Below, one piece after another: positions 1 to 64,000 of a DNA stretch of 64,000 nucleotides. The translations under genes and the position numbers were made by a program. The DNA is from SAR92 clade bacterium (GTDB taxonomy: Bacteria; Pseudomonadota; Gammaproteobacteria; Pseudomonadales; Porticoccaceae), in assembly GCA_014381985.1 (NCBI GenBank), contig JACNKP010000070.1, forward strand, positions 21,873 through 85,872, written 5' to 3'. Within the stretch, counting starts at the first letter, position 1. Each line of letters begins with the position of its first letter. The notes under the pieces are model-generated. The model ran no database searches, was not told the DNA's origin, and saw only the letters and a program-made list of their open reading frames with translations.

Positions 1-942
<942 letters not shown>

Positions 943-1842
943 ATGGTTTCACTTAAGCAGCTGAATTACGCGTTGGCAGTGTCGAAAACGCTGCATTTTA
1001 AGCGCGCAGCAGACGCCTGTTTTATATCTCCTTCAACGCTCAGTAATGCTCTTACTGAGATGGAAAAGCAATTAGGCATTCAGATATTTGAGCGGGACAA
1101 TAAAAAAGTGCTAATTACTGAATTGGGTAAGCAGGTACTGGAGAAAGCGCAAACCATTATGCTGCAAGTTGATGATATTGAGCACTTGGCAGAAACACAG
1201 CAAGCGCCGCTAAGTCGGCCGATGTCTATCGGTATTATTCCGACAATCGCGCCCTACCTCTTGCCTATTATTTTACCCGCCATTAACCGGCAATACCCTG
1301 CGTTACAGTTGACCATTATTGAAGGGCAGTCTGAGGTGTTGGTGGGGCAAGTCAAACGCGGTGAAATAGATACTGCTATATTGGCCTTACCGTATGATCT
1401 TGAAGGGTTACTGACGTTCACTTTTTGGCAGGAGGACTTTTATTGGATTAGCCACAAAGATCATCATCTTGCCGGGAGAGATCATATCTCTGCCGGCGAA
1501 TTAGACCAAGCAGAGCTGATGTTGTTGCAAGATGGCCATTGCTTAAAGGACCAGATTCTCGACACTTGCATGATATCTAGCAGCTCTTATCACAGTGTGA
1601 GTGCTGCAAGTCTAGAGACATTGATTCAGTTAGTTGTGGGAAAGATGGGCTCTACGTTGGTACCGCAGATGGCGTTAGCTACCTTAATGGGGGCTAACGA
1701 GTCTCTTTGTAATGTGCACCTTAGTGAACCTGGACCTCACCGTGAGCTGGCGATGATCATGCGACCCACCTATGCGGGTGTGCACAACATAGAATTGCTC
1801 AAGGCGTTATTTAATAGTCAACTATCGATGCGATTTAGCTAG
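943..1842 (+). CDS. oxyR: LysR-type hydrogen peroxide sensor/activator OxyR
   Basis: A 299-residue LysR-family regulator. The N-terminal winged helix-turn-helix (about residues 1-60, HFKRAADACFISPSTLSNAL) is followed by a periplasmic-binding-protein-like sensor domain. The OxyR signature GHCLKDQILDTC is present. Its two cysteines, Cys200 and Cys209, are spaced as Cys199/Cys208 of E. coli OxyR, which form the peroxide-induced disulfide. I start at the ATG at 943, not the in-frame TTG at 928, because this matches the family's N-terminus (MVSLKQLNYALAV). No strong ribosome site is seen for either. The gene is divergent from katG, its expected target. Confidence 0.93.
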   Translation: MVSLKQLNYALAVSKTLHFKRAADACFISPSTLSNALTEMEKQLGIQIFERDNKKVLITELGKQVLEKAQTIMLQVDDIEHLAETQQAPLSRPMSIGIIPTIAPYLLPIILPAINRQYPALQLTIIEGQSEVLVGQVKRGEIDTAILALPYDLEGLLTFTFWQEDFYWISHKDHHLAGRDHISAGELDQAELMLLQDGHCLKDQILDTCMISSSSYHSVSAASLETLIQLVVGKMGSTLVPQMALATLMGANESLCNVHLSEPGPHRELAMIMRPTYAGVHNIELLKALFNSQLSMRFS

Positions 1843-1857
1843 TGCCAGTATTCAGCC

Positions 1858-2997
1858 TTAGAGGCCAAAAACAATCTTTTCACTTTTTAGTAAACGCTCC
1901 ATACCTAAGACTAGCGCGACTGAGATAATCAGCGTTGATAGACAAGAAACGGTCAGTTGCAGCAGGGGAATTTCTTTACCTTTCATTAAATCGATTAGAG
2001 CCTGCAGCTGCCCAGTCACTGGTGCCCAGCGCAATTCATCAGTTGCTAAGTCAAAGGTGACGGCGTAGGACAGGGCCATAGGGATGAATAACACAAAGGA
2101 GATGTACGTCTGGGCTTCTTTAAAACTCTTAGCCATAAAGGATACAAACAACTGCATACTTGCCGCGAAAATTGCGATAAACACTCCGGCTATGAGTGTG
2201 GCGATCATAAAGTTCAGGCTAATATCTACACTAAACCCAAGTTCTTGCCATGGCACCAGGGGATAGATGATTTTTGACATTATTAGCACCAATACCAGCC
2301 CTAACATGCCGAAAAAACTGACCGCACAGACTTTGGAGGCAATCAGTTCTCGCAGACTGATGGGATGACTTAGCAGAAGCGCTAGCGAGTTACGCTCTCG
2401 CTCTCCTGCGCTGGTATCAATAGCAAGATTCATCCCTGAGACAAAGATCGACAACAGCATAAATAAGATAATCATAGCCATAAGCTGGCCGCCTTTAGAT
2501 TCTGAGGTGGCTTGATCTTGCATTTTGATATTCAAGGAGTTCATTATTTTAGGATTAATTCCTCGAGCAATAAGCCTTAAACTAGCCATCTCTGAGCTAT
2601 AACTTCGCAGCGTTTTTTGTGTCTCGCGAATGGCGCTTTGCAAGTTTTCCTCTGATCCGTCAGCAATCAAGAGAACCTCTGCGGGTTCACCGCGATGCAT
2701 TTGTTCGGCGTAGGTAGCACCGATAATTATTTGAATGGCTTTGACTTCGGACTTGTCATCGCTATGCCGAATACCTTGGTTATCTAAAAAAGCAATAAGA
2801 TCTGGTGCGGCGGCGGCGTTGTTAATCGTAATATTTAAATCTTCAGGACTCGTTACTTTGTCGATGATAAGCATCATCATACCCGCCACAAGTATGGGTA
2901 CGAAAAAAGCGTAGTAAAGACCGGCCATGACTGAACGGTTGTCTCTTGCGGCGTCCACTAGTTCTTTACGGAGTAAACTAAAAAACCGGTTATTCAT
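1858..2997 (-). CDS. ABC-2 type exporter permease, NatB-like
   Basis: A 379-residue integral membrane protein. One hydrophobic segment lies near residues 22-45 and is followed by a large extracytoplasmic part (about 50-170). A C-terminal block has about five membrane spans and the SAGERERNSLALLLSHP stretch seen in NatB-like ABC-2 permeases. It overlaps the ATPase gene upstream by 4 bases (ATGA), so the two are translationally coupled and form one exporter. B. subtilis NatAB exports sodium, but substrates of related pairs vary and the substrate here cannot be read from sequence. It converges on oxyR with a 15-base gap. Confidence 0.85.
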   Translation of the reverse strand: MNNRFFSLLRKELVDAARDNRSVMAGLYYAFFVPILVAGMMMLIIDKVTSPEDLNITINNAAAAPDLIAFLDNQGIRHSDDKSEVKAIQIIIGATYAEQMHRGEPAEVLLIADGSEENLQSAIRETQKTLRSYSSEMASLRLIARGINPKIMNSLNIKMQDQATSESKGGQLMAMIILFMLLSIFVSGMNLAIDTSAGERERNSLALLLSHPISLRELIASKVCAVSFFGMLGLVLVLIMSKIIYPLVPWQELGFSVDISLNFMIATLIAGVFIAIFAASMQLFVSFMAKSFKEAQTYISFVLFIPMALSYAVTFDLATDELRWAPVTGQLQALIDLMKGKEIPLLQLTVSCLSTLIISVALVLGMERLLKSEKIVFGL

Positions 2998-3728
2998 GCC
3001 GCAATCCCCTCGTCAGTGCCAATCAGAGCAATGAAGGCTTCTTCCAGAGACGTTTGGTTAGTCTGGTCACAGAGCTCCTGTGGACTGCCAATGGCAACAG
3101 CCTTTCCGTCCGCCATTACCACCACACGATCACAAAGTGAGGCTACTTCTTGCATCACATGGCTGGAAAATAGGATGCAATGTCCCCCGGCCTTCAGTTT
3201 GCGAAGCATGTCTCTAAGCACTCTGGTACTCATTACATCTAGACCCCGAGTAGGTTCATCAAGGACGATATTTTTTGGTTTGTGAACAATAGCCTGTGCG
3301 AGCGCTGTTTTCATCCGCTGGCCTTGGGAGAATCCTTTACATCGCCGATCAGCAATATCCTCAAGGTGTAAGTCATCGATAACTTTGTTCGTGGCATCTA
3401 GTGCTCCACGTCTAGATAAGCCGCTTAGCTCGGCAAAGTAACGGATATATTCCCGTGGGGTTAGCCTCTCATAAATTCCAAATGGATCTGGAAATAGCCC
3501 TAACTGTTGCTTTGCCTCAACAGGCTTTATAGCAACATCGATGCCGTTGATTGTGGCGATTCCTTGGTCTGCTTTTAGAAGTCCGAAAATAGTCCTCAAG
3601 CATGTCGTTTTCCCTGCACCATTGGGGCCTAAAAGCCCAGTTATCTGGCCATCTTCCGCATGGAAACTTAAGCCATCAAGCGCTTGAACGTCACCGATTT
3701 TTTTTGATAAATTAGAGACCGAGATCAT
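2994..3728 (-). CDS. ABC transporter ATPase, NatA-like
   Basis: A 244-residue ATP-binding subunit of an ABC-2 exporter. It has Walker A GPNGAGKTT near residue 35, signature FSQGQRMKTALAQ near 135, Walker B NIVLDEPTRGLD, and the H-loop SSHVMQEV. It overlaps the upstream hydrolase gene and the downstream permease gene by 4 bases each (ATGA), giving one coupled operon: hydrolase, ATPase, permease. The partner permease resembles NatB, but the exported substrate is unknown. Confidence 0.9.
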   Translation of the reverse strand: MISVSNLSKKIGDVQALDGLSFHAEDGQITGLLGPNGAGKTTCLRTIFGLLKADQGIATINGIDVAIKPVEAKQQLGLFPDPFGIYERLTPREYIRYFAELSGLSRRGALDATNKVIDDLHLEDIADRRCKGFSQGQRMKTALAQAIVHKPKNIVLDEPTRGLDVMSTRVLRDMLRKLKAGGHCILFSSHVMQEVASLCDRVVVMADGKAVAIGSPQELCDQTNQTSLEEAFIALIGTDEGIAA

Positions 3729-5233
3729 AGCGCTTCCTCAGAAGTTGTCTTTTGTTCAGTGGATGGTATGACTATATCGATGCCATTGGCATTGAGATAA
3801 AAACTCCTCGCTCGGCCTTTTTTAAGACAGTCGCCATCCAATTCTGCGATAGACCCTTCTTCAACGAGTTGAGCAACTATGCGATTAGCACAAGATTGCA
3901 TGGCCACGCCATGCGCTGCATGGGGGGCAACAAGATGTGTAGAGTTTTTCATGTCGACCATGGCAAGCTCAGCCCATTCAGGGGGCGTTGCAGGATCCAA
4001 TTCGCCTGACAGCAGTAGGGTGGGTATGTCGCTAACGATAGCGGCAGAAAAGGACTTGGCAACTTTATCACTGGGCCAGATCGAGCATACCTTGGACAGC
4101 TCGGAAAACATCGTACTACCGATATGTGACTGCTCAAGACCCTCACTCAAGCCAGCAGGAACTCGGTGAATATCTTCACTGCAGACTACCGAAGCATGCA
4201 TGCCCATAGCCATACCCATGCCCTCCATAGACAGCGAGTAGAGTCCTAAAATAGCCTGATAATTTCCCCTGCTTGCCTGGTCTATTGCATGAGGCAGTAG
4301 CGCTCTTGTGGTGGGTGAATACAGCGCAAGGCGAATAACGCCAAGGAACTTATTATGAGTAAGTAAAAACTCTGTCGGCTGAGCTGTCAAAGGATGAAAT
4401 ATTTGTGTTTTGATAGGCGCGACTAGGAGATCAGATTCAATAGCAACTAGGGCCTCTCTGAGAGATGGAAATTGATTTTGGCATCGAGCCTGGTCCTCAC
4501 AATCACTGATCAAAAGATTGAAGGCGCGGTCAACAGCCAATCCAATAGTTAAAACAGATTGCTGCATTGGAACAACGCCATCTAAGGTGACAGTGGCCAA
4601 TGCTCCTACATGTTCACGCATATACAGCTGGGCCATACGGGTGCCATAGGAAATGCCATAGACATGCAATCTGTCATAGCCAAGAGATTTTCTCACTGCC
4701 TCAAAATCATTAAGGGCATTGGTGCTAGTGTATTGAGTGACATCGCTATCAATTGCCGCAAGACATTTCTTGGTTTCTGCGACGGTATCAAAATCATCTC
4801 CATCGATGAGCAGTGGTGAGATATCTTTATCTTCGGGACAGTGCAAAATATTGGAGCGGCCCGTTCCACGCTGGTCGATGAGCAAAATATCTCTGGTCTC
4901 TCGAACCTGTCCAAATGTGTTATCAAACAGTGGGGCGTTATCGATTGCCGACTGGCCTGGACCACCCGCAATGGCGAGGAAAGCCTGATTAGGATAAATA
5001 TTTTTAACCGCCGGAATTATCGCGTAATGAATGTTAATTTTGCGGCCGTTGGGGTTATCTGGATTTTCTGCGACTTTGACATAGCCACAGCGCAGGCGCT
5101 CTGAAAGACCGTCTACATAGCAGTGGTCGTTCTCTTTATGAGCCGGTTGAGCAAGAGCCACTGTTGCCAAAAAAATGGCGACAATCGTAGTCACTATTTT
5201 ACCTAAAATGGCAGGCCTTTGATTAATGGGCAA
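3725..5233 (-). CDS. exported alpha/beta hydrolase, peptidase S33 (TAP-like)
   Basis: A 502-residue alpha/beta-hydrolase with an N-terminal signal sequence (hydrophobic residues about 12-28, then ALAQP). The oxyanion region is GGPGQS at about 90-95, and DQRGTGRS follows at 120-127. The nucleophile is Ser195 in GISYG. The late Asp (SGELDPATPP) and His (APHAAHGVA) complete a triad typical of tripeptidyl/prolyl aminopeptidase-like S33 enzymes. The start is TTG at 5233, supported by AGGAG seven bases upstream. It is first in an operon with an ABC-2 exporter, so it may act on a peptide or ester outside the cytoplasm. That pairing and the substrate are inference. Confidence 0.85.
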   Translation of the reverse strand: MPINQRPAILGKIVTTIVAIFLATVALAQPAHKENDHCYVDGLSERLRCGYVKVAENPDNPNGRKINIHYAIIPAVKNIYPNQAFLAIAGGPGQSAIDNAPLFDNTFGQVRETRDILLIDQRGTGRSNILHCPEDKDISPLLIDGDDFDTVAETKKCLAAIDSDVTQYTSTNALNDFEAVRKSLGYDRLHVYGISYGTRMAQLYMREHVGALATVTLDGVVPMQQSVLTIGLAVDRAFNLLISDCEDQARCQNQFPSLREALVAIESDLLVAPIKTQIFHPLTAQPTEFLLTHNKFLGVIRLALYSPTTRALLPHAIDQASRGNYQAILGLYSLSMEGMGMAMGMHASVVCSEDIHRVPAGLSEGLEQSHIGSTMFSELSKVCSIWPSDKVAKSFSAAIVSDIPTLLLSGELDPATPPEWAELAMVDMKNSTHLVAPHAAHGVAMQSCANRIVAQLVEEGSIAELDGDCLKKGRARSFYLNANGIDIVIPSTEQKTTSEEAL

Positions 5234-5302
5234 GACAAAACTCCTGTTTACTGGCGGGAAAATCTCAAATAACTATACACAAATAAATAAATCAAGACCA
5301 CT

Positions 5303-6439
5303 TCAGAACGCTTGCAATACCGTATTTAAAAATTGGTAACCCAAGGGGGTCGTGCGATAGTTATTTGAATTTGGCTCTAGTAACCCAAGAGATTCTAAGT
5401 GGCTAGTCACTTTCTGAATAGATTTGGGGTCTATTCCGGTTCTAGCCTTAAAATAATCGATAGGTACACCTTGTTTTAAGCGCAAACCGTTCATCATAAA
5501 TTCTAGTGCCATTTCATCAGGTTTAATGGCGTTACTTTGGCTGATAGCAGATCCCATACGATCTAAATAATGATCGGGCTGCCGAGTTTTCGCAGTTCGA
5601 AGCACTTGCTGTTGTTCGGGAAGAGTAATCTTTCCGTGAGCACCTGCACCGATACCCAAATAGTCGCCAAACTGCCAATAGTTCATATTGTGTGCTGCTT
5701 TTTGATTATTTAGGGCAAAGGCGGAGACCTCATACTGCTCAAACTGATTTTCTTGTAGCATGACCATGCCAGCTTGTTGTATATCGGCTAGACGGTCATC
5801 AATGGGCAACAGTGGTGGTTTTGAGAAAAACTCGGTATTTGGCTCTATAGTGAGTTGATACCAAGAGATATGCATGGCACCGGCATCAATAGCCTGTGTG
5901 AGATCAGCCTCAGCCTGACTAATGGTCTGATTGGGCAAACCATGCATAAGGTCGATATTGAAGTTATCAAAACCCACCGATCTGGCTGTGGCAATTGCCC
6001 TCAGAGCCTGACCAGCATCATGAATTCGACCAAGGCGGTTAAGGTGTGAATCGTCAAAACTTTGCACTCCGATCGATAGTCGATTAATGCCGGCACTGCG
6101 AAAATCAGAAAATTTGTTTTGCTCAAACGTTCCGGGGTTAGCTTCTAGGGTTATCTCAATATCTGACTCAAATCCTATCAAGCCCTCTGCGGCAACTAGG
6201 ATGGCCTCGATTGCTGGCCCAGAAAAAAGACTGGGGGTGCCACCACCGATAAAAATTGAATGTAATTTTCTGCCCTGTACCCAATGCAAATCCGCTTTGA
6301 GATCTTCGATTAGGGCGGCAATATAAGCCTGCTCGGGAATGTTGTCCTTGGCTACATGGGAGTTAAAATCGCAGTAAGGACATTTTTTAACACACCAAGG
6401 GATGTGAATGTAGAGCGAGAGTGGCGGTAAATGAATCAC
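5303..6439 (-). CDS. hemW: radical SAM haem chaperone HemW
   Basis: A 378-residue radical-SAM protein. The cluster motif CVKKCPYC (Cys16, Cys20, Cys23) has the CxxxCxxC spacing, preceded by the typical YIHIPWC. It also has FIGGGTPS and the C-terminal HemW winged domain. HemW proteins resemble oxygen-independent coproporphyrinogen oxidase HemN but lack that activity and bind and hand over haem. The start is GTG at 6439, overlapping the rdgB stop (GTGA). The rdgB-hemW pairing is common in gammaproteobacteria. Other tetrapyrrole genes (hemB, hemL, hemJ) occur near 53-56 kb. Confidence 0.93.
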
Positions 6440-7035
6440 AAGCTCATTTGCTGTAAAAATTGAGCAATGGCTTTGCCTCGATGGCTAAGGCTATGTTTGG
6501 TTGATTTGTCTAGTTCGGCAGCATGGCAAGCCATTTCTGGAACATAGAATATTGGATCATAACCGAATCCGTGAGTGCCTCGATGTTCGAAAGTGATACT
6601 GCCCTCCCATGTTCCTTGGCAGATAATGGGAGTAGGATCTTCTGCGTGGCGCAGATAGACAATAACTGCTTGATAGCGAGCGCCGCGCTGGTCGATGGGA
6701 ATACCCGTTAATGCTGTTAATAGCTTTTCGCGATTGGTCGCGTCAGTGGCGCCATCACCAGAGTAGCGCGCGGAGTATATGCCTGGCGCCCCTAGGAGAT
6801 AATCAACTTCTAGGCCGGAGTCATCGGCAATAGCGGGAAGGCCTGACAGCGCCGAGGCATTTCTAGCCTTTAGAATGGCATTTTCGACAAATGTTAGACC
6901 GGTCTCTTCGATATCTGGAATATTTAAATCGCCTTGGGGGGTGATGCTAAATCCTAGGCCGCCTAATAGCTCTTGTAGCTCTTTAATTTTGCCAGGGTTA
7001 CCGCTAGCTAGTACGATATTTTTTGGATTACTCAC
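6436..7035 (-). CDS. rdgB: XTP/dITP diphosphatase (Ham1 family)
   Basis: A 199-residue nucleotide pool sanitising enzyme that hydrolyses XTP, ITP and dITP to monophosphates. The N-terminal motif [13 protein letters not shown] binds the nucleotide. Further motifs are [38 protein letters not shown], and C-terminal GFGYDPIF and SHRGKA. Length is normal for the family. The start is GTG at 7035. It is followed with a 4-base overlap by hemW. Confidence 0.95.
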
Positions 7036-7059
7036 TTTAAATGTCCGTATTGTTGGTGA

Positions 7060-7497
7060 TTAGTCATGGTACATTTTTTTTTGAAATTTGAAATCATAGG
7101 CATAGCTTGGCTTGCCATTGTTAGGTTTAACCGTAATCTTAAAGGTTAGATAATCTTCATTCTCAAATTCAAAGGGTGCGAGGTAATAGAGCGCTTGCTC
7201 CTCTTTAATAGCAACAAATTCTAATGACTGACTTTGTTGCAAGATATTGAACACCCGGCCAGAAACCGTCGAGGGCGTACCAACTGCTAGGGTTTCCATA
7301 ACGGCAATATTAACGATGCCTTTACCTTTACCTCTGACAATATTGTTTGTCACTGCAATATTGGGATCGATAAAGGAGCTATTAAACGCGCTGAAAAAAA
7401 TCTTATAGTTGCCATGCTGCTTGTAGAGTTGCTCTTCAAATGCCAGTCCCATTAGCGGCATAGCCAGCAGCACAGCTACCAGAATGATCCTTTTCAT
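7060..7497 (-). CDS. exported DUF4426 protein
   Basis: A 145-residue protein with a cleavable signal sequence (hydrophobic 5-18, then GLAFEE). The mature part is a predicted beta-rich periplasmic domain. It matches the DUF4426 family, typically encoded between metW and rdgB as here. The role is unknown. The ATG start at 7497 follows GAGGATC. Twenty-four bases separate it from rdgB downstream. Confidence 0.8.
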   Translation of the reverse strand: MKRIILVAVLLAMPLMGLAFEEQLYKQHGNYKIFFSAFNSSFIDPNIAVTNNIVRGKGKGIVNIAVMETLAVGTPSTVSGRVFNILQQSQSLEFVAIKEEQALYYLAPFEFENEDYLTFKITVKPNNGKPSYAYDFKFQKKMYHD

Positions 7498-7539
7498 TAG
7501 TTTGATCCTCGTTATGATTATTGCCTGACTATTAAAACC

Positions 7540-8124
7540 CTATTTTGCTAGATGATAAACCGCTGTTTTAGCAAATAAGCTAGGGCAGAGGCTATTTAAT
7601 CCTAGAAATTGGCTGCCGACAAAGGTTCTTTTTAATATTTTGATCTGGCGCTCAGAACAGAGTGCTTCGAAATCTTTATAGGTAAATAAATGTATGTTGG
7701 GTGTGTCATACCATTGATAGGCAAGTTGCTTTGTGACCGGCATGCGCCCTCGAATCGCCAAAAAACTGCGCGTTTGCCAGTGACCAAAGTTAGGGAAGGT
7801 AACAATGCAACGGTTGCCGATTCTGAGCATTTCATCGAGAACCAAGTGTGGATTCCGCAAAGCTTGTAATGTTTGGCTCATAAGGACAGTATCAAAGCTG
7901 TTGTCGGGAAAATTCTTTAAGCCTTTATTTAAATCTTGCTCGATGACGTTAAGGCCTTTTTGAATACACTGGTTGATAGAATCAGGATCAATTTCTAATC
8001 CATAACCTTGAACCTGATAATCATCGATTAATCTTCGCAGTAGTGTGCCGTCACCGCAACCGAGATCTAGTAAGCGAGATTTAGGCTCGATCCACGCGCC
8101 AATAGGTACGGTGTCGTTGATCAT
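7540..8124 (-). CDS. metW: methionine biosynthesis protein MetW
   Basis: A 194-residue class I methyltransferase-fold protein. The SAM-binding motif RLLDLGCGDGTLL lies near residues 17-29, and NSFDTVLMSQTLQALRNPH follows. MetW accompanies MetX in many proteobacteria and supports homoserine acylation; no methyl acceptor is established. The ATG overlaps the metX stop by 4 bases (ATGA), so the two are translationally coupled. Confidence 0.94.
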   Translation of the reverse strand: MINDTVPIGAWIEPKSRLLDLGCGDGTLLRRLIDDYQVQGYGLEIDPDSINQCIQKGLNVIEQDLNKGLKNFPDNSFDTVLMSQTLQALRNPHLVLDEMLRIGNRCIVTFPNFGHWQTRSFLAIRGRMPVTKQLAYQWYDTPNIHLFTYKDFEALCSERQIKILKRTFVGSQFLGLNSLCPSLFAKTAVYHLAK

Positions 8125-9293
8125 AATGAGCTTTCTTCGAGTTCATTTGAAACTCGGCTGAGATAAAGACTAACGGCTTTTTGGTATCGCGAGTTAGGCA
8201 AAAGAAAAGCATCATGCCCCTGATCAGATTCGATTTTGATATAAGAGACTGCTTTACCTGCACTCATCAAAGAGTCGGTAATTTGTTCTGAGCATAGTGG
8301 TGAAAACCGCCAATCACTACTGAATGAAACGACCAAAAATTGACATTGGGCATGACCGAAGGCTTTAGCTGGGTCGTCGTTATAATCTTGGGCTAGGTCG
8401 AAATGATCGAGCATTTTGGTAATCAAAATATAACTATTGGCATCAAACCTCTGAGAAAATTTATCACCCTGATAATTCAGATAACTGGCGACTTCAAATT
8501 CACCTAGCTCTTTCTCAGTCGTCCCTATATCACCACCATTCACCAAACGACCAAACTTTCTACCGAGAGCATCGTCAGACAAATAGGTTAAGTGCCCAAT
8601 CATACGTGCTAGTGCAAGGCCCTGTTTTGGGCTGGTTTCATGGTCTAAATAATGACCATCCTTAAATTCAACATCGGATTGTATGGCGCGGCGTGCAATT
8701 TCATTAAAGGCAATATTTTGTGCTGACAATCTCATAGCCGCCGCGATCACAACAGCATGTTTTAATTTGTCAGGGTAGGCTAGTGACCAGCACATTGCCT
8801 GCATGCCACCCAAACTACCCCCAATCACTGCAGCCCAGCATTCTATTTTTAAGTGATCCATCAGATATTTTTGAGACTCAACCCAGTCTCTTACTTGTAT
8901 TGGCGGAAAGCTATCACCATAGGCCTTGCCGGTTCTAGGGTTATTAGAGGTCGGCCCAGTACTGCCAAAACAACTACCAATATTATTGGGACATACGACA
9001 AAGAATTTGTCGGTATCTATAGCTTTGCCTGGGCCAATGTAGTGATCCCACCAACCGACTTTGCCCTCTGCATTGATTCCGGCAACATGATGATCACCGC
9101 TTAACGCATGACAGATAAGAATGGCATTACTGCGCGCCTTATTGAGAATTCCGTAGGTTTCAAAAATAAGAGAATGAGAGGGCAAATTCGCCCCACACAC
9201 CAAATCCATGGGCCTATTTATGGCTGCTGCCTGAGGTACAGTAGCGCCAAGTGAATTATCAGGGCTGGAGGATAGTGAACTATCTGAAGACAT
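8121..9293 (-). CDS. metX: homoserine O-acyltransferase MetX
   Basis: A 390-residue alpha/beta-hydrolase-fold enzyme that acylates homoserine to start methionine synthesis. The family motif NNIGSCFGSTGP and the nucleophile-elbow GGSLGGMQAM (catalytic Ser) are present. A late Asp (FSSDWRFSP) and His (ESDQGHDAFL) complete the triad. MetX enzymes use either acetyl-CoA or succinyl-CoA, and many MetX proteins encoded beside metW in gammaproteobacteria are succinyltransferases. Sequence inspection alone does not settle this. The gene heads the metX-metW-DUF4426-rdgB-hemW run. Confidence 0.93.
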   Translation of the reverse strand: MSSDSSLSSSPDNSLGATVPQAAAINRPMDLVCGANLPSHSLIFETYGILNKARSNAILICHALSGDHHVAGINAEGKVGWWDHYIGPGKAIDTDKFFVVCPNNIGSCFGSTGPTSNNPRTGKAYGDSFPPIQVRDWVESQKYLMDHLKIECWAAVIGGSLGGMQAMCWSLAYPDKLKHAVVIAAAMRLSAQNIAFNEIARRAIQSDVEFKDGHYLDHETSPKQGLALARMIGHLTYLSDDALGRKFGRLVNGGDIGTTEKELGEFEVASYLNYQGDKFSQRFDANSYILITKMLDHFDLAQDYNDDPAKAFGHAQCQFLVVSFSSDWRFSPLCSEQITDSLMSAGKAVSYIKIESDQGHDAFLLPNSRYQKAVSLYLSRVSNELEESSL

Positions 9294-9593
9294 AGTATTA
9301 AAAATAACGGCTTTGTTTTAAGGGTCTTTTAAAGATTAAGGGTACCATTAGATTAACCTAGCATAGGCATAATTAATGGTTATAACCTTTTATGGATCAG
9401 CCTAGAGTTGTCGTTTTGGCTTGGTTTTTCTGCTTAATATGAGTTGACGCTGGCAGGATCAAAGGGGTATTGATGTGAAGGACTTTGTGCTCGGAAGATT
9501 AACCGCTCATCACTATTATTTTGGATTTCGCCGTACCGAATTGTTTTGCAAAGTAACTAATTAATGGGCATAACTAGGCAGAATGCAAAAAAA
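9294..9593. other. 300-base intergenic region upstream of metX
   Basis: AT-rich spacer between yggT and metX, both on the minus strand. It should carry the metX promoter. No riboswitch, MetJ-box array or terminator hairpin was recognised. A 29-codon plus-strand frame (9475-9564, GTG after AGGGG) is open but unsupported. Confidence 0.5.
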
Positions 9594-10142
9594 TTAGATT
9601 AAATTACTCAGTACTGGCAATACTTGGCCTCGAATAAACATCAGTGTAAATATTGCCACCATCGGCGAAATATCAATCATGCCGATCGGCGGAATCACCT
9701 TCCTAAAGGGCTTCATATAAGGATCTATTATTTGGCTAATGACCCTGACCGTAGGGTGGCTAGTGGTGCCCACCCAGCTAGAAATAGCCAGAATAAGAAT
9801 GCCGTAAAAATAAATCTGAATTAAGCTAGCTAATAACGACAATGCCGCGACAAACAGATAGGTGGGCAGTTGCTCAACCAAAACTTTTTCAAAGCCTATC
9901 ATGATGATAAAGAACGACCACTTAACCAGAATGGCACTTATCAGTGCCGCAGTATTAAATCTGCCGAAGGTTGGAAATATTTTGTGCAATGTCTCAACGA
10001 CTGGCGCAGTGACTTTAAATATCGTCTGCGATATGGGGTTAAAAAAATCAGCTTGGACTAATTGTAGCAATAGTCTCACCAACAGCACGGTGGCATAAAG
10101 ATCAATGACTAACCTAATAATATTAACTGCACCATCACCCAT
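9594..10142 (-). CDS. yggT: YggT-family integral membrane protein
   Basis: A 182-residue membrane protein made of two YGGT repeats, each with paired hydrophobic helices. The conserved NPISQTIFKVTAPVVETL and related DPYMKPFRKVIPPIGMIDISP segments follow the first helix of each repeat. The molecular role is unsettled; homologues have been linked to osmotic stress and membrane processes. It follows proC by 24 bases in the order yggS-proC-yggT found across gammaproteobacteria. Confidence 0.9.
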   Translation of the reverse strand: MGDGAVNIIRLVIDLYATVLLVRLLLQLVQADFFNPISQTIFKVTAPVVETLHKIFPTFGRFNTAALISAILVKWSFFIIMIGFEKVLVEQLPTYLFVAALSLLASLIQIYFYGILILAISSWVGTTSHPTVRVISQIIDPYMKPFRKVIPPIGMIDISPMVAIFTLMFIRGQVLPVLSNLI

Positions 10143-10166
10143 TAAGTAACTCCTTTATTAAATTGA

Positions 10167-10982
10167 CTACTCTGCAAAATCTTTGGACATTTCTTCAGCT
10201 CGTTTAAGCGCGCTGGTCATGGCGTTCCGAAAAATAGTTTCCAAGCCTTCTTTTTGAAAAATGCTTAGAGCACGCTCTGTAGTGCCTCCAGGAGAGGTAA
10301 CCTGTCGTCTAAGTTGTGATGGGCTGCTGTCCGATTGATGGGCCATCTGAGATGCGCCTAGGGCTGTGTGAGACGCAAGCTCGCGCGCTATATCTTCAGA
10401 TAATCCTAGCTCTTGACCGACCTGCTGCATAATCTCTAAAATGCGGAAAAAATAGGCTGGTCCGCTACCCGATACTGCAATCACTGCATTTATCTGATCT
10501 TCAATATCAACCCAGCAACAGTAACCCACGGCTTGAAAAATATTGGTGACCATATCTTTTTGTGGTGCTGTGGTGAACTGATTGGCAAATAGGGCTGTTG
10601 CTCCTGCTAGAACCAGTGAGGGCGTGTTGGGCATAGCTCTAATGATGGCTACTGATGAACCAAGCCAACCCTGAAGAGACTCTGCTGAGATACCTGCTGC
10701 TATTGATACCACCACCGCTTGATCGTTCAAAGCAGGTGCTAGATCCATCGCTACCTTGCGCATAATTTGAGGTTTAACGGCTAACACCACTACGCTTGCA
10801 TTAGACACAGCAGCTTTATTATCTTCGCCCACCGTGACTCCAAACTCTACCTTTAGTCGCTCTCTGCTAGCCTCGTTGGGCTCACTGACTAGAATATCAC
10901 CTGGCTTAAAGCCATTGGCAATAGTGCCTCCGATTAAGCAAGACGCCATGTTGCCGCCACCAATAAATACGATTGAACTCAT
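10167..10982 (-). CDS. proC: pyrroline-5-carboxylate reductase
   Basis: A 271-residue NAD(P)H-dependent enzyme that makes proline from pyrroline-5-carboxylate in the cytoplasm. The N-terminal Rossmann motif FIGGGNMASCLIGG is followed by VLAVKPQIM. The signature IIRAMPNTPSLV and the C-terminal dimerisation domain GSGPAYFFRILEIM and TSPGGTTERAL are intact. The gene starts 3 bases after yggS stops. Confidence 0.96.
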   Translation of the reverse strand: MSSIVFIGGGNMASCLIGGTIANGFKPGDILVSEPNEASRERLKVEFGVTVGEDNKAAVSNASVVVLAVKPQIMRKVAMDLAPALNDQAVVVSIAAGISAESLQGWLGSSVAIIRAMPNTPSLVLAGATALFANQFTTAPQKDMVTNIFQAVGYCCWVDIEDQINAVIAVSGSGPAYFFRILEIMQQVGQELGLSEDIARELASHTALGASQMAHQSDSSPSQLRRQVTSPGGTTERALSIFQKEGLETIFRNAMTSALKRAEEMSKDFAE

Positions 10983-10985
10983 ACA

Positions 10986-11690
10986 TCACCCTGTTGTTGT
11001 ACTTCTTGGGCCAAAAATATCGGTGCCCACTCTAACAATAGTTGCACCCTCAAGAATAGCGGCCTCAAGATCTGCAGACATTCCCATTGAGAGGGTATCC
11101 AATTTTTGAGAATTGTCCAGTGACTGGTTTATCTCATCTCGTAATTTTCGCAGTTGACGAAAGGGTATACGCTGTTCCTGTTCGTCTTTTCGAGCTTCAG
11201 GTATTGCCATTAGACCGCGCAATCTTAAATTGGGTAGCCTAGCTATCTCAGCGACCACTGCTAGCAAGTCACTTGATTTAAACCCTGCTTTGGTTGGTTC
11301 ATCATCAATATTCACTTGCAAGCAAATATTGAGAGGAGGCATAGTTGCAGGTCTCTGAGCACTTAAGCGCTGGGCAATTTTCAGTCGGTCTACGCTGTGC
11401 ACCCACGCAAAGTTCTCGGCTATTTGACGGGTCTTGTTTGACTGTATCGGGCCAATAAAATGCCAGTCTAGTATTAAGGGTTTTAATACATAAACTTTTT
11501 TTAGGGCTTCCTGTAGATAATTCTCGCCAAAGCTTGTCAGTCCGCTGTCATATGCTTGTTTTACCTGCTCAGACGTTCGGGTTTTACTGACAGCCAGCAA
11601 TGTGACTTCAGAAGCCGGTCGTTGAGCTTCGGTAGCAGCTAATTTGAGCCGCGATCTGAGAGCTGCTATTTTGTTGCTTTGATCTTGCAT
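10986..11690 (-). CDS. yggS: PLP homeostasis protein, YggS/PLPBP family
   Basis: A 234-residue single-domain PLP-binding barrel protein. PLP-binding Lys36 lies in LLAVSKTRT. Further family motifs are FGENYLQEA, WHFIGPIQSNK, SMGMSADLEAAI and VRVGTDIFGPR. The family has no known catalytic turnover and maintains free vitamin B6 and amino/keto acid balance. It is first in yggS-proC-yggT. Confidence 0.95.
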   Translation of the reverse strand: MQDQSNKIAALRSRLKLAATEAQRPASEVTLLAVSKTRTSEQVKQAYDSGLTSFGENYLQEALKKVYVLKPLILDWHFIGPIQSNKTRQIAENFAWVHSVDRLKIAQRLSAQRPATMPPLNICLQVNIDDEPTKAGFKSSDLLAVVAEIARLPNLRLRGLMAIPEARKDEQEQRIPFRQLRKLRDEINQSLDNSQKLDTLSMGMSADLEAAILEGATIVRVGTDIFGPRSTTTG

Positions 11691-11732
11691 GGAGGCTGTC
11701 TTTATACGTTGTTTCGGGATTGGTGGGTGTTA

Positions 11733-12188
11733 CTAAGGTTGCTGGCCTAAACTAGGATCATTCAGCCAGCTTTGCAATATTAATGAGGCAGCAATATGGT
11801 CTATTTTTGTTAGATCGCGGATTCTTCCTTTTTGGTTTTCCGCCTGATCTCGAACAAATGATTTTGCCTCTTGGCTTGTAAGCCTCTCATCGACCATTTG
11901 TACCTCGACATTAAAGCGGCCCACCAGTCTGCGTGCAAACTTCCTAGATCGACCACTTAACTCACTTTCACTATCATCCATATTCAGAGGCAGGCCCACC
12001 AGTACTATATTTGGTTCCCACTTCTCAATGACCGCACTTATCTCTGACCACTGCGGGACGCCGTCAACTGCTTTAATAATGGCAATACCCTTTGCGTTGT
12101 TGGTCAGGGTTTGCCCATAAGCCACACCAATTTGCTTAAGACCGAAGTCAAAAGCAAGTAATGAAGAAGGTTTCTTGAGATCAGGCAT
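11733..12188 (-). CDS. ruvX: Holliday junction resolvase-like RuvX (YqgF)
   Basis: A 151-residue RNase H-fold protein. The first acidic residue is in LLAFDFGLKQIGVAYGQ. VLVGLPLNMD, VQMVDERLTS and the late acidic KIDHIAASLIL complete the active site. Family roles are Holliday-junction resolution and 16S rRNA 5' maturation. I start at ATG 12188 instead of the in-frame ATG at 12215: this gives a normal family N-terminus and an 8-base overlap with yqgE instead of 35. The yqgE-ruvX order is conserved. Confidence 0.92.
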   Translation of the reverse strand: MPDLKKPSSLLAFDFGLKQIGVAYGQTLTNNAKGIAIIKAVDGVPQWSEISAVIEKWEPNIVLVGLPLNMDDSESELSGRSRKFARRLVGRFNVEVQMVDERLTSQEAKSFVRDQAENQKGRIRDLTKIDHIAASLILQSWLNDPSLGQQP

Positions 12189-12756
12189 GTCCAATATCCA
12201 TGGACAGCATGCCAAGTTTTATACCGATGGATGCTGCGGCTACCACAGCGCGATTCTCGCACTCAGTATTAAAGATAATAGCTGATTTGGCTGGGATCGT
12301 TAACCAGCTATTAGTGGTTAGCTCTTCTTCCAATTGGCCTGCATCCCAGCTGGAATAACCCAAAGTAACCAGGGCATTTTGAGGACCTTTACCAACCGCA
12401 ATATCACTAAGAATATCCTTTGATGCGGTTAAGCTAACATCATCCGAAATATCAACAGTAGACTCCCAGCGTTGAGTGCAGGCTCGATGCAAGATAAATC
12501 CTCGGTCGCGGGCCACAGGACCACCGTCTAAAATCAGATGATCACCACAGCCTTCGTGATAGTCTAAGTCTAGCTGTTTAAAGATAGCGTTGACCTGAAT
12601 ATCCAACTGTTGGTTAATGATGAGGCCCATGGCACCATCCTGGCTGTGCTCGCAAATATATACCACTGACTGAGAAAAATTAGGGTCACGAAGGCCAGGC
12701 ATAGCCAATAAGAAGTGGTTTTTTAGGCTGGTAACGGTTCTTTTTGGGATATTCAT
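12181..12756 (-). CDS. yqgE: UPF0301 (YqgE/AlgH) family protein
   Basis: A 191-residue protein of the YqgE/AlgH family, recognised by HFLLAMPGLRDPNFSQSVVYICEH, split here by the conserved Pro-Gly, then GAMGLIINQ and the ALVTLGYSSWDAGQLEEE block. Biochemical function is not established. The ATG at 12756 is preferred over a TTG at 12765 because GAGA sits seven bases upstream of the ATG. It precedes ruvX with an 8-base overlap. Confidence 0.92.
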   Translation of the reverse strand: MNIPKRTVTSLKNHFLLAMPGLRDPNFSQSVVYICEHSQDGAMGLIINQQLDIQVNAIFKQLDLDYHEGCGDHLILDGGPVARDRGFILHRACTQRWESTVDISDDVSLTASKDILSDIAVGKGPQNALVTLGYSSWDAGQLEEELTTNSWLTIPAKSAIIFNTECENRAVVAAASIGIKLGMLSMDIGHA

Positions 12757-12825
12757 GGTTCTCAATATGAAGGTTTACGCACCGAAACTCAACTCTGGAC
12801 TCCGCGCGTCAGTCAGTATTTCGAC

Positions 12826-13776
12826 TTAGGCCTCTAATCTTTTTGCAATTGCACGCATTAATTGACCACCTATATCGGTATCTTTGGCATTATCAATTTC
12901 ACGAACACAGGTTGGGCTAGTAACATTGATTTCTGTTAGATAATCTCCAATGACATCTAAACCAACGAACAATAGCCCTTTGTTCACTAAGGTGGGGGCA
13001 ATCTGCTGGGCGATCCAATGATCTCGCTTACTTAAAGGTTGAACCACACCGCGACCCCCAGCTGCAAGATTACCCCGAAATTCTCCTGCCGCAGGAATTC
13101 TAGCTACACAATAGGGAACCACTTCCCCGTCTATGACCAGTATTCTTTTGTCGCCACTAAGAATTTCAGGCAAATACTTTTGAGCCATGATGGTATTTTG
13201 GCCATAGTTGGTCAGAGTTTCGATAATGACATTGAGGTTTTGGTCACCCTGTTGGACCCTAAAAATTGAGGTTCCACCCATTCCATCAAGGGGCTTATAA
13301 ACGACTTCTTTGTGTTCACCTAAAAATTGTTTTAACAGTTCTGGGTCGCTGCTCACTAGTAGCGGAGGTGTGCATTGTGGAAACTCGGTGGCAAACACTT
13401 TTTCATTACAGTCACGTAAACTTTGAGGCTTGTTAACTATTAATGTGCCAAGGCGCTCCGCCGCCTCTAGGATGTATGTAGAGTAGATAAATTCGCTATC
13501 GAACGGCGGGTCTTTGCGCATCAAAATAACATCTAGATCACTGAGAGGTTTAATAATGCTCTCGCCTAGTTCGTACCAGCTATTGGCATCGGCATGTACC
13601 TTAAGGGAAGACATTTTTGCGCCAGGCCCAGTGCTGTCGATAAATAGACTATTTTGCTCCATATAAAATAGCTCATAGCCTTGATTTTGGGCAGCAAGCA
13701 ATAAAGCCAGAGTAGTGTCTTTGTGGTAATTGATGGACTTGATAGGGTCCATAACCACGCCGAGGAATTTGCTCAT
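12826..13776 (-). CDS. gshB: glutathione synthetase
   Basis: A 316-residue ATP-grasp ligase that joins gamma-glutamylcysteine and glycine to form glutathione. The N-terminal GVVMDPIKSINYHKDTT is typical. The ATP-grasp core shows VYKPLDGMGGTSIF, KRILVIDGEVVPYCVARIP and GLDVIGDYLTEINVTSPTC, whose Glu and Asn bind Mg-ATP. Length matches E. coli GshB. It is followed by yqgE and ruvX on the same strand, as in pseudomonads. Confidence 0.96.
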   Translation of the reverse strand: MSKFLGVVMDPIKSINYHKDTTLALLLAAQNQGYELFYMEQNSLFIDSTGPGAKMSSLKVHADANSWYELGESIIKPLSDLDVILMRKDPPFDSEFIYSTYILEAAERLGTLIVNKPQSLRDCNEKVFATEFPQCTPPLLVSSDPELLKQFLGEHKEVVYKPLDGMGGTSIFRVQQGDQNLNVIIETLTNYGQNTIMAQKYLPEILSGDKRILVIDGEVVPYCVARIPAAGEFRGNLAAGGRGVVQPLSKRDHWIAQQIAPTLVNKGLLFVGLDVIGDYLTEINVTSPTCVREIDNAKDTDIGGQLMRAIAKRLEA

Positions 13777-13900
13777 AATATCTATGCCTTTACGTATAAA
13801 GTCCAGTATGATTGCTGCCTTAGTAGGACGAACCCAGTCAGGCTTTTGCTATGTAGAGCATCTAACTAACCACATGTTGGCAGTTATTCTCCGAATGACA

Positions 13901-13934
13901 ATATTATTAATCGCACAATGGCGATTAATAATAT
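13901..13934. promoter_or_regulatory. perfect 14-bp inverted repeat upstream of pilT
   Basis: The arms at 13901-13914 and 13921-13934 are perfectly complementary around a 6-base spacer (ACAATG), ending 38 bases before the pilT start. No T-run follows on either strand, so this is not a standard terminator. A weak sigma70-like pair (TTGGCA at 13877-13882, AATATT at 13900-13905, 17-base spacer) overlaps the left arm, which would suit an operator. That role is inference. Confidence 0.6.
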
Positions 13935-13972
13935 GATAATCCATTTATTCACGTAATAAAGGAACTATTACT

Positions 13973-15013
13973 ATGAATCTCAGCGATCTACTATCCCTAA
14001 GTATAAAAGAAGGGGCCTCAGATTTACATCTTTCGTCAGGACTTTCGCCTATTTTACGAATTGACGGCGATCTGGTTCGAACCGACTTGCCGGCAATGAG
14101 TTCTGATCATGTTGATAAACTCATATATGAGGTTCTCAATGATCGGCAGATTGCGACTATTGAAGAGGGGGCCGAAGTTGACTTTTCCTTTGAGATTCCG
14201 CATGTGGCGAGATTTAGAGCCAATGTATTCAATCAAAACCGTGGTCGAGCTGCAGCTTTTCGGTCAATCTCTGCCGACGTAGCGACTCTCGATGAACTCG
14301 ACTTGGGCGAAGTGTTTGAAGAGCTTTGCCTAAAGCCCCGTGGATTAGTTTTGATTACTGGGCCAACCGGTTCGGGAAAATCTAAAACTCAGGCTGCTAT
14401 GGTTGATCACATCAACAAAAATCGGGCATTTCACATTCTTACTATTGAGGATCCTATTGAGTATGTTCACCAAAGTATAAAATCCTTAATTAATCAGCGT
14501 GAGGTACGTCGTGATACCCAGAGTTTCAGTCAAGCGCTGCGAGCAGCTTTGCGTGAAGATCCCGATGTAGTCGTGGTCGGAGAAATGCGTGATCTAGAGA
14601 CAATTCGCTTGGCATTGACTGCCGCTGAAACGGGTCATTTAGTGTTTGCGACTCTACACACCACATCGGCCGCTTTGACGGTCAATCGAATTATTGATGT
14701 TTTCCCTGCGGCAGAGAAGGATATGGTTAGGTCGATGTTGTCAGATTCTTTGCAGGCAGTGGTAACTCAGACCCTTATGAAACGGAAGGTGGGTGGAAGA
14801 ATTGCTGCCCATGAAATTATGATTGGGACGCCGGCGATTCGTAATCTAATTAGAGAAGACAAGGTGGCTCAGATATATTCTGTTCTTCAAACGGGGTCAG
14901 AATTTGGCATGAAAACTCTCGATCAAAGCCTAAGGCAGTTAGTAGATGATGAGATGATCACTCTTGAGGTTGCTAAAGAAAAGGCGGTCTATCCGGAATA
15001 TTTCCAGGCGTAA
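13973..15013 (+). CDS. pilT: type IV pilus retraction ATPase PilT
   Basis: A 346-residue hexameric ATPase powering pilus retraction and twitching. The N-terminal PAS-like domain carries GASDLHLSSG. The core has Walker A GPTGSGKS (130-137), Asp box TIEDPIEYVH, Walker B DPDVVVVGEMRD and the His box TGHLVFATLHT. AIRNLIRED near the C-terminus is the PilT retraction motif. Oddity: the residues after Walker A are usually TTLAAM, but here read KTQAAM (Lys138, Gln140). The minimal Walker A is intact, so activity is not excluded. Here pilT sits beside gshB and is separated from yggS, its usual divergent neighbour in pseudomonads. Confidence 0.94.
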   Translation: MNLSDLLSLSIKEGASDLHLSSGLSPILRIDGDLVRTDLPAMSSDHVDKLIYEVLNDRQIATIEEGAEVDFSFEIPHVARFRANVFNQNRGRAAAFRSISADVATLDELDLGEVFEELCLKPRGLVLITGPTGSGKSKTQAAMVDHINKNRAFHILTIEDPIEYVHQSIKSLINQREVRRDTQSFSQALRAALREDPDVVVVGEMRDLETIRLALTAAETGHLVFATLHTTSAALTVNRIIDVFPAAEKDMVRSMLSDSLQAVVTQTLMKRKVGGRIAAHEIMIGTPAIRNLIREDKVAQIYSVLQTGSEFGMKTLDQSLRQLVDDEMITLEVAKEKAVYPEYFQA

Positions 15014-15213
15014 AAAGAGTTAAAGGGAAATGCTAAAACCACTAAAAACAACTGAGTAAAACATCATCTCTGGCATTTCTCTGTTAATGGCCTTGCCTTG
15101 CGGTGAGTTTTTTAATTTGCTTAAGGGAAATACTAACGACAATTTTTGTCAACTAAACAGTGGTAGTATCGTTATTACAAGCAAGCCAACAGCTAAATGA
15201 GGAGATGATAAGG

Positions 15214-15561
15214 ATGAATAAAGGAATTGTTTTTGTAATAGTGTCGCTTATATCTGTTTCTGGATTCGCCGATCATCATAAAGGTGAGCGAGATAAAGAT
15301 CCTGGTCATGAGCGGGGGAGAGGTGACTTATTTAAGGAGGCCGATCTTGATAAAGATAACAAGGTATCTCTCGCGGAGCATGAGGCGATGGTCCAGCGAA
15401 TGTCTGACAGAGGCCGTGCGCGTTTTCATGAGATGGACTTGGATGGTGACGGGTTTGTCACCAAAAAAGAATCTCGTAAGGCGATGAAAGAGAAAATGAA
15501 AACTAAGCGAAAGAAGCGAAAGGCTTTGGATAAAGAGAGGAAAGCCTCGGCAGAAAAGTAG
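15214..15561 (+). CDS. exported EF-hand protein
   Basis: A 115-residue protein with a signal sequence (MNKGIVFVIVSLISVSGFA, then DHHKG). Two canonical EF-hand loops follow: DLDKDNKVSLAE and DLDGDGFVTKKE, each with Asp at 1, 3 and 5 and Glu at 12, so Ca2+ binding is likely. The C-terminal quarter is very Lys/Arg-rich and helical. The start at 15214 is chosen because GAGGAG ends nine bases upstream and a signal peptide begins there. An ATG at 15205 directly abuts the ribosome site. Periplasmic calcium-binding role; partner unknown. A terminator follows at 15591. Confidence 0.82.
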   Translation: MNKGIVFVIVSLISVSGFADHHKGERDKDPGHERGRGDLFKEADLDKDNKVSLAEHEAMVQRMSDRGRARFHEMDLDGDGFVTKKESRKAMKEKMKTKRKKRKALDKERKASAEK

Positions 15562-15590
15562 CAAGAAAAGAGATATTTTATCTATAAAAA

Positions 15591-15616
15591 GGTCGCTTAA
15601 TTAAGCGGCCTTTTTT
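15591..15616 (+). terminator. Rho-independent terminator after EF-hand gene
   Basis: The arms GGTCGCTTAA and TTAAGCGGCC form a GC-containing hairpin (one G-U pair) followed by six T residues. It is 30 bases past the EF-hand stop codon. A run of five A residues precedes it, so it might also act weakly on the minus strand. Confidence 0.85.
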
Positions 15617-15697
15617 GTAATTTTGCCCCTATCTGCAGTCGCAGTATATAATGATTTCTAAATTGTACTTATATGACTAACCAAACTCAGGTGCCCT

Positions 15698-16369
15698 ATG
15701 ATTGATTATTTAATTGCCCCGTCTATTTTAGCGGCTAATTTTGCTCGTCTAGGAGATGAGGTCGATAATGTACTGGAGGCAGGGGCTGATATAGTCCATT
15801 TTGACGTCATGGATAATCATTATGTGCCTAACCTGACTATCGGGCCAATGGTGTGTAAGGCCTTGAGAGATCATGGCGTTACCGCTCCGATTGATGTCCA
15901 TCTTATGGTCAGCCCAGTAGACGACTTAATTAGAATGTTTGCCGATGCCGGTGCCAGCTATATCACATTTCACCCAGAGGCAACCAACCACATTGATAGG
16001 TCTTTGCAGTTAGTGCGAGAGCTTGGCTGTAAGTCTGGCCTTGTGTTAAACCCTGGAACGGGCCTTGATACTGCGCAGTGGGTGATGGATAAAATCGATA
16101 TGTTACTGTTAATGTCAGTTAACCCAGGCTTTGGTGGCCAGGCGTTCATTCCTTCAACAATTGATAAATTAAAACAAGCCAGAAAAATGATCGATAGCAG
16201 TGGGTATGATATTCGGTTAGAAGTTGACGGCGGCGTAGGCGTTGCCAATATCGCTGAGATTGCCGCGGCCGGTGCAGATACTTTTGTCGCTGGATCAGCC
16301 ATTTTTAGCCAGCCAGATTATTCTGAAGTTATTGGTAAGCTTCGCGCTGAACTTGCTAGTGTAAAGTAG
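15698..16369 (+). CDS. rpe: ribulose-phosphate 3-epimerase
   Basis: A 223-residue TIM-barrel enzyme interconverting ribulose-5-phosphate and xylulose-5-phosphate in the pentose phosphate pathway. Motifs are [33 protein letters not shown] (metal ligands His and Asp), [16 protein letters not shown] and LEVDGGV. It lies upstream of trpE, as in pseudomonads, where a phosphoglycolate phosphatase gene usually sits between them. No such gene is present here. Confidence 0.96.
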
Positions 16370-16422
16370 CCCTGAGAATTGGCGTTATATCTTTAGCGGG
16401 CCGGCCAGAGGCCAGAGGTTTA

Positions 16423-16447
16423 TTGATATCGTGATATTGGTTATAAT
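16423..16447 (+). promoter_or_regulatory. candidate trpE promoter
   Basis: A perfect TATAAT at 16442-16447 lies about 25 bases upstream of the leader-peptide start. The best -35 match, TTGATA at 16423-16428, has only a 13-base spacer; TTTATT at 16419-16424 gives 17 bases but is a poor match. The -10 box is the main support. Transcription would begin near 16454, giving a leader of about 137 bases before trpE. Confidence 0.5.
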
Positions 16448-16472
16448 GCTAAGCTCATTCAGGAGGTTCCTT

Positions 16473-16529
16473 TTGAAAGACACTTTGTATGTTCATTTTG
16501 ATTTGAGTTTTTGCTGTTGGCCAGACTAA
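16473..16529 (+). CDS. candidate trp leader peptide
   Basis: An 18-codon frame, MKDTLYVHFDLSFCCWPD, starting at TTG. It is preceded by a strong AGGAGG with a 6-base spacer and lies just downstream of a TATAAT box and 61 bases before trpE. One Trp codon sits third from the end, after two Cys codons. Attenuation through leader peptides is known for trpE in pseudomonads. Weak points: only one Trp codon, and no hairpin with a T-run was found before trpE. See the paired segment described under findings. Confidence 0.5.
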   Translation: MKDTLYVHFDLSFCCWPD

Positions 16530-16590
16530 TTAGCCTTGGGCATGTTGCGTGCCTGCATAAACTAAATTACAAAAGAACCAGGAAGCTGTC

Positions 16591-18069
16591 ATGAACCCCG
16601 ATACATTTGCCACCTTGGCAACCCAAAATTTTAATCGAATTCCCATCACCCGTGAGGTGCTCGCTGATCTAGAAACACCCTTGAGTGTTTATTTAAAGTT
16701 GGCGTTTGGATCAAATTCTTATCTTTTCGAATCCGTTCAAGGCGGCGAAAAATGGGGCCGTTACTCCCTCATTGGCTTGCAGACATCTACCGTGCTTAAA
16801 CTATATGGAAACCGGCTGGAGATTATCCGCGACGGCAAACCCATGGTAGCCAGAACGACTGATGACCCACTGGCCGAAGTGGAACGGTTCCGAAATCTAT
16901 TTAGTATGCCAGACCTGCCAGATTTACCTAGATTTACCGGCGGGCTGGTTGGCTACTTTGGTTATGACACGGTGCGTTATGTTGAACCAAGATTGGCTAA
17001 AAGTGCGCCGCCAGATCAACTTGGTACGCCGGATGTATTATTGATGGCGTCTGACGAGGTAGCTGTTTTCGATAATCTTTCAGGCACGATCATGCTGGTA
17101 GTGCATGCGGATGCTAAAGATCCTAATGCTTTAGCTGACGCTGAAATTAGGCTGGATGAGTTAGAAGATAAACTAGCCCAGCCAAAGCCTGACTTGCCAC
17201 CTATGAATATGGGTAGCGACGGCCTTGCGGAAGACGCCTTCGTATCAAGCTTTGGTAAAGATAATTACAAACGAGCCGTTGACAAAGTGAAGCAGTACAC
17301 GCTGTCTGGGGACGTCATGCAGGTGGTTCCCTCGCAACGATTCTCTGCCCCCTTTGAAGAAGCGCCGATAAACTTGTATCGTGCCTTGCGCCGACTTAAC
17401 CCTTCTCCCTATATGTACTTTCTCGATTTAGAAGACTTTCATATTGTCGGCTCTTCCCCTGAGGTATTAGCGCGATTGGAAGACGAGCAAGTGACGGTGC
17501 GTCCTATCGCCGGCACGCGTCGGCGTGGTGAAACGGCAGTCGATGATCAATTATTAGAAAATGAAATGTTGGCCGACCCTAAAGAAATTGCCGAGCATCT
17601 TATGTTGATTGATTTAGGTCGTAATGATGTTGGAAGAATTAGCCAGCCGGGATCTGTGGAAGTGACCGAAAAAATGGTGGTTGAACGCTATTCCCATGTT
17701 ATGCATATTACTTCAAATGTGGTGGGCCAGGTGAATGCAGGGATGAGTGCAATTGACGTCTTGAAGGCAACCTTACCGGCTGGAACCTTGAGTGGCGCGC
17801 CTAAAATTAGAGCCATGGAAATTATTGATGAACTAGAGCCGGTGAAGCGAAATATTTATGGCGGCGCCGTCGGCTACATTGGCTGGAATGGCAATATGGA
17901 TATGGCTATTGCGATCCGTACCGCGATTATCAAAGACAAGATGTTACATGTCCAGGCTGGTGGTGGTGTTGTTGCCGATTCAGTCCCTGAGTTAGAGTGG
18001 GAAGAGACGATGAATAAAGCTCGAGCAGTTATGCGCGCAGCAGCAATGGTTTGTGGGGTAGTCAAATGA
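16591..18069 (+). CDS. trpE: anthranilate synthase component I
   Basis: A 492-residue chorismate-using subunit that makes anthranilate with TrpG-supplied ammonia. The N-terminal regulatory region includes [20 protein letters not shown], close to the LLES-type Trp feedback site. The C-terminal chorismate-binding domain carries [49 protein letters not shown] and [18 protein letters not shown]. The ATG start follows AGGAAG. Its stop overlaps the trpG start (ATGA). Confidence 0.97.
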
Positions 18070-18644
18070 TTTTAATGATTGATAATTACGATTCTTTTAC
18101 CTACAACATTGTTCAGTATTTGGCGGAATTAAAGGCAGATGTTCAGGTCTTTAGGAATGATGAAATTACTATTGCGGATATCGAAAAATTAGCGCCAGAA
18201 AAGATAGTTATCTCTCCAGGGCCCTGCACGCCGAATGAAGCAGGTATTTCGGTTGAGGCCATAACTAGCTTTGCCGGTAAGTTACCCATTTTAGGTGTTT
18301 GCCTTGGGCATCAAAGCATTGCCCAGGCGTTTGGTGGCAAAATTATCCGCGCCAAGCAGGTGATGCACGGTAAAACTTCAAGAATCTGTCATCACAATAG
18401 CGGTGTCTTTCAGGGCCTTGGTCCGCGCTTTGTGGCTACCCGTTACCACTCATTGGTGATTGAGCAGAGTAGTTTGCCGTCCTGCCTTGAGATTACTGCA
18501 TGGACTGAAAATGAAGATGGTTCATTAGATGAGATCATGGGGATACGGCACAAAGAATTGACTATTGAGGGTGTTCAGTTTCATCCTGAATCGATTCTTA
18601 CAGAGCATGGACATGATTTATTACGTAACTTTTTGGAGGCTTAG
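18066..18644 (+). CDS. trpG: anthranilate synthase glutamine amidotransferase
   Basis: A 192-residue class I glutamine amidotransferase. It has the nucleophile Cys in [17 protein letters not shown] and the His-Glu pair in VQFHPESIL, and it begins [14 protein letters not shown]. The start at 18066 makes a 4-base overlap with trpE. An upstream in-frame ATG at 18051 would overlap trpE by 19 bases and lacks the family N-terminus. It supplies ammonia to TrpE and may also serve folate synthesis, as in other bacteria with a single amphibolic amidotransferase (inference). Confidence 0.96.
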
Positions 18645-18647
18645 CCA

Positions 18648-19664
18648 GTGGAAATTAAGCAGGCTTTACTGTTAATTATTAATCAGGAGGATCTAACTAG
18701 AGACGCGATGCGCGACGTCATGCGTCAGATCATGTCTGGTGGAGCCAGCGATGCCCAAATAGGTGCTTTTTTAGTCGCGCTGCGCATCAAAGGTGAGTCC
18801 ATTGATGAAATCACAGGCGCTGTCGAAGTGATGCGTGAGCTTGTCATAGGTGTTGAAATTTACGGCGATAATTTAGTTGATATTGTGGGCACTGGAGGTG
18901 ACGAATCTAATCTATTCAATGTTTCTACGGCTTCAACCTTTGTTGTGGCAGCGGCTGGTGGGCGCGTAGCAAAACATGGGAATCGCTCGGTAAGTAGTAA
19001 AAGCGGTGCCGCTGATGTGCTTGAAGCGGCAGGTGTCAATCTGAATCTGAATGCCGAGCAGGTAGCGCAGTGTGTTGACCAGATAGGCGTTGGGTTTATG
19101 TATGCACCTTCTCACCACAGCGCGATGAAACATGCCGTTGGACCGAGAAAGGAGTTAGCACTAAGAACAATTTTTAATATTCTTGGGCCTATGACGAATC
19201 CGGCGGCGGTTAAACGACAGCTCATAGGCGTTTATGACCGAGCCTTATGCCGGCCTATGGCAGAGGTGCTTGGTCGATTGGGGGCAGAGCATGTAATGGT
19301 GGTGCACTCGGCAGACGGATTGGATGAGATTAGTATCGCGGCAGAAACATTTGTTGCAGAGTTTAAAGACGGGCTACTTACTGAATATAGCGTATTCCCA
19401 GATGACTATTTTAATGAGCGACAATCACTAAGCGGATTATCTGTTCTGGATGCCCAAGAATCGCTTTCCATAATCACTTCGGCACTTGGCGGAGAATTGC
19501 CCTCCGCGGCTAACTTAATCGCCCTTAATGCTGGCGCAGCACTCTATGTCGCTGGATGTGCAGAATCTATTCAAGACGGATTTGCCATGGCGCAGCAGTC
19601 AATTACGTCTGGAGCGGCGAGCGCAAAAATAGATCAACTTGTGATGCTTACCAATAGTATTTAG
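18648..19664 (+). CDS. trpD: anthranilate phosphoribosyltransferase
   Basis: A 338-residue enzyme joining anthranilate to PRPP. Visible motifs are [43 protein letters not shown] and GPMTNPA. The residue after GTGGD is Glu where Gly is usual. The rest of the PRPP loop is intact. The start is GTG at 18648, 3 bases after trpG and after GGAGG. It belongs to the trpE-G-D-C operon. Confidence 0.96.
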
Positions 19665-19686
19665 CTTGACCAAAAGAGAGACACGC

Positions 19687-20487
19687 ATGACTGCAGAAAA
19701 ACCGACCATATTAAAGAAGATTTTAGCGCGAAAGCGGGTAGAAGTTGCCGAGCGCGTTGCCTTGGTGCCTCTATCTTTTTTGATTGAAAATTTGGTAACA
19801 GCCTCTAAGCCTAGAGGTTTCACTGCGGCGGTTAAGGCAAAGATAAGCGTCGGGGAATCAGCTGTTATTGCAGAAATCAAAAAAGCTTCTCCGAGTAAAG
19901 GTGTCATCCGCAACAATTTCGATCCAGCACAGATTGCTAAGAGTTATGAAAAGGGAGGAGCCTGTTGCCTATCTGTATTGACTGACATAGATTTCTTTCA
20001 GGGCTCAGATGCTCACCTGCAAGCGGCTCGCGAGGCATGCAACCTGCCGGTTATCCGAAAAGATTTTATTGTTGATGAATACCAGATTTACGAGGCTCGC
20101 GTGTTAGGTGCCGACTGTATTTTGTTGATTGTCGCTGCTCTTGATGAAATACAGCTAAAGCAGTTACATAAACTTGCGGTATCTCTTGGGATGGATGTGC
20201 TAGTTGAGGTGCATAATGAATATGAATTAGAGATAGCTATTCAGTTAGAGAACACCCTGATTGGGGTTAATAACCGTAATTTGCATACCTTTGAGGTTTC
20301 TTTGGAAAACACTTATCGGTTGCTGGATAAAATGCCTTCTAAAGCAATAGTGGTGACAGAGAGCGGTATTCACACCTCTGCTGATGTTATTGCAATGCGT
20401 AAGAGAAATGTTCAGGGGTTTTTAGTGGGCGAAGCATTCATGCGAAGTGAGCAGCCTGGCGAGAAATTGAAAGAATTATTCAGTTAG
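19687..20487 (+). CDS. trpC: indole-3-glycerol phosphate synthase
   Basis: A 266-residue monofunctional TIM-barrel enzyme. It begins [15 protein letters not shown] and carries [17 protein letters not shown] (catalytic Lys), [27 protein letters not shown] and VTESGIHT. No PRAI (TrpF) domain is fused. The start is ATG 19687, with AGAGAGA upstream, in preference to TTG 19666. It is last in the operon; trpF, trpB and trpA are not in this window. Confidence 0.96.
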
Positions 20488-20552
20488 TATTACGCTAGCG
20501 ACAAAGCTGGCACAGAAAATATTACCGATGAGATTGTAATTGAGGCTATGTT

Positions 20553-21188
20553 TCATCGAGCACCGAGAAGGACTATAGTTTTTCCTGCAACAGTTATAAG
20601 ACCGTGGTTTTCAAGTTGTTTTATCACTCGTCCGGCCATTTCACGCGAACAAACCGCAATGCGGCCAATTTCCTGGCGCGTGATCTTAATTTGCATCCCG
20701 TCTGGGTGAGTCATGGCATCAGGTTGCTTTGCAAGATCTTTAAGTACCTGAGTAATACGGCCAGTGACACTTAAGAACGCTAAATCACTTGCTTTTTGGG
20801 TCGTTTCCCTAAGTCTCTTAGCAACCTGCTGGGCCACCGAAAATAAAATGTCAGGTTCTTTTTGATAAAGCGCCCTGAACTTTGAGTAGCTAATTTCACA
20901 GACTTCACAGTCAGTTTTAGTTTTAACCCAAGCACTACGAGGGTGCTCTTCAAAAAGGCCCATCTCTCCAAAAAATTGACCTGGATTGAGGTAGGTGACT
21001 ATCATATCTTTTTCGTCATTTCCATCTTCCACTAAGACGCTAACAGTTCCTTTAACGAGATAATAGAGGATATCTGCTTTGTCACCGGCATAGATAATCG
21101 TACTTTTTGCTGGATAACGTCTTCTATGAAAGTTAGATAGAAATAACTTTTCGCTATTAACGGCAATTGGCAGCACTGACATAGTCAT
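20553..21188 (-). CDS. crp: cAMP receptor protein (Crp/Vfr type)
   Basis: A 211-residue CRP-family activator. The cyclic-nucleotide domain carries [16 protein letters not shown] (phosphate-binding Gly-Glu and Arg-Ser) and the C-helix [12 protein letters not shown]. The helix-turn-helix [19 protein letters not shown] keeps the base-contacting Arg, Glu and Arg of E. coli CRP, so a TGTGA-type site is expected. [23 protein letters not shown] is nearly identical to E. coli CRP. The ATG at 21188 follows TAGGA. It converges on trpC and lies downstream of the small transcription units at 21.36-21.88 kb. Confidence 0.95.
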
Positions 21189-21363
21189 GATAGTTCCTAA
21201 ATTATAGATCTATGGTGGTACCAGCAAATTTATCGCTTCCACCATTGCCTCAGTAGCAGTGAATAGTAACTCTTTATTATGCGCTTGTGTATATATATCC
21301 AAAAAAGAAACAATGGGGGGTGCGATTTAAAAGCAATGGCTAAAAAAAGGTTAAAAAAAGGTT
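21189..21363 (-). promoter_or_regulatory. crp upstream region
   Basis: This 175-base gap must contain the crp promoter. I see no confident -35/-10 pair. At its far end, 21341-21371, three tandem copies of a TTAAAAAAAGG-type unit run into the terminator hairpin of the adjacent small unit. Read on the minus strand these are three successive T7-8 tracts just after the hairpin. Confidence 0.4.
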
Positions 21364-21390
21364 AAAAAAAAGGGACCTTAGGAGGTCCCT
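21364..21390 (-). terminator. Rho-independent terminator of small unit B
   Basis: On the minus strand, arms AGGGACCT and AGGTCCCT with a 4-base loop are followed by T8. A second, smaller hairpin (AATCCT / AGGATT, 21396-21413) comes just before it. Both hairpins recur in the same order at 21731-21774. Confidence 0.9.
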
Positions 21391-21484
21391 ATAAAAATCC
21401 TATAGCAAGGATTAAGAGGGGTTTGGTTCAAGCTGAATTTGGTTGTACTATTTTTAGAGCCACTAAGTGGGCTGGTTCTTCTTA

Positions 21485-21595
21485 TTACTTATTTTTTACT
21501 TCGGGTGCTTTCAATTTAGCGAAGTCATCTTTCGCAATTGCAGCTCCTGCTAGTCCAGTGAAGCCTATTAGCAAATACACGAGCGTCATTTCCAT
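21485..21595 (-). CDS. 36-residue exported or single-span membrane peptide
   Basis: A short gene missed by length cut-offs. It has an ATG at 21595 with AAGGA four bases upstream, then 36 codons and TAA. Residues 4-21 are hydrophobic (TLVYLLIGFTGLAGAAIA) and the rest is charged (KDDFAKLKAPEVKNK). The hydrophobic part ends in AIA-K, so either signal-peptidase cleavage releasing a 15-residue peptide or a single N-terminal membrane span is possible. A promoter (TTGCAT, 17 bases, TATAGT) lies 42 bases upstream and a terminator downstream, so it is a complete transcription unit. I recognise no family. Confidence 0.6.
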   Translation of the reverse strand: MEMTLVYLLIGFTGLAGAAIAKDDFAKLKAPEVKNK

Positions 21596-21636
21596 TTTCC
21601 TTGATTATTTGAGAGCGTCATTGCTCCAATGCATGC

Positions 21637-21665
21637 ACTATATTGCTCGAGAGGTCATGATGCAA
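21637..21665 (-). promoter_or_regulatory. sigma70-type promoter of unit B
   Basis: On the minus strand the -35 box is TTGCAT (21665-21660), followed by a 17-base spacer and the -10 box TATAGT (21642-21637). The -35 box falls inside the 47-base repeated element, at exactly the position of the unit A -35 box. Confidence 0.6.
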
Positions 21666-21702
21666 ATGCATTGTATGCATCAACTATATGCAAAAATGGT
21701 AT
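21656..21702 (-). repeat. upstream element copy B (47 bases)
   Basis: It aligns without gaps to 21904-21950, with 37 of 47 bases identical. The core is GCATATAGTT-ATGCA-CAATGCATTTG. It contains a TGCAT-N7-ATGCA dyad (plus strand), compatible with the T-N11-A rule of LysR-type regulators. Confidence 0.75.
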
Positions 21703-21723
21703 GACCTTGCGAAAATTTAAAAT

Positions 21724-21752
21724 AAAAAAAAGGGACCTTAGAAAGGTCCCTT
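21724..21752 (-). terminator. Rho-independent terminator of small unit A
   Basis: On the minus strand, arms AAGGGACCTT and AAGGTCCCTT with a 3-base loop are followed by at least seven T residues. The stem sequence is the same as in unit B while the loop differs. The preceding hairpin AATCCTG/CAGGATT is at 21758-21774. Confidence 0.9.
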
Positions 21753-21878
21753 TGAAAAATCCTGTAGCAGGATTAAGAGGGGTAATGGTCGCGAACGAAT
21801 TTGGTCGTACCGTCTCAAGTTAAAGTCTAAACCTAGTTCTTATCTGTTGGATCTAGAAACTCTAATAACTACATCGAG
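21724..21878 (-). ncRNA. candidate small RNA, unit A
   Basis: About 155 bases between a predicted start near 21878 and a strong terminator. No credible reading frame begins inside it: the only early ATG is followed directly by TAG. A 19-codon GTG frame begins upstream of the predicted start, so it would not be transcribed. The 3' portion is homologous to unit B. It is divergent from the LysR gene. Target and function are unknown. Confidence 0.5.
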
Positions 21879-21884
21879 GTTGCT

Positions 21885-21913
21885 AATATAGTCGCTCACA
21901 ATGCATAATCCAA
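21885..21913 (-). promoter_or_regulatory. sigma70-type promoter of unit A
   Basis: On the minus strand the -35 box is TTGGAT (21913-21908), followed by a 17-base spacer and the -10 box TATATT (21890-21885). The geometry relative to the repeated element is identical to unit B. Confidence 0.6.
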
Positions 21914-21950
21914 ATGCATTGATTGCATGAACTATATGCGTTTTTGGTAT
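21904..21950 (-). repeat. upstream element copy A (47 bases)
   Basis: This copy ends 18 bases before the LysR start codon and covers the unit A -35 region. It contains TGCAT-N7-ATGCG on the plus strand, matching the dyad of copy B. It is a likely binding site for the adjacent LysR protein, which would then regulate itself as well (inference). Confidence 0.75.
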
Positions 21951-21968
21951 ACCTGTTAAGAGGCTCAG

Positions 21969-22925
21969 ATGAACTTACAAAAGCTTTCCCGACTTGACTT
22001 GAATCTATTGGTTTCACTACAGGCTCTGCTTGAAGAGAAAAGTGTTACACGCGCCGCAGCGCGCCTATTTATTAGTCAGCCAGCTATGAGTCGCGTGCTG
22101 CAGCGATTGCGTTATCAACTTGACGATCCGCTGTTCACGCGAACCGGCAATGAGCTGGTCCCGACCCCAAAAGCAAGGGATCTGCAGCAACGGTTACCAA
22201 GATTACTCGATGGGATTCTGGATATGGTTAGTGAGGGTGAATTTGACCCCACAACTTATGTTGGTGAGATTACCATTGCTGTACCCGAATTTGTCGCTAT
22301 CTCTTTGATATCACAATTAACTAAAGTGATTACTCAATATGCGCCAGGATTAATCTTATCTATCTCAAGTGAAACTGACTCGGTGGAAGGTGAGCTAGCA
22401 GAAGGAGTCTTAGACTTTGCGATCGATATTGAAAAGACGATGACAGGCGATATCACCACAACACCATTGGCTATTTTTACCCCATCAATTTGGATGCGTG
22501 AAGGCCACCCTTTAGCCCATAAAGAAACAGTCACACTGACCGAAATTCTTGAATATCCGTTTATTCAATATTATCTGCTAATCTCCAAGAGGGTCAGCGC
22601 AAGAACTGATGCTCGATTTGATCGAGCGCTTCGAGAGTTAGGCCTCAAACGCAAAAAGACTTTAGTGACTAATCAGTTGATGACAGCAATGGAAACCGTA
22701 TGTGACACCGATTGCCTCATGGTTGCGGCTAAGTACGGCGAGACTATGGAGCGAGAAATGCATCGCATTATTCGTAAGCGATACCCGGCGGATATTCCCC
22801 ACGAAGGTAAAATAAAATTAGTCTTACTTCAGCATAAGCGCACTTCTGGTTCGCCAATTCATCAGTGGCTTTCTGAGAGGATAGTGGGATTGATTCAAGA
22901 GAGAGAGACAATCATCGACGTCTAA
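21969..22925 (+). CDS. LysR-family transcriptional regulator
   Basis: A 318-residue LysR-type regulator. The N-terminal helix-turn-helix is LEEKSVTRAAARLFISQPAMSRVLQRLR (about residues 18-45, split around Ser36), followed by DDPLFTR and a type 2 periplasmic-binding domain from about residue 95. It belongs to the NodD/LeuO-like branch by its MNLQKLSRLDLNLLVSLQAL start. The effector is unknown. The ATG follows AGAGG with a 7-base gap. It is divergent from two small transcription units sharing an upstream element, one copy of which abuts this gene. They are the most likely targets. Confidence 0.88.
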   Translation: MNLQKLSRLDLNLLVSLQALLEEKSVTRAAARLFISQPAMSRVLQRLRYQLDDPLFTRTGNELVPTPKARDLQQRLPRLLDGILDMVSEGEFDPTTYVGEITIAVPEFVAISLISQLTKVITQYAPGLILSISSETDSVEGELAEGVLDFAIDIEKTMTGDITTTPLAIFTPSIWMREGHPLAHKETVTLTEILEYPFIQYYLLISKRVSARTDARFDRALRELGLKRKKTLVTNQLMTAMETVCDTDCLMVAAKYGETMEREMHRIIRKRYPADIPHEGKIKLVLLQHKRTSGSPIHQWLSERIVGLIQERETIIDV

Positions 22926-22949
22926 GGCGATGTTCTAGACGTCGATGAT
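22911..22949. repeat. perfect 14-bp inverted repeat at LysR 3' end
   Basis: The arms at 22911-22924 and 22936-22949 are perfectly complementary with an 11-base loop. The left arm covers the last codons of the LysR gene. No T-run follows on either strand. It lies between convergent genes, so it may be an intrinsic terminator without a U-tract or a 3'-end stabilising hairpin. Confidence 0.7.
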
Positions 22950-22973
22950 AAAATCAAAGGCGCTATAGGGATT

Positions 22974-24113
22974 TTATGCCGCGTCAGAAAATTGCGTTAT
23001 CGGTCGATTTCGCCCGGCTAAAACAAATACGACACCATAAAGTACAACTTGGAGCGCAAATATAGATATCCAATCGTCACTGCTGGCAGGACGCCAAACT
23101 AAGATATAGCCAATCAGAGCTATGCCCGCGGAACCACCGCTTATCAAAAGGCCAGTCATCGAATTAGCTATAACTCGTGATTTAACACGTTTGTTTAACT
23201 GCCAATGAAGGCGATTGTGCAGGTGGTCATTATCAGCGGAAAATGGTGAGCGCCCTGAGGCAAGTCTTCGAGCTATGCTGGCCACAAAGTCAAGACAGGG
23301 GTAGGCAAGTAATACAGCCATAAATGAAGCGGAAAAAACTCCATCAGCAACACCATTTAGGCCGTACAGGGCAATGATAGCTCCTAGACCATAGCTACCC
23401 ATATCGCCAAGGAAAAACCATCCTGAAATGATATTAAACACGAGGAACATAGAGCAGGTGAAGAACAGTAACCCTTCGACGGGGCGCCCATATTCTATAA
23501 AGAAGACCGTAAAAACCGCCGTCGCAATCCCGGGTACTAAGCCATTGGCGCCGTCGGACATATTAAACGCATTGATAAATCCGACGCAAAAAATGGTCGC
23601 AGATGCCCAGGCGATCGCCGGTACCTCGAGTAGTTGATCAATCACTTCTAGGCCGACATTTTCTGGAATAAGGGTTGGCCAAGCCAATAGCAGTAGGCCA
23701 AATACTACAAACTTACATAAAAGTCGCAACGCTGGACTCAAAAAATCTGCCTTAATGTCCTCACATAAGCCAAGACAAGCACACAAAAAGACAGCGAACC
23801 AAAGTGCAAGGTCTAGATTAGAGCGGACCACGCCGGGGGTGTAGTCGGTTAGTAGCACCATACCCAAAGCATGAGAGCCGAGTAGTAATGTTATAGCTAA
23901 ACCGCCAAGTCGAGAGGATTCAATAACACTTATACCATGGCTTGAAGCTTGATCTCGGCCCGCTGCTAGGTATGAAAGTAGTCGCATCAAAAGAATGGCG
24001 CCTACTCCCATGAGGCCGAATGCCCATAGGGCAATTAAGCACATAATGATTAATTTTAAGTCGTTTTTGTCTAGGGGCCGTGAAAAGGCGGAGTCGTTGT
24101 CTTTTGTTAGCAT
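22974..24113 (-). CDS. MraY/WecA-family glycan-phosphate polyprenyl transferase
   Basis: A 379-residue polytopic membrane enzyme of the family that links a UDP-sugar phosphate to undecaprenyl phosphate. The family motifs are NAFNMSDGANGL (catalytic Asp), FLGDMGSYGLG and HLHNRL. The first acidic pair, usually Asp-Asp (as in LDDR or LYDDIKG), reads Glu-Asp here (LGLCEDIKADFLSP). About ten hydrophobic segments are visible. It is closer to WecA than to MraY, so a role in O-antigen or exopolysaccharide initiation is likely. No other sugar genes adjoin it. It overlaps the preceding small gene by 7 bases. Confidence 0.82.
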   Translation of the reverse strand: MLTKDNDSAFSRPLDKNDLKLIIMCLIALWAFGLMGVGAILLMRLLSYLAAGRDQASSHGISVIESSRLGGLAITLLLGSHALGMVLLTDYTPGVVRSNLDLALWFAVFLCACLGLCEDIKADFLSPALRLLCKFVVFGLLLLAWPTLIPENVGLEVIDQLLEVPAIAWASATIFCVGFINAFNMSDGANGLVPGIATAVFTVFFIEYGRPVEGLLFFTCSMFLVFNIISGWFFLGDMGSYGLGAIIALYGLNGVADGVFSASFMAVLLAYPCLDFVASIARRLASGRSPFSADNDHLHNRLHWQLNKRVKSRVIANSMTGLLISGGSAGIALIGYILVWRPASSDDWISIFALQVVLYGVVFVLAGRNRPITQFSDAA

Positions 24114-24454
24114 AATGGCCCTTCAGCATGGTTCACAATGGCGGCAAGGTCTACCAGGCCACCATTCTTGCTGATGCACATTAGTGATGTAGATTCAGGG
24201 GTTAAAGATTGGCCAGTGTGGGCGCTCGCTTGAGATTTTATAAGAGTACTTTTCCCTGTGGTCGCTATCTTAAATATAGCTATAGCCCCTAACTGCCCCA
24301 CCGCTAGTGATTTAGCCTTAGATATAGATGACAAAAAGCCTTCATAGTCTTCACTCTGGACAAATTTAGACTTGCTCAGTTGAGCCATAAAATTAAGCCC
24401 AATAGATGAGCATAGAACCATCATCAAGGTAATAACCAGATATCTTGAAAACAT
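24107..24454 (-). CDS. small exported or membrane-anchored hypothetical protein
   Basis: 115 residues. Residues 5-22 form a hydrophobic signal or anchor (YLVITLMMVLCSSIGL), followed by a polar region without recognisable motifs. Cysteines are few, including one in LMCISKNGG and one at the C-terminus. The ATG at 24454 follows GAGAAAG and is preferred to TTG 24469. Its stop overlaps the start of the WecA-like gene by 7 bases, so the two are co-translated. It may assist polysaccharide initiation, but that rests on position only. Confidence 0.6.
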   Translation of the reverse strand: MFSRYLVITLMMVLCSSIGLNFMAQLSKSKFVQSEDYEGFLSSISKAKSLAVGQLGAIAIFKIATTGKSTLIKSQASAHTGQSLTPESTSLMCISKNGGLVDLAAIVNHAEGPLC

Positions 24455-24577
24455 GTTTGACTTTCTCAAAGCTATTTAACAGTGGGCGCAATAATATCTG
24501 AGGCGCCATTAATTCATAGTAGCATAATTAGCACTCAAATTTGCGTAGAAATGCTAATGTATCAAGATTAAAGACGC

Positions 24578-25222
24578 TTATAATCGATAGCTGCTTAGGG
24601 TCATAGCCGATGAGGCTAACGTCATTAACTTTTTAACGGGAGAAGGAAATTCATAGCCCCCAGCATCACGAGCTGCCTGTGCATGACGTCGTTCATCGAC
24701 GAGCATTTCTTCGACGATAGCCCGACTTTTTAAGTCTTCTTTCGGTAAGTCAGAAAGATGCTTACTTAAATGGGCTGACACTTGATCTTCAGTTGCAGCG
24801 ACGAACCCTAAGCTTAGTTTGTCATTAATTAGGCCGGCTCCTGCGCCAAGGCTAAAAGACATTGCATACCAAATTGGATTTAGAAGACTAGTCTGGCCAC
24901 CAAGTTTTTTAATTCGTTCTTCACACCAAGCCAAGTGATCGATTTCCTCTGCGGCTGAATGCTTCATTTGGTCGCGTACTTCAGGCAGTTTTGCGGTTAG
25001 CGCTTGACCTTGATAGAGCGCTTGAGCACAGACTTCACCGGTATGATTAACGCGCATCAGACCAATCGTATGGGCGCGATCTTTATCGTTAAGGTTGGTA
25101 TCTGCGATGGTATCCGCAGGAGATTTTCGCTCAGGGAGAGGCGCGCTGCTAAAGGCCGTGCGTAGACCTTGATCAAGCTGCGTTAAAATTTTGTCGAGCC
25201 CTGTTAATTTGCGATCAGTCAC
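24578..25222 (-). CDS. coq7: demethoxyubiquinone hydroxylase Coq7
   Basis: A 214-residue di-iron monooxygenase for the C6 hydroxylation of ubiquinone synthesis. The carboxylate/His ligands are seen in NHTGEVCAQALYQGQ, AAEEIDHLAWCEERI, TEDQVSAHL and EEMLVDERRHAQAARD, matching the repeated ExxH pattern. It is membrane-associated in the family. Having Coq7 makes a UbiF-type flavin hydroxylase unnecessary, which helps name the two flavoproteins at 48-50.5 kb. Confidence 0.95.
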   Translation of the reverse strand: MTDRKLTGLDKILTQLDQGLRTAFSSAPLPERKSPADTIADTNLNDKDRAHTIGLMRVNHTGEVCAQALYQGQALTAKLPEVRDQMKHSAAEEIDHLAWCEERIKKLGGQTSLLNPIWYAMSFSLGAGAGLINDKLSLGFVAATEDQVSAHLSKHLSDLPKEDLKSRAIVEEMLVDERRHAQAARDAGGYEFPSPVKKLMTLASSAMTLSSYRL

Positions 25223-25242
25223 GAAACATCATCCAAGTGTCT

Positions 25243-25792
25243 TCAAGAGTCTATTGTATCCATTTTTAACTTGTTCTTCCTAGCGATAAATATAGGTAGA
25301 TAAATTAGGGTAAAAAAGACCATGGCCAAGCCCTCTGTGACTATTATGTAGAATGGCCAGGGACCGAAAAAATCCAGCAACGAGCGGTTAACGGGCTTTG
25401 CTCATCATATAAAAAAATTAGCGTCCAACCAAAGGTTAATGGGTATCAAGCACAGGATATAGATATTCAGCCACACAAATGTGCGCAAAATGCCCTTTGC
25501 TCTGGGGTAGAGTTTAAACGAGAGCAGGAGATGAACCGTCACAACAATCAGACCACAGTGAACAATCCAATATTTAAAGAACCCATAACTGGGGTAGCCA
25601 CCGTCCGGATCCGGCGTAATTATTGCTTGCAATGTGCCCGACAAGACGAAGAAATAGACGATTTCAAAGCGCCGAGCAGTATTTACGAAGATCATTACAA
25701 AGAGGATAAAAACAATCACCGCACCGAGATGCGACTGACTAAGCGATGTAAAACCAATATCAGCGCTAAAAAGACGTTATCGCTGAACACAT
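25243..25792 (-). pseudogene. decayed YwaF/TMEM164-family membrane protein gene
   Basis: A good ribosome site (AAGGAGAG) precedes ATG 25792, but the frame stops after eight codons. One base of shift at TTTTT joins it to a longer frame carrying the family's first helix (SQSHLGAVIVFILFVM). That helix leads straight into the late-family segment FEIVYFFVLSGTLQAIITPD, omitting the middle helices. Two consecutive TGA codons at 25402-25407 then interrupt it, and the same frame resumes with NRSLLDFFGPWPFYII, the family's C-terminal signature, ending at TGA 25243. Across the double stop a local +1/-1 reading gives FYMMSKPVNRSLLD, as the family expects. I infer an internal deletion plus small indels. 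Confidence 0.75.
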
Positions 25793-25816
25793 AACTCTCC
25801 TTTACTGAATCCGGAA

Positions 25817-27109
25817 TTAGCTATTTTGTTCTCGAGCAATTGCGCGCCAACCAATATCATCGCGCAGATAAACGTCATCCCAATGAATCTTAGAGGCCAG
25901 CTCATAGGCGCGAGCCTGAGCCTCAGACACTGTCGCGCCCATCGCGGTTGCACAGAGTACACGCCCGCCACTGGTCACCACATTGCCATCGGTGATGGCA
26001 GTGCCAGCATGAAAGATTTTTTGGTCTGCATCAGCAGGCGTATCAGACAAACCCGAAATAACATCACCACCACGATAGCTTCCAGGGTAACCACCTGCGG
26101 CTAGTACCACGCCAATAGAGGGCCGAGGATCCCACTGCGCTGTTTGTTGGTTTAGCGTTCCCTCTAAAGCAGCTAAACAGTGGACTACCAAGTCAGATTG
26201 TAGACGCAGGAGTATGGGTTGAGTTTCTGGGTCGCCAAAGCGACAGTTGTACTCAATGACCTTGGGAGTGCCGTCGGCCATAATCATTAGCCCTGCATAT
26301 AAAAAACCGTTGTAGTCATTGCCCTCATCAGCCATACCCTTAACCGTAGGGTAGATTACTTCATCCATAATTCGCTGATAAATCACCTCATCCACTACGG
26401 GGGCTGGCGAGTACGCACCCATACCTCCAGTATTAGGGCCGGTGTCGCCGTTGCCAGCACGTTTATGATCTTGACTGGTAGCCATTGGTAATATATTTTT
26501 GCCATCCACCATCACAATAAAGCTGGCTTCTTCGCCATCCAAAAACTCTTCAATCACCACGCGACTGCCGGCCTCACCAAAGGCATTGCCGGCGAGCATG
26601 TCGCGCACTGCGTCTTCAGCTTCGGCCATAGTCATGGCGACAATGACACCCTTACCCGCGGCCAAGCCATCGGCTTTAACCACGATGGGTGCGCCAACTT
26701 TTTGCAGGTATTCAAGCGCAGCATCAACCTCAGTAAAGTTGCCATAGTTGGCAGTCGGTATTTGTTGGCGTTCAAGAAAGTCTTTGGTAAATGCTTTAGA
26801 ACCCTCTAGTTGAGCAGCACCGCTAGAGGGCCCGAAAATTGCTAATCCACGTGACTCAAAATAATCAACAATGCCATCTACTAATGGTTGTTCAGGACCA
26901 ACGATAGTTAGGCCGACGTTATTGTTCTCGGCAAAGTCAGCCAGTGCGGTAAAATCGGCCACCGAGATCGCAACGTTTTCCAGATCGCGCTCCATCGCAG
27001 TTCCTGCATTGCCCGGTGCTACATAAACGGTGCTGACACTTGACGATTGAGACGCCTTCCAAGCCAGTGCATGTTCGCGTCCACCAGAGCCGATAACCAG
27101 AACATTCAT
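25817..27109 (-). CDS. purD: phosphoribosylamine-glycine ligase
   Basis: A 430-residue ATP-grasp enzyme, second step of purine synthesis. It begins MNVLVIGSGGREHALAWK and has GPEQPLVDGIVDYF, ADGLAAGKGVIVA, GPNTGGMGAYSPAP and EYNCRFGDPETQ. The ATG at 27109 gives the family start; an in-frame TTG at 27127 would add six residues. purH lies about 5 kb away on the same strand. Confidence 0.96.
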   Translation of the reverse strand: MNVLVIGSGGREHALAWKASQSSSVSTVYVAPGNAGTAMERDLENVAISVADFTALADFAENNNVGLTIVGPEQPLVDGIVDYFESRGLAIFGPSSGAAQLEGSKAFTKDFLERQQIPTANYGNFTEVDAALEYLQKVGAPIVVKADGLAAGKGVIVAMTMAEAEDAVRDMLAGNAFGEAGSRVVIEEFLDGEEASFIVMVDGKNILPMATSQDHKRAGNGDTGPNTGGMGAYSPAPVVDEVIYQRIMDEVIYPTVKGMADEGNDYNGFLYAGLMIMADGTPKVIEYNCRFGDPETQPILLRLQSDLVVHCLAALEGTLNQQTAQWDPRPSIGVVLAAGGYPGSYRGGDVISGLSDTPADADQKIFHAGTAITDGNVVTSGGRVLCATAMGATVSEAQARAYELASKIHWDDVYLRDDIGWRAIAREQNS

Positions 27110-27244
27110 TGTGTAATTTCCAAGCAAAATTTAAGAGCGAAATTATAACAGACTGCACGACTGGGATTATATAATTTGTGGTACGGTGTCGCTAACAAGA
27201 GCAATCTAAATCTGCGTCTAAGTCGTAATTTCACACAGGAAAAA

Positions 27245-28726
27245 TTGCCACAGAGGATATATCTTATCGCTGAACTACAACAATCTAACGCACCTACTAT
27301 CATGTGGTTTCGCCAAGACCTAAGGCTTGCCGACAACCCAGCACTCTGCGCTGCTTGCGAGCGGGGTGAAATTATTCCCGTATATATTCTCGATGATCAA
27401 GGCGCCGAGAGTTGGAAAATGGGTGGCGCTAGCCGCTGGTGGTTACATTATGCGTTGGAAGATCTAAACGATTCTCTCAAGCAAGGATTACAGCTTTTTC
27501 AGGGCGATGCACTAACCATCCTTCGTGATCTTGCCGCGCAAACTGGGGCGGCAGCTATCACCTGGAATCGTTGTTATGAGCCTTGGCGTATTACTCGCGA
27601 CGCCATCCTTAAAACAGCGCTCAAAGACGACGGCCTAGATGTGCAAAGCTTCAATGGCTCGCTGCTGTGGGAACCCTGGCAAGTACTTAAAAAAGACGGC
27701 ACACCCTACAGAGTATTCACCCCTTATTATCGCCGTGGTTGTCTTTCTGCTGCTGCTCCACGCCGGCCATTGGAGCCACCTGAAGGCATCAACTTAAGTA
27801 AAAATAGTGTCCACTCACTACTCCTAAAAGACATGAATTTACTGCCTAAAATTAACTGGGACGAGCAAATGAAAGTACGCTGGGATATCAGTGAAGCTGC
27901 CGCCCATGAACGCCTTGATGAGTTTGTTATGGACGAGTTACAAGACTATCGTGAAGGGCGAAATTTCCCAGACAAACAGAACGTGTCACGTCTTTCCCCC
28001 TACCTGCATTTTGGTCAAATATCGCCAAACATTGCTTGGCATCGTGCGGCAGAAGCAGGAGCTTTTATTACCAACGAACAAAGTCTAGATACCTTTATGA
28101 GTGAATTGGGTTGGCGCGAGTTCTCATACTATTTGCTCTACCATTTTCCTAAGTTACCAACCGACAATTTACAGGTGCGTTTTAATCTTTTCCCTTGGGC
28201 AGAGAATGCCGACGCTGATCTAAAAGCCTGGCAACAGGGCAAAACGGGGTACCCACTAGTAGACGCAGGCATGCGCGAGCTATACACCACCGGTTACATG
28301 CACAACCGCGTGCGGATGGTGGTGGGTTCTTTTCTTGTGAAAAATTTACTCATACATTGGCACAGTGGCGAGGCTTGGTTTTGGGATTGTCTCGTCGATG
28401 CCGACCTTGCCAGCAACAGCGCTGGTTGGCAGTGGATTGCTGGCTGCGGTGCTGACGCCGCACCCTTTTTTAGAATCTTTAACCCCATCACTCAGAGTGA
28501 AAAGTTCGACAAGCAGGGCAGCTACATTCGCCGCTATGTGCCAGAGCTTGCTAACATGCCCGAAAAATATATTCATGCGCCCTGGCTCGCACCCTCTGAG
28601 GTGCTAACTGCGGCGGGGGTCGACATTGGCGATAACTACCCAGCACCTATAATGGATATTAAAGAATCCAGAGAGCGAGCATTGGCTGCTTTTGCGGTGA
28701 CTAAAATTCAGCCTAAAGAGGCTTAA
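27245..28726 (+). CDS. phrB: class I deoxyribodipyrimidine photolyase
   Basis: A 493-residue flavoprotein that repairs UV-induced cyclobutane dimers using blue light. The N-terminal antenna domain begins TIMWFRQDLRLADNPAL. The FAD domain carries FMSELGWREFSYYLLYHFP, PLVDAGMRELYTTGYMHNR, and SNSAGWQWIAGCGADAAP followed by FFRIFNPITQSEKFD. I start at TTG 27245, which has AGGA five bases upstream and adds 19 residues before the first ATG (27302). That ATG would begin inside the first beta strand and lacks a ribosome site. Confidence 0.93.
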   Translation: MPQRIYLIAELQQSNAPTIMWFRQDLRLADNPALCAACERGEIIPVYILDDQGAESWKMGGASRWWLHYALEDLNDSLKQGLQLFQGDALTILRDLAAQTGAAAITWNRCYEPWRITRDAILKTALKDDGLDVQSFNGSLLWEPWQVLKKDGTPYRVFTPYYRRGCLSAAAPRRPLEPPEGINLSKNSVHSLLLKDMNLLPKINWDEQMKVRWDISEAAAHERLDEFVMDELQDYREGRNFPDKQNVSRLSPYLHFGQISPNIAWHRAAEAGAFITNEQSLDTFMSELGWREFSYYLLYHFPKLPTDNLQVRFNLFPWAENADADLKAWQQGKTGYPLVDAGMRELYTTGYMHNRVRMVVGSFLVKNLLIHWHSGEAWFWDCLVDADLASNSAGWQWIAGCGADAAPFFRIFNPITQSEKFDKQGSYIRRYVPELANMPEKYIHAPWLAPSEVLTAAGVDIGDNYPAPIMDIKESRERALAAFAVTKIQPKEA

Positions 28727-28755
28727 TGGGTCTCAATTTTTAGCGGAGTAATAAC

Positions 28756-29826
28756 ATGTATTTTGGCAGTGACAATCAAACCGGTGCATCTCCGCAGGTG
28801 CTAGACATGTTAACCGTGGCTAACAATGAGTATACACATGGTTATGGCGATGACCGCTGGACCAACCAAGCCATAGAGGCCTTAAAAACCCTCTTTGAAT
28901 GTGACCTAGAGGCCTACTTTGTGGCTACTGGCACTGCTGCAAACTCACTGGCACTGTCGTGCATGGTTCAACCATGGGATGCTATTCTCTGCCATGACAG
29001 CGCCCATATTATTCTTGACGAGTCCACTGCCCCAGAGCTATTTACTGGCGGAGCACGAATGGTGCCTATTTCCAATGGCGAGGGCAAGATCAGCCCACAA
29101 CACCTGAAAGACTATTTCCAAACAATAGGTACTGATTACCCACATAATGTGCGAGCCACCGCTTTAAGTATTACCCAAGCTAGCGAATCAGGACTTGTGT
29201 ACACGCCAACAGAGATCTCTGCACTTAGTGCTGTTGCCAAAGACAATGGGCTAAGCGTGCACATGGACGGCGCCCGATTTTCCAACGCCGTGGCTTCCCA
29301 GCAGTGCACCCCTGCAGAATTGTCATGGAAAGCGGGAGTGGATGTACTCTGCTTAGGCGCCACCAAATGTGGTGCGCTCTGTGCTGAGGTTGTCATATTT
29401 TTCAACAAAGAGTTAGCCGCGACCTTTACTCATCGCCGTAAGCGCGGTGGTCATTTATTGTCCAAGGGCCGAGTATTTGGCGCTCAGATGGTGGGTTGGT
29501 TACAAGATGACCATTGGCTTGATCTGGCTCAATATGCCAATACTCAGGCCACTCAGTTAGCCAAACAAATTGCGACTTTTGACCGTCTGCAGTTGGTCTG
29601 GCCGGTAGAGTCAAACGAACTTTTTGTTATCATGCCCAAAGGGCTGGCAGTGCACTTGCAAGACGCCGGCGCTGAATTCTATGACTGGTACGTTACTACC
29701 TTGCCACCCAATATACTGATAGATGAGGATGAGATGTTCGCACGACTAGTCACCTCCTTTGTTACTCAAGATTCCCAGTGCGAAGCTTTTTGTGAGTTAA
29801 TTCATGATTATTTTGCCGCGCAGTAA
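28756..29826 (+). CDS. low-specificity L-threonine aldolase-like PLP enzyme
   Basis: A 356-residue fold type I PLP enzyme splitting threonine or allo-threonine to glycine and acetaldehyde. It has the N-terminal FGSDNQTGASPQVLD, VATGTAANSLAL, VHMDGARFSNAVA (PLP Asp) and the Schiff-base Lys in LGATKCGALCAEVV. RRKRGGHLLSKGRVFGAQ is typical of the family. The gene starts 29 bases after phrB and is probably co-transcribed with it. Confidence 0.9.
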   Translation: MYFGSDNQTGASPQVLDMLTVANNEYTHGYGDDRWTNQAIEALKTLFECDLEAYFVATGTAANSLALSCMVQPWDAILCHDSAHIILDESTAPELFTGGARMVPISNGEGKISPQHLKDYFQTIGTDYPHNVRATALSITQASESGLVYTPTEISALSAVAKDNGLSVHMDGARFSNAVASQQCTPAELSWKAGVDVLCLGATKCGALCAEVVIFFNKELAATFTHRRKRGGHLLSKGRVFGAQMVGWLQDDHWLDLAQYANTQATQLAKQIATFDRLQLVWPVESNELFVIMPKGLAVHLQDAGAEFYDWYVTTLPPNILIDEDEMFARLVTSFVTQDSQCEAFCELIHDYFAAQ

Positions 29827-29890
29827 AAGCGCTATATAAGTAAAAATACTAATGATCTAATACGTTGATCAATAAAAAGACGAGGAAAAA

Positions 29891-30634
29891 TTGCATATTT
29901 TGCGAGGGTTAGAAAAGTATTTGCAGTCAATGGTTGCAAAACCTACTGCCAGCAGAGCCATGGTTCTCTCAGGGTTGTTGGGGTTTTTAGGGGCAACTAT
30001 TATGTTTGCTGGTGATCTATTGCTCTATGCCCATTGGCGTGAAATGCCTGTGGTTAATGAAGCCATTCTCTCATTGTTACCGGGCAGGAAGGTGGTGCTT
30101 TTGGCAACATCTGGCGAGCTGCAAATATCTGGTGTTTTAGGCCCCATAGCAGCAGTTTTTTATCTTTTTGGCGCTTGGCATCTATACATTAAATTAGCAT
30201 TTTACTCGCCATTTTGGGCCGCTTTAACCGCTATTTCTTTCGCTTTTAGCATAATAATAGCCGGTGCCTACCATGCCTTGTGGGGTATGTATGGGCTTAT
30301 TGTTCAATTCGCCAATACGCAAGAATCAGCGGCACTAGCGCTACTTGAGGCGGCCGCTAATTACATGACTTTTGTCGCTGACACAGTGACCGTGCCCCTG
30401 AGCCTGGCGTGTTCGATTGTCTTGGTGAGAACGCTACTGGCTAAAACCGATTACCCGCGATGGATGGCACTGTTAAACCCGCTGCTTCTTTTGTTTGTGG
30501 GTGGGCCAATACTGACTTCAGTAGCGGTAAACATGGCAGTACCCTATGGCGCCCTAACTGTGGGGACTTACTTTAACGTAGTAATGATGATTTTCTTTTT
30601 GGCCTCAGTTTATAGCCCCAAGCGAAAAACTTGA
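29891..30634 (+). CDS. polytopic membrane protein, possibly DUF6796-like
   Basis: A 247-residue protein with about seven hydrophobic segments. Near the N-terminus it has LGATIMFAGDLLLY, and later YHALWGMYG and GGPILTSVAVNMAVPYGAL. It resembles the DUF6796 group of unknown function, a tentative match. It starts at TTG 29891 with GAGGA five bases upstream. The 12 bases around the ribosome site and start (AGGAAAAATTGC) are identical to those of phrB. A terminator follows. Confidence 0.7.
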   Translation: MHILRGLEKYLQSMVAKPTASRAMVLSGLLGFLGATIMFAGDLLLYAHWREMPVVNEAILSLLPGRKVVLLATSGELQISGVLGPIAAVFYLFGAWHLYIKLAFYSPFWAALTAISFAFSIIIAGAYHALWGMYGLIVQFANTQESAALALLEAAANYMTFVADTVTVPLSLACSIVLVRTLLAKTDYPRWMALLNPLLLLFVGGPILTSVAVNMAVPYGALTVGTYFNVVMMIFFLASVYSPKRKT

Positions 30635-30736
30635 GTGCTCAGCGTTAGTTTGGCCGACAATGAAACCTTTGCTCGGCTAAAACATAACAATATAACTAAA
30701 AGTGTCTCATTATTGGGTGATTAAAAAATGCTCAAT

Positions 30737-30763
30737 AAAAAGCCCGCACTAAGCGGCCTTTTT
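30737..30763. terminator. bidirectional terminator between membrane protein gene and purH
   Basis: AAAAAG-C-CCGC and GCGG-C-CTTTTT pair around a 5-base loop, with one C-C mismatch. Flanking A and T runs suit both the plus-strand membrane gene and the minus-strand purH, which converge here. Confidence 0.8.
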
Positions 30764-30782
30764 GTTGAAACAGGGAAAAGGC

Positions 30783-32357
30783 TTAGTGCCTGAAATGACG
30801 CATTCCCGTGAGCACCATCGCCATGCCATGTTCATTTGCTGCTGCAATGACTTCTTCATCTCGCATGGAACCACCGGGCTGAATAATACAGCTAATGCCG
30901 GCTGCCCCTGCGTTATCAATGCCATCGCGGAAGGGGAAGAATGCATCAGACGCCATCACTGCGCCGACCACTTCGAGCCCTGCGTGCTCGGCTTTAATGC
31001 CGGCAATGCGAGCACTGTTAATACGGCTCATCTGGCCTGCGCCAACGCCAACAGTTTGGTTATTTTTGGCATAAATAATGGCGTTAGACTTGACCATTTT
31101 GGCGACCTTCCAAGCAAACAGCATGTCGGTCATCTCGCTGTTTGTTGGCACTCGTTTAGACACCACCTTGAGATCTTGCTCAGTAATCATGCCGTTGTCG
31201 CGGTCTTGAATCAGCAGACCGCCATTGACGCGTTTGTAGTCAAAGTCTTGCGGACGCTGCTCACCCCAGGTGCCGCATTCTAGAAGCCTGACGTTTTTCT
31301 TCGCGGCCACTACAGCGACGGCATCAGCCGATACTGAGGGGGCAATAATGACTTCAACAAATTGTTTTGCACAAATAGCTTCTGCAGTCTTGGCATCCAA
31401 CTCACGGTTAAAGGCAATAATGCCGCCGAAGGCCGATTCTGGGTCTGTGGCAAAAGCGAGATCATAGGCAGTGCCGATGTCGACCGCTACTGCCACACCA
31501 CAGGGGTTGGCGTGTTTAACAATAACGCAGGCCGGTTGATCAAACTGTTTTACGCATTCAAGTGCCGCATCGGTATCAGCAATGTTGTTGAACGAAAGCT
31601 CTTTACCTTGCAGTTGTTTTGCGGTGGCCACACTAGCTTCGGTGGGGTTAGCCTCGGTATAGAACGCTGCTTTTTGATGAGGGTTTTCACCGTAGCGCAT
31701 TTCTTGAGTTTTGAAATACTGCATATTAAAGGTGTCAGAAAAATCACGGACAGTGTTGTCGATATCACGAGCACCAAAGTGATTGGCAATCATGCCGTCA
31801 TAGCCAGCTGTGTGCTCAAAGGCTTTGACCATGAGCGCATAACGGGTGCCGTAATCAAGTTGCCCTTCATTGGCCTGCATTTCTTCAAGCACGGTTGCGT
31901 AATCACCGCTGTTAACCACAATAGCTACGTCTTTATGATTTTTAGCTGCCGAGCGAACCATGGTTGGGCCGCCAATATCAATATTTTCAATGGCGTTAGG
32001 CAATGTGCAATCAGGGTCGGCAACGGTCGCTGCAAACGGGTAGAGATTAACAATGACCATATCTATAGGTTTAATCGAGTGCTCTGCCATCACGGCATCA
32101 TCGGTGCCACGCCGACCTAAAATACCGCCATGCACTTTTGGATGCAGAGTTTTAACACGGCCGTCCATCATCTCGGGAAAACCGGTGTAGTCTGAGACTT
32201 CAGTCACCGCAATATTGTTTTCTTGGAGTAAGCGGAAGGTGCCGCCAGTGGAGAGTAGTTCGACGCCGAGGGCGTTTAGTGCGCGGGCAAAATCAACAAT
32301 GCCGTTTTTGTCAGATACGCTAATCAGTGCGCGTGAAACTTTTTTTAGATCGCTCAT
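30783..32357 (-). CDS. purH: bifunctional AICAR transformylase/IMP cyclohydrolase
   Basis: A 524-residue enzyme for the last two steps of IMP synthesis. The N-terminal MGS-like cyclohydrolase domain (about 1-195) carries [39 protein letters not shown] and NLYPF. The C-terminal transformylase has [15 protein letters not shown] [24 protein letters not shown] and [12 protein letters not shown]. It follows fis by 15 bases and likely belongs to the dusB-fis-purH transcript, with a terminator downstream. Confidence 0.97.
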
Positions 32358-32372
32358 GAAGTCCTCGGGTAG

Positions 32373-32702
32373 TTACAAAAGATCATACTGTTTTAGTTTT
32401 TTTCGGAGTGTACCTCGGTTAAGGCCGAGTATTTCGGAAGCTTTACTCTGGTTTTGCCGAGTATAGGCCATGACTGCGGTTAGCAGTGGTGCCTCGACTT
32501 CAGCTAACACTAAATCATAAAGATTCACAGTGCTTTGACCATCTAAATCGTCAAAATAACGCTGCATAGCGTCGGCAACACTGACTCTTAATGAGTGTTG
32601 AGTGTCTTTTGTCGTCTGTTGAGCCGGCGGGATATAGTCCGGAGTAGTCAGGTAGCTATTAATGTCTTTTTTGTCTAACACTTTGATATCGTCAGGAGTC
32701 AT
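32373..32702 (-). CDS. fis: nucleoid-associated regulator Fis
   Basis: A 109-residue protein ending in the Fis DNA-binding domain: VEAPLLTAVMAYTRQNQSKA followed by SEILGLNRGTLRKKLKQY. The N-terminal half holds the dimer beta-hairpin and helix A. Fis activates rRNA promoters and shapes the chromosome. The ATGA overlap with dusB is the classic gammaproteobacterial arrangement. Confidence 0.96.
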   Translation of the reverse strand: MTPDDIKVLDKKDINSYLTTPDYIPPAQQTTKDTQHSLRVSVADAMQRYFDDLDGQSTVNLYDLVLAEVEAPLLTAVMAYTRQNQSKASEILGLNRGTLRKKLKQYDLL

Positions 32703-33703
32703 GCGACTTTTTCCTCGTAGCCCGATACGAAGAAAAAATTATTGAGTAATGTTCGTTGTTGTTCGGTGGTTTCAAGTGTATTGAACTGACGGGTAAAGTC
32801 TCTGCCACCGGGTAGTGGGTTGATGTACCAACCAATGTGTTTTCGAGAAATACGCAACCCACCAGCCTCACCATAAAACTCATGCAGTGCGAGCAGATGA
32901 GCGGACATGATGGCTGCACATTCTTCCATGCTTGGCGATGCTAGTCGCTTTCCAAATTTAAGAAAGTGATTTATTTGGTTGAAAATCCAGGGATTACCCT
33001 GGGCGGCACGTCCAATCATAACTGCAGCAGCACCTGTGTGTTGTAGGACTGAAACAGCTTTTTCTGGATCGGTAATGTCACCGTTTGCTAGCACGGGAAT
33101 GGATACTGCCTCCACGACTTGGGCGATGGTGTCGTACTCAACCTCACCGACAAAACGACAGGCTCGCGTACGACCGTGGACAGCCAGCGCGGAGATACCT
33201 GCGTCCTCTGCAATTTTTGCAATGGTCACTGCGTTGCGGTTTTGTCTGTCCCAGCCAGTGCGAATTTTTAAGGTAATGGGGACGTCGGTCGCAGAAACTA
33301 CAGCTTCTAAGATGTTTTTCACTAGCTCTGGATTTTGCAGTAACGCTGACCCTGCAGCACGCTTGCATACTTTTTTAGCAGGACACCCCATATTAAGATC
33401 AATAATCTCAGCACCCTGCTGGACGTTGAATTTGGCTGCTTCTGCCATCATTTGAGGATCGTAGCCAGCTATTTGCACTGATCTTGGTGCAGGTTCATCA
33501 CCAAATTCCACTCGGAGACGAGACTTACGAGTCGACCACGTGGTCGGGTCGGCGGCTACCATCTCAGATACAACTAAACCAGCGCCCATTTTTCTGCATA
33601 GTTGGCGGAACGGTAAATCAGTCACGCCGGCCATGGGTGCGAGCACGGTTTGGTTTTTAATGTGATAAGGGCCAATATTAAACACGTTAATCTCAGGTGC
33701 CAC
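32699..33703 (-). CDS. dusB: tRNA-dihydrouridine synthase B
   Basis: A 334-residue FMN-dependent tRNA-modifying enzyme. It has LAPMAGVTDLPFRQLCR, GAEIIDLNMGCPAKKVCKRA with the catalytic Cys, ITLKIRTGWD, VHGRTRACRF and MIGRAAQGNPWIF. It heads dusB-fis-purH, the probable control point for Fis synthesis. Confidence 0.96.
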   Translation of the reverse strand: MAPEINVFNIGPYHIKNQTVLAPMAGVTDLPFRQLCRKMGAGLVVSEMVAADPTTWSTRKSRLRVEFGDEPAPRSVQIAGYDPQMMAEAAKFNVQQGAEIIDLNMGCPAKKVCKRAAGSALLQNPELVKNILEAVVSATDVPITLKIRTGWDRQNRNAVTIAKIAEDAGISALAVHGRTRACRFVGEVEYDTIAQVVEAVSIPVLANGDITDPEKAVSVLQHTGAAAVMIGRAAQGNPWIFNQINHFLKFGKRLASPSMEECAAIMSAHLLALHEFYGEAGGLRISRKHIGWYINPLPGGRDFTRQFNTLETTEQQRTLLNNFFFVSGYEEKVA

Positions 33704-33820
33704 GTTAAGGGTTGATCATAATACCCCTTGAACGATTGATTAAAAAGTGATCAATTAAAAAATATGCCGTTTATTGATAATTCTGCGTTAGCAAGTCACT
33801 AAAGCGCGTTAAATGCAGAG

Positions 33821-34702
33821 CTACTTCAATTTTTGGGCGCTCAATTGGGCCCATTCAGACTGGATAGCTGGGGCAGAGAATTTAAAGTGCCCACTGTATG
33901 GCGCAGACACAGATTCAATTTGCCTATCTAGAAGCCCTGCTAAGCACAATAAACCATTGGTCTCAGTCATGGCGCTAAGCTTGGGTGCTAGCTCAATAAG
34001 CGGTGCTGCTAAAATATTGGCCACCATAACTTCCGCGCACAGGTCTTTGGGAACCTCGTCAGGAAGATAGGTAACGAGTCGATCATCAGTAATATTATTA
34101 CGTTGTGCATTATCGCGACTGGCCAGCAAAGCTTGAGGATCATTGTCGACAGCGATAACTTGCTTGGCCCCCAGCAGCAGAGCGGCAATGCCTAAAATGC
34201 CAGAGCCACAACCATAGTCGATAATAGTCTTGCCATTTAAATCTTGTTTGTCTAACCATCTCAAGCACAAGTGAGTGGTAGGGTGACTGCCCGTACCAAA
34301 CGCTAATCCTGGGTCAAGACTTAAGTTGACACCTTGAGGGTCCGGCGGGGCAATCCAGCTTGGGCATATCCATAAGCGCTCCCCGCATTTTAGAGGGTTA
34401 AAGTGTTTCTTCCATTCTTGGGACCAGTCTTTATCTTCGAGCTGCTCCCAGCGCATCTGTTGAGAGTTTGAAGTAGTCGCGTTAAATTGCTCATTGATCT
34501 TTTTGGTGTCGACTGTAGTGGGAAATAAGGCGGTAACAACGCATTGATCCCAGAGAGGGGTTTCGCCGACTGCTGGCTCCAGAATGGGTTGATCGGCCGC
34601 ATCTTGTATCGTGACCGACAGGGCATTAAGCGCGACAAGAGCGGCTTCTATTTCTTGGCTGTCGTGTCGGGATGAGAGAATAATTAACTGGATCCACTGC
34701 AT
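33821..34702 (-). CDS. prmA: ribosomal protein L11 methyltransferase
   Basis: A 293-residue SAM-dependent enzyme trimethylating L11. The substrate-recognition domain (about 1-95) is followed by the catalytic domain with LDPGLAFGTGSHPTT, TIIDYGCGSGILGIAALLLGA, AVDNDPQA and VANILAAPLIELAP. It lies between dusB and accC on the same strand, as in several gammaproteobacteria. Confidence 0.95.
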   Translation of the reverse strand: MQWIQLIILSSRHDSQEIEAALVALNALSVTIQDAADQPILEPAVGETPLWDQCVVTALFPTTVDTKKINEQFNATTSNSQQMRWEQLEDKDWSQEWKKHFNPLKCGERLWICPSWIAPPDPQGVNLSLDPGLAFGTGSHPTTHLCLRWLDKQDLNGKTIIDYGCGSGILGIAALLLGAKQVIAVDNDPQALLASRDNAQRNNITDDRLVTYLPDEVPKDLCAEVMVANILAAPLIELAPKLSAMTETNGLLCLAGLLDRQIESVSAPYSGHFKFSAPAIQSEWAQLSAQKLK

Positions 34703-34749
34703 GCTTAAGGTCCGGCGTTAGTTTGGCCTATAAAAAGGCAGGGTAGAAC

Positions 34750-36090
34750 CTATAGGCCAAGTTTTTTCTCAAGATAATGAATATTGACGCCACCCTTTTT
34801 GAAAGCCTCGTCTCTTACTAGGTCTTCATGAAGGGGAATATTGGTTTTGATACCGTCAATGACCATTTCATCCAGAGCGATACGCATTCTGGACAATGCC
34901 GCTTCTCGATCGTGACCATAAGTAATGACCTTGCCGATTAGAGAATCATAATTAGGTGGCACTGTGTAGCCATTATAAATATGAGAGTCAACACGGATGC
35001 CGTTTCCCCCTGGGGCGTGATAGGCGTTGATAGTGCCGGGCTGTGGCATAAAGGTAATAGGATCTTCGGCATTAATTCGACATTCAAACGAGTGGCCACG
35101 AAAGATAATATCTTCTTGCTTAAAGCTTAGAGGGCGCCCGCTTGCAATTAAAAGCTGCTCTTTAACGATATCAACGCCTGTAATCATTTCAGACACGGGA
35201 TGCTCCACTTGGACCCGAGTGTTCATTTCGATAAAGTAAAAATGGCCATCTTCATAAAGGAATTCGAAGGTTCCGGCACCGCGATAGTTGATTTGAATAC
35301 AGGCTTTTACGCAGCTCTCAAACACTGCCTGCCTAGCATCCTCTGGAATGCCTGGAGCTGGTGCTTCTTCGAGTACTTTTTGGTGCCGCCGCTGCAAGGA
35401 GCAGTCCCGGTCTCCAAGATGGATGGCCTGGCCCTGACCGTCTGAAAGCACCTGCACTTCGACATGCCTTGGGTTTTGGAGAAATTTCTCCATGTACACC
35501 GTGCCGTCACCAAAAGCTGCTGCTGCTTCAGTCTGCGTTATAGAAACGGCATTGACCAAGGCTTCTTCATTCTCGACCACACGCATACCTCTGCCGCCAC
35601 CGCCTGCCGCTGCCTTAATAATAACGGGATAGCCAATTCGTGTAGCAGTAGAACGCAAAGTCTCAGGATCGTTAGATAATGGGCCGTCAGAACCCGGTAC
35701 AGTTGGAACGCCTGCCGCTTTCATAGCCTTAATGGCCGCAACCTTGTCCCCCATAACGCGAATTACGTCCGCGGTTGGCCCGATAAAAACGAAGCCGCTT
35801 TTTTCAACCTGCTCGGCAAAGTTGGCGTTTTCTGCCAAAAACCCATAGCCAGGGTGCACAGCAGAGGCGCCGGTTATTTCCATTGCGCTAATAAGGGCAG
35901 GAACATTCAGGTAGCTTTGTGGTGACGGATTTGGACCAATGCAAACAGCCTCATCGGCTAATTTAACGTGCTTAAGTGCAGCGTCAATTTTCGAATGAAC
36001 GGCAACGGTTTTTATATCCAACTCTTTACAAGCGCGGAGAATTCGTAAGGCAATTTCGCCGCGATTGGCGATAAGCACTTTATCCAGCAT
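34750..36090 (-). CDS. accC: acetyl-CoA carboxylase, biotin carboxylase subunit
   Basis: A 446-residue ATP-grasp enzyme carboxylating biotin on AccB. It begins [20 protein letters not shown]. It has [63 protein letters not shown] and [20 protein letters not shown]. It follows accB by 20 bases. Confidence 0.97.
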
Positions 36091-36110
36091 GGTTTATTTC
36101 CTGCGCGCTA

Positions 36111-36563
36111 TTAAACAATCGTGAATAAAGGTTGATCGAATTCTACGGGATCGCCGTCTTCAACCAGCACGGCGCCAATAACTCCGCCTTTATCCGCTTC
36201 AATTTGATTCATCATTTTCATGGCTTCGATAATACAAAGAACATCGCCCGGCGAAACAGTTTGACCAACGCTTGCAAATGCCGGAGAGCCAGGAGCAGGA
36301 GAGGCATAAAAGCTACCGACCATAGGAGAATTTACGATATGACCCTGAAGTTCAACTGGTGCGGTAGGCTCTACAGCGTGCACTCCGCCAATGGCCGGTG
36401 CGGCTGCTACAGGGGACGCTGCAATGGCAGGCGGTGCAGCATAAGAGACTACTTGAGCGCCACGACTGATTCGAACTGAATCTTCGCCCTCAGTAATTTC
36501 AAGTTCATTAATATTAGACTCTTCAAGCAGCTCAATAAGCTTCTTAACTTTACGGATATCCAT
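36111..36563 (-). CDS. accB: acetyl-CoA carboxylase biotin carboxyl carrier protein
   Basis: A 150-residue carrier. The biotinyl domain at the C-terminus holds the biotin attachment Lys in [11 protein letters not shown] and the family thumb region ([19 protein letters not shown]). The Ala/Pro-rich linker covers about residues 38-70. It lies between aroQ and accC, as in many gammaproteobacteria. Confidence 0.97.
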
Positions 36564-36577
36564 TGTTGTCTCTCAAT

Positions 36578-37024
36578 CTATTGTTGTTGGTCAAATTTAC
36601 TTAAGGCTGCGTCTAGCGCGAAATCGTAGCTTTTTGCTCCAAACCCACAGATTACACCTTCTGCGATATCTGAAAAGTAAGAGTAGTGTCTGAATTCTTC
36701 CCGCGCGTGAACGTTGGACAGATGCACTTCGATAAAGGGAATGCTGACTCCAAGTAAGGCGTCTCTAAGCGCGATACTTGTATGAGTGAAGGCGCCAGGA
36801 TTAATGATAATAAAATCCACACCCCCACTAACGGCGTTATGAATGCTATCAATAAGCTCGTGTTCAGCATTACTTTGTAGTGCATTGAGGCTGTGCCCAG
36901 CGGCATCTGCATTGTCAATTAGCCGCTGATTAATGAGCTCTAGCGTTTGACCCCCGTAAACCTCTGGTTCGCGAGTGCCAAGCAAGTTAAGGTTTGGGCC
37001 GTGAAGTAATAATAAGTTGGCCAT
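36578..37024 (-). CDS. aroQ: type II 3-dehydroquinate dehydratase
   Basis: A 148-residue shikimate-pathway enzyme. The catalytic motifs are [20 protein letters not shown] (Tyr), [31 protein letters not shown] and [17 protein letters not shown]. The ATG at 37024 with GAGAG upstream is preferred to the TTG at 37036. It is first in aroQ-accB-accC. Confidence 0.95.
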
Positions 37025-37279
37025 AATCACTCTCAATGCGGATTAAGTTAAGAGTGAATTCTGCACTAAAATGCATAAACTGTCTATGACTTCGGGCAAT
37101 AATTTGCTTTTCGGCGAAATTAGCAGAAATTGAGTGCTTTTTCTGTATTTTTTACAGATATTTATGATTTTGCAGGGATGAAAATTACCATTAAGCCGAC
37201 GTTTAGCGCATTTAGCGACATGTTGGCCTCCGTAGGCGGCTAATTCCCGCAAAATCAGCTAAGTTCAGTAAAAAATACT

Positions 37280-39076
37280 CTAAAATACGCTAACATCTGC
37301 TAAGTTGCTTCTTGAACGCTGGATGGCGTTGATCAAAGTGTTTTCCAGTAGAATTTGAGGTAAAACCTCGGCAGAATCCTCGCCTTCTGGGTAGACAAGA
37401 TAGAGCGGAACACCACTGCGCTGAAATTGGTTGAGTAGTTTTGTGATTTCAGGATCATTGTTGGTCCAATCGCCTTTCAGATAGGTTACCTGATTGTCAC
37501 TTAAGCTTTGATAGAACGCATTAGTAAAAGCAATTTTCTCATTGGCTAGGCAAGTAATACACCAATCTGCAGTTAAATTAACAAAAACGGGCTTTTGCGC
37601 CTGTCGTAATTCACTGAGACGTTGCTGGGAATAGGGTTCCCATCGCACTGGCTCAGTATCTTTAGTGATTGACCAAGCTGGGATAGTTACGGCTCCTATC
37701 AGACATAAGGCCGCAAATAAATTTGCAAAAGATAGGGTGGTTATTTTATGCCCTGCGGCCTGCCTTAATTTGGTTAACCAAATGGACATTGTAATTAAGA
37801 CTAAGCCGATAATGATGGTGGCAACAATATCTACACTTGTTTGTCTGCCAACGACCCAGATTAGCCATACCCCAGTGATATAGAGGGGGAAGGCTAGAAA
37901 TTGCTTGAAGCTATCCATCCAAGCTCCTGGGCGAGGTAACTTGGCGGTTAGGCTAGGAATCCAGGCGAGTAGAACAAAAGGTAACGCCATACCTAGGCCT
38001 AAAAAGGCAAACACTAATAGCGCTAAATAGCTTGGTTGAGCTATTGCAAAGCCAAGTGCTGGGCCCATAAAGGGGGCGGTGCACGGGCTAGCAACAGTGG
38101 TGGCCAAGACGCCTGTCATGAATGAAGACGACAGACTCTCATCTCGCTCTGAAGACTGCCCTATCGACATGAGGCTAGAGCCTATTTCTAAATAACCAGA
38201 AAAAGCCAATCCCATAATAAAAAACAGGTAGATTAATAACATGACAAACAGAGGTGACTGAAGTTGAAATCCCCACCCAATGGCTTCGCCGGCCGCTCGT
38301 AAGCTAAGCATGACGAATGCAATTCCAACAAAACTAGAGACCACACCTGCGGTATAAGCCAAGCCATGCGATCGTCGGCTTGATGCGGTTTGATGTGTCA
38401 TAGTAAAGCTGAGAGCTTTTATTGAGAGGACTGGGAAAACACAGGGCATTAGATTCAATATCATGCCACCCAATAAGGCGAATATGAGAATCACGCCTAG
38501 AGAGAATTCCTGCTGTCTGGGGTTAATGATTGAGCCACCTTGCATGGCGGCTTGTGCAGCGGTAGATGGAGTGTTGCTGATATCAACTTTGCCGCTGAGA
38601 AAATCAACCGTAAGCCATTGCTTGTAAGGTGGGTAACAGAGGCCCGCATCAGCGCAGCCTTGAGACTCGATTTGGATTTCCATCTGGTCGCTCTCTGCCT
38701 TGTAGGGAAGGACGATGGATGTTGTTGTGTAATAAACTTCTAGCTCTTCTTCAAAAAAGTCGTCCCACTTGCGCTTGCCCGTCTCAAAGATCGGCGCTTC
38801 TAATTGGCTCGTTGCATCGACGGCGCTAAAATTAAATCGATCGCGATAAAGGTAGTACCCTTCAACAATCGACCAATTCAGGATCAATTCGCTCTCTTTG
38901 ATCTCAATGGCGACTTGATAAACTTGCGCCACTGGCAAAAACACGGTATCTGGTGATGCGAGCCTGTTATTTTTAACCGGCGAAGAGATATTATCGGAAA
39001 AGGAATTTTGTGCGAAGCTCAGTGATGCTAACAAATAGGTTAGTAAAATTAAGGTTGTTTTGAACAACTTGTCCAT
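37280..39076 (-). CDS. dsbD: thiol:disulfide interchange protein DsbD
   Basis: A 598-residue inner-membrane reductant conveyor from cytoplasmic thioredoxin to the periplasm. After a signal peptide (to about SFAQN), the alpha domain carries the Cys pair of CADAGLCYPP. The beta domain of about eight helices has LMPCVFPVLS and ASPCTAPFMGPA. The C-terminal thioredoxin-like gamma domain has ADWCITC. All six redox cysteines are present. The neighbouring divergent copper chaperone suggests periplasmic thiol and copper handling, which is inference. Confidence 0.95.
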   Translation of the reverse strand: MDKLFKTTLILLTYLLASLSFAQNSFSDNISSPVKNNRLASPDTVFLPVAQVYQVAIEIKESELILNWSIVEGYYLYRDRFNFSAVDATSQLEAPIFETGKRKWDDFFEEELEVYYTTTSIVLPYKAESDQMEIQIESQGCADAGLCYPPYKQWLTVDFLSGKVDISNTPSTAAQAAMQGGSIINPRQQEFSLGVILIFALLGGMILNLMPCVFPVLSIKALSFTMTHQTASSRRSHGLAYTAGVVSSFVGIAFVMLSLRAAGEAIGWGFQLQSPLFVMLLIYLFFIMGLAFSGYLEIGSSLMSIGQSSERDESLSSSFMTGVLATTVASPCTAPFMGPALGFAIAQPSYLALLVFAFLGLGMALPFVLLAWIPSLTAKLPRPGAWMDSFKQFLAFPLYITGVWLIWVVGRQTSVDIVATIIIGLVLITMSIWLTKLRQAAGHKITTLSFANLFAALCLIGAVTIPAWSITKDTEPVRWEPYSQQRLSELRQAQKPVFVNLTADWCITCLANEKIAFTNAFYQSLSDNQVTYLKGDWTNNDPEITKLLNQFQRSGVPLYLVYPEGEDSAEVLPQILLENTLINAIQRSRSNLADVSVF

Positions 39077-39274
39077 CTTTGGCTTCCTGACTTGAGATTT
39101 TTTAGCTTATTAGACGATAGTTACGGTTACTAAGCTTTATTGTATCCCTATTTCATCGCATATGGATATTTTGCAGGCTGCGACGACCTAATTTGATGAT
39201 CTAATTCACAAAACACTTTAATGCCCAGACCTAAATATGTTTGATCCTGTATAGTTATACGCAGGAGCATATTT

Positions 39275-39772
39275 ATGAAGCAATTTTTTATCTTAGTAAT
39301 TCTGAGTTCGGTTATGGCATTGGTGGGCTCACTAATAGCGCCAAGGCTAATGGCTCAAGTGATAGATGAGAAATTGCAACCAGCCTCGTTAATGATTAGT
39401 GGTGCGTACATACGCACGATGCCGCCGGGTCAGAAAGTGACGGCGGCTTTTCTCACAGTCTCTAATATGGAAGAGTCTGACTGCCAGATTTTATCGGCTA
39501 CGTCACCCCTCACCAAACGCATTGAATTTCATCAGCATCAACATGTGGACGGACTAATGCGGATGCGCCAGATGAAATCAGTATTAATAGCTGCTGGCGA
39601 AACTGTAGTTTTTAAACCGGGTGCTTTTCATATAATGTTTTTTAATATGGATAATCCTCTGATGGATGGTGATAAGACAGAGGTTACATTACAAACAGAT
39701 GAGTGCGGTGACTATAGCGCCGAGTTAGATGTAAGAAGCCTAGTTAAACCGAAAATGATGGATCATCATTGA
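39275..39772 (+). CDS. periplasmic copper chaperone, PCu(A)C family
   Basis: A 165-residue protein with an N-terminal signal or anchor (residues 4-27). The PCu(A)C domain carries GAYIRTMPPGQKVTAAFLTV, EFHQHQHVDGLMRMR and KPGAFHIMFF, giving the His/Met copper(I) ligands of the family (H-M...M...HxM). Homologues deliver copper to cytochrome oxidase. The ATG follows AGGAG with an 8-base gap. Its stop overlaps the DUF2333 start by one base. Confidence 0.88.
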   Translation: MKQFFILVILSSVMALVGSLIAPRLMAQVIDEKLQPASLMISGAYIRTMPPGQKVTAAFLTVSNMEESDCQILSATSPLTKRIEFHQHQHVDGLMRMRQMKSVLIAAGETVVFKPGAFHIMFFNMDNPLMDGDKTEVTLQTDECGDYSAELDVRSLVKPKMMDHH

Positions 39773-40827
39773 TGGGCTTTTTCAAAAAAATAATGACCGC
39801 TTGGAGGCGATTTTTTAGCGGTGCTGGCGAAACGTTGTCTGAAGATTATATTGGCAAAAATGCACCTAAAAAATTACGTGTTGGCCTTTATACCACCTTA
39901 GTTGCCCTTGTCTTGTTGCTGCTTTTAGGTTGGTACTGGAGTCAAGAGCCCGCCGAATTCAATATTCATGTAGAGACTAATACTGGTGCTGTTATTGGTG
40001 AAACGACGGCTAGCGCTTTAGTTAATGTTGTCGATGTCTTGCTAGATAAACCAGGTGGTTATCTAAGTAACGATATTATGCCTCCAGGGATTTGGCTAGA
40101 TAACCAGCCGAGCTGGGAATATGGCGTAATAATTCAAGTTAGAGACCTTAGTAAAGCGATGAGAGAGTCTTTTAGTCGCTCTCAATCGCAGTCTGCAGAG
40201 GATCCTGATCTATCTCTGGCTGAGCCGCGATTTAATGTTGACCATGTACGGTGGGCTGCACCTTGGCCTGAGGTGGAGTACAGAGAAGGTCGAAATTACG
40301 TGGCTTCTTACCTCGAGCGCTTGAGTAATGAGGAGGCTTTTGACGCGCAATTTTACGCTAGAGCCGATAATTTGCGTTACTGGCTAGGCACAGTAGAGAA
40401 GCGATTGGGTAGTCTCTCTCAACGTTTATCGGCGAGCGTTGGTCAGCGACGTATTAACACTGACTTATCAGGGAGCCTGGGCGCTCGACAGTCTACAGCG
40501 TCGCCTCGAGAATTGGTGGTTAAAACGAGCTGGTGGCAAGTCGACAATGTGTTCTATGAAGCGAGGGGTACAGCATGGGCACTAGTTCATTTTTTAAAAG
40601 CGGTTGAGGTCGATTTTGGTGACGTACTGGCGCAAAAAAATGCTACCGTCAGCCTGCGGCAAATAATTCGTGAGCTTGAAATGACACAAAGACCACTTCG
40701 ATCACCAATGATTGTTAACGGCGAAGGCTTTGGTTTGCTGGCCAACCATTCTCTGGTTATGGCGTCCTATATCAGTCGCGCCAATGCCGCAATTATCGAT
40801 TTACGAGAGCTTATGTCTCAAGGCTAG
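39772..40827 (+). CDS. DUF2333 family membrane-anchored protein
   Basis: A 351-residue protein with one membrane span at about residues 38-58 (VGLYTTLVALVLLLLLGWYW) and a large predicted periplasmic domain. It matches the DUF2333 family by its DKPGGYLSNDIMPPGIWLDN segment and SWWQVDNVFYEARGTAWALVHFLKA. Function is unknown. The start is ATG 39772 (TGATG with the upstream stop), so it is coupled to the PCu(A)C gene. A TTG at 39769 is possible but unneeded. Confidence 0.85.
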   Translation: MGFFKKIMTAWRRFFSGAGETLSEDYIGKNAPKKLRVGLYTTLVALVLLLLLGWYWSQEPAEFNIHVETNTGAVIGETTASALVNVVDVLLDKPGGYLSNDIMPPGIWLDNQPSWEYGVIIQVRDLSKAMRESFSRSQSQSAEDPDLSLAEPRFNVDHVRWAAPWPEVEYREGRNYVASYLERLSNEEAFDAQFYARADNLRYWLGTVEKRLGSLSQRLSASVGQRRINTDLSGSLGARQSTASPRELVVKTSWWQVDNVFYEARGTAWALVHFLKAVEVDFGDVLAQKNATVSLRQIIRELEMTQRPLRSPMIVNGEGFGLLANHSLVMASYISRANAAIIDLRELMSQG

Positions 40828-40833
40828 TGTTAC

Positions 40834-41526
40834 CTAGTGCGCTGGGTGATGAGTAATTATGCCCTGTTGGGTTGCCAAAAATAAAATATCGGCAGGTTTT
40901 AAGGCAAATAAACCGTTGGTGACTACCCCGGTAATCTGATTGATTTTTTCCTCTAACTCACATGCGGAACCTATTGGATGAAGGTGATGTACATCAAGGA
41001 TTAGGTTTCCATTGTCAGTGATAACATTCTCACGCCACACTGGATCCCCAGCCAATTTAACGAGCTCTCGGGCAACATGACTTCGGGCCATTGGGATAAC
41101 TTCGACTGGGAGAGGAAAAGTACCTAAGTTTTTCACCCATTTACTCTCGTCGGCAATACAGACAAATTCATTAGCCACTGCGGTCACAATTTTCTCTCGG
41201 GTTAGTGCTGCGCCACCACCTTTAATTAACTCTAGCCGCGTGTTAGCTTCGTCAGCGCCATCGACATAAATAGTGACTTCTGAGACAGCATTTAACTCAA
41301 AAACTTGGATGCCGTGACTGCGCAGACGCTCGGCAGAAACTTCTGAGCTAGCAACGGTAGCTAGAAATTTATGTTTGTGCTGGGCTATAAGATCAATAAA
41401 ACAGTTTGCTGTAGAGCCAGTGCCGATACCGACAATGCTGTCAGATTCAATTTTTTTAACGACATAATCAACAGCAGCTTGAGCTACTGCCTGTTTAAGT
41501 TGGTCTTGATCCACGTAATACCCCAT
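40834..41526 (-). CDS. rpiA: ribose-5-phosphate isomerase A
   Basis: A 230-residue pentose phosphate enzyme. Motifs are [41 protein letters not shown] and [16 protein letters not shown] 41514 is a real alternative start: it has GGGG six bases upstream and gives the [11 protein letters not shown]-terminus that aligns with E. coli RpiA. The ATG at 41526 lacks a clear ribosome site. It is divergent from ilvA, as in E. coli relatives and pseudomonads. Confidence 0.95.
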
Positions 41527-41692
41527 ACAAGTTGGTTGCCTAAATTACTATCACAAGTATACGGTGATTTATTTTGGAAATCAGAATCATCACTTAAATT
41601 AAGATATTTTCAAGTTGTCCCTAAACAACGTACTGGCGTATAGAGTCATATCAACTTACCATTGCGTCTTTGTTCAATAACTTGGGTTACTC

Positions 41693-43207
41693 ATGCCGCA
41701 GAAGTACGTTAAAAAAATCCTCGATGCTCGTATTTACGATTTGGCCATAGAAACGCCCGTAGACGCGGCACCTTTGCTTTCAAAGCGGCTAAATAACAAG
41801 GTGCTGTTGAAGCGCGAAGACTTGCAACCGGTGTTTTCATTCAAACTGCGTGGTGCTTACAATAAGTTACGACAGTTATCTGAAGCGGAGAGAGCAGGCG
41901 GCGTTATCGCAGCGTCGGCAGGCAATCATGCCCAAGGGTTAGCCCTAGCGGCTCAGAAGATGAGCATCAATGCGACTATTGTTATGCCCAAAACAACGCC
42001 TCTCATTAAGGTGGATGCGGTACGTGGTTGGGGGGCAAAGGTTATTTTGTTTGGTGACAATTATAACGCGGCAGCAGATCATGCTAATCAGCTTGTTGCC
42101 GAGGAGGGGCTGACTTACATTCATCCATTTGATGATCCTGACATTATTGCTGGGCAGGGTACCGTCGGTATGGAGATTTTGCGTCAGTTACCTGGAGATT
42201 TGGACGTCATTTTTGTAGCAGTTGGCGGTGGCGGCCTATGTGCTGGGATAGCGGCCTATGTAAAATATGTCCGCCCAGGTGTAAAGGTGATTGCCGTAGA
42301 GTCTGATGATGCGGCCTGTTTAGATGCGGCCATGAAAGCGGGGCGACCGGTAAAGTTAAAAGAAGTCGGCATCTTTGCTGATGGCACTGCGGTGGACGAA
42401 GTTGGCACAGAAACTTTTCGAATTCTCAAGGATCTGGTTGATGAGGTGATTACGGTTACCACCGATGAAATTTGCGCTGCAATCAAAGATGTCTATAACG
42501 ATACTCGCGCAATCTGTGAGCCCTCCGGCGCTATGGGCGCCGCGGGACTAAAAAAATATGTTGAGCAAAGTGGTGTACAAGGGCAGACATTAGTGGCTGT
42601 TCAGTGCGGGGCAAATATTGATTTTGATCGCCTGCGCTATATTTCTGAACGCACAGAAATTGGTGAGAAGCGTGAAGCCATATTGGCGGTTACCTTAGAG
42701 GAGCAACCAGGAAGTTTCGCTAAATTTTGCAAAGCGATCGGTAAACGTACTATATCTGAGTTCAATTACCGATACAGTGATTCCCGTCAGGCGCAAATTT
42801 ATGTTGGCGTAAAGGTGTCCGATGATGATGATCGATTTGAGCTAGTTAAAGAGCTCCTAGAAAAAGGCTATCCAGTTTCTGACATCACTGATAGCGAAAT
42901 CGCGAAATCGCATATACGACATATGGTCGGTGGTCGCTCACCACAGGTAGGCGAAGAACAGGTATTTCGATTTGAGTTTCCGGAGCGTCCCAGCGCTTTA
43001 GCCAATTTTCTCATTGAGTTAGGTAGTGGGTTAAATATCTCAATGTTCCATTACCGCAACCATGGGTCGGCATTTGGTAAGGTGCTCGTTGGATTTCAGG
43101 CCTCTAAAGAAGATGGACTTGAGGTCAAACGCTTTTTGGATGAATTGGGTTATCGCTATGAGGACGAAACTCATAACGAGGCTTACCAGCTTTTTCTTGG
43201 TAGCTAA
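41693..43207 (+). CDS. ilvA: biosynthetic threonine ammonia-lyase
   Basis: A 504-residue PLP enzyme that deaminates threonine to 2-oxobutyrate for isoleucine. The PLP Lys lies in VFSFKLRGAYNK; the Gly-rich phosphate loop is VAVGGGGLCAGIA. Two C-terminal ACT-like regulatory domains begin near residue 330 (REAILAVTLEEQPGSFAKF and RFEFPERPSALANFL), so isoleucine feedback is expected. Length matches the long biosynthetic form. Confidence 0.96.
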   Translation: MPQKYVKKILDARIYDLAIETPVDAAPLLSKRLNNKVLLKREDLQPVFSFKLRGAYNKLRQLSEAERAGGVIAASAGNHAQGLALAAQKMSINATIVMPKTTPLIKVDAVRGWGAKVILFGDNYNAAADHANQLVAEEGLTYIHPFDDPDIIAGQGTVGMEILRQLPGDLDVIFVAVGGGGLCAGIAAYVKYVRPGVKVIAVESDDAACLDAAMKAGRPVKLKEVGIFADGTAVDEVGTETFRILKDLVDEVITVTTDEICAAIKDVYNDTRAICEPSGAMGAAGLKKYVEQSGVQGQTLVAVQCGANIDFDRLRYISERTEIGEKREAILAVTLEEQPGSFAKFCKAIGKRTISEFNYRYSDSRQAQIYVGVKVSDDDDRFELVKELLEKGYPVSDITDSEIAKSHIRHMVGGRSPQVGEEQVFRFEFPERPSALANFLIELGSGLNISMFHYRNHGSAFGKVLVGFQASKEDGLEVKRFLDELGYRYEDETHNEAYQLFLGS

Positions 43208-43232
43208 TGGATGTCATTCAATTCATTGGCAG

Positions 43233-44642
43233 TTAAAGCAGGTCAGATATTTTACGTATTTGAATTGCCTCGAAACCTGACCCTGCCAATGCATCTGAAA
43301 TAACCACGACAGGATCATCTGCAGAAAAATCATTTCGTTGAAGCATTATCGCAGCCGCAGCCGCGAGGGTTTTTTCAGGATCTTCGCTAAATGCAATCTG
43401 ATAGCTCAAGACATTTCGATTTAACATCAATTGGCGCATTGTCAGACTATTGTCAGTAAATGCACAAATTATAGACTCCTGGGGGTGGCAATTTGTCACA
43501 CGATTGGCCATGCGGCCTCGGCGAGTGGGGACAATTATTGCTTTGGCGGCGATAGCTTCAGCTAAAGTAACCGCTGCTTTTGCAATCTGCTGCTTATCGT
43601 TTTCGACAATCAAATTATCTGTAAACATCAGACCCCGACTACTTTCAGTAGATCGCGCAATTCGATCGAGAATCTCAACGCACTTAACCGGGTGCTTTCC
43701 TACCGTGGTTTCGCCTGACAGCATAATCGCATCGGCTTCTTCATAAACGGCATTAGCTACATCAGTTACCTCGGCACGCGTTGGAATAGGGTTTTCGATC
43801 ATCGACTCTAACATGTGGGTCGCCACGATAACCCGCTTACCCATTTCTGCGCAGGTGCGAATAATGCGTCGTTGAACGCGCGGTAATACCTCTAAGGGAA
43901 TTTCAACGCCCAGATCACCTCGAGCTACCATAATACCGTCTGCAGCCTCAATAATTTCTACCATATTGGTGATGGCTTCTTGATCTTCTAGCTTAGCAAT
44001 GACCTTAATTTCCTCAGACTTATCGCCTAGTAGCTCTCGTAATTGAAGAATATCGGAAGCCTCTCTTACGAAGGAAAGAGCTATAAAATCGACGCCTTGC
44101 TCTGTACCAAATTCAATATCACGCCGATCTTTTTCGGTAATAGCGGGTAAATTAACTCTTATCCCCGGCAGATTAACATGGCGCTTACTTTTCAATAGAC
44201 CGCCATCAATCACTTTAACCTGCATCACTCGATCTTGCTTTGCCAGAACCTCAAGATTGATCAGACCATTATCTACCGTAATGGTGTCGCCAATATTTAC
44301 GTCAGTAATAAGATCGTCATAGTTTGTGTGGATGGAAGATTCTTCCACGTTCTCTGCTCCACGAGCAACAATAGAAATGGTGTCACCTTCATTGAGGTGC
44401 AAATCGTCCACCATGTCTCCGGTACGAATTTCAGGACCCTGAGTATCAAGCAAAATAGCAACTGGATGGTCTAGCTTTTTATTAAGTGCCTGGATAGATT
44501 TTATAATTTTGGCGTGTGACGCATGGTCACCATGAGACATATTTAGTCGCGCTATATTCATTCCCGCTGAGGCCATCTTCTCTAGCATTTCTATGGATTC
44601 AGTCGCCGGTCCAATAGTGCAAATTATTTTTGTTTTACGCAT
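43233..44642 (-). CDS. pyk: pyruvate kinase
   Basis: A 469-residue glycolytic enzyme forming pyruvate and ATP. It begins RKTKIICTIGPATESIEML and carries MNIARLNMSHGDHASH, LLDTQGPEIRTG, IKVIAKLEDQEAI (catalytic Lys), GIMVARGDLGVEI and ATHMLESMIENPIPTRAEV. Its 5' end overlaps the 3' end of the folate cyclo-ligase gene by 19 bases, so both lie on one transcript. Confidence 0.96.
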   Translation of the reverse strand: MRKTKIICTIGPATESIEMLEKMASAGMNIARLNMSHGDHASHAKIIKSIQALNKKLDHPVAILLDTQGPEIRTGDMVDDLHLNEGDTISIVARGAENVEESSIHTNYDDLITDVNIGDTITVDNGLINLEVLAKQDRVMQVKVIDGGLLKSKRHVNLPGIRVNLPAITEKDRRDIEFGTEQGVDFIALSFVREASDILQLRELLGDKSEEIKVIAKLEDQEAITNMVEIIEAADGIMVARGDLGVEIPLEVLPRVQRRIIRTCAEMGKRVIVATHMLESMIENPIPTRAEVTDVANAVYEEADAIMLSGETTVGKHPVKCVEILDRIARSTESSRGLMFTDNLIVENDKQQIAKAAVTLAEAIAAKAIIVPTRRGRMANRVTNCHPQESIICAFTDNSLTMRQLMLNRNVLSYQIAFSEDPEKTLAAAAAIMLQRNDFSADDPVVVISDALAGSGFEAIQIRKISDLL

Positions 44643-45214
44643 ATGATCTCTTTTTCAGTGGCAATTAAATGTAGCGGTATATCCCATTGCTGACGTATAA
44701 GATGGGGTATTTCTTGAAGGCTATGAGCTAAACCTATCAGTGTTGGTTTTGGATATTCGGCTTCAGCCATAAACGCCAGGGAGCGATCATAAAATCCACC
44801 GCCCATGCCGATGCGGGTTCCTTCTCGATCAAAGGCCACTAGTGGCATCAGCAAGATATCAAGGTCTTTTGCCGATAACATCATTGCCTGCTCGACCACT
44901 GGCTCTAAAATACCATAACGATTAGCTTTTAATTCCGTGTCAAGATCGTACTGAGCAAAGTAAAGGCAATGCGCGTTAAGTGGATCTATAACCGGTAAAA
45001 AGCAGTAGCAACCTGCTGTTCTAGCCGCAGACACAAGCAACGAGGGGTCCATTTCACCATCGTTGGCTAGGTATACACCAACACGGCTACCTTGGATAAA
45101 GAACGATTCTTTATTGACTAGCAACGACATTTGCTGAGCGGCAAGTTCCTGCTGTTGCTCTGTCAGCGAGCATCGTTTAACGCGTAGCTGGCCTCGAATT
45201 TCGCCACTGTCCAT
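44624..45214 (-). CDS. ygfA: 5-formyltetrahydrofolate cyclo-ligase
   Basis: A 196-residue ATP-dependent enzyme converting 5-formyl-THF to 5,10-methenyl-THF. Near the N-terminus RGQLRVKRCSLTEQQ is typical, and the C-terminal signature is MPLVAFDREGTRIGMGGGFYDRSL. I start at ATG 45214, after AGAGAGAAA. An upstream in-frame start at 45256 would lie inside the 6S RNA sequence. It is directly downstream of 6S RNA, the conserved gammaproteobacterial order. Confidence 0.93.
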   Translation of the reverse strand: MDSGEIRGQLRVKRCSLTEQQQELAAQQMSLLVNKESFFIQGSRVGVYLANDGEMDPSLLVSAARTAGCYCFLPVIDPLNAHCLYFAQYDLDTELKANRYGILEPVVEQAMMLSAKDLDILLMPLVAFDREGTRIGMGGGFYDRSLAFMAEAEYPKPTLIGLAHSLQEIPHLIRQQWDIPLHLIATEKEIICVKQK

Positions 45215-45231
45215 TTTCTCTCTACCTATAA

Positions 45232-45404
45232 TGAAACCCCAGGGTGCCGCTGCCAACGTGGCCTTGAACCGAAGAGTTCAAGTTGGCGACTCTAGCAACA
45301 CATCAGGCTTTCCGACGCACGGAATTGCACAACAATGCTGACAAAAAGAAGCCGGATAATAATTATCGGCTCAGGGACTTCTTGGCTGGCAAACACCCCA
45401 GGAA
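45232..45404 (-). ncRNA. ssrS: 6S RNA
   Basis: It lies between zapA and the folate cyclo-ligase gene, the conserved ssrS site. The minus strand contains AGTCCCTGAGCCGATA, close to E. coli 6S, then GTCGGAAAGCCTG and the terminal-loop stem TTGAACTCTTCGGTTCAAGG. The two ends (CCTGGGGTG and CACCCTGGGG) pair to close the long hairpin that mimics an open promoter and traps sigma70 RNA polymerase. The ends are placed from the promoter and this stem and are approximate by a few bases. Confidence 0.92.
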
Positions 45405-45409
45405 ACAGC

Positions 45410-45438
45410 ATTATAACAGAGCATCCGTTTAAAATAGC
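45410..45438 (-). promoter_or_regulatory. 6S RNA promoter
   Basis: A perfect TATAAT (complement of 45410-45415) sits six to seven bases before the expected 6S 5' end. The -35 region 17 bases upstream (GCTATT) is a poor match. Confidence 0.65.
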
Positions 45439-45481
45439 GGCAGTCATAGAGAATTTTAAGAAGTTTTTTGAAGTCGTTCGA

Positions 45482-45781
45482 TTAATTCGTCAAATCAGAG
45501 AGGACAGAGTTTAATTTTGAGTTCATCGAACTCAAGACCCCAGAAGCCTCTGTATGTTTCTGAGCAGCATTCTCGGTTCGAATTAAGTCATGGGCTAAAT
45601 TAAGTGCAGCCATGACAGCGATACGTTCGAGACCAATAATGTGAGAGCCTTTTCGTATCTCTTCCATTTTTTCATTCAACATTTCTGCAGAATATTCCAG
45701 TGCTTCGCGCTCTTCAGGAGCACAATTAACCTGATATTCTTTATCTAGAATACGAATTTTTAATGAAATGTTTGACATCAT
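45482..45781 (-). CDS. zapA: cell division protein ZapA
   Basis: A 99-residue FtsZ-associated protein. The N-terminal beta/alpha globular part is SLKIRILDKEYQVNCAPEE with ALEYSAEMLNEKM, and the C-terminal coiled-coil has ERIAVMAALNLAHDLI. It overlaps the upstream small coiled-coil gene by 4 bases. 6S RNA lies downstream. Confidence 0.93.
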   Translation of the reverse strand: MMSNISLKIRILDKEYQVNCAPEEREALEYSAEMLNEKMEEIRKGSHIIGLERIAVMAALNLAHDLIRTENAAQKHTEASGVLSSMNSKLNSVLSDLTN

Positions 45782-45981
45782 TGTTCTGCACTTAAGGCTT
45801 GTAAGCGGTTAATCATAGTTTCAACTTTGTGCTTTGCCATCTCATTTTTTTTCATAAGTTGGCTGCGCTCCCCAAGTAAATCAACTTCGCGGTTGCGCAA
45901 TGCCTGATTGTCTCGCTTAAGTTGCTGGCAGAGCTCGATTAAGCGGTCCAGGTTTTGTTCAAAATTATCATTATCGGTCAT
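45778..45981 (-). CDS. small coiled-coil protein, TIGR02449 family
   Basis: A 67-residue, almost entirely coiled-coil protein (FEQNLDRLIELCQQLKRDNQ with heptad Leu, then ALRNREVDLLGERSQLMKKN). It is the TIGR02449 family protein found immediately upstream of zapA in Pseudomonas relatives. By shape and position it may act with ZapA at the division ring, like ZapB (inference). Confidence 0.85.
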   Translation of the reverse strand: MTDNDNFEQNLDRLIELCQQLKRDNQALRNREVDLLGERSQLMKKNEMAKHKVETMINRLQALSAEQ

Positions 45982-46142
45982 GGTTAAAAACTTACCGCTA
46001 CAAAGAAGGAAGAGTAAAACCGTATAACTATAGGCATTGTAGCGGGGATGGTCAATTACAAGATGATAAGATTACTCGAAACACAGATGCGTCTTTATAC
46101 TAAGAATGTTAGAATACAATGCTAAACTAGAGGGATACTGAT

Positions 46143-46688
46143 GTGACATTTGAAGAACTTGAAGACTTGTTTTATGCCGTCAAGATTACGGCGAGTCCTT
46201 CTGCTTTCCATGGCTTTCTCTGTGGTCGCTTGACTTGTGGGGCTGTGAGTATTGACGATTTAATTGAGACGTCCTCCGATTGGCTTACGCTTTCCGAAGA
46301 GCAAAGTGAAGCAGCCCAACCATCTTTGCGTGATTTTTTTGAATCATCGTTAAGTAATCTAGAGGATGTATCCTTTCTCTTTCAACCCTTATTACCAGAG
46401 GATGAATTACCCTTGGGAGAGCGGTTGAGTGCTGTTGGGGAATGGGCTAGCAACTATATCTCTGGACTTGCTGAAGGTATGGAGAGTAATTTTGAAGTTT
46501 CAGGCGAAGGTAAAGAAGCCTTAGATGACCTTGCTGCCATTGGGCAGGTTTCGCTGGATTTTGAAACTGAAGATGAAGGTGAGCGTGACTACACTGAATT
46601 AGTTGAATATATCCGAATTGCGGTGCAGGTTATTTTCACGGATTTGCACCCTGAACTAAATGCAGATCTTGAACCAACTATCCATTAA
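46143..46688 (+). CDS. ygfB: UPF0149 (YgfB/YecA) family protein
   Basis: A 181-residue acidic helical protein with the family motifs SPSAFHGFLCGRLTCG, LPLGERLSAVGEWASNYISGL and DYTELVEYIRIAVQVIF. The start is GTG 46143 after GAGG. It heads a run ygfB-pepP-ubiH-ubiI conserved in gammaproteobacteria and is divergent from the zapA cluster. Biochemical function is not well established. Confidence 0.9.
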   Translation: MTFEELEDLFYAVKITASPSAFHGFLCGRLTCGAVSIDDLIETSSDWLTLSEEQSEAAQPSLRDFFESSLSNLEDVSFLFQPLLPEDELPLGERLSAVGEWASNYISGLAEGMESNFEVSGEGKEALDDLAAIGQVSLDFETEDEGERDYTELVEYIRIAVQVIFTDLHPELNADLEPTIH

Positions 46689-46723
46689 AATCGTAAAATA
46701 TAAAAGCACAGTATGGAGCCTAT

Positions 46724-48037
46724 ATGATGATCGCCAATAAAGAATACGCAGCTCGAAGAAAAGAATTAATGTCGCTAATGCATGGCAATAGCATCGCGAT
46801 CATAGCGTCTGCGCCTGAAAAAATACGCTCGAGAGATACCCACTATGCGTATAAACAGAACGTAACGCTGTCCTATCTCTCCGGGTTTCCTGAACCAGAG
46901 TCTGTTATGGCATTAATTCCTGGGCGTGAGCAGGGTGAGGTAGTTATTTTTTGCCGTGACAAAGATCCGCTGCGAGAAACCTGGGATGGTTATCGAGAGG
47001 GTCCGTGTGGTGCAGTTGCGAATTTTGGTGCTGATGACGCGTTTCCTATTAGTGACATTGATGACATATTGCCTGGCCTGCTAGAAGGGAAGGATCGAGT
47101 TTATTACGCAATTGGCAAGGATCCAGATTTTGATGCGCATCTCATGGCCTGGATCAACGATGTTCGCAGCCAAAGGGGCAGCGGGGCATTACCACCCAGT
47201 GAATTTGTTGACCTAGACCATTTTGTTAACGAGATGAGGCTAATAAAGACTGCTCCAGAAATTAAAGTTATGCGCAAGGCGGGTGAGATCTCTGCTCGCG
47301 CCCATTGTCGGGCAATGAAAATAAGCCGTCCGGGGTTATTTGAGTATCAATTGCAGGCTGAGATAGAACATGAATTTATGGCTTCTGGTGCTAGGGCACC
47401 TGCCTACAGTAGTATTGTCGGCGGTGGGAAAAATGGCTGCGTACTGCACTATATTGAAAACAGAGACAAGTTAGAAGATGGGGATTTAGTGCTGATCGAT
47501 GCAGGCTGCGAATTTCAAGATTATGCGGCGGACATTACTCGTACTTTTCCTGTTAATGGTAAGTTTAGCGAAGCACAAGCCGCTATTTATGACATCGTTT
47601 TACAGGCACAGGCAGATGCAATTAAAGTTATTGGCCCTGGTATTGAGTACAACAAAGCTAATGAAGCAACCATTCGAACTATTACCCAAGGTCTTGTAGA
47701 TCTTGAAATTCTAGAAGGTGACGTGGATGAATTGATTGCTGAGGAAGCTCATCGCGAATTCTATATGCATGGAGCAGGCCATTGGCTGGGTATGGATGTT
47801 CATGATGTCGGGGATTATAAGATCGACAATAAATGGCGCGTTCATGAACCAGGCATGGTGGTTACTATAGAGCCGGGTATTTATATCGCTCCGGACAACA
47901 CTAATGTGGACGAAAAGTGGCGCGGTATCGCAGTGCGTATTGAGGATGATGTGGTTGTGACGAAGGGCGGCAATGAGGTCATTACCTCTGGTGTGCCAAA
48001 AGCCCGAGATCAGATTGAAGCCTTAATGGCAACGTAA
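46724..48037 (+). CDS. pepP: Xaa-Pro aminopeptidase
   Basis: A 437-residue dimetal M24B peptidase removing N-terminal residues before proline. The creatinase-like N-domain (SYLSGFPEPESVMAL) is followed by a pita-bread domain. Metal ligands are seen in LVLIDAGCEFQDYAADITRT (two Asp), HGAGHWLGMDVHD (His), TIEPGIYI (Glu) and VRIEDDVVV (Glu). The ATG follows GGAG. Confidence 0.95.
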   Translation: MMIANKEYAARRKELMSLMHGNSIAIIASAPEKIRSRDTHYAYKQNVTLSYLSGFPEPESVMALIPGREQGEVVIFCRDKDPLRETWDGYREGPCGAVANFGADDAFPISDIDDILPGLLEGKDRVYYAIGKDPDFDAHLMAWINDVRSQRGSGALPPSEFVDLDHFVNEMRLIKTAPEIKVMRKAGEISARAHCRAMKISRPGLFEYQLQAEIEHEFMASGARAPAYSSIVGGGKNGCVLHYIENRDKLEDGDLVLIDAGCEFQDYAADITRTFPVNGKFSEAQAAIYDIVLQAQADAIKVIGPGIEYNKANEATIRTITQGLVDLEILEGDVDELIAEEAHREFYMHGAGHWLGMDVHDVGDYKIDNKWRVHEPGMVVTIEPGIYIAPDNTNVDEKWRGIAVRIEDDVVVTKGGNEVITSGVPKARDQIEALMAT

Positions 48038-48047
48038 TGAGTAGCTG

Positions 48048-49334
48048 ATGGCGCAGGAAAATACCGAACAATTAGAGCGGCCAAATACCCACTTCGATGT
48101 GGCCATTGTCGGTGGAGGGATGGTTGGGATTAGCTTGGCATTGTTACTAGCTGAGCAACAGGGATTGAAAATTTTACTAATTGAATCTCAATCGATGGCC
48201 GTACAGTCAGCAACGCAACCTAACTACAGTCCTAGCTTTGATGCGCGTTCTACAGCTCTGTCTTGGGCTAGCCGTAAAATTTACCAATCAGTTGGCCTAT
48301 GGGATAGGCTTCAATTACACCTGTCTGACATAACCCAAATTCATGTTAGCGATCGTGGCCATGGTGGTTTGACACGCATGACTGCCGATGACGCCGATGT
48401 TGAGGCCCTTGGTTATGTGGTTGAAAACCGATGGTTGGGCTCAGTGCTTCTTGAACACCTCAATCAATCTAAGGTTGAGGTTCATATGAACTCAGAGGTT
48501 GCAGAGCTCAAACCTTTGTCGTCCGGCATGCAGATGCACCTAAAGGGGGGTGACTCCTCTAATAGTGAATTAGAAAACCACTTAGTGGAGGCTAGTTTAG
48601 TGGTAATTGCTGATGGAGCAGAGTCGCAGACTGCCAAGAAACTGGGTATCTATAGTGACACGACGTCCTATAATCAAACCGCTATTATTGCCAATGTAGA
48701 ACTTGGAAAATCACATAATGGCATCGCCTATGAGCGATTTACCGATCAGGGCCCTATGGCCCTGTTACCGCTTGCTGACTATGACGGCCAGCATCGTAGT
48801 GCACTGGTATGGGCGCGACCCACCGAGATTGCAGAACAGTTGATGTCTTCAAGTGATGCCGATTTTCTCCAGAGTTTGCAGAAAATATTTGGTTATCGTC
48901 TTGGGCGGTTTAAAAATATAGGGGAGCGTGGCTCCTATCCTTTGGCGTTGGGCATAGCGAACGAACAGGTACGGCGAAACGTTTTACTTATGGGGAATTC
49001 AGCTCATAGTCTTCATCCGGTTGCTGGCCAAGGTTTTAACTTATCGCTCCGTGATGCAGCTGCTCTAGCCTCAATAGTTCAGCGGGCGCGAGAAGGTAGC
49101 CGACCTATTGGCTCGTTAGAGGTATTAGAGGAATATTATCAAGAACAGTTGAGTGATCAGCGCAATACTCTAATGTTTAGCGATAGCTTGACGAAATCGT
49201 TTGGCCGCTCATCATCACTTGCTGCTTTAGGACGAAACGCGGGCTTGCTCACTCTGGATTTAATACCAGGGCTACGGCAGCGTTTTGCTAGGTTTGGGAT
49301 GGGCATGTCGAACACTGAGGCTAAACATGGCTGA
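48048..49334 (+). CDS. ubiH: ubiquinone biosynthesis flavin monooxygenase UbiH
   Basis: A 428-residue FAD-dependent ring hydroxylase. The Rossmann motif is VAIVGGGMVGISLALLLAE. SFDARSTALSWASRKIY, the DG motif VVIADGAESQTAKKLG and the second FAD motif LMGNSAHSLHPVAGQGFNLSL are present. The UbiH assignment (C1 hydroxylation) rests on its position after pepP and its resemblance to E. coli UbiH. It overlaps the next gene by 8 bases. Confidence 0.9.
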   Translation: MAQENTEQLERPNTHFDVAIVGGGMVGISLALLLAEQQGLKILLIESQSMAVQSATQPNYSPSFDARSTALSWASRKIYQSVGLWDRLQLHLSDITQIHVSDRGHGGLTRMTADDADVEALGYVVENRWLGSVLLEHLNQSKVEVHMNSEVAELKPLSSGMQMHLKGGDSSNSELENHLVEASLVVIADGAESQTAKKLGIYSDTTSYNQTAIIANVELGKSHNGIAYERFTDQGPMALLPLADYDGQHRSALVWARPTEIAEQLMSSSDADFLQSLQKIFGYRLGRFKNIGERGSYPLALGIANEQVRRNVLLMGNSAHSLHPVAGQGFNLSLRDAAALASIVQRAREGSRPIGSLEVLEEYYQEQLSDQRNTLMFSDSLTKSFGRSSSLAALGRNAGLLTLDLIPGLRQRFARFGMGMSNTEAKHG

Positions 49335-50547
49335 CTTAGGCGGAGAGTCTTACGACATTATTATTGTTGGTGCGGGTATGGTTGGTGCCAGTGCAGCCTG
49401 CCTGTTGGCTCAGGCACGATGTACTAGGCAAGACAAGCCTTTAAAAATTGCTTTGATAGAGTCCGTTGCTGCCAGCTCTTTTGATAATCAAACATTTGAT
49501 CCTCGCGTAGCGGCGGTCACTGAGAAATCTCGTCAGCTACTAGAGTCATGCGGAGTCTGGCACAGTATAGAAAGATTGCGCGCTAGCCCTTACTTGGCAA
49601 TGCAGGTTTGGGACTCAGAGAGCACGGGTAAAATTAGCTTTGATTGCCACGCTATACACCAGCCTAATCTCGGTCATATCGTTGAAAATTCGGTGATTAT
49701 CCAAGCATTACTCGCCGAGATAGAGGCGCTGGATAATATTGATCTTATTTGCCCAGCGACTACTTGTGATTATCAAAATGAAGACGACAGCATAAGTGTC
49801 CAGCTTGATGATGGCCGTTGGTTGAGTGCAGCATTGCTAATAGGAGCCGATGGCGCCAATTCAAAAGTTCGACAGCATTCTAAAGTTGAAACTAAAGAGT
49901 GGAGTTATCATCAAGAGGCGATAGTCGCTACCATTGAAACTCAATATTCTAATCAACAGACAGCCTGGCAATGCTTTACGCCAAAGGGCCCTTTAGCGTT
50001 ATTGCCTTTAAACAATAATGGTGATTTGTGCCGAAGTTCTATTGTGTGGTCTCAGGAATCAGAAACGGCCAAGTCACTTATGAGCCTTAGTGACGAGCAA
50101 TTTTGTGCTGAGCTTTCTAGAGCTAGTGAGTATTGTTTAGGTGATGTTGTGTCGATAGATAAACGGTTTAGCTTCCCTCTTATACAGCGCCATGCCATTG
50201 ATTATGTAATGCCGAGGATTGCACTGGTAGGTGATGCGGCGCATTCCATACATCCGCTAGCGGGCCAGGGTGTTAACATGGGATTTGCAGATATAGAGGT
50301 TTTGGTGGAAGAGCTTGTCAGGGCGCGTAGCCGAGGGAATGATATTGGTGATAAGCTTATTTTGACTCGCTATCAGCGCCGACGAAAGCCCGATAATCTA
50401 GCAGCGATGGCACTCATGGAGGCCTGTAACAGATTATTTATTGCAGACCAATTACCGCTGAGATTTCTGCGAAGTCTGGGCATGTCGACGCTAAACAAGT
50501 CCGGTGTTGTTAAAAACGAACTAATTAAGCTAGCCATGGGCCTTTAA
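49327..50547 (+). CDS. ubiI: ubiquinone biosynthesis flavin monooxygenase, UbiI-like
   Basis: A 406-residue paralogue of UbiH with IIIVGAGMVGASAACLLAQ, FDPRVAAVTEKSRQLLE, LIGADGANSKVRQHS and LVGDAAHSIHPLAGQGVNMGF. Gene order pepP-ubiH-ubiI supports UbiI (C5 hydroxylation). UbiF is less likely because coq7 in this window covers C6. The ATG at 49327 gives the family start; an earlier in-frame ATG at 49285 would add 14 residues inside ubiH. Confidence 0.85.
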   Translation: MADLGGESYDIIIVGAGMVGASAACLLAQARCTRQDKPLKIALIESVAASSFDNQTFDPRVAAVTEKSRQLLESCGVWHSIERLRASPYLAMQVWDSESTGKISFDCHAIHQPNLGHIVENSVIIQALLAEIEALDNIDLICPATTCDYQNEDDSISVQLDDGRWLSAALLIGADGANSKVRQHSKVETKEWSYHQEAIVATIETQYSNQQTAWQCFTPKGPLALLPLNNNGDLCRSSIVWSQESETAKSLMSLSDEQFCAELSRASEYCLGDVVSIDKRFSFPLIQRHAIDYVMPRIALVGDAAHSIHPLAGQGVNMGFADIEVLVEELVRARSRGNDIGDKLILTRYQRRRKPDNLAAMALMEACNRLFIADQLPLRFLRSLGMSTLNKSGVVKNELIKLAMGL

Positions 50548-50549
50548 AT

Positions 50550-51407
50550 TTATGATTCTTCTTTGTCATCTGCCAGTCGCTCTTGGCGCTTTTCCTCTTC
50601 GAACAGCACGGCTTTAATTTCTTCAAGCACCCCGTCCACGTCTGAAAGTTGAGTATCTTCGGCGAAATTACCATTTAGTTCAATGCCAGGTTTTAGCTTT
50701 CCATCTTCGTACAGCGCCCAAATTTCTTTAGCGTATTGGGAGTCTAATAACTCTGGTGCAAACTGGCCGTAGTATTGAGTCATATTGTTCACATCTCGTT
50801 CTAGCATCGACTCGGCATGATTGTTTGCTGATGCGTCGACAGCCTGAGGGAGATCGATAATCACCGGTCCATAATCATCTACTAAGACATTAAATTCAGA
50901 CAGGTCGCCGTGTACGATGCCCGCGCACAGCATTAAGACAACGTAGTGCATAACTAATGCGTGGTCTTCCAGCGCTTGCTCAGCACTCATTGATACATCG
51001 CCTAACCGCGGAGCCACCCCACCTGTTTCATCGGTGACCAACTCCATCAGTAAAACACCATCAAAGCAGCCATAGGGCTTAGGCACTCGAACACCCGCAT
51101 TGGCGAGCAGATAGAGAGCATCTACTTCGGCATTTTGCCAGGTTTCTTCTTGCTGTTTGCGACCGTACTTCGAGCCCTTTTCCATAGCTCGCGCCCGACG
51201 ACTATTACGAACTTTACGCCCTTCTTGATATTGCGTTGCCTTTTTGAAGCTGCGTTTCATCGCTTCTTTGTAGACTTTTGCGCAGCGTATTTCCGATCCG
51301 CACCGGACCGTATAAACGGTGGCCTCTTTTCCGCTCATTAGCTGACCAATGACCTCATCGATCAAGCCATCCTCAATGAGTGGTCGTAATCGTTTTGGAG
51401 CTTTCAT
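50550..51407 (-). CDS. RIO-type protein kinase
   Basis: A 285-residue atypical kinase of the bacterial RIO1-like group. It has the ATP loop GKEATVYTVRCG, the Lys in RCAKVYKEAMKRSFKKA, hinge LLMELVTDE, catalytic loop IVHGDLSEFNVLVDDYG and metal-binding Asp in VIIDLPQAVD. The C-terminal tail is acidic. It overlaps the methyltransferase gene upstream by 4 bases, which would suit a role in ribosome maturation, but bacterial RIO substrates are poorly known. Confidence 0.87.
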   Translation of the reverse strand: MKAPKRLRPLIEDGLIDEVIGQLMSGKEATVYTVRCGSEIRCAKVYKEAMKRSFKKATQYQEGRKVRNSRRARAMEKGSKYGRKQQEETWQNAEVDALYLLANAGVRVPKPYGCFDGVLLMELVTDETGGVAPRLGDVSMSAEQALEDHALVMHYVVLMLCAGIVHGDLSEFNVLVDDYGPVIIDLPQAVDASANNHAESMLERDVNNMTQYYGQFAPELLDSQYAKEIWALYEDGKLKPGIELNGNFAEDTQLSDVDGVLEEIKAVLFEEEKRQERLADDKEES

Positions 51408-52536
51408 TTATCGTGCTTCACTCTCTGATCACTCATAATATTTTTATGTTTATCTAGAGCTAAGGCAATTAGTTTAAATGAACCGTTGTTAGCTAATACC
51501 TCAACTGACCTAAAGTGTTTTTTTGCACTTCGCTCTAACGGGATAAAGGTATTGACCACGAACAAGGCCCTCCCAGAAGAGGACAGCAGTCTTTTTGTGG
51601 CTCTAAGAAATTTATCGGACATATCGCCATCGACAGAAAAGCCCTGATGAAAGGGTGGGTTGCACCAGACGGCGTCAAAGCGCTCGACAATATTATTGCC
51701 AGCATCTGCTGCAATGACTTTATAGTCAGCAGTGACAGCTTTTAAATTTTCTGCTGCTGCGAGCAATGCTGCTGCATTGTTATCGGTTGCCGTTACATGG
51801 TGAATACCATGCTTGCTCGCTTGGCAGGCCAAATAACCGTAGCCGCAACCGAGATCGAGAAGGGTCTTCGGTGGCTCGGAAAACTGGCTTAGAAATACTG
51901 GTATGTGCTCAGAGAGAAACGCGCTGCCTCGATCAATTTTGTCCCAACCGAAAATACCCGGTTTAGTGATTTGGGAGAATGACGGTAGTTTTTTACTCTC
52001 TCTCGTTGAGGGGTAATTTTTATCATCCAAAAGGGTGCGGTTAAACTCGTGCAGGGTTATGGTCGCTAAATAACCCTTACCCTTTTTTTCTGCCGCTGTG
52101 CGATCACCAAACAAAATACAGGCTTGCTTAACATAGGTTTTGACACCGTCATTTTTTTCGCCACTTAACACCAAAGTGCCACCCAATTTGAGCAACTTTG
52201 ATGCTTGATTAATGACATGATGGCTACAGGCTCTCTCTTTTGAGACTCGATATAAAACTACATCATAGCTATGAGGCTCTATTGAGGAAAAATCAAAATC
52301 ATTAAATTCGGCAACTAATCCAGCGTTGAGAGCTTGCTGGGCAATGTCATAACGATTACTGACTACTTTTAGTGATGCGTTTTGCCCTGCGCCTAAAGAG
52401 GCCCAATTGCACTGAGACCAATTTTCGTCAGTAACAGCCAAATATTTACCCTGCTTACTCTGGTTACTTTGCAGCCATAGAGCTAAGCGGGTGACATTGG
52501 GGTCTGTAAAGAGCCGCGGCAAATCAAATCCATTAT

Positions 52537-52540
<4 letters not shown>
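51404..52540 (-). CDS. rRNA guanine-N2 methyltransferase, RsmC/RlmG type
   Basis: A 378-residue enzyme with a degenerate N-terminal methyltransferase-like domain and a catalytic C-terminal domain. The SAM motif is LLDLGCGYGYLACQASK and the N2-guanine active-site motif is CNPPFHQGF, shared by RsmC (16S G1207) and RlmG (23S G1835). The C-terminus (VVNTFIPLERSAKKHF) is closer to RsmC, but sequence inspection does not decide. It overlaps both rsuA and the kinase gene by 4 bases. Confidence 0.82.
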
Positions 52541-54284
<1,744 letters not shown>

Positions 54285-54312
54285 TCATTCGTTTAAGCTT
54301 TGCATGATACGC

Positions 54313-54341
54313 AAAAAAGCGATTTACCACATGGTTATCGC
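54313..54341 (-). terminator. Rho-independent terminator after hemL
   Basis: On the minus strand, GCGAT-A-ACCA pairs with TGGT-AA-ATCGC around a 2-base loop and is followed by T6. It lies 27 bases past the hemL stop and separates hemL from hemB. Confidence 0.8.
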
Positions 54342-54367
54342 TAAGCGAGCAATCATTAAAGCGTCGT

Positions 54368-55672
54368 TTAAATACGCGCAAAAACGCGAGAAGCGGCATT
54401 TAACGTGTCTTCTATATCTTGATCTGTATGGGCTGACGACATAAACCCCGCTTCATAGGATGCTGGCGCCAAATAAACACCTTCTTCTAGCATGCCGTGG
54501 AAAAATCGGCCGAAACGTTCAGTGTCACATTTTATTACTTGGCCGTAGTTGATGATCTTTTCTTCTTCAGAGAAAAAGATACCCCACATAGTGCCCACGT
54601 GGTTACTTGTCAGAGGAATCCCCGCCTGTTTTGCTCGAGCTACTAAACCTTCTACGAGCCGAGTGGTTCGACTAATGACGGGCTCTAAAAAGCCAGGTTG
54701 GGATATTAATTCTAATGTAGCCAGTCCAGAAGCCATTGCCACCGGATTGCCTGAAAGTGTACCTGCCTGATAGACCGGTCCGAGCGGAGCAATGTGCTCC
54801 ATAATTTTACGTTTACCGCCAAAGGCACCGACAGGCATACCACCACCTATAACTTTCCCTAAACAAATTAGGTCGGCGTCGATACCATAGTGACCAATGG
54901 CGCCCTGCTGGCTAATACGAAATCCAGTCATGACTTCATCTATAATAAGCACAGCTCCACTGGCCGTGCAGCACTCTCGAAGCGTCTCTAAAAATCCTGG
55001 GATCGGAGGAACACAGTTCATATTGCCGACGACTGGTTCAACAATAATACAGGCGATTTCATGACCAATTTCCGCAAAAACCTGCCTGACCTGGTCGCTG
55101 TCATTGTAGGAAAGAGTTACTGTATGGTCGGCAAGACAACTTGGAACTCCAGGGGAGCTAGGGACACCGAGGGTTAATGCGCCAGAACCCGCCTTAACGA
55201 GTAAAGAGTCGGAGTGTCCGTGGTAGCACCCCTCAAATTTAATGATTTTGTCGCGGCCAGTATAGCCACGAGCCAGCCGAATTGCGCTCATGGTGGCTTC
55301 GGTACCTGAATTAACCATACGAATCATGTCCATTCCTGGAACAATAGAGCAAATCTTATCGGCTAATTGAATCTCTAGCTCAGTTGGGGTGCCAAAGGTC
55401 ATCGCTTTGTCCAGTTGCGTACGAATAGCCTGTAAGACGTCCTCGTGCCCATGCCCTAGAAGCATTGGGCCCCAAGATAAGACGTAATCAATATATCGAT
55501 TGCCATCGGCGTCAAACATATAAGCGCCTTTAGCTCGATCGAAAAATATAGGGGTGCCGCCTACAGCACGGAAAGCCCTAACGGGTGAATTTACTCCGCC
55601 CGGGATGTGTCGTTGAGCGGCCATAAATAATTCTTCTGAACGAGAGTTTGATGCTTTGGTTGTATCCGACAT
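54368..55672 (-). CDS. hemL: glutamate-1-semialdehyde 2,1-aminomutase
   Basis: A 434-residue PLP enzyme making 5-aminolevulinate by the C5 pathway. It has [50 protein letters not shown] and the Schiff-base Lys in [19 protein letters not shown]. It lies just upstream of hemB, which uses its product, although a terminator separates them. Confidence 0.96.
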
Positions 55673-55757
55673 TAAATTTTCCTGGCGAGTAAACGATATT
55701 GCTAGATTTGGGGCTGGTATTATCCTTAATTAGAAGGGTAGAAGCTATTTAACTCAC

Positions 55758-56183
55758 CTAAAAGGGCTGAACAATCACTAAAATAACAATGGCCACCAAG
55801 AATAATACCGGGACTTCATTAAAGACGCGAAAGTAGACATGGCTTTTATCGCTGCGATTATCGGCTAGTTTTTTCATGTGACCTAGGCACATGTGATGGT
55901 AGCCAATGAGTAACAGCACGAATCCAGCTTTAAGTTGGAACCAGGTCTGACTCAGATAAGCATCTGGTGCCATAGATACCAGCCAAAGACCTAACACGAT
56001 GGTTGCAATCATTGCTGGATTCGCAATCCCACGGTACAGTTTACGTTGCATCACCTTAAAGCGCTCAATGCTAATTTCATCCTCCGACATAGCGTGATAG
56101 ACGAATAAGCGCGGCAGATAAAATAGAGCCGCAAACCAGCAAATCACGGCGATCACATGAAAGGCTAATACCCACTTATACAT
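55758..56183 (-). CDS. hemJ: protoporphyrinogen oxidase HemJ
   Basis: A 141-residue protein with four membrane spans. Conserved HemJ features are WVLAFHVIAVICWFAALFYLPRLFVYH and KLYRGIANPAMIATI (split around R) with a late FRVFNEVPVLFLV containing Asn-Glu. It carries out the oxygen-independent penultimate haem step at the inner membrane. ATG 56183 has GGAG seven bases upstream; ATG 56195 has none. Together with hemB, hemL and hemW the window is rich in haem genes. Confidence 0.9.
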   Translation of the reverse strand: MYKWVLAFHVIAVICWFAALFYLPRLFVYHAMSEDEISIERFKVMQRKLYRGIANPAMIATIVLGLWLVSMAPDAYLSQTWFQLKAGFVLLLIGYHHMCLGHMKKLADNRSDKSHVYFRVFNEVPVLFLVAIVILVIVQPF

Positions 56184-56303
56184 TTGATACTCCATTAAAG
56201 CGATACTTCTACTGATGCCGCAAGGTTTGGCATAGTTGGTTGAGTGACTTTGCGGTATTATAAGTGGCTAAAGACGTTCTGGATATTTAAAAGCGAGGCT
56301 TAG

Positions 56304-57335
56304 GTGATTAAAGTTGGTATTATTGGTGGGACAGGTTATACCGGAGCGGAGCTTCTGCGGCTGTTGACAGGTCATCCCAATGTTGAGATCGCTGCGGTTA
56401 CTTCTCGCAGCAACCAAGGAGAGCTAGTCTCAGATATTTATCCAAACCTGCGCGGTATCGTTGATGTGCCGTTTGTCACACCTGAGTTAAATAATTTAAG
56501 CGGTTGCGATGTAGTATTTTTTGCGACGCCTCATGGCGTAGCCCAGAGCTCAGTGCCAAGCTTTTTGGCGGCCGGCATCAAGGTGATTGATTTATCTGCT
56601 GATTTTCGGCTTCGCGATCAATCTGTGTGGGAAAAATGGTACGGCCAACCACATCAAGCTTCAGACATGCTGCCTCGCGCTGTATACGGCCTTCCAGAAG
56701 TTAATCGTGAAGCCATTGTAGACGCAGATTTGGTGGCTTGTGCGGGCTGTTATCCAACAAGTATTCAGCTGGGGTTGCTCCCTTTGCTAAGGCAAGGGTG
56801 CGTGGATAGTAGTGATATTATTGCTAATTCCGCCTCTGGAGTAAGTGGCGCCGGTCGGCAGGCTAATATTTCGACCTTGTTGTCTGAAGCGAGCGATAGT
56901 TTTAAAGCTTATGGGGCTTCGGGGCATCGGCACCAGCCAGAAATCGAGCAGGCCCTTGAAGATATAGCGGGACATTCTGTGGGACTTACCTTTGTTCCGC
57001 ATTTGCTGCCTATAATTCGTGGTATCCATACGACTATCTACGCTAACTTAGTTGACCTTAATGTCGACATCCAAGAATTGTATGAGCATCATTTTAAAAA
57101 TGAACCTTTTATTGATGTTCTGCCCGCAGGCAGCCATCCCGAAACACGTACAGTGAGAGGTTCAAATTATTGTCGAATTGCAGCCCATAGACCTAATAAT
57201 GGTCGCAAGGTGATTATTCTGGTGGTGGAAGATAATTTAACCAAGGGCGCTTCTGGGCAAGCTATCCAATGCATGAACTTGATGTTTGGTTTGCCAGAGA
57301 CTCTGGGTTTGATGATGCCAGGATTATTGCCTTAA
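56304..57335 (+). CDS. argC: N-acetyl-gamma-glutamyl-phosphate reductase
   Basis: A 343-residue arginine biosynthesis dehydrogenase. The NADP motif is [16 protein letters not shown], the catalytic Cys lies in [17 protein letters not shown], and the His in [18 protein letters not shown]. The start is GTG 56304. Its stop overlaps the next gene's ATG by one base. Confidence 0.95.
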
Positions 57336-58039
57336 TGGGAGAGCGAAGGTCTATTGTTGTCACCTATCGGCAAGGCTTTAAGTACTGGTTGTATGGGATC
57401 TTGTTACTGGTAACTGTGGCCTCACTCATGGCCGGTATGTTTTGGGAGAGGAGCAAAGTATCAGAAATATTAGCTGAAAAAAACCAGCTTGCTAGACGAG
57501 TATCGACGCTAGAGAGTTTGGTGAAATCAAAAGAAACAGAGCTAGAAATGGTCAGAGTGAACAATGATGTTGACTCAGTAGCCTTGGAAAATGCAAGGCA
57601 AGAAATGATGGGCCTGCAGGCGCAGACACATCAAGATCAAGAGCAATTACAGTTGTACAGAGAGCTCATTGAAGACACTAATCCTCCAAATGGATTATCG
57701 GTTAGCAGGTTTCAGCTAACATGGATTGATTCGACCAATATAGCTTATCGCTGGGTTGCTAGGCAAAAAACAGCTAAAATGGAGGCGTCCACTATTTTGG
57801 CGGATATACGGGTAAAGGGAAACCAGGGCGATAAGTCTGTGAGCTTGTCGTTGTCTGAATTAGATACTGAGGTTAAAAAAATGCCTCTTGTCGTTAAGTT
57901 TAAGTATTTTTCTATTAATCAGGGTATTTTAAGGTTACCTGATGGATTTAACCCTGATACAGTTGAGATAAGTTTGCGTTATTCTTGGAGTAAAAAGCTT
58001 ATCTACAAGCAAGCGTTTGATTGGAAAGTTGAGGAATAA
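57335..58039 (+). CDS. single-span membrane protein with coiled coil
   Basis: 234 residues. One membrane span lies at about 18-38 (WLYGILLLVTVASLMAGMFW), then a coiled coil (about 45-100), then a predicted beta-rich domain. It resembles the unnamed protein encoded between argC and the bactofilin gene in pseudomonads (possibly the DUF6776 family, not certain). Its start ATG 57335 overlaps the argC stop and the bactofilin gene begins 3 bases later. It may anchor or work with the bactofilin (inference). Confidence 0.75.
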   Translation: MGERRSIVVTYRQGFKYWLYGILLLVTVASLMAGMFWERSKVSEILAEKNQLARRVSTLESLVKSKETELEMVRVNNDVDSVALENARQEMMGLQAQTHQDQEQLQLYRELIEDTNPPNGLSVSRFQLTWIDSTNIAYRWVARQKTAKMEASTILADIRVKGNQGDKSVSLSLSELDTEVKKMPLVVKFKYFSINQGILRLPDGFNPDTVEISLRYSWSKKLIYKQAFDWKVEE

Positions 58040-58042
58040 GAT

Positions 58043-58492
58043 ATGTTTACAAATAAAAACACTAGTGAAAGCTTGGCGCCTTCGTCGGAATCAACTACCC
58101 TAGTAGCGGCGGGCACAGAGCTTAAAGGCGATCTGAATTTTTCTGGTAGTTTGGAAATTCAGGGATCGATTGTTGGTAAAATTGTAGCGGATGATGAAAC
58201 CGCTCAAATTCGGATTTTAAACGGAGGATCAGTTCTCGGTGAAATCTGGGTTCCTAACGTCATTGTCAATGGCCTTATTGAAGGCGATATATACGCTTCT
58301 AAGCACATACAGCTGGCGGCCAAGGCAAAAGTTGAAGGAACCATCTACTATAGTTCGATTGAGATTGAGCGAGGTGCAGATATTGGGGGCAAGTTAGTGC
58401 ATGAGATTCCCGCGACCAATGTCACTGCTTTCCAGAAAGCGGGAGAGGCTAGTGACTCGAGTAGTGGGCATAAACCTAAAGTTGAAAAATAG
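58043..58492 (+). CDS. bactofilin (polymer-forming cytoskeletal protein)
   Basis: A 149-residue protein with a central beta-helix domain (about 20-125) showing the bactofilin repeats: AAGTELKGDLNFSGSLEIQG, NGLIEGDIYASKHIQLAAKA and VEGTIYYSSIEIERGADIGG. The N- and C-terminal tails are disordered and polar. Bactofilins polymerise without nucleotide and position cell-wall enzymes. An M23 endopeptidase is encoded 1.6 kb away on the other strand. The ATG follows GAGGA. Confidence 0.9.
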   Translation: MFTNKNTSESLAPSSESTTLVAAGTELKGDLNFSGSLEIQGSIVGKIVADDETAQIRILNGGSVLGEIWVPNVIVNGLIEGDIYASKHIQLAAKAKVEGTIYYSSIEIERGADIGGKLVHEIPATNVTAFQKAGEASDSSSGHKPKVEK

Positions 58493-58550
58493 TTCAAAAG
58501 AATCAAAAGTAGACTGAGCTTTATAGTAAGTTTCCAGTCACGGAGTAATC

Positions 58551-58904
58551 ATGTCAGGTATTCAAACATACATTCCTACAGCGCTAGAGGTTACTGATCG
58601 TGCTGTAGAAAAGGTCCAGAGTCTTAAGACTGAAGAGCAAAACGATGACCTCAAACTCAGAGTGTATGTCACTGGTGGGGGGTGTTCTGGGTTTCAGTAT
58701 GGCTTCTCGTTTGAGGATACCATGGCGGAAGATGACACCCTGGTCAGTCGCAATGGTGTGACGGTATTGGTTGATTCATTAAGCTTTCAATATTTGGCTG
58801 GCTCTACAGTGGATTATGAGATTGGCTTAATGGGATCCAGGTTTTTGATTACCAACCCCAATGCTTCTACTACCTGTGGTTGCGGCGCTTCATTTTCAAT
58901 TTAG
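58551..58904 (+). CDS. erpA: iron-sulfur cluster insertion protein ErpA
   Basis: A 117-residue A-type Fe-S carrier. The three conserved cysteines are in [16 protein letters not shown] and the C-terminal [11 protein letters not shown]. It matures proteins of isoprenoid synthesis and respiration in E. coli. The ATG follows GGAG. It converges on anmK with a 17-base gap. Confidence 0.95.
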
Positions 58905-58921
58905 ATAGCGGCGTTTAGATG

Positions 58922-60040
58922 CTAGGGCAAATAGACGCAACCTAATATGGTTTCTCGAGATGCGCCTGTGACAGCTGGCACGTTGCCAGGTTTCATATCA
59001 ATGCGTTGTTTCGCTAACCAAGCAAATGCGCAGGCTTCTACCCAGTTTGGTTCCAAACCGATACTTGCGGTTGATTGAATCGCAGGCATTGTCCGCTTTA
59101 GTAAGCTTTCATTTAGCTTTAGAATGAGCTCCAAGTTAAATATCCCTCCACCGCAGACGAAAATTTCGTCTATTGGTTGTGCCAAATCGGCAATCGATTG
59201 CGCGATAGTGTCGGCAGTATAAAGCGCCAGAGTGGCCTGAATATCTGCTGGAGTAATATCAAGCAGGTGTGTTTGTTGCTCTAACCAGCCCAAATTAAAA
59301 TCTTCTCTGCCCGTACTTTTAGGTCCTGTACGATGAAAGAAATTGTGGCTTTTTAGTTGAGTCAGTAAAGCGACGTTATGTGAACCGGTAGCACCCCATT
59401 GACCTTTGTTGTCATAGTTTTTATGGGTGTGTTTCTGGCACCAAGCGTCGAGCAGGATGTTGCCGGGCCCGGTATCAAACCCACGGCAGCCACCATTTGG
59501 TTCCAGAATTGAGATATTGCTGATGCCACCGATATTGATGATAACGCGTGTTTTGCTGGGATGATGAAATATTTCACGATGAAAGGCCGGGACGAGAGGG
59601 GCCCCTTGGCCGCCATAGGCCATATCTTTTCGACGAAAGTCAGCGATGACAGGGCACCCCGTCACTGCTGCAATTTGGTTAGGGTTGCCGATTTGCAAGC
59701 TGAAGCCAGGTTTGATGCCGGGAGGCTGGTGGCGAATAGTTTGTCCGTGAGAGCCTATGGCGACAATGTCTTTACTGTTGAGATTTAGTTGGGACATCAG
59801 CGCCAGGCTTGCCTCTGCAAATAATTCTCCAAGACTATGATCAGTTTCAGCTAGTAACTGCACATTATCAAGGCCTGGCTCACTCAAGGTAAGAATATCA
59901 GACTTTATCTTGGCGGGGATAGAGTGGCTATAGTTCCCTAGCAGATTCAGCTTTTTATGAGCAAAGGTAACGGCTACGGCATCGATACTGTCTATGCTGG
60001 TGCCAGACATTAATCCTATAAAGGTGACAGTATTTTTCAT
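58922..60040 (-). CDS. anmK: anhydro-N-acetylmuramic acid kinase
   Basis: A 372-residue sugar kinase of the ASKHA fold that recycles cell-wall anhydroMurNAc to MurNAc-6-P. Motifs are FIGLMSGTSIDSIDAVAV, IGSHGQTIRHQPPG, VINIGGISNISIL and GFDTGPGNILLDAW. It is co-oriented with the M23 endopeptidase gene upstream (9-base gap). Confidence 0.95.
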   Translation of the reverse strand: MKNTVTFIGLMSGTSIDSIDAVAVTFAHKKLNLLGNYSHSIPAKIKSDILTLSEPGLDNVQLLAETDHSLGELFAEASLALMSQLNLNSKDIVAIGSHGQTIRHQPPGIKPGFSLQIGNPNQIAAVTGCPVIADFRRKDMAYGGQGAPLVPAFHREIFHHPSKTRVIINIGGISNISILEPNGGCRGFDTGPGNILLDAWCQKHTHKNYDNKGQWGATGSHNVALLTQLKSHNFFHRTGPKSTGREDFNLGWLEQQTHLLDITPADIQATLALYTADTIAQSIADLAQPIDEIFVCGGGIFNLELILKLNESLLKRTMPAIQSTASIGLEPNWVEACAFAWLAKQRIDMKPGNVPAVTGASRETILGCVYLP

Positions 60041-60049
60041 AATGTTGGT

Positions 60050-61381
60050 TTAGTTGGCACTAGTTGTATTGTTCTGAATTGTGGCTAGCTGGCGGGCCGC
60101 TTTGTATTCGGCAAGCTGCGCTAGCACTGGACTGACGGCAAGGTCAAATTCTAGCCTGTCTGTTTTTGGAATAGGTCGTGCTTGAGGCAGTGTAACAGTG
60201 CGCGGATTACGATGAACGCCGTTGATCAAAAACTCATAATGCAGGTGACTGCCGGTAGAATACCCTGTTGAGCCGACAGTACCAATAATTTGGCGCTGTT
60301 TTACGGTCTGTCCCTTGCGCACTTTCTTCTTGTCCAAATGTAAGTATTTAGTGATATAGGTTTGGCCGTGTTGAATAAACACATAGTTTCCGTTGTACTT
60401 ACTATACCCCGCCTCGGTCACTTTTCCGCCGCCCGCCGCATACACCGGCGTGCCTCTCGGTGCTGCGTAGTCCACTCCACGATGGGCTTTGATTTTCTTG
60501 TGGATGGGATGTTTGCGTCGCAAGTTAAAACCATCGCTGATGCGGAAAATATCTAGAGGCGTTCGCAAAAACGTCTTACGCATACTTAGCCCTTCCGGAG
60601 TGTAGTAGTTGCTTTGGCCTTTCTTGTTGGTATATCTGACTGCTTGGTATCTTTTGTTGCGGTTAGTAAACGAAGCAGCAACGATATTACCTGTCGACAG
60701 TTTCACTCCCTCAATAAATCTATCTTCAAATAAAAGGGCAAAGGAGTCGCCTGGACGGATATCAAAAACAAAGTCGATGTCCCAACCAAAGATATCAGCC
60801 ATCTCCATGATTAGTTTGTCGGGCAAATTCGATTGCTTACCAGATAAGTAGAGAGAATCTTCGATAACACCTTCTCCATAGCTTAATATAATCTCAGGTT
60901 CGCGGACTCGCGTTTCAGCTACAAAGCTGTCTTCCTGACGGATGAATACCTGGCTCTCAAGTGGAGTCTTTACGTAGTGGAGTTCAATGAGCTGCCCGGT
61001 GTCATTTGCGCCAAAGCGCAATTTTTCTCCAGGATAGAGGTTGCGAAGGGATTTACCATTGGGCGATGAAGAAATCTTATAGACGTCTTTTGCTGAAAAT
61101 TTCGCTCGCTGAGAAAGGGTCGATAAATTATCACCGCTACCGACAAGATGTTCTTGCCATATCAGTTGTAAATGATTTTCTTCCTTAACTGTCGGTGCGC
61201 TGTCAAGGGCTATAGTAATGGGCTCGGCAATCAATATCGGCTGTATTTTGTTGTCGCCAGGTGAGAGGTAAACTGTCACAATTAACGTACCCGCTAGGGC
61301 GGCTAACAAGAGGTTGCGGCGGGGGAAATCCCGCGCCAAAAGGAGCAAAAAATGACCGGTTTCTTGCACTTTTTTAATCAC
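60050..61381 (-). CDS. mepM: M23 family murein DD-endopeptidase, MepM-like
   Basis: A 443-residue envelope enzyme. An N-terminal span lies at about 24-42, followed by an OapA/LysM-like region (about 75-130, GSGDNLSTLSQRAKFSAKDV), and a second domain. The C-terminal LytM zinc site has KAHRGVDYAAP (His and Asp), VFIQHG and SHLHYEFL (HxH), all ligands present. It probably cleaves peptide cross-links for growth. The start is GTG 61381. It is divergent from tyrS and upstream of anmK. Confidence 0.92.
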   Translation of the reverse strand: MIKKVQETGHFLLLLARDFPRRNLLLAALAGTLIVTVYLSPGDNKIQPILIAEPITIALDSAPTVKEENHLQLIWQEHLVGSGDNLSTLSQRAKFSAKDVYKISSSPNGKSLRNLYPGEKLRFGANDTGQLIELHYVKTPLESQVFIRQEDSFVAETRVREPEIILSYGEGVIEDSLYLSGKQSNLPDKLIMEMADIFGWDIDFVFDIRPGDSFALLFEDRFIEGVKLSTGNIVAASFTNRNKRYQAVRYTNKKGQSNYYTPEGLSMRKTFLRTPLDIFRISDGFNLRRKHPIHKKIKAHRGVDYAAPRGTPVYAAGGGKVTEAGYSKYNGNYVFIQHGQTYITKYLHLDKKKVRKGQTVKQRQIIGTVGSTGYSTGSHLHYEFLINGVHRNPRTVTLPQARPIPKTDRLEFDLAVSPVLAQLAEYKAARQLATIQNNTTSAN

Positions 61382-61595
61382 GCTATGCTACCAATTCTAA
61401 TATCAATGGGTGATTTTAGCTTGATTGATTAAAAAGATACAATGTCATCTATAGGTGGCAGTTTTGCGAGCTTACTGCGGCGCTACATAGTAGGGGGGTA
61501 GATCAAAGGGCGCTGTTAGCGTTAATATCTTGTATTTGTTGCGTCAATCTGTAGAGTTGGCGCTCATTTAAATTGAGCAATAAAGAAGAGTGACA

Positions 61596-62900
61596 ATGAA
61601 ACTTAGCGGACATCAGTTAATCGAGCAATTAACCCAGCGAGGGCTTATAGCCCAATACTCTGGCGACCAAAAGTTATTCACTCATCTTGATCAGTCTCGC
61701 GTTTTATATTGCGGCTTTGATCCCACTGCTGAGAGTTTGCACCTCGGCAATCTAGTTCCCCTATTGGTATTGAAGCGGTTTCAGCAAGCTGGCCATACTC
61801 CTATTGCTTTAGTTGGTGGCGCTACCGGCATGATTGGTGACCCCAGCTTTAAAGCAGATGAAAGAAAACTTAATACTCCAGAGGTTATTGCCGGCTGGGC
61901 GGATAAGATCAAAGGCCAAGTTAGCCAGTTTATTGATTTTGATTGCGGAGAGACCTCTGCGCGAGTGGTTAACAATCTTGATTGGACGGTCAAGATGAGC
62001 GCTCTGGATTTCTTGCGCGATGTTGGCAAACACTTTTCTGTTAACAATATGATTGCAAAAGAGTCCGTTAAGCAGCGCATTGACAGAGATGGTTCTGGGA
62101 TCTCTTTCACCGAGTTTTCATATTCTTTACTGCAAGGGATGGACTTTGCAGAGCTTAATCGGCGCTATAATTGTACCTTGCAGGTCGGAGGAAGTGATCA
62201 GTGGGGTAATATAGTAGGCGGCATTGATCTAAGTCGACGGCAAAATAGAACTCATTGTTTTGGTCTTACCGTCCCGCTTATTACGAAGGCTGATGGTACA
62301 AAATTTGGCAAGACCGAGGCAGGAGCGGTGTGGCTTGACCCGTCCAAAACATCACCTTATAGTTTTTACCAGTTTTGGCTCAATGTTGCTGATGCTGATG
62401 TGTATAAGTTTCTACGCTATTTTACATTTTTGCCTCTGGATGAGATTCAAACGATCGAGGCTGCAGATGCTGCAGCTGCAGGGCGGCCTCAGGCACAAGC
62501 TGTCCTGGCGAGTGAGGCGACCTCTTTGGTCCATGGAGAGGAGGGCCTGAATGCTGCTTTGCGCATAACCGAAGCGCTGTTTAGTGGCAGCTCGGTCGAT
62601 CTATCAGAATCAGATCTTAAGCAGTTGAGTCAGGATGGTATGCCATTCTCTCAGCTGTCAAATAGCGATTTAGTTGATAAGCCTTTAACCAATTTGCTTA
62701 CTGACGCTGGGATGGTCAAGGCAGGGCGTGAAGTAAAAGACGCTCTTGCACGAAATTCAGTCTTTATTAACGGTATTGCCAAGGGCTCGCAAGACAATAT
62801 GGGAACCTCTAATAGCTTTACCGCAGAGCACGCGCTCTATGAGAGGTTTTTTCTAGTCCGGCTTGGGAAGAAGAAGTACCATCTATTTGAGCTTATTTAG
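61596..62900 (+). CDS. tyrS: tyrosyl-tRNA synthetase
   Basis: A 434-residue class I synthetase. The HIGH-type motif is SLHLGNLVPLL, VGGSDQWGNIVGGIDL binds tyrosine, and the KMSKS-type loop reads KFGKTEAGAVW. An S4 RNA-binding domain occupies the C-terminus. The ATG at 61596 with GAAGAG upstream is preferred to GTG 61590. It lies directly before the rRNA operon. Confidence 0.96.
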   Translation: MKLSGHQLIEQLTQRGLIAQYSGDQKLFTHLDQSRVLYCGFDPTAESLHLGNLVPLLVLKRFQQAGHTPIALVGGATGMIGDPSFKADERKLNTPEVIAGWADKIKGQVSQFIDFDCGETSARVVNNLDWTVKMSALDFLRDVGKHFSVNNMIAKESVKQRIDRDGSGISFTEFSYSLLQGMDFAELNRRYNCTLQVGGSDQWGNIVGGIDLSRRQNRTHCFGLTVPLITKADGTKFGKTEAGAVWLDPSKTSPYSFYQFWLNVADADVYKFLRYFTFLPLDEIQTIEAADAAAAGRPQAQAVLASEATSLVHGEEGLNAALRITEALFSGSSVDLSESDLKQLSQDGMPFSQLSNSDLVDKPLTNLLTDAGMVKAGREVKDALARNSVFINGIAKGSQDNMGTSNSFTAEHALYERFFLVRLGKKKYHLFELI

Positions 62901-62951
62901 CCTCTTTTTTGATCAGTTTGCTGGCAGCCTGCAAATAAACCTAAATACTTG

Positions 62952-62979
62952 TTGACAGTATACCGCCTGCCTGTAGAAT
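62952..62979 (+). promoter_or_regulatory. rRNA promoter P1
   Basis: TTGACA at 62952-62957, 16-base spacer, TAGAAT at 62974-62979, then a GC-rich discriminator (GCGTGCTCCC). This architecture is typical of rRNA promoters under growth-rate and ppGpp control. Confidence 0.85.
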
Positions 62980-63064
62980 GCGTGCTCCCAACAGGGTGAG
63001 CCGCTAGCAAATCAGCGGCAATAAGTAGAACTTCAAAGGCTTATTATTTATTTGAATTATACTG

Positions 63065-63092
63065 TTGACAAGCTAAGTCTTGGCGCTAAAAT
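63065..63092 (+). promoter_or_regulatory. rRNA promoter P2
   Basis: TTGACA at 63065-63070, 16-base spacer, TAAAAT at 63087-63092, then GCGCGCTCCCAACAG. The stretch after the -10 box is nearly identical to that of P1. Confidence 0.85.
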
Positions 63093-63178
63093 GCGCGCTC
63101 CCAACAGTAATGTTGAGAGGCGAATAAAACGTCAAGAAAAGAGAGTGAAAATAAAGTGTAGTATTTCACTTTCAGCTG

Positions 63179-63206
63179 TTGACAAAGGGGTTGCGATCTA
63201 TAGAAT
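63179..63206 (+). promoter_or_regulatory. rRNA promoter P3
   Basis: TTGACA at 63179-63184, 16-base spacer, TAGAAT at 63201-63206, then ACGCGTCCCGC. It is the promoter nearest to 16S, with initiation expected near 63213. Confidence 0.85.
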
Positions 63207-63214
63207 ACGCGTCC

Positions 63215-63267
63215 CGCTCATCGAAGCGAATGTTCTTTAAAAATATAATCAAGCAATGCGTGTGGGC
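63215..63267 (+). promoter_or_regulatory. rRNA antitermination elements boxB-boxA-boxC
   Basis: A small hairpin CGCT-CATCGA-AGCG (63215-63228) is followed by boxA-like TGTTCTTTAAAA (63231-63242; E. coli TGCTCTTTAACA) and boxC-like GCGTGTGGGC (63258-63267). Order and spacing match rRNA leaders that bind NusB/NusE. Confidence 0.75.
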
Positions 63268-63424
63268 ACTTGCTAATTGATATTGGATTATTAAATATCA
63301 TAAGTAAGTTCTCATCGCAGACATTTATGAATGTGATAAGTTCGAATTATGAAACTGAGATTTTGAATGGTAAAGCAAGTTTTGCGTAACCATTCCCTCT
63401 CCTTAAACGGTGAGGTTAAAGATT

Positions 63425-64000
<576 letters not shown>

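Follow-up and report, generated by a model that had tools for sequence, protein, structure and literature searches.

Two tandem minus-strand units that lie divergent from a LysR-type regulator gene in a SAR92 clade bacterium, and that are conserved in related genomes, probably make sister Hfq-dependent small RNAs with one C-rich seed; the second unit also carries a reading frame under selection, which encodes a predicted membrane microprotein of 34 residues. The window analysed is the whole 64,000-nucleotide stretch of contig JACNKP010000070.1. The two units, A and B, lie between crp (20553-21188, minus strand) and the LysR gene (21969-22925, plus strand) and follow a common plan, consisting of a 47-base upstream element, a promoter with a 17 bp spacer, a body, the seed ACCCCTCTTAATCC, a small hairpin and a terminator with a U8 tail. 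Both units are likely to be small-RNA genes. We read A and B as a LysR-controlled pair of sibling small RNAs and B as a dual-function RNA; RNA and microprotein are likely to be controlled together by the one regulator. The features are listed below, with the evidence in parentheses; R1 denotes a covariance model of the 3' end.

20553..21188, minus strand: crp, downstream neighbour outside the system (NCBIfam NF008732, 311.9 bits, cut-off 266)
21364..21630, minus strand: unit B, predicted dual-function RNA of about 267 nt with 5' stem, ORF, seed, hairpin and terminator (R1, 87.7 bits)
21364..21390, minus strand: unit B terminator hairpin and U8 tail (fold)
21396..21413, minus strand: unit B hairpin 1 (fold)
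21409..21422, minus strand: unit B seed ACCCCTCTTAATCC (exact match to the unit A seed)
21485..21589, minus strand: unit B ORF of 34 residues, MTLVYLLIGFTGLAGAAIAKDDFAKLKAPEVKNK, predicted single membrane helix (pN/pS, hydropathy)
21602-21596, minus strand: unit B Shine-Dalgarno sequence AAGGAAA (sequence)
21612..21627, minus strand: unit B possible small 5' stem GGAGC-AAUGAC-GCUCU (leader comparison)
21637..21665, minus strand: unit B predicted promoter TTGCAT-17-TATAGT, with -35 TTGCAT at 21665-21660, 17 bases, and -10 TATAGT at 21642-21637 (read from sequence)
21656..21702, minus strand: unit B upstream element (match to the unit A element; genome pattern search)
21724..21878, minus strand: unit A, predicted non-coding small RNA of about 155 nt (no conserved ORF; R1, 83.9 bits, the window being among the sequences used to build R1)
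21724..21753, minus strand: unit A terminator hairpin and U8 tail, with a U-rich linker before it (fold)
21758..21774, minus strand: unit A hairpin 1, AAUCCUG-CUA-CAGGAUU (fold)
21770..21783, minus strand: unit A seed ACCCCTCTTAATCC (same in unit B; ACCCCUCUU unpaired in the fold)
21885..21913, minus strand: unit A predicted promoter TTGGAT-17-TATATT, with -35 TTGGAT at 21913-21908, 17 bases, and -10 TATATT at 21890-21885 (read from sequence; start predicted, not mapped)
21904..21950, minus strand: unit A upstream element, proposed LysR site (37/47 identity with the unit B element)
21969..22925, plus strand: LysR-type regulator of 318 aa, divergent from unit A (Pfam HTH_1 and LysR_substrate; relatives L002-L045)

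Elsewhere in the window, 6S RNA was located at 45232-45407 on the minus strand (RF00013, 89 bits), and 63425-64000 on the plus strand holds the first part of a 16S rRNA gene. PADLOC found nothing.

The best ungapped 47-base match between the two units pairs 21950-21904 with 21702-21656 at 37 of 47 positions, against a best of 26 and a mean of 23 in 60 mononucleotide shuffles. The element contains GCAT/ATGC half-sites spaced 10-13 bp apart and the inverted repeat ATGCA-n5-TGCAT, the centre of which lies about 43 bp before the predicted starts; in unit A, 40 of the 47 positions are invariant across five close loci. Within the genome the element pattern occurs exactly at A and B only, with no matches at one or two mismatches and 21 at three; the reversed pattern, used as a control, gave six matches. 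From this unique occurrence and the conservation we infer that the LysR protein binds ATGCA-n5-TGCAT, and through the element it would switch both unit promoters and its own gene. The protein has HTH_1 and LysR_substrate domains above the Pfam cut-off (63.2 and 55.7 bits); 44 NCBIfam models match it, and among the 25 matches listed all are under cut-off, the best being BsrA at 120.4 versus 480 bits. The Shine-Dalgarno sequence of the LysR gene, TTAAGAGG (21955-21971), is complementary to the seed of the divergent RNAs, a property shared by only some relatives.

Promoter-like sites are present at the same offset in A and B, and both units end in terminator hairpins with U8, as seen in sequence and fold. 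Each 3' end folds into two successive hairpins, with z scores of -4.23 for the last 83 nt of unit A and -2.38 for the last 82 nt of unit B. Taken whole, the RNA of unit A is a little more stable than its shuffles (z = -2.15), that of unit B no more so (z = -0.20). The features described in the sequence-only reading, among them the 37/47 element, promoters at one offset and two hairpins at each 3' end, were all recovered at their places, and ACCCCTCTTAATCC is exact in both units. In the predicted folds ACCCCUCUU is unpaired in both window units and the CCCC of the seed is unpaired in all seven 3' ends folded, the UCUU part being paired in both folded units of locus L010. The U-rich linker and terminator of unit A resemble the Hfq-binding 3' module, and Hfq is encoded in the genome (PF17209, E = 2.8e-29). 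Comparison of the LysR-crp interval across five close loci, as had been proposed, showed 14/14 seed positions and 14/14 hairpin-1/linker positions of unit A to be invariant, versus 48/96 in the body.

The AAUCC/GGAUU pairs of hairpin 1 show no variation in 38 distinct rows of the alignment A1, from which R1 was built; because hairpin 1 never varies, covariation is uninformative there. In the terminator, two-sided changes were found in three of six pairs, a number reached by 11 of 500 shuffles. Since the A1 rows were chosen by a seed-like pattern, seed invariance inside A1 is not evidence, and the counts over 74 units given below were used instead, though these too depend on A1 through R1. In the leader of unit B a stem of the GAGC/GCUC type or a variant (GGGC/GCCC, AAAGC/GCUUU) scores best in 25/29 cases, a different stem outscoring the GAGC/GCUC type in the window, L021, L025 and L030. 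Unit A, which had been said to lack a credible frame, indeed has no conserved one among 17 A-type transcripts: frames of at least nine codons differ from locus to locus, with a TTG frame common to the window and L002 and a shorter piece of it in L004.

Related loci were located via the LysR protein and not via the RNA. A scan of genome contigs with this protein kept 80 loci, of which 44 (L002-L045) were used, the others being distant. These belong to Porticoccaceae, SAR92, Porticoccus or Cellvibrionales/Pseudomonadales records with LysR identities of 51-98%, the closest being L002 at 98%. Some loci are cut; a trpC match is present in 42/44 and a crp match in 37/44, and the closeness of crp is partly incidental. 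An OsmC-like gene (PF02566) lies between the units and crp at L010:1906-2325, and similar stretches were seen by eye elsewhere in the clade.

R1 gave 85 matches in 47 sources; after removal of six elsewhere in the loci and five on the opposite strand, 74 units at related LysR loci remained, 40 of which have the exact 14-mer seed. The 14-mer is found at least once in 32 of the 35 SAR92-side loci (L002-L034, L045 and the window); the copy in L015 is changed, and L033 and L045 gave no unit. In the Porticoccus units (L035-L044), which are mostly weak R1 matches, the stretch is C-rich but differs from the seed. A locus has between one and three units; in L031, L032 and L034 seed, hairpin and terminator are present but there is no peptide. 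L005 has a third unit, with two coding copies after the non-coding one, parts of which are N-masked. In one genome of the same genus R1 has an extra match outside the LysR locus (L129, G053:C49), where the C-rich stretch is altered.

The covariance-model search from the 3' ends that had been suggested found R1 in 65 of 112 family genomes, comprising 48/50 of the genus, three of g2, 11 of g14 and three of g10; the genome and locus counts are not independent because some genomes are the same records as loci. The g10 matches (L128, L133 and L134) were discarded, being by eye plain terminators without the C-rich seed. At the order level at least 11 of 390 genomes matched, all but one inside the family; only 11 candidates were scored per listed genome, and weak members may be missed. 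The one match outside the family (G469, L279) was set aside: by eye its sequence does not differ from that of L124, and it could come from a stray contig. In the window's genome the search for further copies gave two other R1 matches only, both weak (contig C38, E = 1.06; C70, E = 4.03). The C38 match has no ACCCCUCUU-like stretch ahead of its hairpin, and a one-mismatch seed match on C74 falls, on inspection by eye, where a reading frame starts; both were rejected. From genus g14, 14 stretches were taken, some of which end at contig ends, and a LysR orthologue is present in L125 only. By eye, g14 units L119, L121, L126, L127, L132 and L135 have differing short hydrophobic frames (MEIVYGAMIFSCVLL-like or MEITTGAMIFTCVLL-like), and L137 has a putative coding frame of this short hydrophobic kind, MLLTHIILGFTGLAGAAIAKDEMSKL.

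Related loci keep the units, so the interval is not an unconserved spacer, and the conservation of A and B across these loci means that they are not a recent neutral duplication. The comparative data support the earlier proposal that a regulated small-RNA/small-protein locus has been duplicated beside a LysR regulator of its own: element, seed, hairpins and peptide are conserved, and within this genome the proposed LysR box is unique to the two units. The sequence-only reading overlooked the start codon of the peptide, the unequal decay of the seed between clades and the dispersed copies in a sister genus.

The conserved start of the unit B frame is the second ATG, at 21589, the close relatives L002-L004 being without the upstream ATG; the product of the frame reported earlier has 34 residues and not 36. 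Over 378 pairs from 29 loci including the window (28 distinct sequences; L005 excluded, its frames being masked), pN/pS is 0.21, which shows the frame to be under protein-level selection, and of 29 codons, 11 vary at the first, five at the second and 27 at the third position. The peptides, of 34-40 residues, are of the type MTLVY...GF.G..GAAIAKD.F.K..AP, with one starting MTLMY. Residues 3-19 have a hydropathy of 2.07, from which a single membrane helix is predicted. When a 40-residue member was searched against the database, 20 relatives were returned, none with a Pfam domain. Synonymous codon identity is 0.68-1.00 at codons 15-20, 23, 26 and 27 versus 0.25-0.58 at codons 7-14. This pattern at 21503-21547 (codons 15-29) might point to an additional constraint within the reading frame.

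Seed and peptide are divided differently between the copies in different loci. Where the non-coding unit adjoins LysR (the window, L002-L005 and L022-L030) it has the exact seed in 14/14. The coding units of these loci keep the seed in the window, L002-L004, one of two copies in L005, L024 and L027, and are without it in the other L005 copy, L022, L023, L028 and L029; those of L025, L026 and L030 gave no R1 match. Where the coding unit adjoins LysR (L006-L021) it has the exact seed in 15/16, and the non-coding unit has it in 0/16, the stretch being C-rich but altered, often ACCCCUCUUUGUG-like. The five architectures need four changes on the LysR tree, the minimum possible. This opposite retention of the seed in two clades is likely to reflect subfunctionalisation after duplication, in which seed and peptide would be shared out differently between the copies by clade. 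On a broader view, one that we hold with even confidence for and against, a modular small-RNA chassis (LysR-box promoter, anti-Shine-Dalgarno seed and Hfq-type terminator) duplicates and carries exchangeable membrane microproteins; it would be a dual-function RNA splitting its jobs between sisters, the outcome being opposite in two clades, and a sister genus has scattered copies.

Target messages are likely to be recognised through the C-rich seed common to both units, which is predicted to mask Shine-Dalgarno sequences. The RNAs would pair via CCCCUCUU with the G-rich Shine-Dalgarno regions (AGAGGGG/AGGGG) of uptake genes, among which TonB receptors are the best candidates, and pairing would block their translation; the microprotein would become part of the inner membrane and influence the same physiology at the protein level. 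In 14 genomes the complement AAGAGGGG was found 3-13 bases before an ATG 115 times versus 49 for the reversed pattern, part of the excess being ordinary Shine-Dalgarno enrichment. Recurrent genes include two TonB-receptor families, an MFS transporter, an O/P porin, an aldehyde dehydrogenase, a penicillin-amidase-like gene, a LysR gene and others; some matches are by eye false starts, for example inside a ribosomal protein gene. The porin was rejected as a target: among eight matches, the genome of the query itself and a single close orthologue are the only ones with AAGAGGGG, which a 69% identical orthologue lacks.

The two TonB-receptor families, P0021 and P0022, were chosen from seed-complement matches. 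For P0021, 26 loci were taken (two truncated), and GAGGGG lies near the start in 16 of the 24 orthologues with an assigned start, which are not independent, over backgrounds of 1/57 and 2/175 ORFs. For P0022, AAGAGGGG is present in 3/3 genomes holding the family, out of 48, these being the same three that picked it. The window's genome has no close orthologue of either family. In that genome GGGG is found at the starts of 5/10 TonB receptors (10 of 19 examined) versus 5/67 other ORFs (p = 0.002), and in the close relative G026 at 6/10. The pairing energy at TonB receptors is not seed-specific, shuffled seeds matching the shift in 154/200 cases, and pairing of the 16S tail is also shifted there (p = 0.012); TonB receptors are for this reason candidates and not results.

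Three other explanations were weighed. The units could be mainly LysR-controlled microprotein genes, in which case A would be a decayed copy and the 3' end would be conserved only as an efficient terminator. The clear selection on the peptide and the variation from one to three units per locus would fit this, and any terminator looks like a hairpin with a U-run. A decayed copy, however, accounts poorly for a unit A whose seed and hairpin 1 are invariant over a half-variable body, for LysR-adjoining non-coding units that keep the exact 14-mer in every one of 14 loci where the B copy has often lost it, or for the three loci with the RNA and no peptide, and we consider this explanation unlikely. 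Alternatively, an A-type RNA might mainly target the LysR message itself in a negative feedback loop. With pairing energies computed in all loci with the window's seed, TTAAGAGG gives -12.5 kcal/mol, exceeded at only three of 56 other ORF starts in the window, and energies of -11.6 or stronger recur in L002, L003, L005, L022, L028 and L029; in the remaining SAR92-side loci, most of which have the exact seed, the value is nevertheless -9.1 or weaker, which makes feedback as the main role quite improbable.

A small hydrophobic peptide next to a small RNA also calls to mind a type I toxin-antitoxin system, with B the toxin and A its RNA antitoxin. The sequence common to the two units, however, has the same sense in both; with the terminators removed, A pairs with B no better than shuffles do (185/200 as good), and pairing of the seed with the start of B is poor (-4.9). 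Peptide and locus are moreover inherited with LysR, and both units have the proposed LysR box. With no excess complementarity of A to B, this very improbable alternative was rejected. The reading of A and B as sister small RNAs, the second also coding, is the one that we retain.

Rfam gave no match at E up to 1 in 21300-22000, and neither RNA nor peptide is matched by any Rfam, Pfam or NCBIfam model. Parallels exist among LysR-small RNA pairs, dual-function RNAs and sibling small RNAs. GcvA/GcvB likewise combine a LysR-type gene, a divergent small RNA and inverted-repeat sites between them; the sites of GcvA, 15-bp repeats of the form ATTAG-n5-CTAAT, are centred at -65 and -43, and ATGCA-n5-TGCAT at about -43 from the predicted start resembles GcvA IR2 (PMC5002191). 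GcvB regulates uptake genes (PMC3658693). Unlike that system, the present RNAs have no Rfam match at E up to 1, the LysR protein reaches 31.6 bits with the GcvA model against a cut-off of 288, and there are two tandem units, one of them coding. OxyR/OxyS similarly place a LysR-type regulator and a small RNA across a shared intergenic region with several sites (PMC5002191), but Rfam again gives no match here, and among the matches listed the LysR protein scores 28.5 bits on the OxyR model (cut-off 500). VcdRP of Vibrio cholerae, a C-rich dual-function RNA, combines a 29-residue protein with a base-pairing site that, together with Hfq, represses PTS uptake mRNAs and for this requires its run of four cytosines; it is repressed by CRP, whereas here there are a LysR regulator and a sister non-coding unit (PMC8672173). 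NgncR_162/163 of Neisseria gonorrhoeae are two related small RNAs that cover ribosome-binding sites of metabolic mRNAs; they resemble A and B as a sibling pair, but no coding copy is mentioned in the available text of that source (PMC9973317). In the open-licence literature, no paper was found on SAR92 small RNA or on the present RNA family.

SAR92-clade bacteria are common heterotrophs of the coastal ocean. If the proposed explanation is true, the locus offers a natural series in which to follow the partition of RNA and protein roles once a dual-function RNA has been duplicated, and it tests how one LysR switch would tune nutrient uptake via both an RNA and a membrane microprotein.
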